Below, piece after piece: positions 1 through 64,000 of a stretch of DNA of 64,000 nt (positions within the stretch are counted from its first letter, which is position 1; each line of letters starts with the position of its first letter). The position numbers and the translations under genes were made by a program. The stretch spans positions 4,997,501 to 5,061,500 of the forward strand of contig OX359195.1 of assembly GCA_947172415.1 (NCBI GenBank), given 5' to 3'. Source of the stretch: Chondrosia reniformis. Lineage: Eukaryota; Porifera; Demospongiae; Chondrillida; Chondrillidae. The notes below the pieces were generated by a model. That model saw only the letters and a list, made by a program, of their open reading frames with translations, searched no databases and had not been told where the DNA came from.

Positions 1-313
1 TCTAAATTGTATACCAAATCCTCAGTAGCCAAGAAAACCCTTACTTGCCCTAAAATTACAAATTTCTTAGTAGACCTACATGATAAGTATGTTATAGCCC
101 CTGCCCCCTATGAGTATGTGTTTATGAAAGGACTACTTAAGGATAACATCACTATAGCTATACTATAGCTAGTAAATTTTCCAATACTTATAGGTATGTT
201 GATGACCTTGTATGTATCAACAACAAGGATTTTGAACTGTCAATTAGTGACTTTTATCTCAAAGAACCTATTATTAAAAAGACAATTATCAGCCCTAGGA
301 AATCCCCTTTTTA
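1..313 (+). pseudogene. Decayed reverse-transcriptase fragment (non-LTR or Penelope-like)
   Basis: Frame 1 reads through an ITNFLVDLHDKYVIAPAP stretch, recalling the 'LH..YV..PADKA' segment seen in many invertebrate RT-domain proteins, and stops at about 170. From 192 another open piece reads RYVDDLVCINNKDFELSISD and ends at a stop at 313. The Y-V-D-D box is the RT catalytic motif C form. The middle of the domain is deleted and stops interrupt it, so this is a dead copy running off the left edge of the window. The exact class cannot be told from this much sequence. Confidence 0.6.
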
Positions 314-319
314 GACTAA

Positions 320-605
320 AGGCCTTTTCACATTGCGATGCGCATTTGAATTAGGATCGAATTCGCATCAGTTTAATGCGCTTTGAAAGCGTTTCGACCC
401 GTTCACATTTACTCTAACCGCAAGCCTAACTGTATACAATTGTTTTCCTTAATGCGCTTTAACCGCACCCAATGCACCTCCGGAGGTGAATTGGGTCGAT
501 GCGCATTAAGGCGGATCGAGGAATCGAATGCGCATTGAAATTTTATCGTGTGAAACCGATTAATGCGAATTAATGCGCGTTATCGTTGCAAGTGTGAAAA
601 GGCCT
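320..605. mobile_element. MITE with AGGCCTTTTCACA termini, PIF/Harbinger-like
   Basis: The termini are AGGCCTTTTCACA and its complement TGTGAAAAGGCCT, and imperfect complementarity continues inward. A TAA triplet flanks both sides (317-319 and 606-608), as expected for a 3-bp target duplication. It is non-coding, about 286 bp, and inserted next to the RT remnant. Confidence 0.75.
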
Positions 606-681
606 TAATTCATAAAATTAAATTTCATCATGTGTCTTAGTTAACACCCTATTCAACTTTTGGCACCAAAATTGGGTATTT

Positions 682-940
682 AAGGCCCCTAGATTTAGCA
701 TAGAGAACCAAGGATTCACAAAAGATCAAGATAAAGATTAAGCAAAAGACAAAGACTCCCAGGATTACTGATGAAGGGTGGCAGAAATGGCTGTCTGACC
801 CAGTGGAGAAGAAGATAAAAGAAGGAAGAAAAGACTCCTGTATCTTTATCCAACGCTCTCTTCAGGTTTAGTTCCCCAATAGGCTTTTTACAGAATAGGC
901 ATAGCATGTAGGAAAATGGTGTATTAGATCTTTCATATAT
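682..940 (-). repeat. Interspersed repeat family P, full-length copy
   Basis: On the minus strand this contains the family hallmark close to GGAACTAAACCTGGAGAGAG, then a pyrimidine-rich TTTTCTTCCTTC tract, a TCCACTGGGTCAGACAGC box and CACCCTTCATCAGT. Copies recur near 9.25, 13.96, 15.45, 20.21, 26.42, 35.70, 47.47 and 56.22 kb. It is non-coding; the short open frames across it are incidental. Confidence 0.7.
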
Positions 941-1682
941 ACTGAGAACACCTTAAATTGGTTACAATTTGAGCATCAGCAACACTTATTATTATTAGGA
1001 CATTTTGACCCATAGGTCTTCTACAGCAATAAAGAATACCTTGTATGGATGCACTATTTAATGTTCATTTGTTCTGCAATATCTTAGATGGCACCATCTA
1101 ATACAGAGGTTACAGGCTATAAACTTCATTACGAATGTTGTAGATTTGATGAAAATTTGTCTGAAGGAAGAGTAAGGGCTACGTATTTTTGATTACTTAA
1201 GAATATATATATACATATGTTCAATACTTTTAGGAACATTTTAACTCCAAGGAATCCTGTGGACATCTTTTTAGGAAGTTCATAATGAATAGGGTTAGTA
1301 GCAAGACAATGAATATTTTACTTTTATGATGGTCACGTAATGCATACTGTTTTCTCTGTAAAAATTTGGAAACATTATTTATAATGTTAAATTTATATAC
1401 ATTAATAATTATTTTTAGTATCATTATTATTGTCAGACAACAAATTTGGTGTTTAATTAAAATGATTTGCACACACGTAGCAATGTTACCAAGGTGAAGT
1501 TGAGTTTATCCACTCAAATTATTGGCTGCTTTGTTGGGAATATATATATTTGTAATCATTACTATTCTAGACGCTTAAGTATCTTTAAAATTACTCAAGA
1601 ATTATAACACGTATGTACACTAATCAAATGAAACCAAATTATTTAATTTACATAATCATACAATTTCCATCTTCAGTGCAAT

Positions 1683-4600
1683 ATGGCACAAACAAGGGTG
1701 AGTGGTTTATATGTAAAATGATGACATAACAAGGACAGGAAGTTTATTACTCTTATTCTTTTTTCTTTATTATTTTGGAAATTTATTACTAATATTCTTT
1801 ATTACTCCTATTTTTTAAATAGGACTAATGATGTACCATAATTCCAGAAATTAATGTGTGGTTAAAACTAGTAAGTAAGTAATTACTAAAAATGTGATTT
1901 AACAAATGTGAAAACTATACCATTAGGTAAGGAAACACAAAGTTTCTTCACTCGTAGGCAGGGACTCCCATGGGAAATACTTGAAGAGACCAGTTATTAT
2001 ACAATTGTTTCACGTTCTGTTCTGGCACATGTACCTCAGCCAGCTGGCAATGCAAATGCATTACTGTAAAACTGTGTGTTTTAAGCATGCATAATTTTTA
2101 AAATGCTGTTTTAAGTAATGTGCCTTGAGAATGACTTGCAAATTTTCAAAGTTTATAAAACACCACATTTCTGGAATTACGGTATTAAATGAGGACTTTC
2201 TGATGGAAAAGATGGTTAATTTTTTTGGGTAGGTGTCCATATAAATTACTCGCCCTTATTTGTGCCATTTTTTGCATTAAAGAATGGTAATTGTGTGATT
2301 ATTGAAATGCTTATAAATTTGGTTTCATTTGACTAGAAAAGCTTAGTTTAAACTTCCTGAATTAATGCTGTCATTTGCAAAACAACTCATAAATTAAGTA
2401 TTATAATGAAGATTAACAATTTTATTCTATATTCTGCTTATGTACCCCGGACACTCCTAAATAATTTATAGAGATTGGGGTATTAATAGTATTAGAGGTC
2501 TATAGCAACTAATTTTTTTAGATTTAAAGTTTCTTATTTCTCTATAGATTTTGCCAGTGCTGGTGGTATTACATCTTATGGAAGATGCTAACTTATCTGA
2601 TGACGAGGCTCACAAGAGAGACGAACTATTGGCATTCCTGGGGAAGGCTAGTTATACACATCTGTGCTTATGTCTACCTATAATTTGGTTTCCTTTTTGT
2701 AGTATGTGCTATATTAAGTATGATAATTCTAATGTTCACATACTACAGTTTCAAAAACCATCAATACACACCAGTTGTATACATTAGAAATTGCTTTAAC
2801 AGAAAAATTATATACAAGAACAGGCATTACCCCATGTACATGTAAAAAACTTATGTGAAGAAATACTGTGTATGCCAAATAATTTTGTTTATGCAGTATC
2901 AGGGGCATAGGGAGGGGGGTTTCCATGGGTTTCTGGAAACCCCCTTTCAGAAATATGGGAAATATTCGAGATTTGACAATTGCGTAAGCCAATTCGATCT
3001 AGCAGCTGAAGACAATTGTGTAAGCCAAGGTGATCGCTTTCTGTATGGTTAAGAAGCGAGGCATGTGTTTGCGCTTTGCGTATGCCTAGTATTATGATGT
3101 CATGATGTCTGTTACTGTTAGTAAAATGGAAGCCCCATTTGAAAATTCCAGGCTACACCCCTGAGTTTGACATACAGTATATACTTCTTGATTGGTATGT
3201 GAAATGGCTTCAGTAAAGAAACAATGGTAGAGTGCATTCAAAAAATTTTAAGAGCAATTTAATAATCCTTCTAATACTTAAATGTGTCATTCCTTTAAAA
3301 CACTGCATAAATGCTTAGCTTGTTGTTGAAAGTATTGGCTTTGAAAATACTATATTTAGACAATTCTATGATATTTAAACAATACTAGTATCTCTGTAAA
3401 ATAACCACACTACTACAGAGGCAGAATATGTAAGAGACTTCTTTTAACTCTGTTACTATATTTTACTTGTGTATCTTTTAGTACACTTTGCACATGCCTT
3501 GCACTGTGGACTGGTTATTCTTTTAGCAGGTGTCTCAGTTAATCAACTAAGGTGCTATCTTCCTATGATTGGTGACCTAACTTCATGTAACATACAAAAA
3601 TGTCAATCCTCAACTAAAAATGGCCATTCCTTATCAGACTATACTATATAGCCAGGACTGTTTGGACATATCAAAGTCTATGTATGTATATATATACGTA
3701 GTGCAACACTTTCAATCTAACATACCAATTCTTTTTTCTTGTACGTATTTCCGGCAAAGGGGCTGGCTATGCGAGAATGTTTTAAAGTTGTAAACTTATT
3801 GATTGGCACTTGTGGTTTTATCGATTGCTATTTATACATGGTACAGGTATATATGTATAGTACGTCCTTGTCTATTTCCATGTAGGATGCCACTAGCACT
3901 GATGTGCTAAACAAGATACAGAAGAGTGAAAGCCAGTTAAAAACTATTCAGGAAATTTCCCAAAGGCAAGATCAATCATACCTGGAGGTAAAGTGAAGCA
4001 ATAAACAAAATATATTTATGGTGCATATAATCTATCACAGTAGTTGATAACAATTGTAACTTTTTTTAATTTTTAAGCTGTTAGATTACCTGAAGGAAGT
4101 ACTATGTCAACAACAGGATGTACATCAGCAATTGTCCAGATATAATGTATGTGAAGAAAGTAGGGTACTTTAAGATTTGAAGCTAATCTTAAAGCTTTGA
4201 TGTCTAATGCATAATTTAAGTCTGGATATAGTATAACGACTAGGTGTGAAAACAAGTATTTTGAGTTTAACAAACTCATGGGCTGATTCTGGCTGTTGCT
4301 TGATTGCTGTCAGTTTCAAGGCCTTATCTCATAGAAAACGTTTTTGCGCAAGCTTTACATTACATAGTATTAGTAAAGGTAGTTTCAAAATCCTTTTAGT
4401 TGGTTCACTGTTCAAAGGAAGAGTAAGCTAATTTTAAGAAAGCCAGCCGAGCGTCTGCCATTTTGTTGAAAGATATTATTTACTGTATTTATGTACTGTA
4501 CACATTATGTTTCATGCAGTTCCTGTGTTTCATTTAATTTTTTTATAGATTTTCATATATTTCCTATGTGTACACGTACGTAATACAGTGGAGCACAGAT

Positions 4601-7600
4601 ATAACGAACTTCAAATTGCAGTAAATTTATTTCGTTTTAACCGAATTTCGTTATAAAAAAGATATGTTTTAAGGCACTCATCATATCCATACTCGTCACG
4701 GTAAATTATAGATGGAATGTCTATAGCTCTAAGTCATTTGTTCGTTTTTTGTAGTACATTGACATCAAAATAAATTCAAAATTTATGTTTATATATGTTC
4801 AGAATTTGTCAAAAGCAATTTTATGCTTTTGACAAATGGTCTTTTCATGCCTGCATCAAGTTCTTCTAGCACTTTCAGTTTAAAATAAACACTGTAAGAC
4901 TTTCGCTTGGACATCTTAAATCAACTTCAGCAGAACGAAAAATACCGTATACTTAAGGTGTTAAGGTGTTAGTTATTACTTGACCGCTAAAATAACATCG
5001 AATTCATTATAATGTTCGTACCCATTATGTGTATACACTTCATTCGCAAAAACTTAACGTCCAGGATCAAAACACCAGACCAGGAAAGTTTCGTTATAAA
5101 CGAATTTTTCTAAGATTCGACCGTAAAATTTCGTTATAAACCGAAGGTTTTATGTTGTTTAAAACCGTTTTTCAAAACGTTTCGTTACAACCAAAATTTC
5201 GTTAAATTCGTGTTCGTTATAAACGTGTTCCACTGTATATAATTTCAGAATTAGGACCACCTCCAAATTAAGGCCAAAAAGGTGGTCGCATTTGTGAGGT
5301 TCCATTGTATAAAGGAAAGGAAACAAATTCTTTAATTTGAGACAAGGGCTTCATGAAACAGTCAAATGAAGCCAAACATTGTCCCATTTCTGATTTTATG
5401 ATATTATGATTGATTATACATTGATTCCATGCATTTCCTATTTGAAGAGTATCTCAGAGAGTACAATACCACTGTCCTGATAGCTTTTAGACTGAATACT
5501 AATCTTAGTAACCTTTTGAAGGATTGACTTGTTGCTTCACAAAGGTCATGAAAGTTACCAATCAACCAATGTATGTATATACATAGGTATACAACCTAGG
5601 AGTAAGTGCAGCCTTTGACTTTAGATACAGTATATTATTTTAAAGATGAGTTAAATCTGAAAATTAACTGAGTAAAATGAAATACCCAAGATGAACTGAA
5701 GACTCATCGAGCTAGTAAAATAACTTATGGTTAACTGACAAAACATTGTATGGTGGTTGACCAGCTATATTTTCTTACTTCGTATATATGAGTGTGACAC
5801 TAAAATTAAAATTATATAACCAAACATTTCCACAACTACAACTATTCAGTTGTCTTTATCAGTGGTATTACAGCAAGTGAGAGATGGGGTGGAATACATA
5901 CACAAACCGGTCGGGAAAAAAGGGGTGTGTGTGATGAAATGTCTGTGATTATATTTAAGTTAAACAAATATTAAATAAGATCATATATACGAAGTAAAGA
6001 TGGATTGTCCTAACCACTCAGGTCTATATCAGCTATATTTTGTGTAGCAATCACTGGTTAGCATAGATAATATACGTATCTCAGTGATTATTATATGCAT
6101 GTATTGTGTAAACACATTATGTATCTATACGTATTATGCCTCATCAAGGATAATGATCTGAACAGCGATGGAGACCAGCCAAATAGTGTACAGCAGAGCA
6201 AAGAAGAACCTACTTTACTGGAAAAAAAGAAAGATGATCCCGAAAAGGTACCATGTCTATACCTTAATGAATTGTCCTAACCACTCAGGTCTATATCAGC
6301 TATATTTTGTGTAGCAATCACTGGTTAGCATAGATATTATACGCATCTCAGTGATTATTATATGCATGTATTGTGCAAACACATTATGTATCTATACGTA
6401 TTATGCCTCATCAAGGATAATGATCTGAACAGCGATGGAGACCAGCCAAATAGTGTACAGCAGAGCAAAGAAGAACCTACTTTACTGGAAAAAAAGAAAG
6501 ATGAACCCGAAAAGGTACCATGTCTATACCTTAATGAATTGTCCTGGTCTATATCAGCTATATTTTGTGTAGCAATCACTGGTTAGCATAGATATTATAC
6601 GCATCTCAGTGATTATTATATGCATGTATTGTGCAAACACATTATGTATCTATACGTATTATGCCTCATCAAGGATAATGATCTGAACAGCGATGGAGAC
6701 CAGCCAAATAGTGTACAGCAGAGCAAAGAAGAACCTACTTTACTGGAAAAAAAGAAAGATGAACCCGAAAAGGTACCATGTCTATACCTTAATGAATTGT
6801 CCTGGTCTATATCAGCTATATTTTGTGTAGCAATCACTGGTTAGCATAGATATTATACGCATCTCAGTGATTATTATATGCATGTATTGTGCAAACACAT
6901 TATGTATCTATACGTATTATGCCTCATCAAGGATAATGATCTGAACAGCGATGGAGACCAGCCAAATAGTGTACAGCAGAGCAAAGAAGAACCTACTTTA
7001 CTGGAAAAAAAGAAAGATGATCCCGAAAAGGTACCATGTCTATACCTTAATGAATTGTCCTAATCACTCAGGTCTATATCAGCTATATTTTGTGTAGCAA
7101 TCACTGGTTAACATAGATATTATACGTATCTCAGTGATTATTATATGCATGTATTGTGCAAACACATTATGTATCTATACGTATTATGCCTCATCAAGGA
7201 TAATGATCTGAACAGCGATGGAGACCAGCCAAATAGTGTACAGCAGAGCAAAGAAGAACCTACTTTACTGGAAAAAAAGAAAGATGAACCCGAAAAGGTA
7301 CCATGTCTATACCTTAATGAATTGTCCTGGTCTATATCAGCTATATTTTGTGTAGCAATCACTGGTTAGCATAGATATTATACGCATCTCAGTGATTATT
7401 ATATGCATGTATTGTGCAAACACATTATGTATCTATACGTATTATGCCTCATCAAGGATAATGATCTGAACAGCGATGGAGACCAGCCAAATAGTGTACA
7501 GCAGAGCAAAGAAGAACCTACTTTACTGGAAAAAAAGAAAGATGATCCCGAAAAGGTACCATGTCTATACCTTAATGAATTGTCCTAACCACTCAGGTCT

Positions 7601-9011
7601 ATATCAGCTATATTTTGTGTAGCAATCACTGGTTAGCATAGATAATATACGTATCTCAGTGATTATTATATGCATGTATTGTGTAAACACATTATGTATC
7701 TATACGTATTATGCCTCATCAAGGATAATGATCTGAACAGCGATGGAGACCAGCCAAATAGTGTACAGCAGAGCAAAGAAGAACCTACTTTACTGGAAAA
7801 AAAGAAAGATGATCCCGAAAAGGTACCATGTCTATACCTTAATGAATTGTCCTAACCACTCAGGTCTATATCAGCTATATTTTGTGTAGCAATCACTGGT
7901 TAGCATAGATAATATACGTATCTCAGTGATTATTATATGCATGTATTGTGTAAACACATTATGTATCTATACGTATTATGCCTCATCAAGGATAATGATC
8001 TGAACAGCGATGGAGACCAGCCAAATAGTGTACAGCAGAGCAAAGAATGATAAAGTTTATGTCAATGTCATTTTATGTACAGGAAGTTTATACGTAAATA
8101 CGACTTGAGAGACCAACTAAAGTGGTACTATTTGGGGTTAGCCTGAGCAAGCCCCATACTAATGAGTCAACTATATAGGTATTTAGGGCACGATATTTCA
8201 GCTTAGTGCACCATACAGTGCTAATTGGCTACTCACAGTGCTGAGTTGGCATGATTTGTTTTTCACCTTAGAGACAGCTATACATGCTGTCACCGATTTC
8301 TCATTAGCCTATATAGAGAAAGAAGAAACTTTGAGACTCAGCATAGTGTGAAAGGGAGGGAGAGAGGTTGGGTTCAATGGGCTGCAGTAATCTGTCAAAT
8401 ATGTAGCTTGCTTGTACAGTGCAGTCAATTCTCTTTCTTGACATTTATTTTCATGTATATAGACATCTGTCCAAGATTATAATCAAGGTCCAGGACCAAG
8501 GCATATTTTGATCAATGGCCTATACACTTATCAAGTTAGTGATACTATTTGGTAAATTATGTTTAGCAACATGATTCAGCATGATTCATATGCTGATGGT
8601 TGGTTTCTGGCCAAATTAATGTTAATCAAACATTAGTGATGTAAGTGTATAGATATTCTAATGGCTATATAACGTATAATACTTACACAAGTAGAATGCC
8701 ATTTTAGCTTTAGGACTTAAACTAAGACATAGTGGTGATGGTGTGTAATAACAGTAAAACTGTATTAATTTTATACCCATCGTGTTTTAGGGACAAATAA
8801 TATTGTTTCTAATCATAACATACATGTCTTCTTCTGTTTATCATAGAGTATTGTATTGGCAGTGCTAGCTGTATAGACTTCAAAAGCCTACTTGTTGATG
8901 GCACTGTGATATTGTCTTTTATTATAGCCAAAAACTGCATCTGACAGTGATGATAGTCGAGAAGGAATTGCAGAAGAAACACAAAATGACTTGAGTATGG
9001 ATTTTGTGTGA
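1683..9011 (+). CDS. Unrecognised gene with a tandemly repeated 33-codon exon; coiled-coil/acidic protein
   Basis: Seen exons: a possible first exon 1683-1697 (MAQTR, donor GTGAGT); about 2548-2650 (LPVLVVLHLMEDANLSDDEA); 3886-3987; 4078-4146; seven 99-nt exons 6149-6247, 6416-6514, 6674-6772, 6932-7030, 7199-7297, 7457-7555 and 7724-7822; terminal exon 8928-9011 ending DLSMDFV-stop. Exons from 3886 on are phase 0 at both ends, so repeats can be added or skipped in frame. The donor of the 2548 exon is unresolved: GTTATA at 2651 leaves phase 1, while the next exon needs phase 0, so a small exon may be missing. The 3886 and 4078 exons encode a Gln/Leu-rich probable coiled coil. The repeat (KEEPTLLEKKKDDPEK at its end) is charged and probably disordered. 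There is no signal peptide, and I do not recognise the family. All exons used would give roughly 350 residues. An eighth copy at 7991-8050 runs into a stop. Confidence 0.6.
2900..3163. mobile_element. Small element with CAGGGG...CCCCTG termini
   Basis: It begins CAGGGGCATAGG and ends GGCTACACCCCTG, an imperfect terminal inverted repeat of the kind seen in hAT-type MITEs. No clean 8-bp target duplication is visible, so the class is uncertain. It lies in an intron of the tandem-exon gene. Confidence 0.4.
4586..5235. mobile_element. Tigger/pogo-like non-autonomous DNA transposon
   Basis: The termini are CAGTGGAGCACAGATATAAC and the complement of CAGTGGAACACGTTTATAAC, flanked by TA on both sides, as for Tc1/mariner-pogo elements. 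The interior repeats TTCGTTATAAA-type motifs and has no transposase reading frame, so it is an internally deleted or MITE form of 650 bp. It sits in an intron upstream of the exon array. Confidence 0.75.
6006..8050 (+). repeat. Tandem array of 258/267-bp units, each carrying one exon
   Basis: Seven complete units and a truncated eighth. Each unit holds intron sequence, the acceptor CTCATCAAG, a 99-nt exon and the donor GTACCA. Two unit types exist: 267 bp with exon ending DDPEK and the nonamer AACCACTCA after the exon (copies 1, 4, 6, 7), and 258 bp with exon ending DEPEK and no nonamer (copies 2, 3, 5). The two markers are perfectly linked. Introns are as similar between units as exons, which points to recent amplification or homogenisation. 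Copy 8 (exon start 7991) leaves the repeat after SKE and meets TGA at 8048. Confidence 0.95.
8051..8927. other. Last intron of the tandem-exon gene, no feature seen
   Basis: AT-rich sequence between the broken last repeat and the terminal exon. No conserved coding stretch or paired termini were recognised. Confidence 0.4.
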
Positions 9012-9242
9012 CTTATTAAACTGTTTTGTTAAAAGTACATCAGTGGAATGACCTGTACGTGACTTTGGATTGTCCATCAGCTTCGAAAACAACTTGCTGT
9101 GGTATACAATTTTGCTGTAATACACTTCCATTAGGTACATGTGTAAATGTCATTACTATATATGCATCTTTTGCATTTTCTTTTATAAGTTTTGTATGTA
9201 ACTTTTCTAATACTGTACATGAATAATCTAATCACTATTTTC

Positions 9243-9362
9243 CTGCTATGCTCCGAAAAAGGCCTAATAGGGAACTAAACCTGGAGAGGGAGCTTTGGAT
9301 GAAGATACAGGAATCTTTTCTTTTCTTTCTTCTGCTCTACTTGGCCAGGCTGCTGTTTCTGG
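9243..9362 (+). repeat. Family P repeat, partial copy
   Basis: Carries AATAGGGAACTAAACCTGGA and the pyrimidine tract, then ends after TGTTTCTGGGATG, so the right third is missing. It lies in the 9012-10168 spacer, which holds no gene. Confidence 0.6.
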
Positions 9363-9784
9363 GATGTGTATATATGCGTGCTATAACATTCATGAGAAGA
9401 TCTAGGAGTGTTTATAGTCTTGTCTGACTAAATAGTACACACATGTACTCTCTAGGTATAACTGCAATGTTAAAAAAAATCATGGATATTAAGTAAAATA
9501 AAAAGGGTGAATACAAGTATATAAACAAGTAGTTCGAGTTTAAAAACTCGTGGGGCTGCCGCCCCCGGATTAACTGGCTGCATCATTGGGCTTTAATAAT
9601 AACAAATTAATGACAGTTAGATATTTGGTTAGCCAAAAAAAAAGATCAAATGGCTCCAATAATGGCAGCAGCATTTCCTTTCTGAATAGCCATGTAGATT
9701 ACCTTAGTATATTGTAACTTGTACTGTATATATCTTTCCGTAACATGAAGCCATACATCATAATCGGCTGTGGCAGCCCCTAAT

Positions 9785-10020
9785 AAAACATTTACAAAAA
9801 TGATGTTAGCAGTGTCGAAGATGAAAAATTTTGCAAATGGGCCTATTCCTGGTTAGCCACTTTTTGAACGCTGTAGAGGGTCGAAACATGTTTTGGCATT
9901 TAGAAAGGCGTGCATTAATGGCTGCAAATGACCGAAAATTGCATCGTTGGTGATTTATGAGGTGTTGCTTGCTAATAACATAGGATAGGACGGCCATTTT
10001 TTGGCCATTCCTACTCTAAT
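9785..10020 (+). mobile_element. Fragment of a DNA element also present near 62.8 and 63.3 kb
   Basis: Shares ACATTTACAAAAATGATGTT with the ends of the foldback at 63274-63635. It also shares a long middle part (GTTCAAAAAGCGGCTA-like in reverse, TGCATTAATGGCTGCAAATG) with the inverted copy at 62800-62980. No intact protein is present. The 63-codon minus-strand frame here is not supported by any family. Confidence 0.5.
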
Positions 10021-10168
10021 AGGTGGCGATACATATATACCTCTCACCTTAGCCATTAATTTAATTATCACACTTAATAATGTATGAAGCACATTCTAGA
10101 ACATTCCTATAGTTTCCTTTTTATAAGCCTCCAGTGCGGGGGTAGTCAGTTTACAAAGTGCTATAAAA

Positions 10169-12490
10169 ATGGATCATGAAAGTGGTATGGGTGCAAAGGC
10201 TCCTTTGTCAGGTTATAAAGACTACAATCTTCATGAAATGACAAAGGAACAAGTTAGACAGTGGCTGTCAGAGAAACAGATATCAAAAGATGTAGTAGAT
10301 AGTCTATATAGTAAGGAATACTTTTATAGAAGCTGCAATTCATTATACTGCGCGCATGTCGTGATTATATAGCTGAAGAAATAACAGGAGAAGATCTACT
10401 ATTATTGATTGAAGATACTTCTGAATTAAAGGAAATTATTCCAAGATTGAAAGACCGCTTAATTTTTAAAAAGGCAGTTAAGAGTATTCTGAAGGTATCG
10501 TCCTGCACATAATGCATACTAAAGGTAAATAACGGTCCTGTAGCAGGATATATGATTGAATTACAGGCTGATTGTGGTGACAAATCAAAAGAGCTCGAAG
10601 AAACAAGAGATGAAATTGCAGCCAAGACAGAAAAGGTATGCACTGCAATAAAATAAAAAGCACTCACCCCGCAATCATGCATCATTCATCATTAATAATA
10701 TCTGCAGGGAAAGGAACCAAAAGCAGATATACTGCAAACTGGAAGTACGTATATAGTTACATATTATATACGACTTGCATAATGCTTATGTTCTACTACG
10801 TATATTTTCTCATATAGAGGAAACAAGCCAAAGACCTATACATATAGACCTGGATTCACAGTCTGCCACAGAAATGGTACACACGATGATGAATGCATGT
10901 GCTGGAATGTGTATATAATTCAGCTGCCCATGTACAGGACATTATAAAAATTGAAGAGGACATGCCTTTGCCAAATCCCTTTCCATTGCCAAAGCTGAGA
11001 CGAGAATTGCAAGTGGAACTAGCATCAGGAATCATGCAGACTACGACCATAAAAGAAGTGGCTAAAGAAGTAGTAAATGCCATTTGTCTTTATTCTACCC
11101 ATCCAAAGCCAAAAGAGAGGAATAGAGTAGCTAGACAGCTTGTAACTAAATACCCCATTTTGGCAGCATCAGATGATGATATTCCAGAGGCAAGTTTAAG
11201 CAGCTAGCTAGGATTTCAGGTATGCATGACAATATAGTGTTAAAGTACTACTTGTATGCATATTTATATAGCAACCAATGTCTCAAGAAATCAGACATAT
11301 TCTTAAAGAAAAGAACAGGACAAGAAGGCCCAGAATAGATGCAGGGAGTTTTGAGCCAAAAAGAACTAAAGTCAAGAAAGAAGCTGTATGTAGACTGCAT
11401 GCTATGTAATGAGCAAGTGTTCAATAGATCTCACACTTGTATGCATGTGTATATGTATGTAGACCAAAGGGATCTTATCTCAGGTGATAGAGTTACAAGG
11501 TGAAGACCACAGATCATTACAGCGTCATGTTGACCGGCTCCTGGAAGAGTATGAGAAGTCAAAGCCTTCAGTACATTTAGTTGACGAATTAATGAAGGTA
11601 TAGTGCATGAATGAAACCCTGCATGCATATACGTACAATGTATAATGATCCACATTTATATGCATGTACATGCAGATAACCTACAGCTACAGAAGGAACT
11701 GCATACTACAGGAGCAACCTATGGTGATAGATGTGATAAGGAAGTATCCATTTTTAACTGAGCAGAAGCAGGTAATGAATTGATAAAATGCATACTGCAT
11801 TCATATTTACTAATGTATAATATTTCATTTGAATAATATAGTTTTTACAGGAAGTCATTCGCATAACAGGGTGTAACATACACCCTTCAAAGGAAGTAAT
11901 GCAGAAGGTCATGAAACAAGCAATTTTTGAGAAGAATAAACTAGCTAATGCTATTTTATCTGAAAATGGCAAAGTTTGTTGTATGCATCCAACATGTGCA
12001 TGTATATATATATGTATACATGTAAGCAAATGATTTGGTATGTATGTAGATGCAGTTGCTCCTGAAACTGTGGTAGGACTAAGGTTATTGTGTCCTCTTC
12101 TATCCATTAAGGCATCTAAGATTGACCCAGACAATGTGTGCCGAAAAATTATAGTAAGTTCCTGTATGCATGTATGCATGCCAGCCACACTATTGTATAT
12201 GAATCCTATAGGCAAGCCAGATTGTGGAGGAATGCCTGTGTGAAAAAGCACCTATAATACTCTATGACTCTCTGCAATGCTGGTTAAGTATGGAGGGCTT
12301 ACTTTTCATGGAAGTGCCGCCTGAAGAAGCACCAGAATTCCTTTTGGGGGCCTACTATATTTTCAATTTTGACTACAAAGAGAAAAAGCCGGTAATGACC
12401 TTTTTAGAGAAAGTGATATTCAACAAGTACTTTACAAGCTCTGGAAAGATGGAGCTCAGGCTGATGCAAGCAGTGAATAATATCCCCTAG
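10169..12490 (+). CDS. SAM-domain protein, SAMD3-like
   Basis: Twelve exons: 10169-10310, 10373-10494, 10567-10635, 10708-10744, 10818-10876, 10938-11189, 11272-11385, 11484-11597, 11676-11771, 11851-11980, 12050-12153, 12212-12490. Phases all join; total 1518 nt, 505 residues. Residues about 20-90 form a SAM domain (MTKEQVRQWLSEKQ to RLIFKKAVKSILK), a helical protein-interaction module. A charged linker follows, then the conserved C-terminal region of the SAMD3-like family, recognised by the blocks RNRVARQLVTKYPIL, SYRRNCILQEQPMV and IVEECLCEKAPIILYD. In fishes this family is large and of unknown function, probably intracellular. Exon 6 ends at a GC donor (GAG then GCAAGT at 11190); the reading frame only continues if this is used. 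The start is the first ATG (AAAAATGG) before the SAM domain. The orthology is from memory of the family, not a search. Confidence 0.85.
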
Positions 12491-13291
12491 CTCCAACTAT
12501 CAACAATATTATATTACTTTATAATTTTAAGTATATACATCAATAAGTGTACCTGCATGTCCCACTTTTTATTAGTGTACACAAAATTGTGCCTTCATAT
12601 TTCGACCTGATTGGCACTCCATTAGAGTCAACTATGTACGTATATACGGAAGGCTGCAGGGATTGTGAAATGTAAGATGGTTACATTACAGCTGTATTTT
12701 CGTATTCTAGGGGCTTAATAAGTTATTAATTTCCTTGCCAACTACTCTCACACACTTTCTTTATTATATTGCATTGATCGAGGTATGCTTTTGATTGACT
12801 TCGTTTAGCAGTGCTGAAAGAAGACAATCAAAAAGCTGTTGTGGGAAGCCGTATAAGGAAACCCCGATAATTGTCGTGACTGGTGACGTCTATACGTGCG
12901 TAATGACGTTTTCTCAGGGGACATAAATATACCCACGTAAAGGACCACGGGAGGAAGGTGGTACCAGTGGAACAAAGTGTACCTTTGCTTAGGCGTATAC
13001 ACTGATGAGCGGCGATGGGCACTGGACTCCAAGACACCGTTAATGGTCTAGATAGATTTTGCAAACCTTTGTCTGTTTTTTGGGTGAGAAAGCCATGCGT
13101 GTACCATTTACTTAACAAGTGTATCGTTCTCTTTATGTTCATTGCCTTATGAAGCAAATAAATTACTGTCAAATTGATCCACAAGGATTTGATGCATCAG
13201 AAACTGTTATTCTACTTTCTAAACCTAATTAACTCTAAGATAGGTACAGACGTAAAGTGTATCTTTCGTTATACTGTAAGTACATGCGGTC
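12491..13291. promoter_or_regulatory. Spacer between SAMD3-like and ABCC genes; probable ABCC promoter region
   Basis: No convincing gene is seen. 12800-13200 is less AT-rich than the surrounding spacer and is open in two overlapping minus-strand frames with no recognisable domain. Its position just upstream of the ABCC start suggests promoter or 5' untranslated sequence. This is inference from position only. Confidence 0.3.
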
Positions 13292-23142
<9,851 letters not shown>

Positions 23143-23401
23143 AAAGCTGTTAATTTTTATGATATATAGGCTTATAACTCCTGTTTAAATGCTCAGTTAT
23201 TACTCATAATTTCTAACAGTATGTAGATAATAGGTATGTGGTCTATGGTCTATATCCATTTTGCTGTATTTTGTAATTTTAATCAAGAAGACTTAATTCA
23301 AGTGTTGAAATGCAGCAGTTTTGGTGAATAAGTGCTTCTGTATTTAATCCGTGTTTCTACACGTTTCATCGAAGGTAAAAGTATCTGCAAATCAGTGAAA
23401 C

Positions 23402-23501
23402 AGTGACACACGGTATATATCTGATCATGCGGAAAACTTATATATAGCTGAGTGTCATGCAATAGAATTACAACGCGAAATGAAACATACCGTGTGTCAC
23501 T
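23402..23501. promoter_or_regulatory. 15-bp perfect inverted repeat upstream of COX17
   Basis: AGTGACACACGGTAT at 23402-23416 and its exact complement at 23487-23501, spaced by 70 bp, end 90 bp before the COX17 start codon. It could be a regulatory palindrome or the last trace of an inverted-repeat element; the sequence alone does not decide. Confidence 0.35.
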
Positions 23502-23591
23502 AATATAATACAGTGTAGTAGAAGTATACGTATTGCCGTATAAGGGGACTTCCCTTAGTCTTCATGTTGCAATAGCTGGATATATTGCAAG

Positions 23592-23753
23592 ATGCCTGAA
23601 CCGACTGAAGACAAAAAGCTAAAGCCTTGCTGTGCCTGTCCTGAAACGAAGAAGGCGAGAGACGAGTGTATCGTACTAAATGGCGAAGACTCTTGTAAGG
23701 AGTTAATAGAAGCTCACAAAGAATGCCTCAGGAAACATGGATTTAAAGTGTAA
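23592..23753 (+). CDS. COX17: Cytochrome c oxidase copper chaperone COX17
   Basis: A single-exon frame of 53 residues. The protein carries the copper-binding KPCCACP motif followed by the twin CX9C pattern ([11 protein letters not shown] and [11 protein letters not shown]) and ends RKHGFKV, matching animal COX17 almost position for position in its second half. COX17 works in the mitochondrial intermembrane space, is oxidised by the MIA40 relay, and passes Cu(I) to SCO1/SCO2 and COX11 for assembly of cytochrome c oxidase. No N-terminal presequence is expected or seen. The start is the only ATG before the motif (AAGATGC). It lies 449 bp after the ABCC stop on the same strand and is convergent with the POMK-like gene. 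The lack of an intron is unusual beside its intron-rich neighbours. Confidence 0.97.
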
Positions 23754-24515
23754 CCGACCATTGCATTTAGTCTCACTTTTACCATCTGATATATAGACAG
23801 TATATTGCTGCCCTAGAACTCTAAATGCTAATGTATATATATAGAGAACATTTACTTCAATCATTGACTATAATTTATGACGTATGTTGAAAGATTGTAC
23901 ATGGATATTTGACCTGTAGGTCTAACTAATATATAAATGTAATTAGACCCATACATGTATACAAATGATCTGTTCAAAACTGTGTTGCTCAAGGAATCAC
24001 ATATGACATAGGATCAATGGTGGCCATTGGTGCTTCTGGCCCTAATTTCATTTGTTACTTGTCAGTGACTATAATCTTAAAATGGTAATCAGACTTTAGC
24101 AGTAGAGGTATATTAAAGCAATTGGCTATCAAGATGTCTTCCAAATGTTATTCTCGCGGTTAATAGAAATGTATAATTCTATACGTTCATCATGCACATC
24201 CTCCTAAATTGTATAGAACAGTTGCTACACGTGAAATCTTAAGCATTCCAAGAGACACTAGACCATGTCAATGTAGGGCCCTGCATGGGTTATTAGGACT
24301 AAACAAAGCTGCAGGTAACCTATCAATTGCAGGATCATGATTCGGTGCTATATCACTTGTCAGGCTAAAGCACACATAAAGCAACAAGTATTTAAACTGT
24401 ATTATTTCAACTACAGTATATACATATAAGAGGTACAATATTGCATAGGATAACAACTAATATAACTTAATAATAGTATTGAACGAACACCTTAGGTGGA
24501 TAAACTGTACTGTGC
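23754..24515. other. Spacer between convergent COX17 and POMK-like genes
   Basis: AT-rich sequence that should hold both 3' untranslated regions. No coding block or repeat was recognised. Confidence 0.4.
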
Positions 24516-25694
24516 CTACAATGACATTCCATTGGTCAATAGGAAAATAGTGTCTTTGTAAGCACCAGCTATACTGTTCATTGTTGGTCTCATGCCTACA
24601 TCTCTGTCCTTGCATCTCTGGTGTACTGCAGCAAGGTAATCCATAACAACTCCACCACTCACCACATCATGCATGAGGTGCTCAGTCAGATCAGGGACTA
24701 CCCACACATCTCCCTCTCTAGTGTAGAATGACTCTACCTTCTGGTCTATCGACTTTACTCTACCTGCTTGATTGCTGTGTCTTACTTCTGGTGGCATGAG
24801 AAGACTTACATTCTTCTGATTCATTTTGGCCCCAGAACACAAGGGGTTGTGGTTTAGTGAATCCAGGCATAAAAATGCATCAAAATTGAAAATAGCTACC
24901 TCACCAGAATCACTGATCAGAAAGTATTGCAACAAATCAGTAATCCTATTTCTCCTGCAGAGCACATGAGCTTGGGGCTCATACGAATGCACATGGGACA
25001 ACAGATCAAGTATCCTGTACAAAACAGCCAATCGGAAAGACCAGTGATTGTGGGGGTGGGGCTTTAGAGTGAGGTTGGCTAGCGGATACCATGAAAGTGG
25101 TGCAGCTGTATACAGAACCATACATGCATCTACCAAGCAGTATCCAACAATGAGCAGTGACTTTTGATGGGCCTGGATTTTCAGAATTAAATCTGTCTGA
25201 AGTTGATTTCGTTTTTCAGCCTGAGCACGGACATCTGGGCATGCATATAATATGGTAAATCCTCGCCAGACTGCTAAATTAATTACATACATCCCAGTAT
25301 TAACAAGCAGCTTGCTTACTCGGACTTCCTCCTCTATGGTACCGCAATCTAGCAGCTTTCTGCAGACAACGAACCCAGGCAGACTGAAAGTACCCCAAGG
25401 ACAAGCATGACAAGTGGCATTCTGTCCCTTTCGAACTAATCCACCTACACAAGGTTTTTTTCGAGGTCTGAAAGAAATAGGCGATTCTAAATTCATATGC
25501 TTCCTAACTACATCCACACCTGGAATAAATTCACTGTAAACAGGGCTCAGGGACAGTGTTGATCCTGCATATTCCGTGGCTGTTTTGCGATAAATTTTGG
25601 CTAACATTACACCAGCCAGCCAAATAATTAATAGTAACCACGCTGTCTGCAAATGCATCCATCGAATCCGCACTGCTGTCAGTAATCTTCGCAT
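24516..25694 (-). CDS. POMK-like (SGK196) type II membrane kinase-fold protein, probably inactive
   Basis: Single exon, 392 residues against about 350 for vertebrate POMK. A hydrophobic anchor at 19-32 gives a type II topology with the domain in the ER/Golgi lumen. The CPWGTFSLPGFVVCRKLLDC segment (98-117) matches the Cys-bearing start of POMK, and PPEVR (301-305), GDVWVVPD (328-335) and MRPT (368-371) match the activation-end, helix F and RPT landmarks. POMK phosphorylates O-mannose in the alpha-dystroglycan core glycan. Here the segment equal to the POMK catalytic loop (C-D-S-N-D in vertebrates, from memory) reads CRRNR (246-250), so the Asp is Arg. No Lys is found where the ATP-binding Lys is expected (about 145-152), and the metal-binding Asp region reads FNFDAF. 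I infer a pseudokinase or strongly altered enzyme; a related PKDCC/FAM20-type assignment is less likely. Confidence 0.8.
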   Translation of the reverse strand: MRRLLTAVRIRWMHLQTAWLLLIIWLAGVMLAKIYRKTATEYAGSTLSLSPVYSEFIPGVDVVRKHMNLESPISFRPRKKPCVGGLVRKGQNATCHACPWGTFSLPGFVVCRKLLDCGTIEEEVRVSKLLVNTGMYVINLAVWRGFTILYACPDVRAQAEKRNQLQTDLILKIQAHQKSLLIVGYCLVDACMVLYTAAPLSWYPLANLTLKPHPHNHWSFRLAVLYRILDLLSHVHSYEPQAHVLCRRNRITDLLQYFLISDSGEVAIFNFDAFLCLDSLNHNPLCSGAKMNQKNVSLLMPPEVRHSNQAGRVKSIDQKVESFYTREGDVWVVPDLTEHLMHDVVSGGVVMDYLAAVHQRCKDRDVGMRPTMNSIAGAYKDTIFLLTNGMSL

Positions 25695-27962
25695 ATGTTC
25701 TCATTTCTGCTCTGTAAAAATCATGGTGTAGGAGGGTTGTAACGTCTGCTTTGGTTTTTCCTTAGAAACGCCCATCTAGTCACGTGACCTAACAAAGTGG
25801 GTTGAACCCCTTAGAATAGAAGACAAATGGTGAGTTAGCTACAACTTACAGTAGTGTAAAGCGTCTGATATTACTTTTAAATATGATGACTTGATATACG
25901 TAGAATTAAAAAGGGCTTTTTATATATTTGAAGCTTTTTATCATAATGAAATATATAGGGTATAGTCCATTGGGCGAATATAGCATTTTAAAGGTATGGA
26001 TTTAGTGTTCAATCCGCATGAATTCGTGTATCTATGCTTGCATGTATGACTCGGGTCACCTCTCTAATGCAGCTTGATTGAATAAGTTGGGTCAATGTAT
26101 AGGGTCTATATACGTAGGAACGTTTCACTTTAATATCTAATATGATACATTTCACTATATCTCATTCCTTGTCTGTAGTCTGCAATATTTAGCTTAAACA
26201 GCCTGCTGCTAGTGATTCTACTGCTGATATGTACCTGTACATTCTTCCGAGCAATATTCCCTCAGATAATAGACAGACATAAAACTGGGTAGGGATATCC
26301 ATCTTTTGTACATACAGTAGTAGTAGTTGTGATAATACGTATTTGTTAGTACTATGGTTTACGTAGTTTATATACAAATGTTTAAAATGCTTTGCTCGGC
26401 GAATATTAGATAAATAATCTAATACACCATTTTCCTACATGCTATGCCTACTCTGTAATAAATTAAAGCCTATAGGGAACTAAACCTGGAGAGAGCTTTG
26501 GATGAGGATACAGGAGTCTTCTCTTCCTTCTTTTGCTCCACTGGGCTAGACAGATGTTTCTGGGAATTTCACCCTTCTTCCGTGACCCTGGGAATCTTTG
26601 TCTTTTTCTTGATCTTTGTGAGTCCTTGACTCTCTATGCTAAATGTAAGGGTGGGGGTGAATTGTATGTATGTATGCATGTGGTATCTTAAAGTACCCGT
26701 GTGTGTTATCTTTTTAATTACAGTACAGTACATACAGATACATCTCTTTAAAATGATGATAAATACACTAATAAAGCTAGAAGAGGAGGTTTATTAATTG
26801 TATACTTTCTTTTCTTTACACATGCATAATGAAGATTGCGAGGTACTTTTTGGAAATGTGCAAGAATAGGTACGTGTACTTTAGACTTTATTAATTACAT
26901 ACATTATACTATACATTATAATGGGTGCAGATAAGGCATTTTCCCCTTGCTTAAATCTTACCAGCTCTTTTTGAAATATTTAGAATACCTATAAACATTT
27001 TGTTGTCATATGGATATGCTTGTCCCCTTGAAGGATATTCTAAATACAGTGCTGATTATTTATCAAGGTTGTATTATGAATGAATGACTATTGAAGTGGT
27101 TTGAGTTTAGCAATTTAGGGTTACATATTAATTTTTTGAAGTGTGTAATGTACAGTATAAAGAATCATGAGCTTATTATTTGTGTATTATGTGATAATAT
27201 ATTCCCAACTTTTCATTTTAGGTGAAAGAAAAAGTCCATATGTTGCTATATTCTGTGTCGCTATGGCATTTCACTTATTGTTCTCAACATGACACCATTT
27301 TTAATTTGTTTAAGTTATGAGTATAATTAAACTGAGTATATACAGCTTTTGCTGAGGCTTGTTTTCAATATTACGTAAACAGACGCATTTGCCCTTGTAT
27401 TCCTAGGGTGTTAATGACGTGTTCACTTTAATACTAAGATTGTTAATTAGGTTTGATATGTTATATAAGTTACAGAAAGCCAAAACCAATAAGAAGGCAT
27501 AAATATCTCGAGAAACAAGAATATTTTTTTTTTCAAAAGGACATATGCATGTGGCATGCACATTGCATTATACGAGTATGCTGCTTGCAGTGGTAGCTAT
27601 ATATTATATTATATAGTGTTAAGAATTGGACACAAATAGCAAATTATTAATGTTAACTATATCCTTTATATATACCCTACTACTACTATTATGCAAAAAG
27701 CATTAAACAAATTGAAAATAGCATTAAACCTATGTGAAAAAATTATATACAATATGTCATGTGCACGTACCATGCATGCTTGTAATGATCAGAGTTGCAA
27801 ATTTCACTCGAAATCATGATGGTTTACACATTATTATACTAAGTATATCCTATTTTGCCTATAGCCAAATTTGTTTACTGGTTAAATCTATGTGATCTAA
27901 TTCTACATTATGGAGTATATCTAGTTGCAAATCTTAGGGATTTGTAGCTAGTAGCCAAAGAC
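25695..27962. other. Gene-free AT-rich spacer
   Basis: 2.3 kb between the divergent start of the POMK-like gene and the last exon of the secreted gene. The only recognised element is a family P repeat at about 26415-26650. No coding block with splice support was found. Confidence 0.45.
26415..26650 (+). repeat. Family P repeat, near full-length
   Basis: Runs from ACCATTTTCCTACATGCTAT through AGGGAACTAAACCTGGAGAG to TGACTCTCTATGCTAAATGT, the same ends as the 0.7 and 56.2 kb copies. Confidence 0.7.
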
Positions 27963-30900
27963 TTAATAGCAGCGAACCATTTGAACTGTTTTTGGCTTCA
28001 CAGCAATCCTAAACATAAAAAGGAGAAGTTTATTATAACATTAAACACCATTTTTTTACTTTACTTATATAGTAAACATTGCACTCTACACCTCACTTTT
28101 TGTTAAACGTACCTGTAAACACAGTTCTGCTTAGTAGTGCAGGTAGTTGTTGGGAAACGGATACCAAAGTAGGTAACATGAGTGGTTTCACAGCTCAACT
28201 TTGGAAAGCAATCCCTAGTTTTAGTAGTAAGCAGTGTTATTCTTGATACACTTCTGCACTTAGTGGGGGCTACTGTAGGAATTTCATTTGTACCTATATA
28301 CATATATACATAAAAGAAAGGGAGAAACTTGCTGGTTATAGGTTATATCTATATCTGTACATGTCTAACTGTCTATCTATATCTAACTAGCTATATAGTG
28401 TACAGCTCTTCACTATATTAGATTCCCCAACATGGATTGAAGAAAATTAACGAATTAGTTTAAAGTTTGCCTGAGAGGAAGGCATGATTGCATGAGCTTC
28501 TGTGGAAATGGATTAATAATTTAATTATTTATCCAATTTCTGTACATAAGGGTTAACTGTTCTATTATTAGTGCTAGTCGTGCTCAAATATAAAGATTAT
28601 TTTCTATATATGCATGCAGTGATTAGTATATATATACATATATTATGTACTCAGATATTCTAGCCTGCATGGTATATATTAAGGATAAATATATGTGGCA
28701 TTAATATAAAAATGCACTAACTTGCAGTATTCTCTGAACAACTTGTGTGTATTCACATATAGAAATGATAAAAGAAACATACAAATTGCATAGAATCATA
28801 TTTTTTTGGGCGTTAAAATAAGGTGAGCATGTTTTATCGGCCAACCCTACTTAAAGTTTACTACGGTCTGTCAAGGGCTGAAAGTGTATAATGCTATTAT
28901 TATATATACATAATATATACATAAACTTCTGTAGAGTGAAATCTTGCTATATAAATTATATTCTTTTCCCATCCATCTATTATGAATATGTGAAAACAAT
29001 CAGCTTTAAGTAGCTTTTGAATTAATAATTAAAACATATATTCAAATTAAAATATAGTACATAATATCTTGAATAAACCAGCATGTGTGGCTATATCGGT
29101 TCATCAATCATGATTTAGATTCCAACTATCACTAGCCAAATGAAACAGATTTACATCCAATGTTTCGGTAACATTTATATACCTTCATCAGGGATTAATG
29201 ACAAAGGACACAGCTTTTTAAATGTAGATTCATAAAATGATGTGGTGAGTTGACAGTCGATGATATGATACCATTCAGAGATTCCAAATTGAAAATAGTC
29301 AAGGAGGGCCTTTATTCAAGAGGAAGAATCTCCTTTTCCTTGTTTAAGGCATTAGGATGGTTCTGGATTTGCCAACTTTCAAGAAGGCATCATGTGGTGA
29401 CATATGGGTGACATATGGGCTGAAGTAATATAGACTCCAAGCCATATGTCACCACACAATATGCCTTCTTTTGAAAGTTGGCACATCCAGAACCATCCTA
29501 ATGCCTTAAACAGGGAAAAGGGGATTCTTCCTCTCAAATATATACAATTAAGGCCCTCCTCGACTAATTGTATCTTATTTGGACTCTCTGAATGGTATAT
29601 CATATCATCAACTATCAACTCACCACAATTATTTTATGAACCTATATTTAAAAAAAACTGTGTATATGTAGCTAGATCCGTTGTCATTAATCCCTGATGA
29701 AGATAGCTGTAATTGCTACCGAAATGTTGGGTGTAAATCTGTTTCATTTGGCTATATATATGCAGTAATAGTTTGAATCTAAATCATAATAGTAATATAT
29801 ATTCAAATGTACACAATTTCATTTACCTGCAAACTTCAACAACTTCCGCCGCATTGTGCCCATGTCCACAAAATGGAAATTTTTTTGCTCTATTTTTGCA
29901 TAAGAATTTTGTTTCACAACATGCATCAGTAGGAGGTACTGTAGTTGGAGTCACAGCTGTATACAGAATGAAAGCATATATTAAGTCCTATCACAACTAC
30001 AGAAGAAGAGTATAAACAATTAAAAACTATAAAATATAGCTCATATATCTTAGTAAATCATAATAATTTTGATTTGTTATATACGTATGTAAGACCTATA
30101 GTTCTACATATATGTCTAGTCTAAGATCTATAGTCTGTATACATGAGCTGTATATATATAATATACACAAGGCCTTAAATTGGCCATCAATGGTGATGTA
30201 CGTATTTACGCCAATCTCTGTATTCTATATATATTTATACTAATATCAGGGTTCCATCTAGGATGCAAATTTTGGGGGGGAAGGGGGGTCTGGGGCATGT
30301 ACCCGCAGGAAAATTTAGGATTTTATGCCCTCTGATATTGATTCTGACATGATCTGAGAAGTGAAAATCACATTTCTGGAACGTTAACCATGATGTTTTT
30401 CTTGCACTCATTTTATCAGCAATTATATGATATAATTAATTCAGAGATAGGTACATGTAGTCTTATTCAGGAGTGTGATACTCTAGACACAGAACAAAAC
30501 AGTGCAACAATAATGCATAAGGGTAATCTACACTTCTTAGCTAGTTTGTAATTATCTACTTTTGACTCCAGAATCTCATCAGAGAACTTTCTCTATGCCA
30601 TTTTTAAATTGCAATTGGATAAAAAAATTTGCGGGGGAAGCTGGAGTGTTTGGGGGAGAAGTTTCCTCCCCCCCCATTAGATTGAACCCTGACTATACAT
30701 GTACATACATACAGTAGAACCCCTTATCTGGATGTCATATAATATTTGTAGCCACCTCCGGCACTTGGCAGCTTTTAAATTTATAAAAAGAGAAAAAGGT
30801 ACAGTATCTATACATACACTGGTATATGTGTACATGCATTTGTTAGTGCTTCCTCCATAAAGTACAATGAGAGCAAGATGTTTCCATATTCATTACTTCT

Positions 30901-33900
30901 TTGGAGATGGTGAAGAAAGGAAAGTTTTATAGAGAGTTGTTGCATCTATTTTGAGATGCCTAAATAAATTCAGTTAGCGTATAATTTCTAAGTTGTGGGC
31001 AATTGATCCTATACATATAATACAATGCCCTTGACCAGATAAGGGAGGTACACTGTATATTCATACATTATAACATTGGATATTTATATATCATATATTT
31101 TATAGTACACGTAATTATAAACCTCATTTTAAATGTATGCATGCATACATATTAATTTTTGTAAACAATTTCAAAATGGATACTGCGGTCAAGTAATTTG
31201 AGTGTGAGGACAGGAATTTTTAACTCATAGTAATTGTTGATAATGTCACATAGAACACATAGAAAGACCTCCCGGCATAAAATGTCTATATAACAAAAAG
31301 GTTATACGTAGAAGGTAAATTTAGTAATAATTTTATATGTGGGCATGAACCATGCACCTAAGAGAATATATATGCTTGATACTGTTAATTAGAATATATA
31401 CATGTAAACAAATGTAAAACATATCTATCTAGATTTCGTGTACTAACCTGTTGTAGTCTCCGAACAACTGGTTATTGACAATATAAAAATGATAAAAGAA
31501 TATATATAGGTACGTATAGACTGCATCATTATAGCATAATATATATCAGTTATATATGATACTGTAAAGGCTCATTGCTGTGTAGAGGGTACTGATTATT
31601 GAGAGTTACTGAGCGTAATCGCAGCAACTGGAATAACACAATGAACAATTCAATTAATTTCCAGGATGTTTCGATCCAGAGATCTTTCTCAACTACAATA
31701 AACTGGCATGACTGGAAGAAATCCTTATTGTAGACAATTTCATTTACCTGCAAACTTCAACAACTTCCACCGCATTGTGCCCACGTCCACAAAATGGAAA
31801 TTTCCTTGTTCTATTTTTGCATAAGAACTTTGTTTCACAACATGCATCAGTAGGAGGTACTGTCACAACTACAGAAGAAGAGTAAAAGCAGTAAAAACTA
31901 TATAAAGTTAATGAATCATACTAATTTTAATTTATTATATATTGTACCTATATATATATATATATATAGTTCTCCATCTACGTATATAGACTGCATGTAT
32001 GAAATATATATTCAACGCCTTGAAATGGCCATCAGTAGTGATGTACGCATACATATATTTATGCCAATCTGTATTCTGTATTCATATATATAATACATAT
32101 ACATGTACATATACGTATACAGTAGAACCCCTTATCTGGATATCATATATAATATTTGTGGCCACCTAGCTTCTGCACTTGGTAAAATTAAAAAAAGAAA
32201 AAAAGATGCAGTAGCTAAATACATTGGTATATGTGTTCATGCATTTGTTAGTGCTTCCTCCATAAAGTATATACAATGAGAGCAAGATATTTCTATTTAT
32301 TACTTCTTTGGAGATGAAGCTTTATATCATTCAAGAATCAAAGAAAGAGAGTTGTTGCATCTATTTTGAGATGCCTAAATAAATTCTAAGAGTATATATA
32401 TGCTAGTTACAGTTGTTAGGAAATCTAAATTTTGCAAACACCAGACTAATTAAGACTATAGTGACTGTAATATATACATGTAAACGAATGTTTCACTAAA
32501 CATATCATGACGTACTAACCTGATGTATTCTCTGAACAACTGGTCATTGACAATATAAAATGATAAAAGAATATATATAAGTACGTAGACTGCACCTGGT
32601 ATATATATACCACATGCATATCAGCAATGTATAAGTATGAACAATTATATAACCTGCAATTGCGCATACATTTGGATCTACATATTTGCATAATATAATT
32701 ACGCAATACTGGTATATATCTGGAATTGAATTTGAGGCTAATAGATTGTGATTTATCCAAACTACAGGTATAAGCATTGTGCTGGTTAAGATGAAGCTTA
32801 AGGTACAGACTAGACTTTAATTATTTGTTACTGTAAATTAAAGACGGAGGTCGGAGATAGGCCAATGGTTCCTATAATACAGTACTGACTTAATTGCATC
32901 AAAGGCATTTAGGCCTTTTAATTTTATTCATCAATCAGTTTTCCAAAACTCATGGTTAATTTATTTTATCATACAAATTGTAACATGTACATATACATAT
33001 ATGTGCACATTTTTCAACACATATAGCCTTCCATTCTGTAGCAAATAGTCATTACTACTTTGCTGACCTACTGTATTAGCTTCACATGTACAAGGAGGTT
33101 AAAGAAGACCATTCCCCTACCACCTCCCTCACATGCACATGAATATACATATATATACACAATATAGTCATAATTTCATTCTCAATTTACTCGCAAACTT
33201 CAACAACTTCCACTGCATTGTGCCCACGTCCACAAAATGGAAATTTTTTTACTCTATTTTTGCATAAGAATTTTGTTTCACAACATGCATCAGTAGGAGG
33301 TACTGTAGTTGGAGTCACAGCTGCATACAGAAAGAAAGCATATTATGCAGGCATTTGTGTTCCTGACAAGTTTTAAGAGTATATATACGTATATATATAT
33401 ACGTATAGTGTGTATAGAATAAATGGGGTTATATACAGTTGCACAATAAAAATATGGCAGGAATTTAGACATAGAGAATTTAAGCATAATACCATGCCAT
33501 TCATGCATACATGCAAGGTATATATATTTATATATATGATACATACATATATACACTAACCTGCACTGGTTGGTTCAGTTGAATAAAAGCTTTCTGAGTT
33601 TCTATATTGGATGTCAAAAGAGACAGAAAGTGTGAGATGCTTATATATGAAACATATTTTAGTGTATATGTGTGATGTCCATATGTATATGGTATCAATT
33701 TTGTATAATATACTGTCTTTGGTATTACTAACATACATTGATGAATAGGATCCAGATTCACTGAATGAAAAGCTGTACATGTCATCCAATTCAGATGAAC
33801 TCATGTCAAAAGTTGAACTTGGATTTATAACTAACATATAGAAAAAGGGAGGTTTATTTTAAATTTATATACTTCTAATTGTGATAATAATTTTAAGGCA

Positions 33901-35263
33901 CTGTGTAGCTAGATATAGGTTATGGGAATTATATGTATAAAAGTAAATATGAACCATTGAAAAGAAACTTTCTTATACATTTGATTAGAGTCTAAATGTT
34001 CATATAGAATATAACATGCAGGGTATTTTAGATGTATGATAAACAACAAAATGGTTATGTACATATAGAATATATACACATAAGTTAATGTATATATGTG
34101 TATTATAATACACTTACCTGAAGTAGTCCCGGAACAACTTGTTATTGACAATATACATAAAATGATAGGATAAATTCAATAACATTCTAGATCTGCAGCA
34201 AACAGTCTGCATAACTTATATTTATTACCATTTCCCTATAGGTATGTATATATATAGTGCCAACTTGTTGTCTATATACGTGCTTCATTATGCAACCCTA
34301 GAAAAGAGCATCTGCATGGTTCTATGTCAACCGGATATATGGCAGGAATTATGTCATATTTAGAATTATTTACTTATGTATTATATATACATATATATGA
34401 ATACATGTAGTAATATTGAAATGATCAGAATATTCAAATGAAATTAATTTATTTAATAATGAAAATAACAACATTCAAATGGTATATCTTTGAGATCATG
34501 GTTCATCTTTCAGCCATTTGAGCGTCTAAAAATGCAGTTGGTTCTTTTAGAGATTGCATGATGCATGTTTCGACCCTGGGGGTCTTCTTCAGTGACTGAT
34601 GGTGACTGCTGGAGGTTGTCGCGATCTTTATAGAGATTTTGCATCTTTAGATGCTCAAAAGACTAAAAGATGAACGATGAACCATCTCAAAGATAGGTTT
34701 AGCACAGTTAGAGAAGAAATCCCTATCATGTAATTCAAATGTTATATATTTTTTACAGAAGTTCAATCAGTTTACCTGCAAACTTCAACAACTTCCACTG
34801 CATTGTGCCCACGTCCACAAAATGGAAATTTCCTTGTTCTATTTTTGCATTGGAATTTTGTTTCACAATATGCATGAGGTACTGTAGTTGGAGTCACAGC
34901 TGGAAGAAGAGTATATGTATATAAGACCATATATAGAGCATATATAAAGACGAGATATTGTTAACATGGAGCTAGTCACTAGTATTGTTGTAATATATAG
35001 AGTAATACGATAGCAGTAATGCAGATCGAATTTGAAGTATAAGGCCTAGGTATATATATATATATATATACATGCATGATGCAGATATATTCGTTCATAC
35101 AAATATTATATATATACTCACCTGTATCAGTTGGTGAAGTTGAACATGGATATATATCTAACACCGATTCAGGATGCTGAGCTGTTGAATACTGCCATTG
35201 CATATAAATGAAGACAACCAGTAGGAGTCTGTTAGTTATCATCTTTTGAGAATTTAGTTTCAA
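27963..35263 (-). CDS. Secreted cysteine-rich protein built of repeated Cys-module/microexon pairs
   Basis: Thirteen exons on the minus strand (plus-strand coordinates, in transcript order): 35122-35263, 34776-34899, 34118-34137, 33737-33830, 33561-33601, 33191-33320, 32520-32539, 31748-31859, 31448-31467, 29827-29956, 28721-28740, 28113-28293, 27963-28008. Total 1080 nt, 359 residues, every phase consistent. It opens with a signal peptide; Met8 (35242, MITNRLLLVVFIYMQWQ) aligns with the starts of the two related genes and is the likelier start. Four copies of a Cys module (phase 1 in, 2 out; KFPFCGRGHNAVEVVEVC) are each followed by a 20-nt microexon (phase 2 in, 1 out) encoding CSGTTS, CSENTS, CSETTT or CSENTA. 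An acidic Ser-rich exon lies after the first pair. The C-terminal module has six Cys and ends MVRCY. I do not recognise the domain. A structural or defence protein outside the cell is possible; that is inference. Confidence 0.8.
29107..29788. mobile_element. Long foldback element, about 680 bp
   Basis: The left arm (ATGATTTAGATTCCAACTAT ... CCAAATGAAACAGATTTACA) is complementary to the right arm (TGTAAATCTGTTTCATTTGG ... GAATCTAAATCAT), with the centre near 29430. The arms are close to 330 bp. A fragment of the same family lies at 47915-48010 in SF3A1. The open frames over the centre, on both strands, are a consequence of the symmetry. It is in the last large intron block of the secreted gene. 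Confidence 0.8.
30247..30691. mobile_element. MITE with CAGGGTTCCATCTA termini
   Basis: CAGGGTTCCATCTAGGATG at the left pairs with TTAGATTGAACCCTG at the right, with G-run and C-run subterminal tracts. About 445 bp, non-coding, intronic in the secreted gene. A shorter relative ending AAAACCCTGA is near 46975-47043. Confidence 0.65.
34497..34712. mobile_element. MULE-like MITE, copy in secreted gene intron
   Basis: GTTCATCTTTCAGCCATTTG at the left and the complement near GATGAACCATCTCAAAGAT at the right, with a central GACCCTGGGGGTCTTCTTCA shared with the copy at 52713-52915. Confidence 0.65.
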
Positions 35264-38200
35264 ATTCCTGTATATATAATTACATTATATAATATGAAAC
35301 AATGCATAAGAATTCAATCTATATATATACAAACAAGCTAGCTTGATAATATTTGATCATATTATTGTATTATACATGGACATGCTTTTATTAATTTTTC
35401 TCAATTTGATTCTTAATATATAGTTACATAATATAATTATATTATTAAAATAGATGTGTGTTTCGAGGCTAGCATTTGCAAGCCTAATATTCTCTTGACA
35501 CTGCATATATAGCATACATATAATTTTAAGTTAATTAATACCCGATCTGTAAGGTGATACCTGACAATTCGGGGAAAAGATTTCGCGTTTTTACGTGTGC
35601 TTATAATTCACAAAAATAATAGCGAAATTCGCCAGATCTTCTCGCGAATGTTATAGCACGCATACACGTCCCAGAAATAGCAGTCAAGCGGAGCAGAAGA
35701 AAAAAGATAAGACTCCTGTATCTTCATCCAAAGCTCTCTCCAGGTTTAGTTCCCTATAGGGGCATTTTATAGCACCGAGTTAGGAGTTAGCTATTAAAAT
35801 ATAATATGACAGCTGCATTTTCTAGCTAGCCTTGGCAATACACATGTGTACGTACTGCATGAAGTGAATATATGTACGTATATATATAGCTGGTTATTAA
35901 GTAGTAACTTACCAAGTAATGCGATAATTTCAGCTGTGCGGGCACCACTTATTGTACCGGGTAGCTATATACGCAGTTTTTATACACATGCAATGAAGTT
36001 TGTGTATTATGTATATATCTCACCAGAAGCTGGGCTTTGAGGTTCACCACAACAAACTGTCTTCTACAGGCTTCTGAATACACCTGTTTTTAGTTCTGTT
36101 TTGTGGTGCATGACATCATAAAAGTGCCAATCAGTTAGCTATAGCTAGCGATGGCTTCTATACTTGATATCTGATACACTTGATGCCTTGACACATGTAT
36201 ATTATATATGACCATGCATGAAATTCTTGCATGCAGCGAATGATACAATATTTTTCATAATATAATATACATTGTATATATGCATATACTGTATAGCATT
36301 ATGCATATATATAGACATGTATGCCCATGCATTGATTCTTTTTTTTTAAATACAGACTTTGCACATACATATGGTTTTCATTAGCATTCCACACACTTCA
36401 TTTAAACCTACAAAGAGTGACCAATAACATTAAGTCATATACTAGTATATCTGATAATCATTTGGAATCAACATTCATATAGACATCCCTGAAACATATC
36501 TAGAGAGTTTTGCAAAATGTTGATCTTCAATATCTCCATAGATCTCTCACCATACATTAATTTGGTATACCAGAATCTAATGTGTACATTTAGTGCTGTA
36601 ACTCTTTCAAATGGAAACATTTGCAGCTGAAACTTGGTGTCAACAATCACAGACAGACATCCCTAAAATAATATATCCAGAAAATTTTGCAATTTTTTAT
36701 CTTTACTCATAATTACACTATTTCTTTCCATACATTAAATTGGTACATATATATATCGTTACCAGACATTAATTGTAGATTTAGTGCTTTAACTCTATCA
36801 TAGTACTACTGCCCTTTAAAACATATAACAACGAACTCATGCATATGATTACTGATATTCCCTTTAAAAGGGTAGAAGCCAAGCAATAGTCAGTCTGGTG
36901 GTAGGCTGGCTTTTTACAGACTTTTGAAAGGGTGCTGAATATGTGTTGATGGGAGGATATATATATATATGACAATTGCAAGAGGAGAGTCCTGGCGTCT
37001 CTGATCATGCATGTGCAGTGTGTGTGGATGCCTGCATGCCATTTCAAGTAGAACTTGGCAGAATTCAATATCCTAAGGTGCCATTGGAGCTATATAGAAC
37101 TGTAAACTGTGATCATGAGCTTGAGATTGAGGATATATATACACCATGTACCCACCATTTGATCACATGCCCAACTTTTATCAACCTAAGATGTAAGTTC
37201 ACATTCACCCTCAATTTTGTTCTTTAACACCCTTGCAACCTATAGCTAGTAAACAAATTACCAATTCGTTTAAAGCACAATCCCTTAGCTTTTTACCTTA
37301 AATCTTTGTAGAACATGCATCCTACCCCTCACCCACACCCCATCCTACCTATCCAAGCCTGAGGAGCAATGAATTCCCATGTAAGTTATTTTTTTCTTAA
37401 CTACCAAACGTGACTTATAAAACTAAACTGCATGGTTGGCCATCGATCCTTACTAATTTCAGTTTTTGTATGACATGCCACAATAACAGACAATTATGCA
37501 TCAGCATGATGTAAGGTAAGCTGGCTTTCATATATATAGCATACTTTAAACCTACAAACTTTCATCCAATATATACCATGTACATACTATAACAGTTGCA
37601 AAAGAGGTCAGTCCTTTTCATATAGATATATACATGTATTTCTATATTAATTATGACAATATTTTACCACAATAAGTGAGAACATTATCCCCTCACTAAT
37701 ATTAATGCTATAACATGTACGTATATGTGTGTACACGTTTGTATGTATATACATATATACGTATATACATGCATGTATTTAGAGGTCTGATACAAAATAA
37801 ATAATTAGAATTAAAGAAACTCAAGGTTGTTCTGAAATGGCTGACTCAAATAACTTGGGAAAGTATCCAGACATACTTAATATTCTTTCATGGCATATTT
37901 TCAGTCATTAAAATATGTACATGTAGCTACGTATGAATGTTTTAAAGCATCAAAAGCTTCATGTACTAGATGTATATAAATGTGACAAACATTAACTTCT
38001 GGTTGTGAACAAATGGGCAGAATATATATATTCTTTGCAATGTTTAAGTGATGCATGATGCTATTTCGCTGGCATGACTTTTAAGTTGAAACTTCAATAT
38101 TTATAAACTTAATAGAGTCTTGATAAACTCCCTGAAAGTTGTGTGACACCATTTTCTTCGATGCAGAATACAGAATGTTACCTCACGAACACATCAGGAA

Positions 38201-39172
38201 TTAATGTGGAAATAATATAGGCCTCCCCTATAGGGCGGCCAACAATTCAACATACACATCCTTCTAATGTTTATGGATTGCATGTGCTTAGATTGTTTTA
38301 ATGTTAATGTTGTGATAATCACAGTACTTCATTGTAACTTTGCCTAAGAGTTTAATTAAGGTACACACGTTTATCTCCCTACATTGCAACATGTATGTTG
38401 AAGCTATAGTTAGTATGGTATCCAATATAGAGGAGGAGTCTCCATGGCTATAGAAAGAAAAACACAAAAATTGAAAGTACCAGAATCTATCATAAAAATC
38501 ATGATACATTTACTAGCTAGCTGAAACTTTATAATATAAAACTATATGAATAGTATTGTGATGGGTTAATTATACCCCATCACTATGGTAATTGGGTATA
38601 CAAGAAGTAAAACAAACCTTATGCTTTCGTTTTCTTTGTTAGCTTCCTTAGTAACCGAATCTCATTCATTTTCTAATTTTTTTATTAGCCACATTGATCA
38701 ATTCTGACCTGCCCAAAGGCCATTGCAATAATATGGATAAACTAAGGGAGTTAATTGCATTGAGCCGTGCAAAGGCTAATAATCACTGGAACGTATTACA
38801 CCAAACTAGCCAAGTGACCGCAGTCTAATCTTGAGTGGGTAGCCTCCCATCTAATCTAATCTTGGGTGGGGGACGGAAGTCCTGTTAAATTGACAACCAG
38901 TGATCAATCACTTTCCAGATTAGACTGCGGTCACTAATTTGCATAATACGTTCCAGTGATTATTTGCTTATCACATGATAACATGCATCATGATGATGAT
39001 GATGACATGCACAGGCCAAGTGCAATTAACTCATAATCATTGCTTATCACATATATTTAAGTTTATATTTTTTGAAAAAAAAAACATTTTTGTGGAATTC
39101 ATAAAAGACATGTGCACATTACAGCAATTGCAAGTCTAGCATACAAATCTTGTGTAGCCTTATATATATACA
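35264..39172. other. 3.9 kb region with no supported gene
   Basis: A family P fragment (minus) at 35693-35768 and an inverted-repeat element at 38775-38965 are the only recognised items. An 83-codon plus-strand frame at 36976-37227 has a usable donor (GTAAGT at 37192), and a following segment 37313-37380 could be an exon, but no start, domain or terminal exon was found. It is recorded only as a possibility. Confidence 0.3.
38775..38965. mobile_element. Inverted-repeat element
   Basis: AATCACTGGAACGTATTA at the left matches the complement of TAATACGTTCCAGTGATT at the right; AGTGACCGCAGTCTAATCT pairs with AGATTAGACTGCGGTCACT. Related, more diverged copies lie at about 50234-50470 and 57295-57480, all carrying the ACCAGTGATC or CCAAAGTCTAATCTTGG boxes. 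Confidence 0.75.
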
Positions 39173-39787
39173 CTAACCACATCTATGAGTTGGAGTTGGG
39201 GTAGGCCATGGAAGGGTGGCATCTCCACTACATTTCCACTCACAAAAAAAGTTTATCCTTCTTCCACATTTACACACACCCATTGAAGGAAAGCAAGGGA
39301 ATCCATTTAACTTTGGCCTATTAGAACATTTGCAATTTCTTTTTTTCTTTTCCTCTTCACAAAGTGGCATTGAAGGTGTTGGACATGGTGACAGACTCTC
39401 AGTAACAATTCCAAAGTCACAGCTACTTACTGATGTACTCTCAATACTACAAGAAGTTATTCCATTTCTGTAGTAAAAATACATGCCATCGATCCCAATA
39501 ATGTGCATATAATTTAATTTGCCTAATACATACACCATTGTACAAACATTGAGGTATTAATTCATCATCAACTAGCTGTGTGCATGCATGATAGGCTGTG
39601 TATCGTACATGCAACTTGATTCAGATTCATCCATATCTATGAAATCATCAGTAAAATCCATGGTAAATGTGGAATCTGGATCTGGTATCTCATTAGGTGG
39701 TGGAGGACGTGGAGGAAAAAAACGTTGAGCTTCCAAAGTTTGCCATTGTACAAAAACATAGGTAATCAGCAAGAGTTTACCAAACAT
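39173..39787 (-). CDS. Small secreted Cys-rich protein, related to the 28-35 kb gene
   Basis: Exon 1 39609-39787 gives a signal peptide (MFGKLLLITYVFVQWQTLEA), a Pro-rich start and an acidic segment DSTFTMDFTDDFIDMDESES, ending phase 2 at the donor GTACGA. Exon 2 39467 down to 39178 gives a domain with 14 Cys, including NCKCSNRPKLNGFPC and VCKCGRRINFFCEWKC. At 39177 a GTTAGT donor is present. Either a further, unseen exon follows, or the frame reads on to the stop at 39173 after THRCG, giving about 157 residues. The signal peptide and the acidic segment are clearly homologous to those of the large secreted gene, and the C-x2-NR...FP-C...V-C-x-C spacing recalls its Cys module. Function unknown; extracellular by its signal peptide. 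Confidence 0.65.
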
Positions 39788-42350
39788 CTTTATAGTTTAT
39801 TTTCCTGTATAATAAAGCCACATATATATGTATATATATTGTTATTCATAACCTCACTTATTGAGCATCAGTCACATTTTTTTTAAAAGAATTGTCATTG
39901 ATGCTCAATAAGGCAACAAGAGAGCAGTGAGCACAGGAGATGTGAAGAATGCCAATGCAGTACATTGGATTGAGCATGACATGGACTGGGGTGCTGCAGA
40001 GGTGATTGACTGGTCAAGAAATTGACAAGAGAGAAAGATAAAGGAGAGCATACATATCAGGAGGAACAGAACCTATATAAACATGGACTTGGGGTACTCC
40101 TTGAGCACTGTATGGGACCCACTCATTAGAACATTTGTTTGATTAGTCAGATGCACTCTGTGTTTTGATTGGTTCTAAATCCCTCCTATCTTTCTTTGTT
40201 TTCCATTATTACCAATCATTACCTGTCATTTTTAAGTTACTAATAGAAGTCGTGCAGATATAATGCTATAAGGCAATTTGATTCTTTCTGAATACAAGTT
40301 CAACACTAATCCTTTTATTACATTAATATATATTAATACTTGCCAATGGCATATCCTTATATACATAGAGCCTATAAATCTGATTAATAATACCATTTAG
40401 GTATTAATTCCACTTGGCCATGTATGCAAAGATTTTATAATAGTCATGCATGCATGCGCAGGCCTAAAGGGATGGCTGTAGCAGTTATATTCCAGTGTGC
40501 CACGCAAATATGTATACATAATGACACATCGAGCCAAATTATTTTTTGGCCTATTACTCAATTAATGCATCATATATACAGTCAGTCGTTCTTTATTATC
40601 CTTTGTTATATACACTTTGCTGTTTTTCCATCCCCTTTAATTTATTGCCATGCAATAAAGACCCTCTAGGTTGAAACATGCAATTCCTGTAAAATTACTT
40701 TATATAGCACAATTGCAAATAATGAGTTATGATCTTACTTGTTATATATATATATATATGATTCCAGCTATGAAAATGAACAGGGGAAGAGTTATTAGGA
40801 TGTTTAATGACAGAAACAGAAATGTGAATTCTTTTTTTTCTTTTTTTTTTTTACGGTTTTGGTCTTGTACAGTGCAATACGGGGCAAGTTGCCCTAGTGT
40901 GGAGCACACACACAATGCACTTAAAAGTCTAATAATAATATATATATAGTGTGCATGACCATCTGCAGTTCAAGTTTCACCACAATAAACAATTAACTGA
41001 ATCTATACATATGTGTGCATATGTAAAGATTCAGTTAATTGAAATTGTGGTAATGTTTGTTATTGCAGGAGTAAACAGGAAAGAGCATTATATATATTAC
41101 CAGCATTTATATACCTTATACACACATCATACATACTTAATATTTGCTTTCTTTTGCAGTTTTTCAAAAGACTCTCTATACACTACATTGCCAATTGCAA
41201 ATGGTTGCAGCTGAGCTGCTAAGCTATACATATGTCCAGTAAACATATAGGTATGCAGGAATATACGTTTCACTACATATCATGTTGTATAATTGATTGT
41301 TATAACTGTAAATCTTGTAAAAAAAGTTAAAGTCAAATCGCAAACCATTGTGCTTATCATTCACACCGGGCCATGCACGGAATTATAAGTCAAAAGACAA
41401 CGCTTAGTGCTAATGCGCTCCTCTCAAAACCTGCAGGGTATGCATGTAATTTCAACTTATACGTATACCCGTACATACAGGTTCATACGATCTTCAACCC
41501 TCAAACTTGCAGACGGCTGAAAGATTGCGTATATTTAAGCGAGGCTGTATACGTACGTATATATGTACGTATACATGTACATCTATATATAGCAGAGCTA
41601 TCCATGCACGAGGTGTACCGGTGATCGCCCGCAGCTCTAAGGGCGCTGGACGAATCTTACATCTATAGTCTTGACTAGAAAATCGCCGATTGGGTGTACG
41701 TGCATATGTCGACCTTATACGCAATTATGGACTAATGTGTAGGTCATGATCACCCAATATTTGAATTAGGAAAGGTACATAGACAATTTACAAAAACGTG
41801 TAAAACATTTCACTAAAGCAAATTCTAGAGCCACTGATTATCTGATATAGACAAACGTATATACATTCGTAATCATGTCTATACTATTTCTTACCTTTTT
41901 TCTGTAAACTATATTTCTGGAATGCTTTCACGATTGAAATCTTTGTTAAGATAGCTACGTATATACGTATATACGTATACACGTATAACAGTCCGATAAA
42001 CCAAAAGCCTATGCCTAATATAATTAACTATAATAATATAATTAACTGAATCCTGCATGATATATAACACTGCATGCATATTACTTCCATGGCAACCAGT
42101 TTACATGCAAAGAAATATGCATCATACCTTCAGTGGAGTGTTTAACATGTACTGTTTACATCAGTGATTGTCAATAAACTTTAAAAACATAAAAACTAAA
42201 TTTAAATTAAGGTGCAAAAATCAATCTATACATAGGTTTGTTATATAGCTATCATTGCATATGCTACATAATTATGTACAATTTAGTGTAAATCATGATT
42301 CAAAAACAAATTATATAATACCAGTACTTCATTGTACTAACTAGAATGAG
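39425..42350. repeat. Tandem segmental duplication, copy A
   Basis: Matches 42490-45775 in the same orientation, from inside exon 2 of the small secreted gene through its exon 1 and about 2.5 kb of upstream sequence. Both end at CACTAACTAGAATGAGGTGC. Shared landmarks include GCGCAGGCCTAAAGGGATGG, AGACCCTCTAGGTTGAAACA and CGAGGTGTACCGGTGATCGC. Divergence is mostly in TA/TACG runs and small indels. Copy A is shorter because copy B carries an inserted element. The non-coding 2.5 kb holds no recognised gene. Confidence 0.9.
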
Positions 42351-42404
42351 GTGCAAGTATATAGAGTTGTATATATAGTACGTGTATATGTCCATGGTTC
42401 AGAT

Positions 42405-42976
42405 TCATCCATATCCAATTACAGTAACTGTTGCAGTAACAGTTTCAGTAACAGTTTCAGTTTGTCCAAAGTCATTGCTGTAACTTACTGCTGTACTATC
42501 AATACTATAAGAAGTTATAATTCCATTTCTGTAGTAAAAAATACAGGCCATTGATCCCAATAATGTGCATATATATACGTGTAGCACACCATTTAATTTG
42601 CCTAATACATACACCATTGTCATAATTATATTACATAAACATTGAGGTATTAATCTATCATCAACTAGCTGTGTGCATGCATGATAGGTTGTGTATATAT
42701 ATCGTACATGTAACTTGATTCAGATTCATCCATATTATAATCATCGATATCATCAGTAAAATCCATGGTAAATGTGGAATCTGGATTTGGTATCTCATAA
42801 GATGATGGAGGTGGAGAACATGGAGGAGGTGGAGGACATGGAGTAGGTGGAGGACATGGAGTAGGTGGAGGACATGGAGTAGGTGGAGGACATGGAGTAG
42901 GTGGAGGACACCGTTGAGCTTCCAAAGTCTGCCATTGTACAAAAACATAGGTAATCAGCAAGAGTTTACCAAACAT
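42405..42976 (-). CDS. Small secreted protein with CPPPTP repeats, paralogue of the 39.2 kb gene
   Basis: Exon 1 42708-42976 encodes the same signal peptide as the 39.2 kb gene, then a run of CPPPTP hexads from an 18-bp tandem repeat, and the acidic DSTFTMDFTDD segment; donor GTACGA, phase 2. Exon 2 42405-42528 reads NGIITSYSIDSTAVSYSNDF, then TETVTETVTATVTVIGYG and a stop. Total 393 nt, 130 residues. Compared with the paralogue, the Cys-rich second half is gone and the Cys residues here are in the Pro-rich part. A Cys-Pro-rich secreted peptide of this kind could be cross-linked into a matrix; that is inference. Confidence 0.65.
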
Positions 42977-45775
42977 CTTTAGTTTTTTTCCTGTATATAA
43001 AAATTTAATAAAGCCACATAATGTATGTGTATATATATGCATATTTTTATTCATAACCTGACTTATATAGAGCATCAGCAACATTTTTTTAATCAGTTGT
43101 CATTGATACTCAATAAGTTAGGTTATTATACTGAAAAAACTATCACTTCAAGCAAGACCATTGAAGACAAGAATTGCAGAACACAAGAGAGCAGTGAGAG
43201 TACAGGAGATGTAAAGAATGCCAATGCCGTACATTGGCTGCAGAAGGAGCATGACATGGACTGGGGTGCTACAGATCTAAAGGTGATTGACTGGTCAAGC
43301 AATTGACAAAAGAGAAAGACAAAGGAGAGCGTACATATCAGGAGGAACAGAACTTAATAATATATAAACATGGACTCGGGGTACTCCTTGAGCACTGTAT
43401 GGGGCCCACTCATTAGAACATTAAAAAATTTGTTTGATTAGTCGGATACACTCTGTGTTTTGATTGGTTCTAAATCCCTCCTATCATTCTTTGTTTTCCA
43501 TTGCTACCAATCATTACCTGTCATTTTTAAGTCAGAAGTCATGCAGATATAATGCTATAAGCCAATTTGATTCTTTCTGAATATATACGAGATCAACACT
43601 AATACTTTTATTACATTAATATACTTGCAATGGCATATACTTATATAGAGCCTATATAAACCTGATTGATAATATTAATTCCACTTGGCCATGTATGCAG
43701 AGATTTTATAATATATAGTCATGCATGCATGCGCAGGCCTAAAGGGATGGCTGTAGCTGTTATATTCCAGTGTGCCACGCAAATATGTATACATAATGAC
43801 ACATTGATCCAAATATATTTTTGGCTTATTACTCAATTAATGCATAATACAGTCAGTCGTTCTTTATTATCCTTTGCTATATACACTTTGCTGTTTTTCC
43901 ATCCCCTTTAATTTATTGCCAATAAAGACCCTCTAGGTTGAAACATGCAATTCCTGTAAAATTACTTTATATAGCACAATTGCAAATAATGAGTTATGAT
44001 CTTATAATTACTTGTTATGACCATCTGCAGTTCAAGTTTCACCACAATAAACAATTAACTGAATCTATACACATGTGTGCATATGTAAAGATTCAGTTAA
44101 TTGAAATTGTGGTAAAGTTTGTTATTGCAGGAGTTTCAGCATCTATATGTACCTTATACACACATCATACATACTTAATATTTGCTTGCTTTTACAGTTT
44201 TTCAAAAGACACTCTCTATACTACACTACATTGCCAATTGCAAATGGCCGCAGCTGAGCTGCTATATACGTATGTCCAGTAAATGCATAATAAGTAAGTT
44301 TCACTATGCATGATCATGTTGTATATAATTGATTATTATAACTGTGAATCTTGTAAAAAAAAGTTAAAGTCAAACCCCCCTGTGACCAATATCATGTTTG
44401 ATTTGTAGAGGTGTATGCATGTGTGCACCTTTCTTCATCTTTGCTATAGCAAACCATTGTGCATAGGCGTCGGAACCAGGGGGGCTAGAGGTGCTATAGC
44501 ACCCCCACTTTTCTGGGAACATGGTAAAAATATTGTTAGGCCAGCTAAAACAACCTCACATAATCATCTCTGCTACTACAGAGAGGACAGTAAGTAAGCC
44601 TCTGGTGTGAAGAACAGTCTAACTAGTATAATATTACGATTTGTCTCACGCAGCATCTTCCTTCCATTTTATTATGACATCATGACATCATTGCGCAACA
44701 CAAAATACGTCAGGACAGCACCCCCACTTCTGAATGTATTCCTACGCCTCTGTTGTGCTTATCATTCTCACCTGGCCACGGACTTATAAGTCAAAAGGCA
44801 ACGTTTATAGTCACTGTGTTACAAAAAACTAATGCGCTCCTCTCTAAAGGTTTCATGAATTCAAAACCTGCAGGACATGCATGTAATTTCAAATACGTAT
44901 ACCCGTACATACAGGTTCATACGATCTTCATCCCTCGAGCTTGCAGGCGCGGCTGAAAGATTGCGTATATATACGTATTATAGAAGCGAGGCTGTACGTA
45001 CGTATACATGTACATCATATATAGCATAGCTATCCATGCACGAGGTGTACCGGTGATCGCCCGTAGCTATATGGCGCTGGACGAATCTTACATCTATAGT
45101 CTTGACTAGAAAATTGCCGATTGCGTGTACGTGCATGCATATGTCGACCTTATAAAGTTAATACACATAACCTGAAGGACTAATGTGTAGGTCATGATCA
45201 CCCAATATTTGAATTAGGGAAGGTAGGTCCAATTTGCAAAAACGTGTGAAACATTTCACTAAAGCAAAATCCTAGAGCCACTGCATGCTTTTCTGATATA
45301 GACAAACTTACATTTATAATCATGTCTACTATTTCTTACCTATTTTCTGTAAACTATATTTCTGGAATATTTTCACAATTGAAATCTTGTTAAGATAGCT
45401 ACGTATATACGTATACACGTAGCAGTCCGATAAACCAAAACCCTACGCTGTATAGTGTATATATAATATAATTAACTGAAGCCTGCATGCTATAACACAG
45501 CATATTACTTCCATGGCAACCAGTTTACATGTAAAGAAATATGCATCATACCTTCAGTGGAGTGTTTAACATGTACTGTTTACATCAGTGATTGTCAATA
45601 AACTTTAAGAACATAAAAACTAAATATAAAAATTAAGGTGTAAAAATCAATCTAGGTTTGCTATATAACTATCATTGCACATGCTACATAATTATGTACA
45701 ATTTAGTGTAAATCATGATTCAAAAGCAAATTATATAATACCAGTACTTCATTGCACTAACTAGAATGAGGTGCA
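42490..45775. repeat. Tandem segmental duplication, copy B
   Basis: Partner of copy A at 39425-42350, separated from it by about 140 bp. It contains the 42.4 kb secreted gene and an additional 290-bp element at 44463-44752 absent from copy A, so that insertion is younger than the duplication. Confidence 0.9.
44463..44752. mobile_element. Element inserted after the segmental duplication
   Basis: Flanked by TTGTGC at 44457-44462 and 44753-44758. Copy A has a single TTGTGC at the same place (the empty site). Its ends are ATAGGCGTCGGAACC and TTCCTACGCCTCTG, a weak inverted match around TAGGCG/CGCCT. Non-coding. Confidence 0.8.
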
Positions 45776-46504
45776 AGTAGTCTATAGTTAATGCAAGCCT
45801 CCTCCCAAACTCCTTATTAGGTAACCTACCGTACACTCAAATAATAAAACAAATGCTAAATGTTTACAAACACTTTAACTGGAAATGGACAAATTAATAA
45901 AAGAATCGACAATGATAGAAACAAATTAGTCAAATTAATGTTCTTAGAATCTAAACTTCATTGATCTTGGATATATTCACAAAATAATTTAGATTTTAGA
46001 TCAGCTAGCTACATAGGAACATCAAGTAATGGAGTATGTATTTATAATACTAATGAAGAAGATAATTAAAACAAGCATGCCAATGAAAACTAAAGGGCAG
46101 CTAGTGTGAATGCTATTCTCCAGAGAAGGTAGACCAACTAATTACTGCTCTACACACTTCATGTTGATTTCTAAATCCTGATTAATGGAGACATAATTTC
46201 AGTTAGAGCTTCTTCTTAAAAAAAGTATGTACTACATTCACTGCAGGACTGTATGAGTGCCCCTTTGATAGCTAGCTACCAGATTTAGTATGCACCCTTA
46301 CAGGATTTAACTAAGAGAATCTAAGAGAAATAAGAGAAAACTTGTGATAGATATGTAGGTTCCATTTTGCAGCTGGTAACCAATATAGGTTATTGCGAAA
46401 AAGTACTAAGAAGTGTCCTTTTAATTAAACGATTACAAAACCAATGCAAAACGCATAACATTCTTACGTGTCGCCTAATTAGCGGGGTTTACTCATGAGA
46501 CAAA
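45776..46504. promoter_or_regulatory. Spacer upstream of SF3A1
   Basis: No gene is seen. The SF3A1 start codon follows directly, so the last few hundred bases should hold its promoter and 5' untranslated sequence. No specific motif is claimed. Confidence 0.35.
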
Positions 46505-49500
46505 ATGCCCGAATTAGAAGTTGAACAGGATAAAGAAGAGCAGCAACCTCCCAAACCAGTAGTAGGAATAATCTACCCACCTCCCGAAGTTAGAAGTATC
46601 CTTTTAATGCCAATGTGCAATTACTGTACCTGCGCAATGTAGAAAAGCTGTAATTGATCCTTAGCTTTAAAAAGATATTGTCGACAAGACAGCTGATTTT
46701 GTTGCCAGAAACGGTATGTTTTAAATCAAAATAGGTTTACATATTGTGAAGGCTACAACCGTATGTATTACTTCTACAAAAGCAGAAAATTATTTCTTGT
46801 ATATCCGCAGTAGGCAAGGGTTTCATCCAGAAATTTTTGTAAGGAAGGCTTTTAAAATTGATGTATGGAACTTACGTAGTTTTAGTTATTGGGCTCTTCA
46901 GTTTTCATTGCTATCTTTTTGTGAAGTTTTATTTATTTTCATTTTATTCTGTCATACCTTGATGTGGTAACCTGCATCCAAGGGGGGAACTCTTCAGCAA
47001 GGGGGGCAAAATGCCCCCTTCACCCCCCTGAATAAAACCCTGACGTATGAGTTTTCTTGTTTCCTATGTAGGTCCTGAATTTGCTGAAAGGATCCGCCAA
47101 AATGAGGCAGGAAATCCCAAGTTTAACTTTCTGACTCCAACTGACCCTTATCATGCCTACTATCTGCACAAGATCAATGAGATACAAGAGGGGAGGGACA
47201 TCTTGGACACACCCACTCAGCAGGCTAAGGTGAGATGTCTCTATACACAACTTTAAGTACATATGCTTGGTATAGCTATATGTACTGTAATACTGTAGTA
47301 CATACGTATGTAAATGTATGTAAATGTATGTAGATGTGGTTAACATAGGGATCCTTTACATTGGATGTGAATTGTATCCATGTCACATTGTGTAATCTTA
47401 AACACTATATTCCTATACACATCGTTGACATCAGATTAAAGATACCTAGCTAAGCCTGTTTTAATAGACATTTAATTAGGGAAACCTATAGAGCTTTGGA
47501 TGAGAATACAGTTTCATATCAGTTTTCTTCTTGGGCCGGGCAGTTGTTTGTATTGGGAGTCCAACTTCTTTATTTATTTTTGGTTTTCTCTGTGTTGTGT
47601 ACAGTCTGCTAAGCCTTCTAGCATTCAGCCTTTAATGGCTGAGCCAGAGGTTCCCAAAGAAGCTCCTCCAGAGTGGGAGTACCTGGTTGATCCACCATCC
47701 ATATCAGGAATTGAACTGTGAGTCCACTCAATAAGCAGTAGGTTACTACGTATACCAGTAATCATATCCATTACAATATTATTTCATTCATGGGATCTTA
47801 TGAATTAAATTTAACGTGCCACATTCCCAACAGTAGATGTTTTAATCTGTAGCTTTGGTTGGACACAGTGCTTTGTTGAAAGAGGTCTAATATTCTTGAA
47901 TAAGTCTGTGTGGCTAGGTTCATCAATCATGATTTAGATTCAAACTATCACTAGCCAAATGAAACAGATTTTCATCCAATGTTTCGGTAGCAATTTCAGC
48001 TACCTTCATCTGTAGCTTTGGTTGGATAAAGTGCTCTGTTGAAAGAGGTCTAATATTATCCTTTTTATCTGTTGATTTTCTTGAATTACAGATTTTTTCA
48101 ACTTTTAGTTAACTGGATCAGCCTTTAGTGATTTCTAATGATGATCATCTTACTTGACCTAACCAAATGTAAAAACACATCTCATGATGCGCTATTCATA
48201 CCTGTACAGTTTGGATTGTTTAAGCCATTACTGCAACTATAGTGTATCGTAAACAGTGTCTCACTTCCCATAAAGGCAGTTTAGGCTCTTCAAGTCCTAG
48301 GTTTTCCATTTCTCTTAGCTAATATATTAAATACGTAGCTTAACCAAAAGATGTTAAACTGTATGACATAAATAACTATTATTTAAATTATGTATTATGT
48401 AGTGACATTGTAAAGCTGACAGCCATGTTTGTTGCTAAAAATGGTACCTCCTTTCTTGACAAGCTCATGATGAGGGAACAGGTATGTATGTATGTATGTA
48501 CGTAAGCCTTTTTATTATACTGTATATAAATACATAAGTGTATGAAAGATTAACGAGCTGATGAATATCTGTAAACCACTGGGTGCTACATATGTATATA
48601 CCGGTAATGAATCTCAGTAGGGTTAATTTCAAGTGCTTTTGTTTCTTAGAAAAATTACCAGTTTGATTTCCTGCGCAAACAGCATACTCTGTTCAGTTAC
48701 TTTACAAAGCTTGTGGAGCAATACAGCAAGGTAAAGATGGTTGACTGTTGGCTCCTTGTGTTCCTAAGTTGCATACTGTACTCTCTAGATAGAAATGGCC
48801 CAAGAAAACATGGCCACCCTATTTACCAATTATCACATAATGGCAAACCACAAAGTTTGATTATTACTTTTGATTTGTTCTTTTGTTAACTTTCTTTCTG
48901 TATGTGTGTCTTTAGATATTGTTGCCTTCAAAGGATATTAAACAAAAGCTACGAAGAGATTGTGAAGATCCTCAATCTGTGAGTCAGCAAAGTCATTGTT
49001 GGTTACCTCAGATCTTTCATGAGCGGGAATATTGAGAAGGGTTTGATGTTCCTCGTGGTGTGCCTTTATGATGAGTGACTAGGCAGTGGGGTACAAGAGA
49101 GTCGAGTGACTAGGCAGTGGGGTACAAGAGAGTCGAGTGACTAGGCAGTGGGGTACAAGAGAGTCGAGTGACTAGGCAGTGGGGTACAAGAGAGTCGAGT
49201 GACTAGGCAGTGGGGTACAAGAGAGTCGAGTGACTAGGCAGTGGGGTACATAACTTAGGCTAATCCTGTTCATAGTACATTTTTTGTCTATAATCCATGT
49301 CATAACCAGCTGTCCTGGGTTTGATTCTCAGCAATTGCTGCTTTCGTGTTTTTCTCTCTTTATGATGTTTCATTGATTATTACTTGTGGTTTGATTATCA
49401 CATCGATTATTCATGTGTGTTGTGTTATTTAATGTGTGTAGGTGCTCCAGCGTGTGAAGCATCGTTCTGATTGGGATAGACACCAGGCTCATGTGAGAAG

Positions 49501-52500
49501 AAAGGAACAAGAAGAAGCTGAAAAGGACAGGAGTGAGTGACTTCTCAAATATATACTAAACAATGTAGCATGTATACGTACAGTATGATGTGTACTTTGT
49601 AATGAAAGTTCAACAGAACACGGATTTAATGAAATTTCAATTCTAACATAATGTTTCAAAAAAACAATATAATACCTACCATACACGTTAATCCTGTGTA
49701 GTACGTACATGAGACACTAATGAATTTCATTAGTCATAGTGTGTAAACAATGGTACAGTACGTACGTACATCTACGAAATCATCCGGACATTTATAGTTG
49801 CTTTTGATGTCAATATACGTACTTCAAAAAGTAAGGGCGTCAATGAACCTCCCACTCAGTATAGATAATATATGTATTGTCTTTACTATTACCAAACTTC
49901 ACTTTACTTATCTTATTTATACTGGGTGACCCATTAACCAAAGAAGGCTACTTTTCATGGGGCCCAGTTTAATAAATCAAATAGATAGCAAACTTTGTAA
50001 TTATTGATCAAAAATATAGTCACTACAAAAGAAATCTAGTTACTGATGACACATGGTACTGCCATTTTGATCTGCCATTTTTATTATTGAAAACCAAACT
50101 TCATTATGAATGATTATAGCCAAACATTTCAACAATTGTGTAATTGCCCTCATCACTGGCCTATCTAAAAACCGAATGGTAATTCACTTGCTCATACATA
50201 TATGTACACATATACACATACGTATAAAGCTGGAAGATAATTACGCCAAACCATCCAAGTGACCAAAGTCTAATCTTGGCTGGGTGACCGAAGTTCTATT
50301 AGAATGGCAACCAGTGATCGCCTCCCAGTCATCCAAGATGGAAAATATTCATCAAAGAACCACAGACAGCTGTTTCACCCTCATTTGGGCTCATCAGTGT
50401 GGTACACTTCAATGATGGTGAGTTGGATGACTGTCTTCACGGTGTGTTTGGCGTAATATCTTCCAGTGAATATTTTTGCTTATCATCATAGCCTTTGCAT
50501 GGCTCAGTGCAATTAACTCCCCCCTTTTCAAAGCTTAGAGTATACAGGAAGAGTGGCATGCCTATTGAGATGTGTTTTATTTTTTGCGTGCTATATAAAT
50601 CAATCTTATCCGTTAGTGGAGTATGCTTCCATTGATTGGCATGACTTTGTGGTAGCTGAGACCATAGCATTCAGGGAAGATGAATCAGGTTAGTTGTTTA
50701 ATGCCTTGGTATTGGAAAACCTCTGTTATTTTAAGTTTCCGTGTACATTTTATACTCATTCTATTGTATACTTACGTATCTATTTTGAGATCAAGCCTGG
50801 TTTTCTTCTACTACAAGTGTTACCTTTTTCGATCCCAATTAGGATTTCTACCTCCTCCGATAAAACCCAGCCAGTTAGCAGCAAGACTCATTGAACAGGC
50901 AAAGTATGAGAAAATGCAGGTCAGGTCTAGTATTTTATATGTAGAAGTACTTCTAAACATGACATACATACATATGACTACAACACACCTATCTTACATT
51001 AAAGGACCTACGTACGTACAAAGGTGCTTACTTAAGTACGTACGTATATAAATTATAAAATGAAAAGGTTGTCCTTGCGATGACCTGTTTAAAAAGACAC
51101 AGCTAAGCAGAGACACATGTGAAAAGAACTACAGTACTTTTTGGGTCGGTTGTCTAACTTCTTTATTTAGAACCGCACCCCTGTACCATGAGGCACTCTT
51201 GCCCATACTAATATGACTATGCTACTATCAGATTAATGTACATATACATACACAGGAAAAAAGGGGACTTTTAAATTAAAAGCTGATCTTAATCATCAGT
51301 TGACTCTGGATTTACCCCACCCACTCATGTCTCCTGAGCAGCTCAATGAGCTAATGGGTGGAACTGAAGTTTACTTAATGGGAACCTGAGTCTCCCCTTA
51401 GCCACTCAAAAGATGGTCAAGCCATAGATAGACAGCTGTTTCATCCTTATTAGGAATCGTCAGTGTACATACACACGTAGTCACATATTAATATAATTAT
51501 ACAATAATGGAAAAGCAGAGTCGTATATACGTATACGCACTTTCCTCTAATATGACATGTAACATATGTATTATGTATGTACATATTACTGTATATTGAT
51601 GACATCCTCTGATGTGTTCATGAGTACTCATCAGTTTCCCCTGTATCTTATGACCCTCCAGGAGGAGACTGAAGTGGAGGAGATTGAAATGGAAGTGGAA
51701 GATATGGGAGAACCGTCTCAACCAGTTAGTTACATATTTTATCACAGGGGCCATCTGTGTCTGTCATGCGCCTCTTACGTTACTGTTACCATAGGAACCA
51801 CAGCCTCCCACCACTCCATCTGTCGTCATGGCAGATGATGGCTCAACTCTGATCAGGAAGGACTACAACCCAAAAGGTGTGTATGCAGGACCTGTATACA
51901 GTATATTCAAATGTGCTGCATAGCAACTGTACCCACATACTCCACTAATGGTCCATTGTCCTTCCCTTACCAATCTTTATTTTGAATAATGTTTATTGTA
52001 CCGTGTATAGATAACTATTTTATTTTTCTGTTGAATGGTTTACTTGTTTTTTTTTTTTCCAGCTAAACAGAAGACACCGGCAGCTGCTGAACAGTTTATG
52101 GTGTCTCCTATCACTGGAGAGAAGGTGTCTGCTGAGGAGATGCAGAAACATATGAGATACAGTAGGTTCACCGCAGGTTGAAAGTACAGTAGGCATAAAC
52201 TGTCACATGTCCCTTGTATCACTCAATACATGGAGAGACATAAATTCTAAGAAAAGTTAAGATAAGATAGGTTTAGGCAACATTAAGGAACATCACTGAT
52301 TAAGCTAATTCTACGTAGGTGATATAACTTTGATTAGGTGCTTGTTCATCATTTATATTAAGGATATACAAACAGATACATTTTTGAAGTCCAATTCTAA
52401 GCGCACCATACATAATATGGCCTTGTATTTTCTTGTTAAGGTTCTTGAGGTCTGTTCTCAGACGGCTATTTATACGTGTAGTTACAATTTTTTTTCTCTT

Positions 52501-55500
52501 TTTTAAGACCTCCTTGATCCAAGATGGATTGAGCTTCAGCAAAAGAAGGTTGAAGAGAAGAAACAGCAGGATGAGGTGTATGCTCAAGGTCTTCAGATTG
52601 GAACCACACTTAAACATCTTGCTGAAAGACGTACTGACATCTTTGGTATTGGTGGAGAGGAAACAGTCATTGGGAGAAAGGTACTACTATTATTAGATGA
52701 TAAGGATTTCTTCTAACTGAGCCAAATTTATCTTTGAGATGGTTCATCTTTTAGTCTTTTGAGCGTCTAGAGAAGCAGTTAGTTCTTTTAGGGATTCGGA
52801 CGTTTTGATCCTGGGGATCTTCTTCAGTGACTGACTCCCACAGTGGAAACATCTGAATCTCTAAAAGAACCAACTGTGTCTTTAGGCCCTCAAAGATGAA
52901 CCAACTCAAAGATGCGGTATTATTGCATTACTTTAGTACGTATGTAGATACATGTATCTGTTATATACGTAGTAAGTTGATGGTACTGAATTGTGTTTAG
53001 TGATACGTACGTATATACGTATAGACTGACTTAATGTTAGCCTCTTTGTTTATTGGTTGCCATATGAATAATCAATGGATAATCAAACCACAAGTAATCA
53101 TTCATAAACATGGTAAAGATGGCCCCTCCAACCATAAGAGGGCTGGCTGGCTGGGTCTTTGATTTATCAACTTGTTCAGGGAAAACATGAAAGAAGCAAC
53201 TGCTGGGAATTGATTCCAGGACAGCTGGTTATGACAACCAGTTCTCTGCCTCTGGGCTATAAAGCTAGTTCCCTGCCTCTGGGCTATAAAGCTAGTTCCC
53301 TGCCTCTGGGCTATAAAGCTAGTTCCCTGCCTCCGGGTTATAAAGCTAGTTCCCTGCCTCTGGGCTTTAAAGCTAGTTCCCTGCCTCTGGGCTATAAAGC
53401 TAGTTCCCTGCCTCTGGGCTATAAAGCTAGTTCCCTGCCTCTGGGCTATAAAGCTAGTTCCCTGCCTCTGGGCTATAAAGCTAGTTCCCTGCCTCCGGGT
53501 TATAAAGCTAGTTCCCTGCCTCTGGGCTATAAAGCTAGTTCCCTGCCTCCGGGCTATAAAGCTAGTTCCCTGCCTCCGGGCTATAAAGCTAGTTCCCTGC
53601 CTCCGGGCTATAAAGCTAGTTCTCTGCCTCTGGGCTATAAAGCTAGTTCCCTGCCTCTGGGCTATAAAGCTAGTTCCCTGCCTCCGGGTTATAAAGCTAG
53701 TTCCCTGCCTCTGGGCTTTAAAGCTAGTTCCCTGCCTCTGGGCTATAAAGCTAGTTCCCTGCCTCTGGGCTATAAAGCTAGTTCCCTGCCTCTGGGCTAT
53801 AAAGCTAGTTCCCTGCCTCTGGGCTATAAAGCTAGTTCCCTGCCTCCGGGTTATAAAGCTAGTTCCCTGCCTCTGGGCTATAAAGCTAGTTCCCTGCCTC
53901 CGGGCTATAAAGCTAGTTCCCTGCCTCCGGGCTATAAAGCTAGTTCCCTGCCTCCGGGCTATAAAGCTAGTTCTCTGCCTCCGGGCTATAAAGCTAGTTC
54001 TCTGCCTCTGGGCTATAAAGCTAGTTCCCTGCCTCCGGGTTATAAAGCTAGTTCCCTGCCTCTGGGCTATAAAGCTAGTTTCCTGCCTCTGGGCTATAAA
54101 GCTAGTTTCCTCTACATAGACTAATTGGTGGTGATGGAACAAGGTGATAATCAGGGACCCAGCCAAATGTACATACCTATGTACATATATGTACTTGTAA
54201 GGAAGTATATTAATTAAGTTAGTATATATGTGGTGACTCTTTATGTGTTCTTAGATTGGGGAAGAAGAAAAAGGTCTGGAACCACAACAATGGGATGGCT
54301 TTAGAGCAAGGTACATTTTTAGTTGAATTATGTCTTAAAATATACGTATGTAAGCCCAGGTATGCAATATCAGAGCTAATCCCTGCGCCTTGCCAAGATA
54401 GCTCACAGAACGCTAGCATGAGTGATCACTGAACGGTTAACCACACTGACAAAATGAATCAATATCAGCTGCAACTACAGCAGCTTAAATAGTACAATAG
54501 GTGATAATACCTAAACATTAGTTTAGTGGTATGGTAAACATAATACCACATAGTAAACAGTCCTATGATAAACTAAATAATCTAATAGTCAGACACTAAG
54601 GTTACACGTATGTACAACGTACTGTACATATGTACATGCTGTCCACTGGACACACTGGATACAAATGTAATGTCCACTGGACACACTGGATACAAATGTA
54701 ATGTCCACTGGACACACTGGATACAAATGTAATGTCCACTGGACACACTGGATACAAATGTAATGTCCACTGGACACACTGGATACAAATGTAATGTCCA
54801 CTGGACACACTGGATACAAATGTAATGTCCACTGGACACACTGGATACAAATGTAATGTCCACTGGAGGATAGAGACTCTGAAGACAAGTTTATGAAACT
54901 TTCAAATTTTCTATAGTTTTCCTAGTCTGTGAGAGTAGTCCATTCTATTTGTATTCTCCTCAGCTCCATATTAATACCAGTCTGTAGGAAGTGGTGTTTA
55001 ATAATGAATCATGACATTCATTGGTGCTTTTTGTATACACCAATGTAATTGTAAAATAGGTCACCCACGGTCCATTTTGTAACTCAAACTGAATGATTAA
55101 CAATAAATACTGCATATATTTATTATATACGTACGTATGTACCCATGCTTCATAATCCCAGAATTGTAACACATTTGTGATGTTTTGTGACAGTACACGT
55201 ACGTATGTACGTACATACATACTTACAAGAGTACAAGTGGCAGATATTTAAAATGTGAGTTTTAAGTTGGCTTTCCTCCTTTTAGTGCCAGCATGTTGTC
55301 GGCAAGGGCTTTGGCTTCCATTACTTCAGAAGATGAAGCAATTTATACAAAGAAACAAGAAGAGTAAGTCTCTGTCTCCTTCTAATGTGCCTTCCTTAAA
55401 GGAATTACTTACATACGTATGTAAATGAATGCATTCAGAGCATCATCAGTCCGTAACAGGAAGTGAAGTATCTTTGATGTCACTCTTTCAGTACTGCCAT

Positions 55501-58308
55501 GGCGGCAGTTTTAGTCACCATAGGAACTCAAAAGCTATATTCTAAAGTTACAATAGTGGTGTAATAAAAGTATTAAAAGTACAATAATAATTAACAAAAC
55601 AATAGTAAGATCTAGTTGAAATGATGAAGTTATAGAACCAGCTTATTATAATTGGCAGTCTGCAGCTATGGTCTATGGGCACTTCATACTACTCTACGCC
55701 CCCATATAATGAATAGAGTATGGGCTAGCAGCTCAACTAATACCCTCCATGCATCAGCTTCCTTTGTCCTGGATGTACAGGATACACTCAAATGACTGCT
55801 TGTAGTCCGTGTGTTACACCCATTTATATAATAGTTATTTTAATGCATACTTTACATATGTACTCTTCCTTGCCATTGTGTATCAATCAATTCTGTTGTA
55901 TTTAGACATAATAAGAGTCACATTGGTCCAGCAGATGTGGTGACGTTAAAACTGCCAGTTAGCCAGACACTTCAACCTCTCCTGTCCTCTGCACCCCCTG
56001 TCTCCGATCCTCCAAAACTCACCCCCTTACAGCCACCTAGGGCTCTCCTGGCCACTCCCCCCACTCCGCCAGACATTCCACCCATGCAGATCAGACCAGG
56101 GCCTCTTATTCCACCACCTAACCAGCAGCCTCTACCACTCTTCCCTCCATCAGCGCCTTTGATTAGGGGTATGTTATAGTAGTATAATATGCATAACATG
56201 TATGTACATATGTAATGGATGTAAGACCCCTAGATTTAGTACAGAGAGCCGAGGACTCACAAAGATCAAGAAAAGACAAAGATTTAGGGTCACTGATGAA
56301 GGGTATAATTCCCAGAAACAGCTGTCTGGCCCAGTGGAGCAAAAGAGAAGTAGTAGGATAAACTCCTCATCCAAAGCTCTCACTAGGTTTAGTTCCCTAT
56401 AGGCCTTTACTCTAAAGTACGTACGTAGATATAGCATGTACGAAAAGTGGTGTGTTATTTATGTACGTATGTGCCCGTGCATATGTATGTAAACATACGT
56501 ACTGTATGTATGTGTGTATGCATGTATGTAATTTATACACATGGAAAGGGAGTTAACCCTTTCCCGGTCTCGGACTACTTTAGTGGCTCTATAGGCTCCC
56601 GATCGCGAAGAGAAAAAATCGTGATATTCGGCAAATATCAATCATTGATATACAAGAAATATCAAGGAAATATCACTGATACATAATAAATATAAGTGAC
56701 ATAAAATAAATATCATATATTACATGTAATGGTAAGGCTATCTAGCCATTTGTCTATATACCTGTAGGGACTGGTCCGCCTTCAGGGCCACCTCAACTCA
56801 TGGCTACAAATTTGGGTCCCAGGCCCCCTCCCCTAGGGGAAGAACCATCTGCCAAAAGGTCAAAAACAGACAGTGACAACTTTATACCAGAAATGGCCTT
56901 TATATCCAAGAATCCTGTGAGTGTGATTTGATTGTAGTATGTAGATTAAAAGAGTGAGTTACCTAAGTAAACACATTCCTTCCTTTCAATGACGCCTAAC
57001 ATATTATTTGTAACATCAGGGACAGTGTAATTACCTCCCCTCTCATTTAGAGGTGTTTCACTTGTGACAGATTGTTCACATTTTTTTGCGAGCTAATGGG
57101 TTACCCCAACTTGCGAAAAGTTCTTCTGACTTTTTTTGTTATGGAAGAAATTTTTGCGAGTTTTATGTGTTCTAGCTATGTCTAGCTATGTAGCCTGTTA
57201 GTGCACTACTAAAATAAGAACCATAAACATTTTATCCTGAGGACGTTTTCAAAGATTTGCAAAAATTTCCATCCACTAAAATTTCCTGCTGTACGGGTAA
57301 TACGTTAAAGGCAGCCATTCAAGTATACCACACTGGTGAGCCCTAACGAGGGCAAACAACCTTCTGTGGTTCTTTGATGGCTCTGTCATCTTGGATGACT
57401 GGAAGGCAATCACTGTTGAACTTTGATTTTACCAACCAAAATGACTTTGGTTACTTGGTTGGTTTGGGGTAATATTTTTCAGTAATTATTTGTATCATAC
57501 GGACATGTTGTTGTCATTATCATTTATGATAGATATGGCCTATTAAGGTTAGGACATATAGATTTGAGTCCACCCATAATGTTTTGATACATGTACATAT
57601 ACCTGGATCGTTTACATTAGTGTTTCTCGCCATCTATTCTCTTTGTAGGGACCTGTTACATTTAAGGTACAAGTGCCAAGTGTTCCTGATAAGCCCGAGT
57701 TAAACCTCACTGGACAGATTATATCAGTGACCCTTCCAATCACAGATCCAGTATGTGTTGATTGTGATGTAGATTTATATACACATGCTTACAGTTAGCC
57801 TCTATGACAGACTTCATCTGATGTAAAACTAAGTGTTATGCAATGGCTAAAGTTAACTTTAAGTCAGTATCATTTAGTCCCCATTCTATTTGAGCAAACG
57901 TTTATTGCCATGTTGATTATGTGTGCTCTGATGCTGTCTATTAAGGTGTCAGTATTAAAAGCCAGGATAACAGATGAGATTGGTATCCCAGCAAGCAAGC
58001 AGAAACTTCAGATTGGAGTGAGTTTGACTTGCATTTTCCGTGACAGTCTATAGTCTCTTTTGTATTTAATAAACTGTTACGTGATAAATGAACATCTTTG
58101 ACTTGTGGAGAGAGAAGTTGCCTAAGTATATTAGAGTTAATTTTTTCTATTGTTTAGTTGATCGTCCCTCTAATACAGTTATAGCAACTGTTTTCCCCTT
58201 CTATAGTCTGTATTCATAAAAGACTCCAACTCTTTGGGTTATTACAACATTATTGGCAGTACTATGGTAACGCTGGGATTGAAGGAGCGTGGAGGAAGAA
58301 AGAAATAA
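46505..58308 (+). CDS. SF3A1: Splicing factor 3A subunit 1
   Basis: Component of the U2 snRNP (SF3a complex), needed for branch-site recognition in the nucleus. 21 exons, 2103 nt, 700 residues, all phases joined: 46505-46595, 46675-46713, 47072-47229, 47605-47717, 48403-48481, 48650-48730, 48916-48978, 49442-49532, 50617-50688, 50843-50919, 51662-51724, 51795-51876, 52063-52161, 52508-52680, 54255-54310, 55286-55363, 55906-56168, 56768-56916, 57649-57750, 57946-58017, 58207-58308. Order: KPVVGIIYPPPEVR start, SURP1 (FNFLTPTDPYHAYY), SURP2 (YQFDFLRKQHTLFSYF), IDWHDFVVAETIAF block, acidic stretch, RKDYNPKA and SPITGEK blocks, LDPRWIE and LAERRTDIFG block, Pro-rich region, C-terminal ubiquitin-like domain ending KERGGRKK, the U1 stem-loop 4 contact in human SF3A1. 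Shorter than human (793) mainly in the Pro-rich part. Confidence 0.97.
47470..47565 (+). repeat. Degraded family P fragment in SF3A1 intron 3
   Basis: AGGGAAACCTATAGAGCTTTGGATGAG-like sequence followed by a broken TCTTCTTGGGCC...CAGTTGTTTG box. Only the core is recognisable. Confidence 0.4.
47915..48010. repeat. Fragment of the 29.1 kb foldback family
   Basis: TCATCAATCATGATTTAGAT through CCAATGTTTCGGTAGCAATT matches one arm of the 29107-29788 element. Confidence 0.65.
49073..49250. repeat. 31-bp minisatellite in SF3A1 intron 7
   Basis: Six units of GAGTGACTAGGCAGTGGGGT plus ACAAGAGAGTC start every 31 bp from 49073. They are nearly identical, so the array is young. Confidence 0.95.
50234..50470. 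mobile_element. Inverted-repeat element in SF3A1 intron 8
   Basis: CTGGAAGATAATTACGCCAAA at the left is mirrored by TTTGGCGTAATATCTTCCAG at the right. The interior has GACCAAAGTCTAATCTTGG and CACAGACAGCTGTTTCACCC, shared in part with 51400-51470 and 57295-57480. Confidence 0.7.
52713..52915. mobile_element. MULE-like MITE, copy in SF3A1 intron 14
   Basis: CTTTGAGATGGTTCATCTTT at the left is mirrored by GATGAACCAACTCAAAGAT at the right; the centre has GATCCTGGGGATCTTCTTCA. Same family as 19252-19494 and 34497-34712. Confidence 0.7.
53160..54120. repeat. 27-bp minisatellite with higher-order structure, attached to a tRNA-like SINE
   Basis: About 32 units of CTAGTTCCCTGCCTCTGGGC plus TATAAAG run from about 53240 to 54112. 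Two point variants (CTCC for CTCT and CTTTAA for CTATAA) recur with a 13-unit, 351-bp period; the CTTTAA unit is at 53364 and 53715. The left flank 53190-53240, on the minus strand, has an anticodon-arm-like CTGGTTGTCATAACCAG and a B-box-like GGAATCAATTCC. The unit itself on the minus strand contains TAGCCCAGAGG, a full match to the A-box consensus. Because 27 is a multiple of three, both strands stay open for over 300 codons; these are not genes. Confidence 0.95.
54641..54868. repeat. 31-bp minisatellite in SF3A1 intron 15
   Basis: Seven full units and part of an eighth, GTCCACTGGACACACTGGAT plus ACAAATGTAAT, starting every 31 bp from 54641. The unit includes the palindrome GTCCACTGGAC. Several open minus-strand frames are by-products. 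Confidence 0.95.
56219..56462 (-). repeat. Family P repeat, near full-length, in SF3A1 intron 17
   Basis: On the minus strand it reads from CCACTTTTCGTACATGCTAT through AGGGAACTAAACCTAGTGAG to GGCTCTCTGTACTAAATCTA, the same ends as the 0.7 kb copy. Confidence 0.7.
57295..57480. mobile_element. Diverged copy of the 38.8/50.2 kb inverted-repeat family
   Basis: Has TGGTGAGCCCTAACGAGGGC, CTTCTGTGGTTCTTTGATGG and GGTTTGGGGTAATATTTTTC, matching the reversed interior and end of the 50234-50470 element. Confidence 0.55.
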
Positions 58309-59213
58309 AAGAACATACATATAATTAATGTAATGGAACAGAATGGTTGAAACTCTAAATATTGTCTTTAAGCACTGCAATCCATTTATTAAATTGCTAT
58401 ATGTGCATATACATACATGTTGCTTCTTCAACACGAGGCTACTTATTGCATAATCACTTCCTGGTTTATGGCTTGTGATTGGATATATAGTCTGGGCTTT
58501 GGCCTCTTGCCTTCAAATTGTTGCAAAATATTCGATATGTAAATTTTGATGATAAAGGATAACATACATATACATGACGCTTAGATCTGATGTTATATAT
58601 GACATCATTGTATACATATATAGAGTATATAAGTATTATAATATTGCAAGATATTCGAGTACTTACATTATATAAATAGATTATCTGATTCTCCCAAGGG
58701 GGTTCCCCCAATTACTGTCTTCTATATAAAATAGATCTACCCTTTAATAAAGACCTTACTATATATTAATTCAAAAGATGTAATCAGGGTCAAAGTGCAC
58801 CCAAAGAATTGGTCATGTGACAGGCCATGCTAAGGTCACATGTCTCACTCATGACATCCCTATAGGCCTGAAAACGTCGTTTGCCAAAATGACAACTTGG
58901 GGAACCATGTACGTAACTTGCATTGTATGTACAAAACAGTTACGTATAATGTTCTCACTATATATATCCTTATACATACATAGAATGTATTATAGCAGTG
59001 AGATTATTCTCTGGATCCATAATGTGATTAAACTTAACTACTTTAGATGAGAAATACGTATAATACAGTTCAACTATTTACCACCAAACCCAATACAATA
59101 AGTTTACAATATTGTTTAAGTATAGAAATAATATAAATCTGTAATTGTATTTTTCTTTTTCAAATTTATCAACGTGTATCTAGTATAATATGATCTCAAA
59201 ATTAAATTTTCCT
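58309..59213. other. Spacer between convergent SF3A1 and sugar-transporter genes
   Basis: Contains both 3' untranslated regions. No coding block or paired repeat was recognised. Confidence 0.4.
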
Positions 59214-61294
59214 CTAACTTTTACGCACACGGCATTCATACAATGTCGGAGAAAGGTAGAATTCTTTAACATTTTTCCTTATGCTAAATCCATCAATTGC
59301 ACTCTGACCCAGTGGCCTATGGCGTGTTTCAGGAATAAACAAAATCACAAAAATAGCAGCAAGAAGTGATACGGCTGAGAAGATGAAGAATGGAATAGCC
59401 TCTCCTATCGCAGCTGATGCTATGGGAAGCATAGTGGTAGTAACAACTACTCCAAGCCAGTTGGCAGCTGAACCCAAACCCATTCCAAACTTTCGTGTGT
59501 TGTCTGCAAACATTTCGGCTGCAACCGTAAACACAGTTGATGCCCAACATATGCCAAATGCAAATATAAATAAAACCACACTAACAAGTGCCAAGGGACT
59601 GTACTGTTTGCCTAATTCTGGGTCAGTTGTAGGCGCAAAAAAGCACTGAGATGATTTGTTGGATAAAGTATCATTTAGATCATTATTATTAATAAAACCT
59701 TTAACTATACCAAAGAACACAGCAACTCCAATATTGGCTATCATCATACCAATAGCTCCAAAGAAAAGTAGGAACTTCCTGCCCAGTAAATCTACTATTA
59801 AGGCACACAAAATTGCACTTAAAACTGCGGATATCCCAATGCATATGGATGCTGCTAAACCTGGTGGAAAGGACCAAGAATCCCCACCTCCAGCTCTGAA
59901 GATTGGTCCGGCATAGAAAGCAATGGCATTAAAACCCATCAGCTGTTGAAAGGCTAGCAACAGAAAGCAAATCGGTGCCTGCCAGAGAAGTACCTTCCAC
60001 GAACTCCTAATTTTACTTTGTGACTGTTTCTTAGAATTAGTAGATATATTAAATGGTAGCTCAACCTCCTCATTCTGAGATTTCTTCCAATACTTTGCTT
60101 TAAATCTACTATAAGCACTTGTTGTCTTAGCTGGTTCTCTGATAGTAAACAGTAGTATTATGTTTAGTAATGCCACACCAGCAAATATAAAGGCAAGAAT
60201 CCAGTATGAGAGGACAAAACCGAGTGCATAGGCTATAAATATACCTATACCTATAGATATGCTCATGGCATTCAGAAGCTTCCCTCTTAGATTGACAGGA
60301 GATACTTCAGGAATATAAGTCTACAGGGAGACAGAAAGCAGTGCACTGTAATATTGATAAAAGCATAATAACTGATTAATATTTACAAATGATATACATA
60401 CATATGCAAGTATCGTTTAGCCATTGGAAATGTTTGACTTTTGCACAACCAAAACTGAATGCACCAGACGCAAGCATCCAAATTTTGATTATACCTGGTC
60501 CATCCAAATTTCGATTCTGAATGCAATTTGAACACCCCATTTAAGCCATTCATTCCCTTCAAAATATTCTAGTTTTAAGCATGCCAGTCAGCCTGAAAGA
60601 GAGCTATATTGGTCCAAAGTTGGTAGTCCAAGTAATCTCTGAGATGTAAATGTGTCCGAATTCTATTATTTTACTCTATAAATCTTGTTCTCTTCTTGTT
60701 TTGATAAATCATACATTTTATCGACTATCCAAAAGGCATTAACATCAGTATTCCTATATATACCTAGGCAGTATTCTCTGAAATGCTGAAGAATCAGTCT
60801 GAGGCCGAATTTAGAAATCTAGAAAGGGAGTTATCTTTATATCTTTTTTATTATGCTACATTTAGAATATGCTTTATAGAACTTACAGGTACTACGGAAC
60901 TGCTCCATCCTGTTGCTATTCCTGTTACAGTACGCCCTAGTAGTATCAAAGCTCTAAAAGTAGACGGATCGGCTACAAAAAACGATGCACCGATTAAGGT
61001 CCAGCCGACAACGTAAATGGACGACCCAAGCACGAGAGACTCCACTATCCCCAATGCCGACATAGCTGGAGAGCTCATCAGCCCGCCAAAGATAGCACCA
61101 ACCGGAGTCAGGGGACCAATGAGAGCTTGGTAACTGCAGGATTGAAATCCAATCGTCCATTGTGTAAAATTCTCTCTACTCTGAAGATCATCCAGGAGTG
61201 GAGAAGAAAATACTGAGGCGAACCCGAATTCGAGGGTACCCAGTGATGCTACTGTAATAAAATACAGTAGCTTGAAAGTCTCAACTTTCGTCAT
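59214..61294 (-). CDS. SLC2A / Tret1-like major-facilitator sugar transporter
   Basis: Two exons, 61294-60887 and 60320-59214, joined in phase 0 across a GTAAGT donor; 504 residues, usual for the family, with about 12 hydrophobic helices. Signatures in order: FGFASVFSSPLLDDL in helix 1 (the SSP form is found in SLC2A6/8 and insect Tret1), GRTVTGIATGW and TYIPEVSPVNLRGKL around helix 5, QQLMGFNAIAFYAGPIF in helix 7, DLLGRKFLLFFGA at helix 8-9, AAEMFADNTRKFGMG at helix 10-11, FIPETRHRPLG at the end. By family it moves hexose or disaccharide down a gradient across the plasma or an internal membrane. Two hallmarks are altered: the GRR after helix 2 is missing (GGLMSSPAMSALG) and the PESPR motif reads REPAK, so the substrate is uncertain. 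It is divergent from the second copy of its exon 1, which starts 179 bp away. Confidence 0.9.
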
Positions 61295-61473
61295 CCTTTA
61301 GATAGGTACAAAGCTAATAGTACAATGCGACGAGTGCGGCTGTCTGTTTCGTCACCACTAATTGAGGCGTATAGGTAATGGCCGCTGTTATTCCAATGAC
61401 TATGTATTATAGTCTGGCAAGCCAGCGGCCATATTTCTACTTAGTGGAATATTTGTGGGCCAACTCTGAAGGG
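61295..61473. promoter_or_regulatory. Short bidirectional spacer between the two transporter first exons
   Basis: 179 bp separate the two divergent start codons. It shows no inverted similarity between its halves apart from a few bases at each ATG, so each copy has its own 5' flank. It must hold the core promoter of the minus-strand gene and, if the plus copy is expressed, that one too. Confidence 0.4.
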
Positions 61474-61881
61474 ATGACGAAAGTTGAGACTTTCAAGCTA
61501 CTGTATTTTATTACAGTAGCATCACTGGGTATGCTAGAATTCGGGTTCGCCTCAGTATTTTCTTCTCCACTCCTGGATGATCTTCAGAGTAGAGAGAATT
61601 TTACACAATGGACGATTGGATTTCAATCCTGCAGTTACCAAGCTCTCATTGGTCCCCTGACTCCGGTTGGTGCTATCTTTGGCGGGCTGATGAGCTCTCC
61701 AGCTATGTCGGCATTGGGATTAGTGGCGTCTCTCGTACTTGGGTCGTCCATTTACGTTGTCGGCTGGACCTTAATCGGTGCATCGTTTTTTGTAGCCGAT
61801 CCCTCTACTTTTAGAGCTTTGATACTACTAGGGCGTACTGTAACAGGATTAGCAACAGGATGGATCGGTTCCGCAATACCT
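61474..61881 (+). CDS. Second copy of the sugar-transporter first exon (gene incomplete in window)
   Basis: 408 nt, exactly the length of the minus-strand exon 1, with only about 13 nucleotide differences counted by eye (97% identity). It ends with the same phase-0 donor GTAAGT. The start is set by the paralogue; an upstream in-frame ATG at 61378 would add 32 residues of no resemblance. It encodes helices 1 to 4 and the GRTVTGLATGW signature. No exon with TYIPEVSP was found from 61882 to 64000, where transposon-derived sequence lies. Either exon 2 is beyond the right edge, with a long intron, or this is a truncated duplicate. Several differences change residues (IVES/LVAS, WSSSVV/WIGSAI). Confidence 0.7.
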
Positions 61882-63273
61882 GTAAGTATTCCCACATCAC
61901 CGAGAAGAGTGTGCCTAGTGCACAATGTGTGTAAATGTGTGAATGAGCTACCAGCTGCAATCAAGCACTACATAGTGTCAGTTTTCTACAAAATGCCGTG
62001 ACTCTTAGGATATGTGCAACAAGTGTAAATAATCAATAGTCCTACAGGGATAACATGTATGAGTCTGTACATTTACTGTACTCTAATGGCTCCTGATGTG
62101 TGCAATGATGTGAAGTGAATGATGCTATCAAAGTATATTTGATTGAACCCAGTGCTTCAGTTGCTATTCATAACCGGTATTTAAATCACCCCAGCTGGTT
62201 GTTGCGAATGATGGAATTTTTCTTATTACCGAGCGGAATAGCGATCTTAATTGTTTCCGTCGCGTAGGGGAGTCGGATCGAAGTTGCCCAGGCACATAAT
62301 TGCCTAAAGGTTCGTTAAAGAAATTTTTCTGACTCAATTTAGGCCCATATCTAAATTTTGTGTCAAGTGTGGCTAAAATGTGAAACGAACAACGAGGCTA
62401 TCTTACCCTACACCCTAAAGGGGCTACGGTGAGGCATCGAACGAAGGTCGGCATTTCAATGATGACAACTTACTGGATGCGTGAAAACGCCTAGAATCTT
62501 TTTCTTTATCAAGCGCCCCGACATCGAGTGAGGGCCTTAGGATAACGTCCATCGTCTTGAAATTACAACAACAATCAGATTAAACTTTCCTATGGAAAAC
62601 ATCTTCCGATTTATTTATTGGAAAAGCGGTGACTACTAATTTCTCTTCGGGACACTCCAAACGAGCAGCCATATTGACTTCCATATTTTTAATTTAACGA
62701 TATATCATGGTATATTTCAAAATGGATTGCAGCGAGGGTCTGAACTGCGTTCACGCCTAGTTTTATGTTAGCTGTGCATCTATTAATCAGAGAGTACGGA
62801 TGCCCGCCCTATCCAATGTATTAGCAAGCAACACCTCTTAAATCACCAACGAAGCGATTTTAGGTTATATTCGGTTATTTGCAGCCATTAATGCACGCTT
62901 TTTGTAACATGTTTCGACGCTCTACAGCGTTCAAAAAGCGGCTATCCAGGAATAGACCCATTTCCGATTTTCATTTCTTCTTCTTTTATTTAATGGACTA
63001 GCGCTAATATCCGAACTTATGCGGACACGTACAAGTTATAAATCGTCATAAATATTTCCGAACTAGGGAATAGACAGCACTATGTCCGAATGCGCTCTAC
63101 AAGAAGCATGTTAATTGTTAAAGCGAAAATTGTGGTCTTCTCGGCCGCCATTTTTAAATAAGAGATGATGGTTTTTGGCACATTTCTCTTGTCTGAGACG
63201 TTATTTCGAGATTTTCGCCAAAACCACTTCAAAACTAATTAGAACAAGTAATTTTAACAAAAAAGCGGGGATA
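61882..63273. mobile_element. Transposon-derived sequence, no intact gene
   Basis: 62790-62985 is an inverted copy of the 9785-10020 element (GTTCAAAAAGCGGCTATCCA, CAGCCATTAATGCACGC). The rest from about 62160 has a less AT-rich base composition than the surrounding spacer but no reading frame over 60 codons that I could link to a transposase. Outer boundaries were not found. Confidence 0.45.
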
Positions 63274-63635
63274 CAGGTAAATAAAAAACATTTACAAAAA
63301 TGATGTTAGAAGTAGGAATGGCAGTGCATTTGCAAAAAGTATCGAAACAAGATAGTGATTATATGATAAGGCTAATCATACAGAAGTTGCATATATATTG
63401 AAATTTAAGTAACTTAACCATACACTTCTGTGTTTGGGCGCACCATTCCTACTTCAGCTTGGTGCGCCCAAACACAGAAGTGTATGTTACTTAAATTTCA
63501 GTATATTTGCAACTTCTGTATGATTAGCCTTATCATATATTCACTGTCTTGTTTTGATACTTTTTGCAGATGTATTAGTGAACACTGCCATTCCTACTTC
63601 TAACATCATTTTTGTAAATGTTTTTTATTTACTTG
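63274..63635. mobile_element. Foldback MITE, mariner-like, 362 bp
   Basis: Almost a complete hairpin: CAGGTAAATAAAAAACATTT at the left and the complement of CAAGTAAATAAAAAACATTT at the right, flanked by TA (63272-63273 and 63636-63637). The arms hold CACTTCTGTGTTTGGGCGCA and its complement around a short centre near 63455. Its ends share ACATTTACAAAAATGATGTT with the 9.8 kb element. Confidence 0.85.
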
Positions 63636-64000
63636 TATAATAATATGTAAGTTATAGCTCATGCAGAGGTGTGGACTATAACTGATGTATACCCTATTTT
63701 CATGGTGTTTGGGTGTCCCAGGACAGAAATGGCTAACAAGTAAGGAATGCGTGAAATTTGCTTCAAGGACTAATGAAGTCGCCAGTTATCTGAAAAATTA
63801 AAGCATAAGATTTACTATACTTCCTGTATTAACTTATTCATGCTGTATATCCTATTAATCAGCAATTCATGTATATTTGGTAGAAAATGCCCTGCATTAT
63901 CAACTTGTTGCCACGGCAATGGTGCATACTTATAAGCTAAAATGCTTTCCTTAAGGGATTAGCAAAATTTTGACTGCCTATATATAGCAATATACCATAC

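Follow-up and report, generated by a model that had tools for sequence, protein, structure and literature searches.

In a 64-kb stretch of DNA of the demosponge Chondrosia reniformis, hereafter the window, we identified on the minus strand a gene, called gene A, which probably codes for a secreted, disulfide-rich repeat protein with Thr/Pro linkers and which is built from pairs of exons. In the mechanism that we favour, the building block would be an exon of 121-130 nt, which codes for the linker and for the larger part of a Cys module, followed by a microexon of 20 nt that would provide the last Cys. Phase-1 introns would flank the pair and a phase-2 intron would split it, so that recombination within introns could add or remove whole pairs leaving the frame intact, while the microexon alone would be neither gained nor lost. 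The pair would have been copied to four, and the introns would afterwards have taken up insertions and indels.

Gene A spans positions 35242-27963 and consists of 13 exons with AG/GT borders and one open frame (Table 1). By rebuilding the exons from the sequence, we obtained a CDS of 1068 nt, stop included, which translates into 355 aa. The introns, 104 to 1491 nt long, are all of the GT..AG type (12/12), and their phases alternate between 1 and 2 without exception (12/12). Four exons measure 20 nt, one 41 and one 46, and the remaining seven are 94-181 nt long; exons 4 and 5 sit between the first and the second pair (the pairs are numbered r1 to r4), and exons 12 and 13 are terminal. Thus, the initial annotation was right in joining 13 exons in phase, and its positions of microexons r1, r2 and r3 could be kept; microexon r4, instead, lies at 28741-28722 and not at 28740-28721, since the latter borders have no GT. 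An acceptor-like CAG/GAA is present 25 nt upstream of the ATG, which makes an intron in the 5' UTR likely.

Table 1. Exons of gene A and of its tandem neighbours B and C, with their positions in the window.
Feature	Positions	Strand	Basis or remark
Exon 1: ATG, segment resembling a signal peptide, single Cys, left in phase 1	35122..35242	-	gene model, hydropathy, homology to B/C
Module exon r1, 124 nt, phase 1 to 2; 5 Cys with its own microexon	34776..34899	-	gene model
Microexon r1, 20 nt, phase 2 to 1; bears the last Cys of the module	34118..34137	-	gene model, pattern search
Exon 4, 94 nt, acidic Ser-rich, phase 1 to 2	33737..33830	-	homology: end of exon 1 of genes B/C
Exon 5, 41 nt, phase 2 to 1	33561..33601	-	homology: start of exon 2 of genes B/C
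Module exon r2, 130 nt; 6 Cys with its own microexon	33191..33320	-	gene model, genome DNA search
Microexon r2, 20 nt	32520..32539	-	gene model, pattern search, copy comparison
Module exon r3, 121 nt; 6 Cys with its own microexon	31748..31868	-	gene model, genome DNA search
Microexon r3, 20 nt	31448..31467	-	gene model, pattern search, copy comparison
Module exon r4, 130 nt; 6 Cys with its own microexon	29827..29956	-	gene model, repeat comparison
Microexon r4, 20 nt	28722..28741	-	gene model, pattern search, copy comparison
Exon 12, 181 nt, phase 1 to 2; 5 Cys of the six-Cys C-terminal domain	28113..28293	-	gene model, structure prediction
Exon 13, 46 nt: end of the split codon, last 14 codons, sixth Cys, stop	27963..28008	-	gene model, Cys positions
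Gene B, exons 39787-39609 and 39467-39173	39173..39787	-	tandem relative, with a signal exon of the same kind and the same phase-2 intron
Gene C, exons 42976-42708 and 42528-42405	42405..42976	-	copy of B that lacks the Cys domain; 18-nt Pro-rich tandem repeat

Each of the four module exons is entered in phase 1 and left in phase 2, each microexon is entered in phase 2 and left in phase 1, and every pair starts and ends in phase 1, being a symmetric phase 1-1 unit. The module exons, of 124, 130, 121 and 130 nt, differ among themselves by multiples of three, and with their identical phases they correspond to the four pairs, a 110-130-nt exon plus one of exactly 20 nt, that had been proposed before. 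The microexon codes for Cys-Ser and for a short run of acidic or Thr residues, and supplies the last Cys of the module. When single losses were computed, removal of one microexon, from r1 to r4, led to an early stop after 89, 183, 233 or 276 aa, whereas removal of any single pair gave 305-308 aa and kept the normal C-terminus. These computed products agree with the earlier proposal that the pair is frame-neutral and that skipping a lone microexon shifts the frame.

To look for further copies we used a 28-nt pattern, consisting of the microexon and its borders, which was derived from the four copies themselves. Allowing up to 3 mismatches, it found only the four microexons in the window, with 0 matches expected in 100 shuffles. 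A slightly tighter pattern with up to 2 mismatches gave 4 matches in the whole genome of the sponge (117,379,552 bases, 15 contigs) and its reversed version 0, these counts being lower bounds that a very divergent copy could escape. This uniqueness shows that the copies are unique and is, alone, no proof that they are exons. The 20-nt blocks could be leftovers of the duplication of introns and no exons at all, with the real transcripts ending or being spliced otherwise, a reading that we regard as very unlikely. It would fit the repeat comparison, according to which exons and introns were duplicated together, and the finding that also the 20 nt preceding the microexon are alike (71% ungapped identity over the six copy pairs, with 24-40% farther out). 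Codon usage, too, carries no signal of frame: the score, trained on 1596 codons from six open frames of the window, was 0.008 for the CDS against -0.26 to -0.28 for the introns, but the two wrong frames scored 0.037 and 0.067, and the true frame is not favoured. On the other hand, the microexon (80%) and its donor (92%) stand out from the sequence past the donor, where the identity among the copies drops to 33-40%; all four copies are 20 nt long with no gap; and without the microexons no module joins the next exon in frame.

The comparison of r2 and r3, of the six copy pairs the only one whose introns could be aligned over a long stretch, provided a further view on the coding status. Over the aligned positions, indels were 0 of 136 in the exons and 25 of 575 in the introns (probability of 0, 0.003), and 2 of the 25 intron indels were multiples of three. 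A 9-nt exon gap lies just outside the aligned stretch; if it is counted, there is 1 exon indel, a multiple of three, and the probability of at most 1 becomes 0.019. By contrast, the substitutions were similar, 11/136 (8%) in exons and 63/575 (11%) in introns (Fisher p 0.43). In this pair of copies the constraint on the frame is thus visible as avoidance of indels in exons, not in substitutions. Taken from the sequence, the most plausible transcript would have all four microexons spliced in.

The copies are very similar to each other. The module exon of r4 shows 88, 95 and 97% DNA identity to the other three, from 99 to 104 of the 112 bases of core plus microexon are identical in the six copy pairs, and the modules are 81-83% identical to the first one. 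The values of dN/dS (Nei-Gojobori) for the six pairs, 0.26, 0.40, 0.47, 0.69, 0.71 and 0.85, indicate at most weak purifying selection on the amino acids of the module. Since exons and alignable introns of r2 and r3 have taken up substitutions at similar rates, the likeness of the copies reflects mostly recency and not constraint, and the core that had been described as conserved belongs, instead, to young copies.

The way in which the array has grown left some traces. The acceptor regions of r2 and r4 are of one type and those of r1 and r3 of another, and a second r3-type acceptor, together with an exon start, is found upstream of r4 within 29985-30025. The array has thus probably grown through unequal exchange or through copying, and the breakpoints may have been near the starts of exons. 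Inserted repeats account for part of the differences between introns, one example being the inverted repeats that intron 10 carries within 29133-29754.

The same acceptor copy upstream of r4 could also be taken as a sign that the pairs are alternative cassettes, used in many combinations as a generator of diversity that could serve, for instance, immunity or self recognition. All phase-1 acceptors are interchangeable, likewise all phase-2 ones, and by enumeration we obtained 144 chains of exons that preserve the frame from exon 1 to exon 13; moreover, some copy pairs, those with dN/dS of 0.69, 0.71 and 0.85, have diverged in amino acids almost as rapidly as at silent positions. However, compatibility of frame only permits a choice, and modules that differ so little from the first would provide little diversity when chosen. 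We consider the use as cassettes unlikely, and prefer to see in the pairs the repeated building block of a single protein.

As for this protein, the product of exon 1 begins with a basic residue followed by a hydrophobic core, LLLVVFIYMQW, recognised by hydropathy, and by an STA/Q site, judged by eye; such a start resembles a signal peptide, as the initial annotation had claimed, and the signal would presumably be cleaved. After residue 21 no second membrane-like stretch was seen in the hydropathy profile, and the chain contains 14.4% Thr and 9.0% Cys. The 30 Cys are distributed as follows: one in exon 1, 5 in r1, 6 in each of r2-r4 and 6 in the C-terminal domain. The Cys of the module are invariant among the four copies with one exception, the leading residue of the double Cys, in place of which r1 has Tyr; we would guess that the odd Cys of r1 bonds with the single one of exon 1. 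The Cys of the protein would form disulfides, and, judging from composition alone, a component of extracellular matrix or mucus may be envisaged.

Each module contains a single pair of basic residues (RTRK, RVKK or RAKK before FPF), the rest of the 355 aa has none, and the basic character of this site is kept though the residues vary. This regularity could suggest a precursor of small peptides, whose modules are cut at the basic site into two chains held together by disulfides; furthermore, near-identical repeats are common in peptide precursors. The linkers are devoid of basic pairs, so that the modules would stay joined to each other, and a Lys in P1 makes a poor furin site. A precursor of this kind appears highly doubtful to us, compared with a secreted protein in which the modules are repeated along one chain.

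We searched for known domains with the whole protein and with its parts. In Pfam-A the whole protein gave three families below threshold, the best at 10.6 bits with a cut-off of 25.7, and no match was obtained with the module alone or with the C-terminal domain alone; among the PDB sequences, protein, module and C-terminal domain gave only matches at chance level. The best match in these PDB and Pfam searches, a viral 2A protease with E 0.074 on the full sequence and 1.3 on the matching stretch, counts as chance-level too. EGF-like, peritrophin-like and cystine-knot readings, based on the Cys spacing alone, were also discarded, since towards the end of the module the spacing no longer agrees and none of the profiles matched. 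When the sponge's own genome was searched by protein, by DNA and by pattern, the four module exons and the four microexons were the only copies retrieved at the sensitivity used, and in prokaryote and viral contigs 107 and 49 pattern matches, respectively, were found, none of which was confirmed as a relative. The suggestion that the Cys pattern belongs to no named domain held in Pfam-A and PDB; of the undescribed repeat family, however, the "family" is thin, the module being present, in the own genome, in one gene only.

Structure prediction was poor for the module exon modelled without its microexon (mean pLDDT 53). The model of exon 12, from a single sequence, shows a long hairpin with strands at residues 27-41 and 44-58 and a turn at residues 42-43; its pLDDT was 56, 86, 87 and 74 by block from residue 21, with 86-87 over residues 31-50 and 65 overall. 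The six Cys of the C-terminal domain, which covers 62 residues from the first to the last Cys, form an exact mirror image on the two sides of the predicted turn, the positions of each pair adding up to 85 (12+73, 28+57 and 34+51). This arrangement, noticed after the fact, was reached in 0.0008 of the trials in which the inner four Cys were placed at random. The sixth Cys is outside the folded piece, and so its fit does not derive from the model. The natural, though tentative, reading would be a nested ladder, C1-C6, C2-C5 and C3-C4, on the modelled hairpin. Tachyplesins and theta-defensins are beta-hairpin peptides with nested disulfides, and the mirror-symmetric Cys of the sponge domain would allow bonds of the same kind; unlike those peptides, the sponge domain is much longer, its rungs are wide and its bonds are inferred. 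A fold search with the exon-12 model returned 75 matches with E up to 10, none at or below 0.001, and the best 50 of the 75 were weak and to unrelated fragments. The Cys of the module have no such mirror symmetry. Homology between module and C-terminal domain found no support, as 648 of 1000 shuffles scored as high. Exons 12 and 13 share the phase pattern of the module pair.

Upstream of gene A, on the same strand, lie two further genes, B and C, which are copies within a duplicated stretch with 80-87% identity. When compared with the start of B, exon 1 of A scored 52, against a mean of 18.5 and a best value of 38 for shuffled sequences, and 0 of 1000 shuffles reached 52. For exons 4/5 of A and the middle of B the score was again 52 (shuffled mean 25.8, 0/1000), with a narrow margin over the best shuffle, 50; the phase-2 intron with an AT/A border, common to A, B and C in phase and border, supports the kinship of these exons. 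The three genes also share the start of the protein and the acceptor-like site just before the ATG. A has its signal exon and its exons 4/5 in common with the neighbours, but not the module, and a relationship between the Cys domain of B and the module of A found no support, since 666 of 1000 shuffles scored as high. A, B and C thus seem to form a small tandem cluster in which the signal exon and the acidic Ser-rich part would be reused with different Cys-rich bodies. In the own genome, at the sensitivity used, no further convincing members of the cluster were found: a match of the signal exon on contig C14 (E 0.27) and those of the Cys exon of B on C9, C13, C8 and C6 (E 0.02 to 1.5) were judged to be due to chance.

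Exon 2 of gene B ends in a phase-1 donor, and the bases that follow, GTTAGTGTATATAT, are those found after exon 5 of A. Because of this donor and of these equal bases, exon 2 of B could be spliced into any of the six phase-1 acceptors of A, and one might imagine that C, B and A are a single locus, with alternative 5' ends feeding a shared array of frame-compatible pairs. We hold this to be extremely improbable; if it were one locus whose pairs could be chosen freely, the secreted, Cys-rich variants that it could produce would number well above a hundred.

The exon pair of gene A can be compared with systems already known. Some sushi repeats and kringles are extracellular domains encoded by two exons with an inner phase-2 intron, and resemble the sponge module in that the domain is split by an internal intron and copied as a pair; they are unlike it in that the sponge module has no Pfam match to either. 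We know of no 20-nt partner exon in domains of this type. More generally, the copying of modules flanked by introns of the same phase is an established route to animal multidomain proteins (Patthy, PMC6335736). With the symmetric phase 1-1 modules described there, the sponge unit shares copying and skipping with the frame kept, the metazoan origin and the extracellular type; it differs from them in being made of two exons, one of which is 20 nt, and in being an orphan module of one gene. Tandem duplication of a symmetric module was observed here as four copies in gene A, and in no other gene of the own genome.

Very short exons are also typical of the micro-exon genes (MEGs) of schistosomes, whose short exons number 10-20, measure 6-81 bp and are for the most part multiples of three (PMC10526429). 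MEGs have been argued to act as generators of diversity. The sponge gene is similar to them in the very short exons between longer introns and in being lineage-specific, and would be so in secretion by way of its putative signal peptide; by description only, it differs from them in its four 20-nt exons, which are not multiples of three, and in that most of its other exons exceed 90 nt. The bicycle genes of aphids code for highly divergent putative effectors and have about 17 exons on average, with nearly all internal exons starting in phase 2 (PMC9168663). The many small exons of regular phase recall gene A, in which the phases alternate between 1 and 2, and this exon structure sets it apart. 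As the two classes are described there, neither fits the sponge gene by exon number, length and phase. In the literature covered, i.e., titles and starts of abstracts among the matches listed, with most subscription journals outside, no description of gene A or of such an exon pair was found.

On these grounds, gene A may be regarded as a variant of the duplication of symmetric modules, in which the unit would be a pair of exons. If the splicing is real, the gene would provide a natural and clear-cut example of a microexon tied to a unit that duplicates: the microexon of 20 nt would persist through copying only thanks to its partner exon, by which the frame is restored, and its Cys would probably be structural. 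The four pairs would also offer, under the same assumption, a four-fold replicate within one gene for the study of how very short exons are recognised, and the tandem cluster would add an example of a signal exon reused with different Cys-rich bodies. The phase rule of module duplication would then act, in a sponge, on pairs of exons.

Directly upstream of r4, the fourth module exon of gene A (the 13-exon gene predicted to encode a secreted Cys-rich protein), an extra copy of the acceptor and exon start was found, which is likely a fossil of the duplication. As read from the sequence, splicing at this copied acceptor would add 40 nt and break the frame. The intron that follows r4, intron 10, contains inverted repeats (29133-29754).

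Elsewhere in the window (see the table), the 27-nt tandem repeat leaves three frames open across both strands, with lengths from 294 to 382 codons. The sugar-transporter pieces diverge, with one direction on each strand, and probably represent two genes. The 394-aa frame gave no match in the Pfam search at E 0.1, and it may resemble a protein O-mannose kinase; the short Cys-rich frame is presumably similar to the copper chaperone COX17.

Features located in the window, with strand and source where reported
Feature	Position	Strand	Source
Gene C, two exons	42976-42405	minus	
Gene B, two exons	39787-39173	minus	
Phase-1 donor-like site closing gene B second exon	39173-39190	minus	
Extra acceptor and exon-start copy, upstream of r4	29985-30025	minus	
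Tandem repeat, 27 nt x 32 copies	53240-54111		
Tandem repeat, 267 nt x 7.8 copies	6000-8047		
ABC transporter pieces (ABC_membrane, ABC_tran)	17552-21280	plus	Pfam
Sugar-transporter pieces (Sugar_tr)	59217-61998	both	Pfam
Long single-exon open frame, 394 aa	24519-25700	minus	
Short Cys-rich open frame	23559-23750	plus	

Genes B and C, the relatives of gene A lying upstream of it, sit within a roughly 3-kb tandem duplication and have an identical start, MFGKLLLITYVFVQWQTLEAQ. Gene C includes an 18-nt Pro/Cys tandem repeat (42809-42910), and gene B an eight-Cys domain. The 14 bases after the donor-like site of gene B are the same as the first 14 bases of gene A intron 5 (the phase-1 intron after exon 5), and, judging from the sequence, gene B may continue past its apparent stop.
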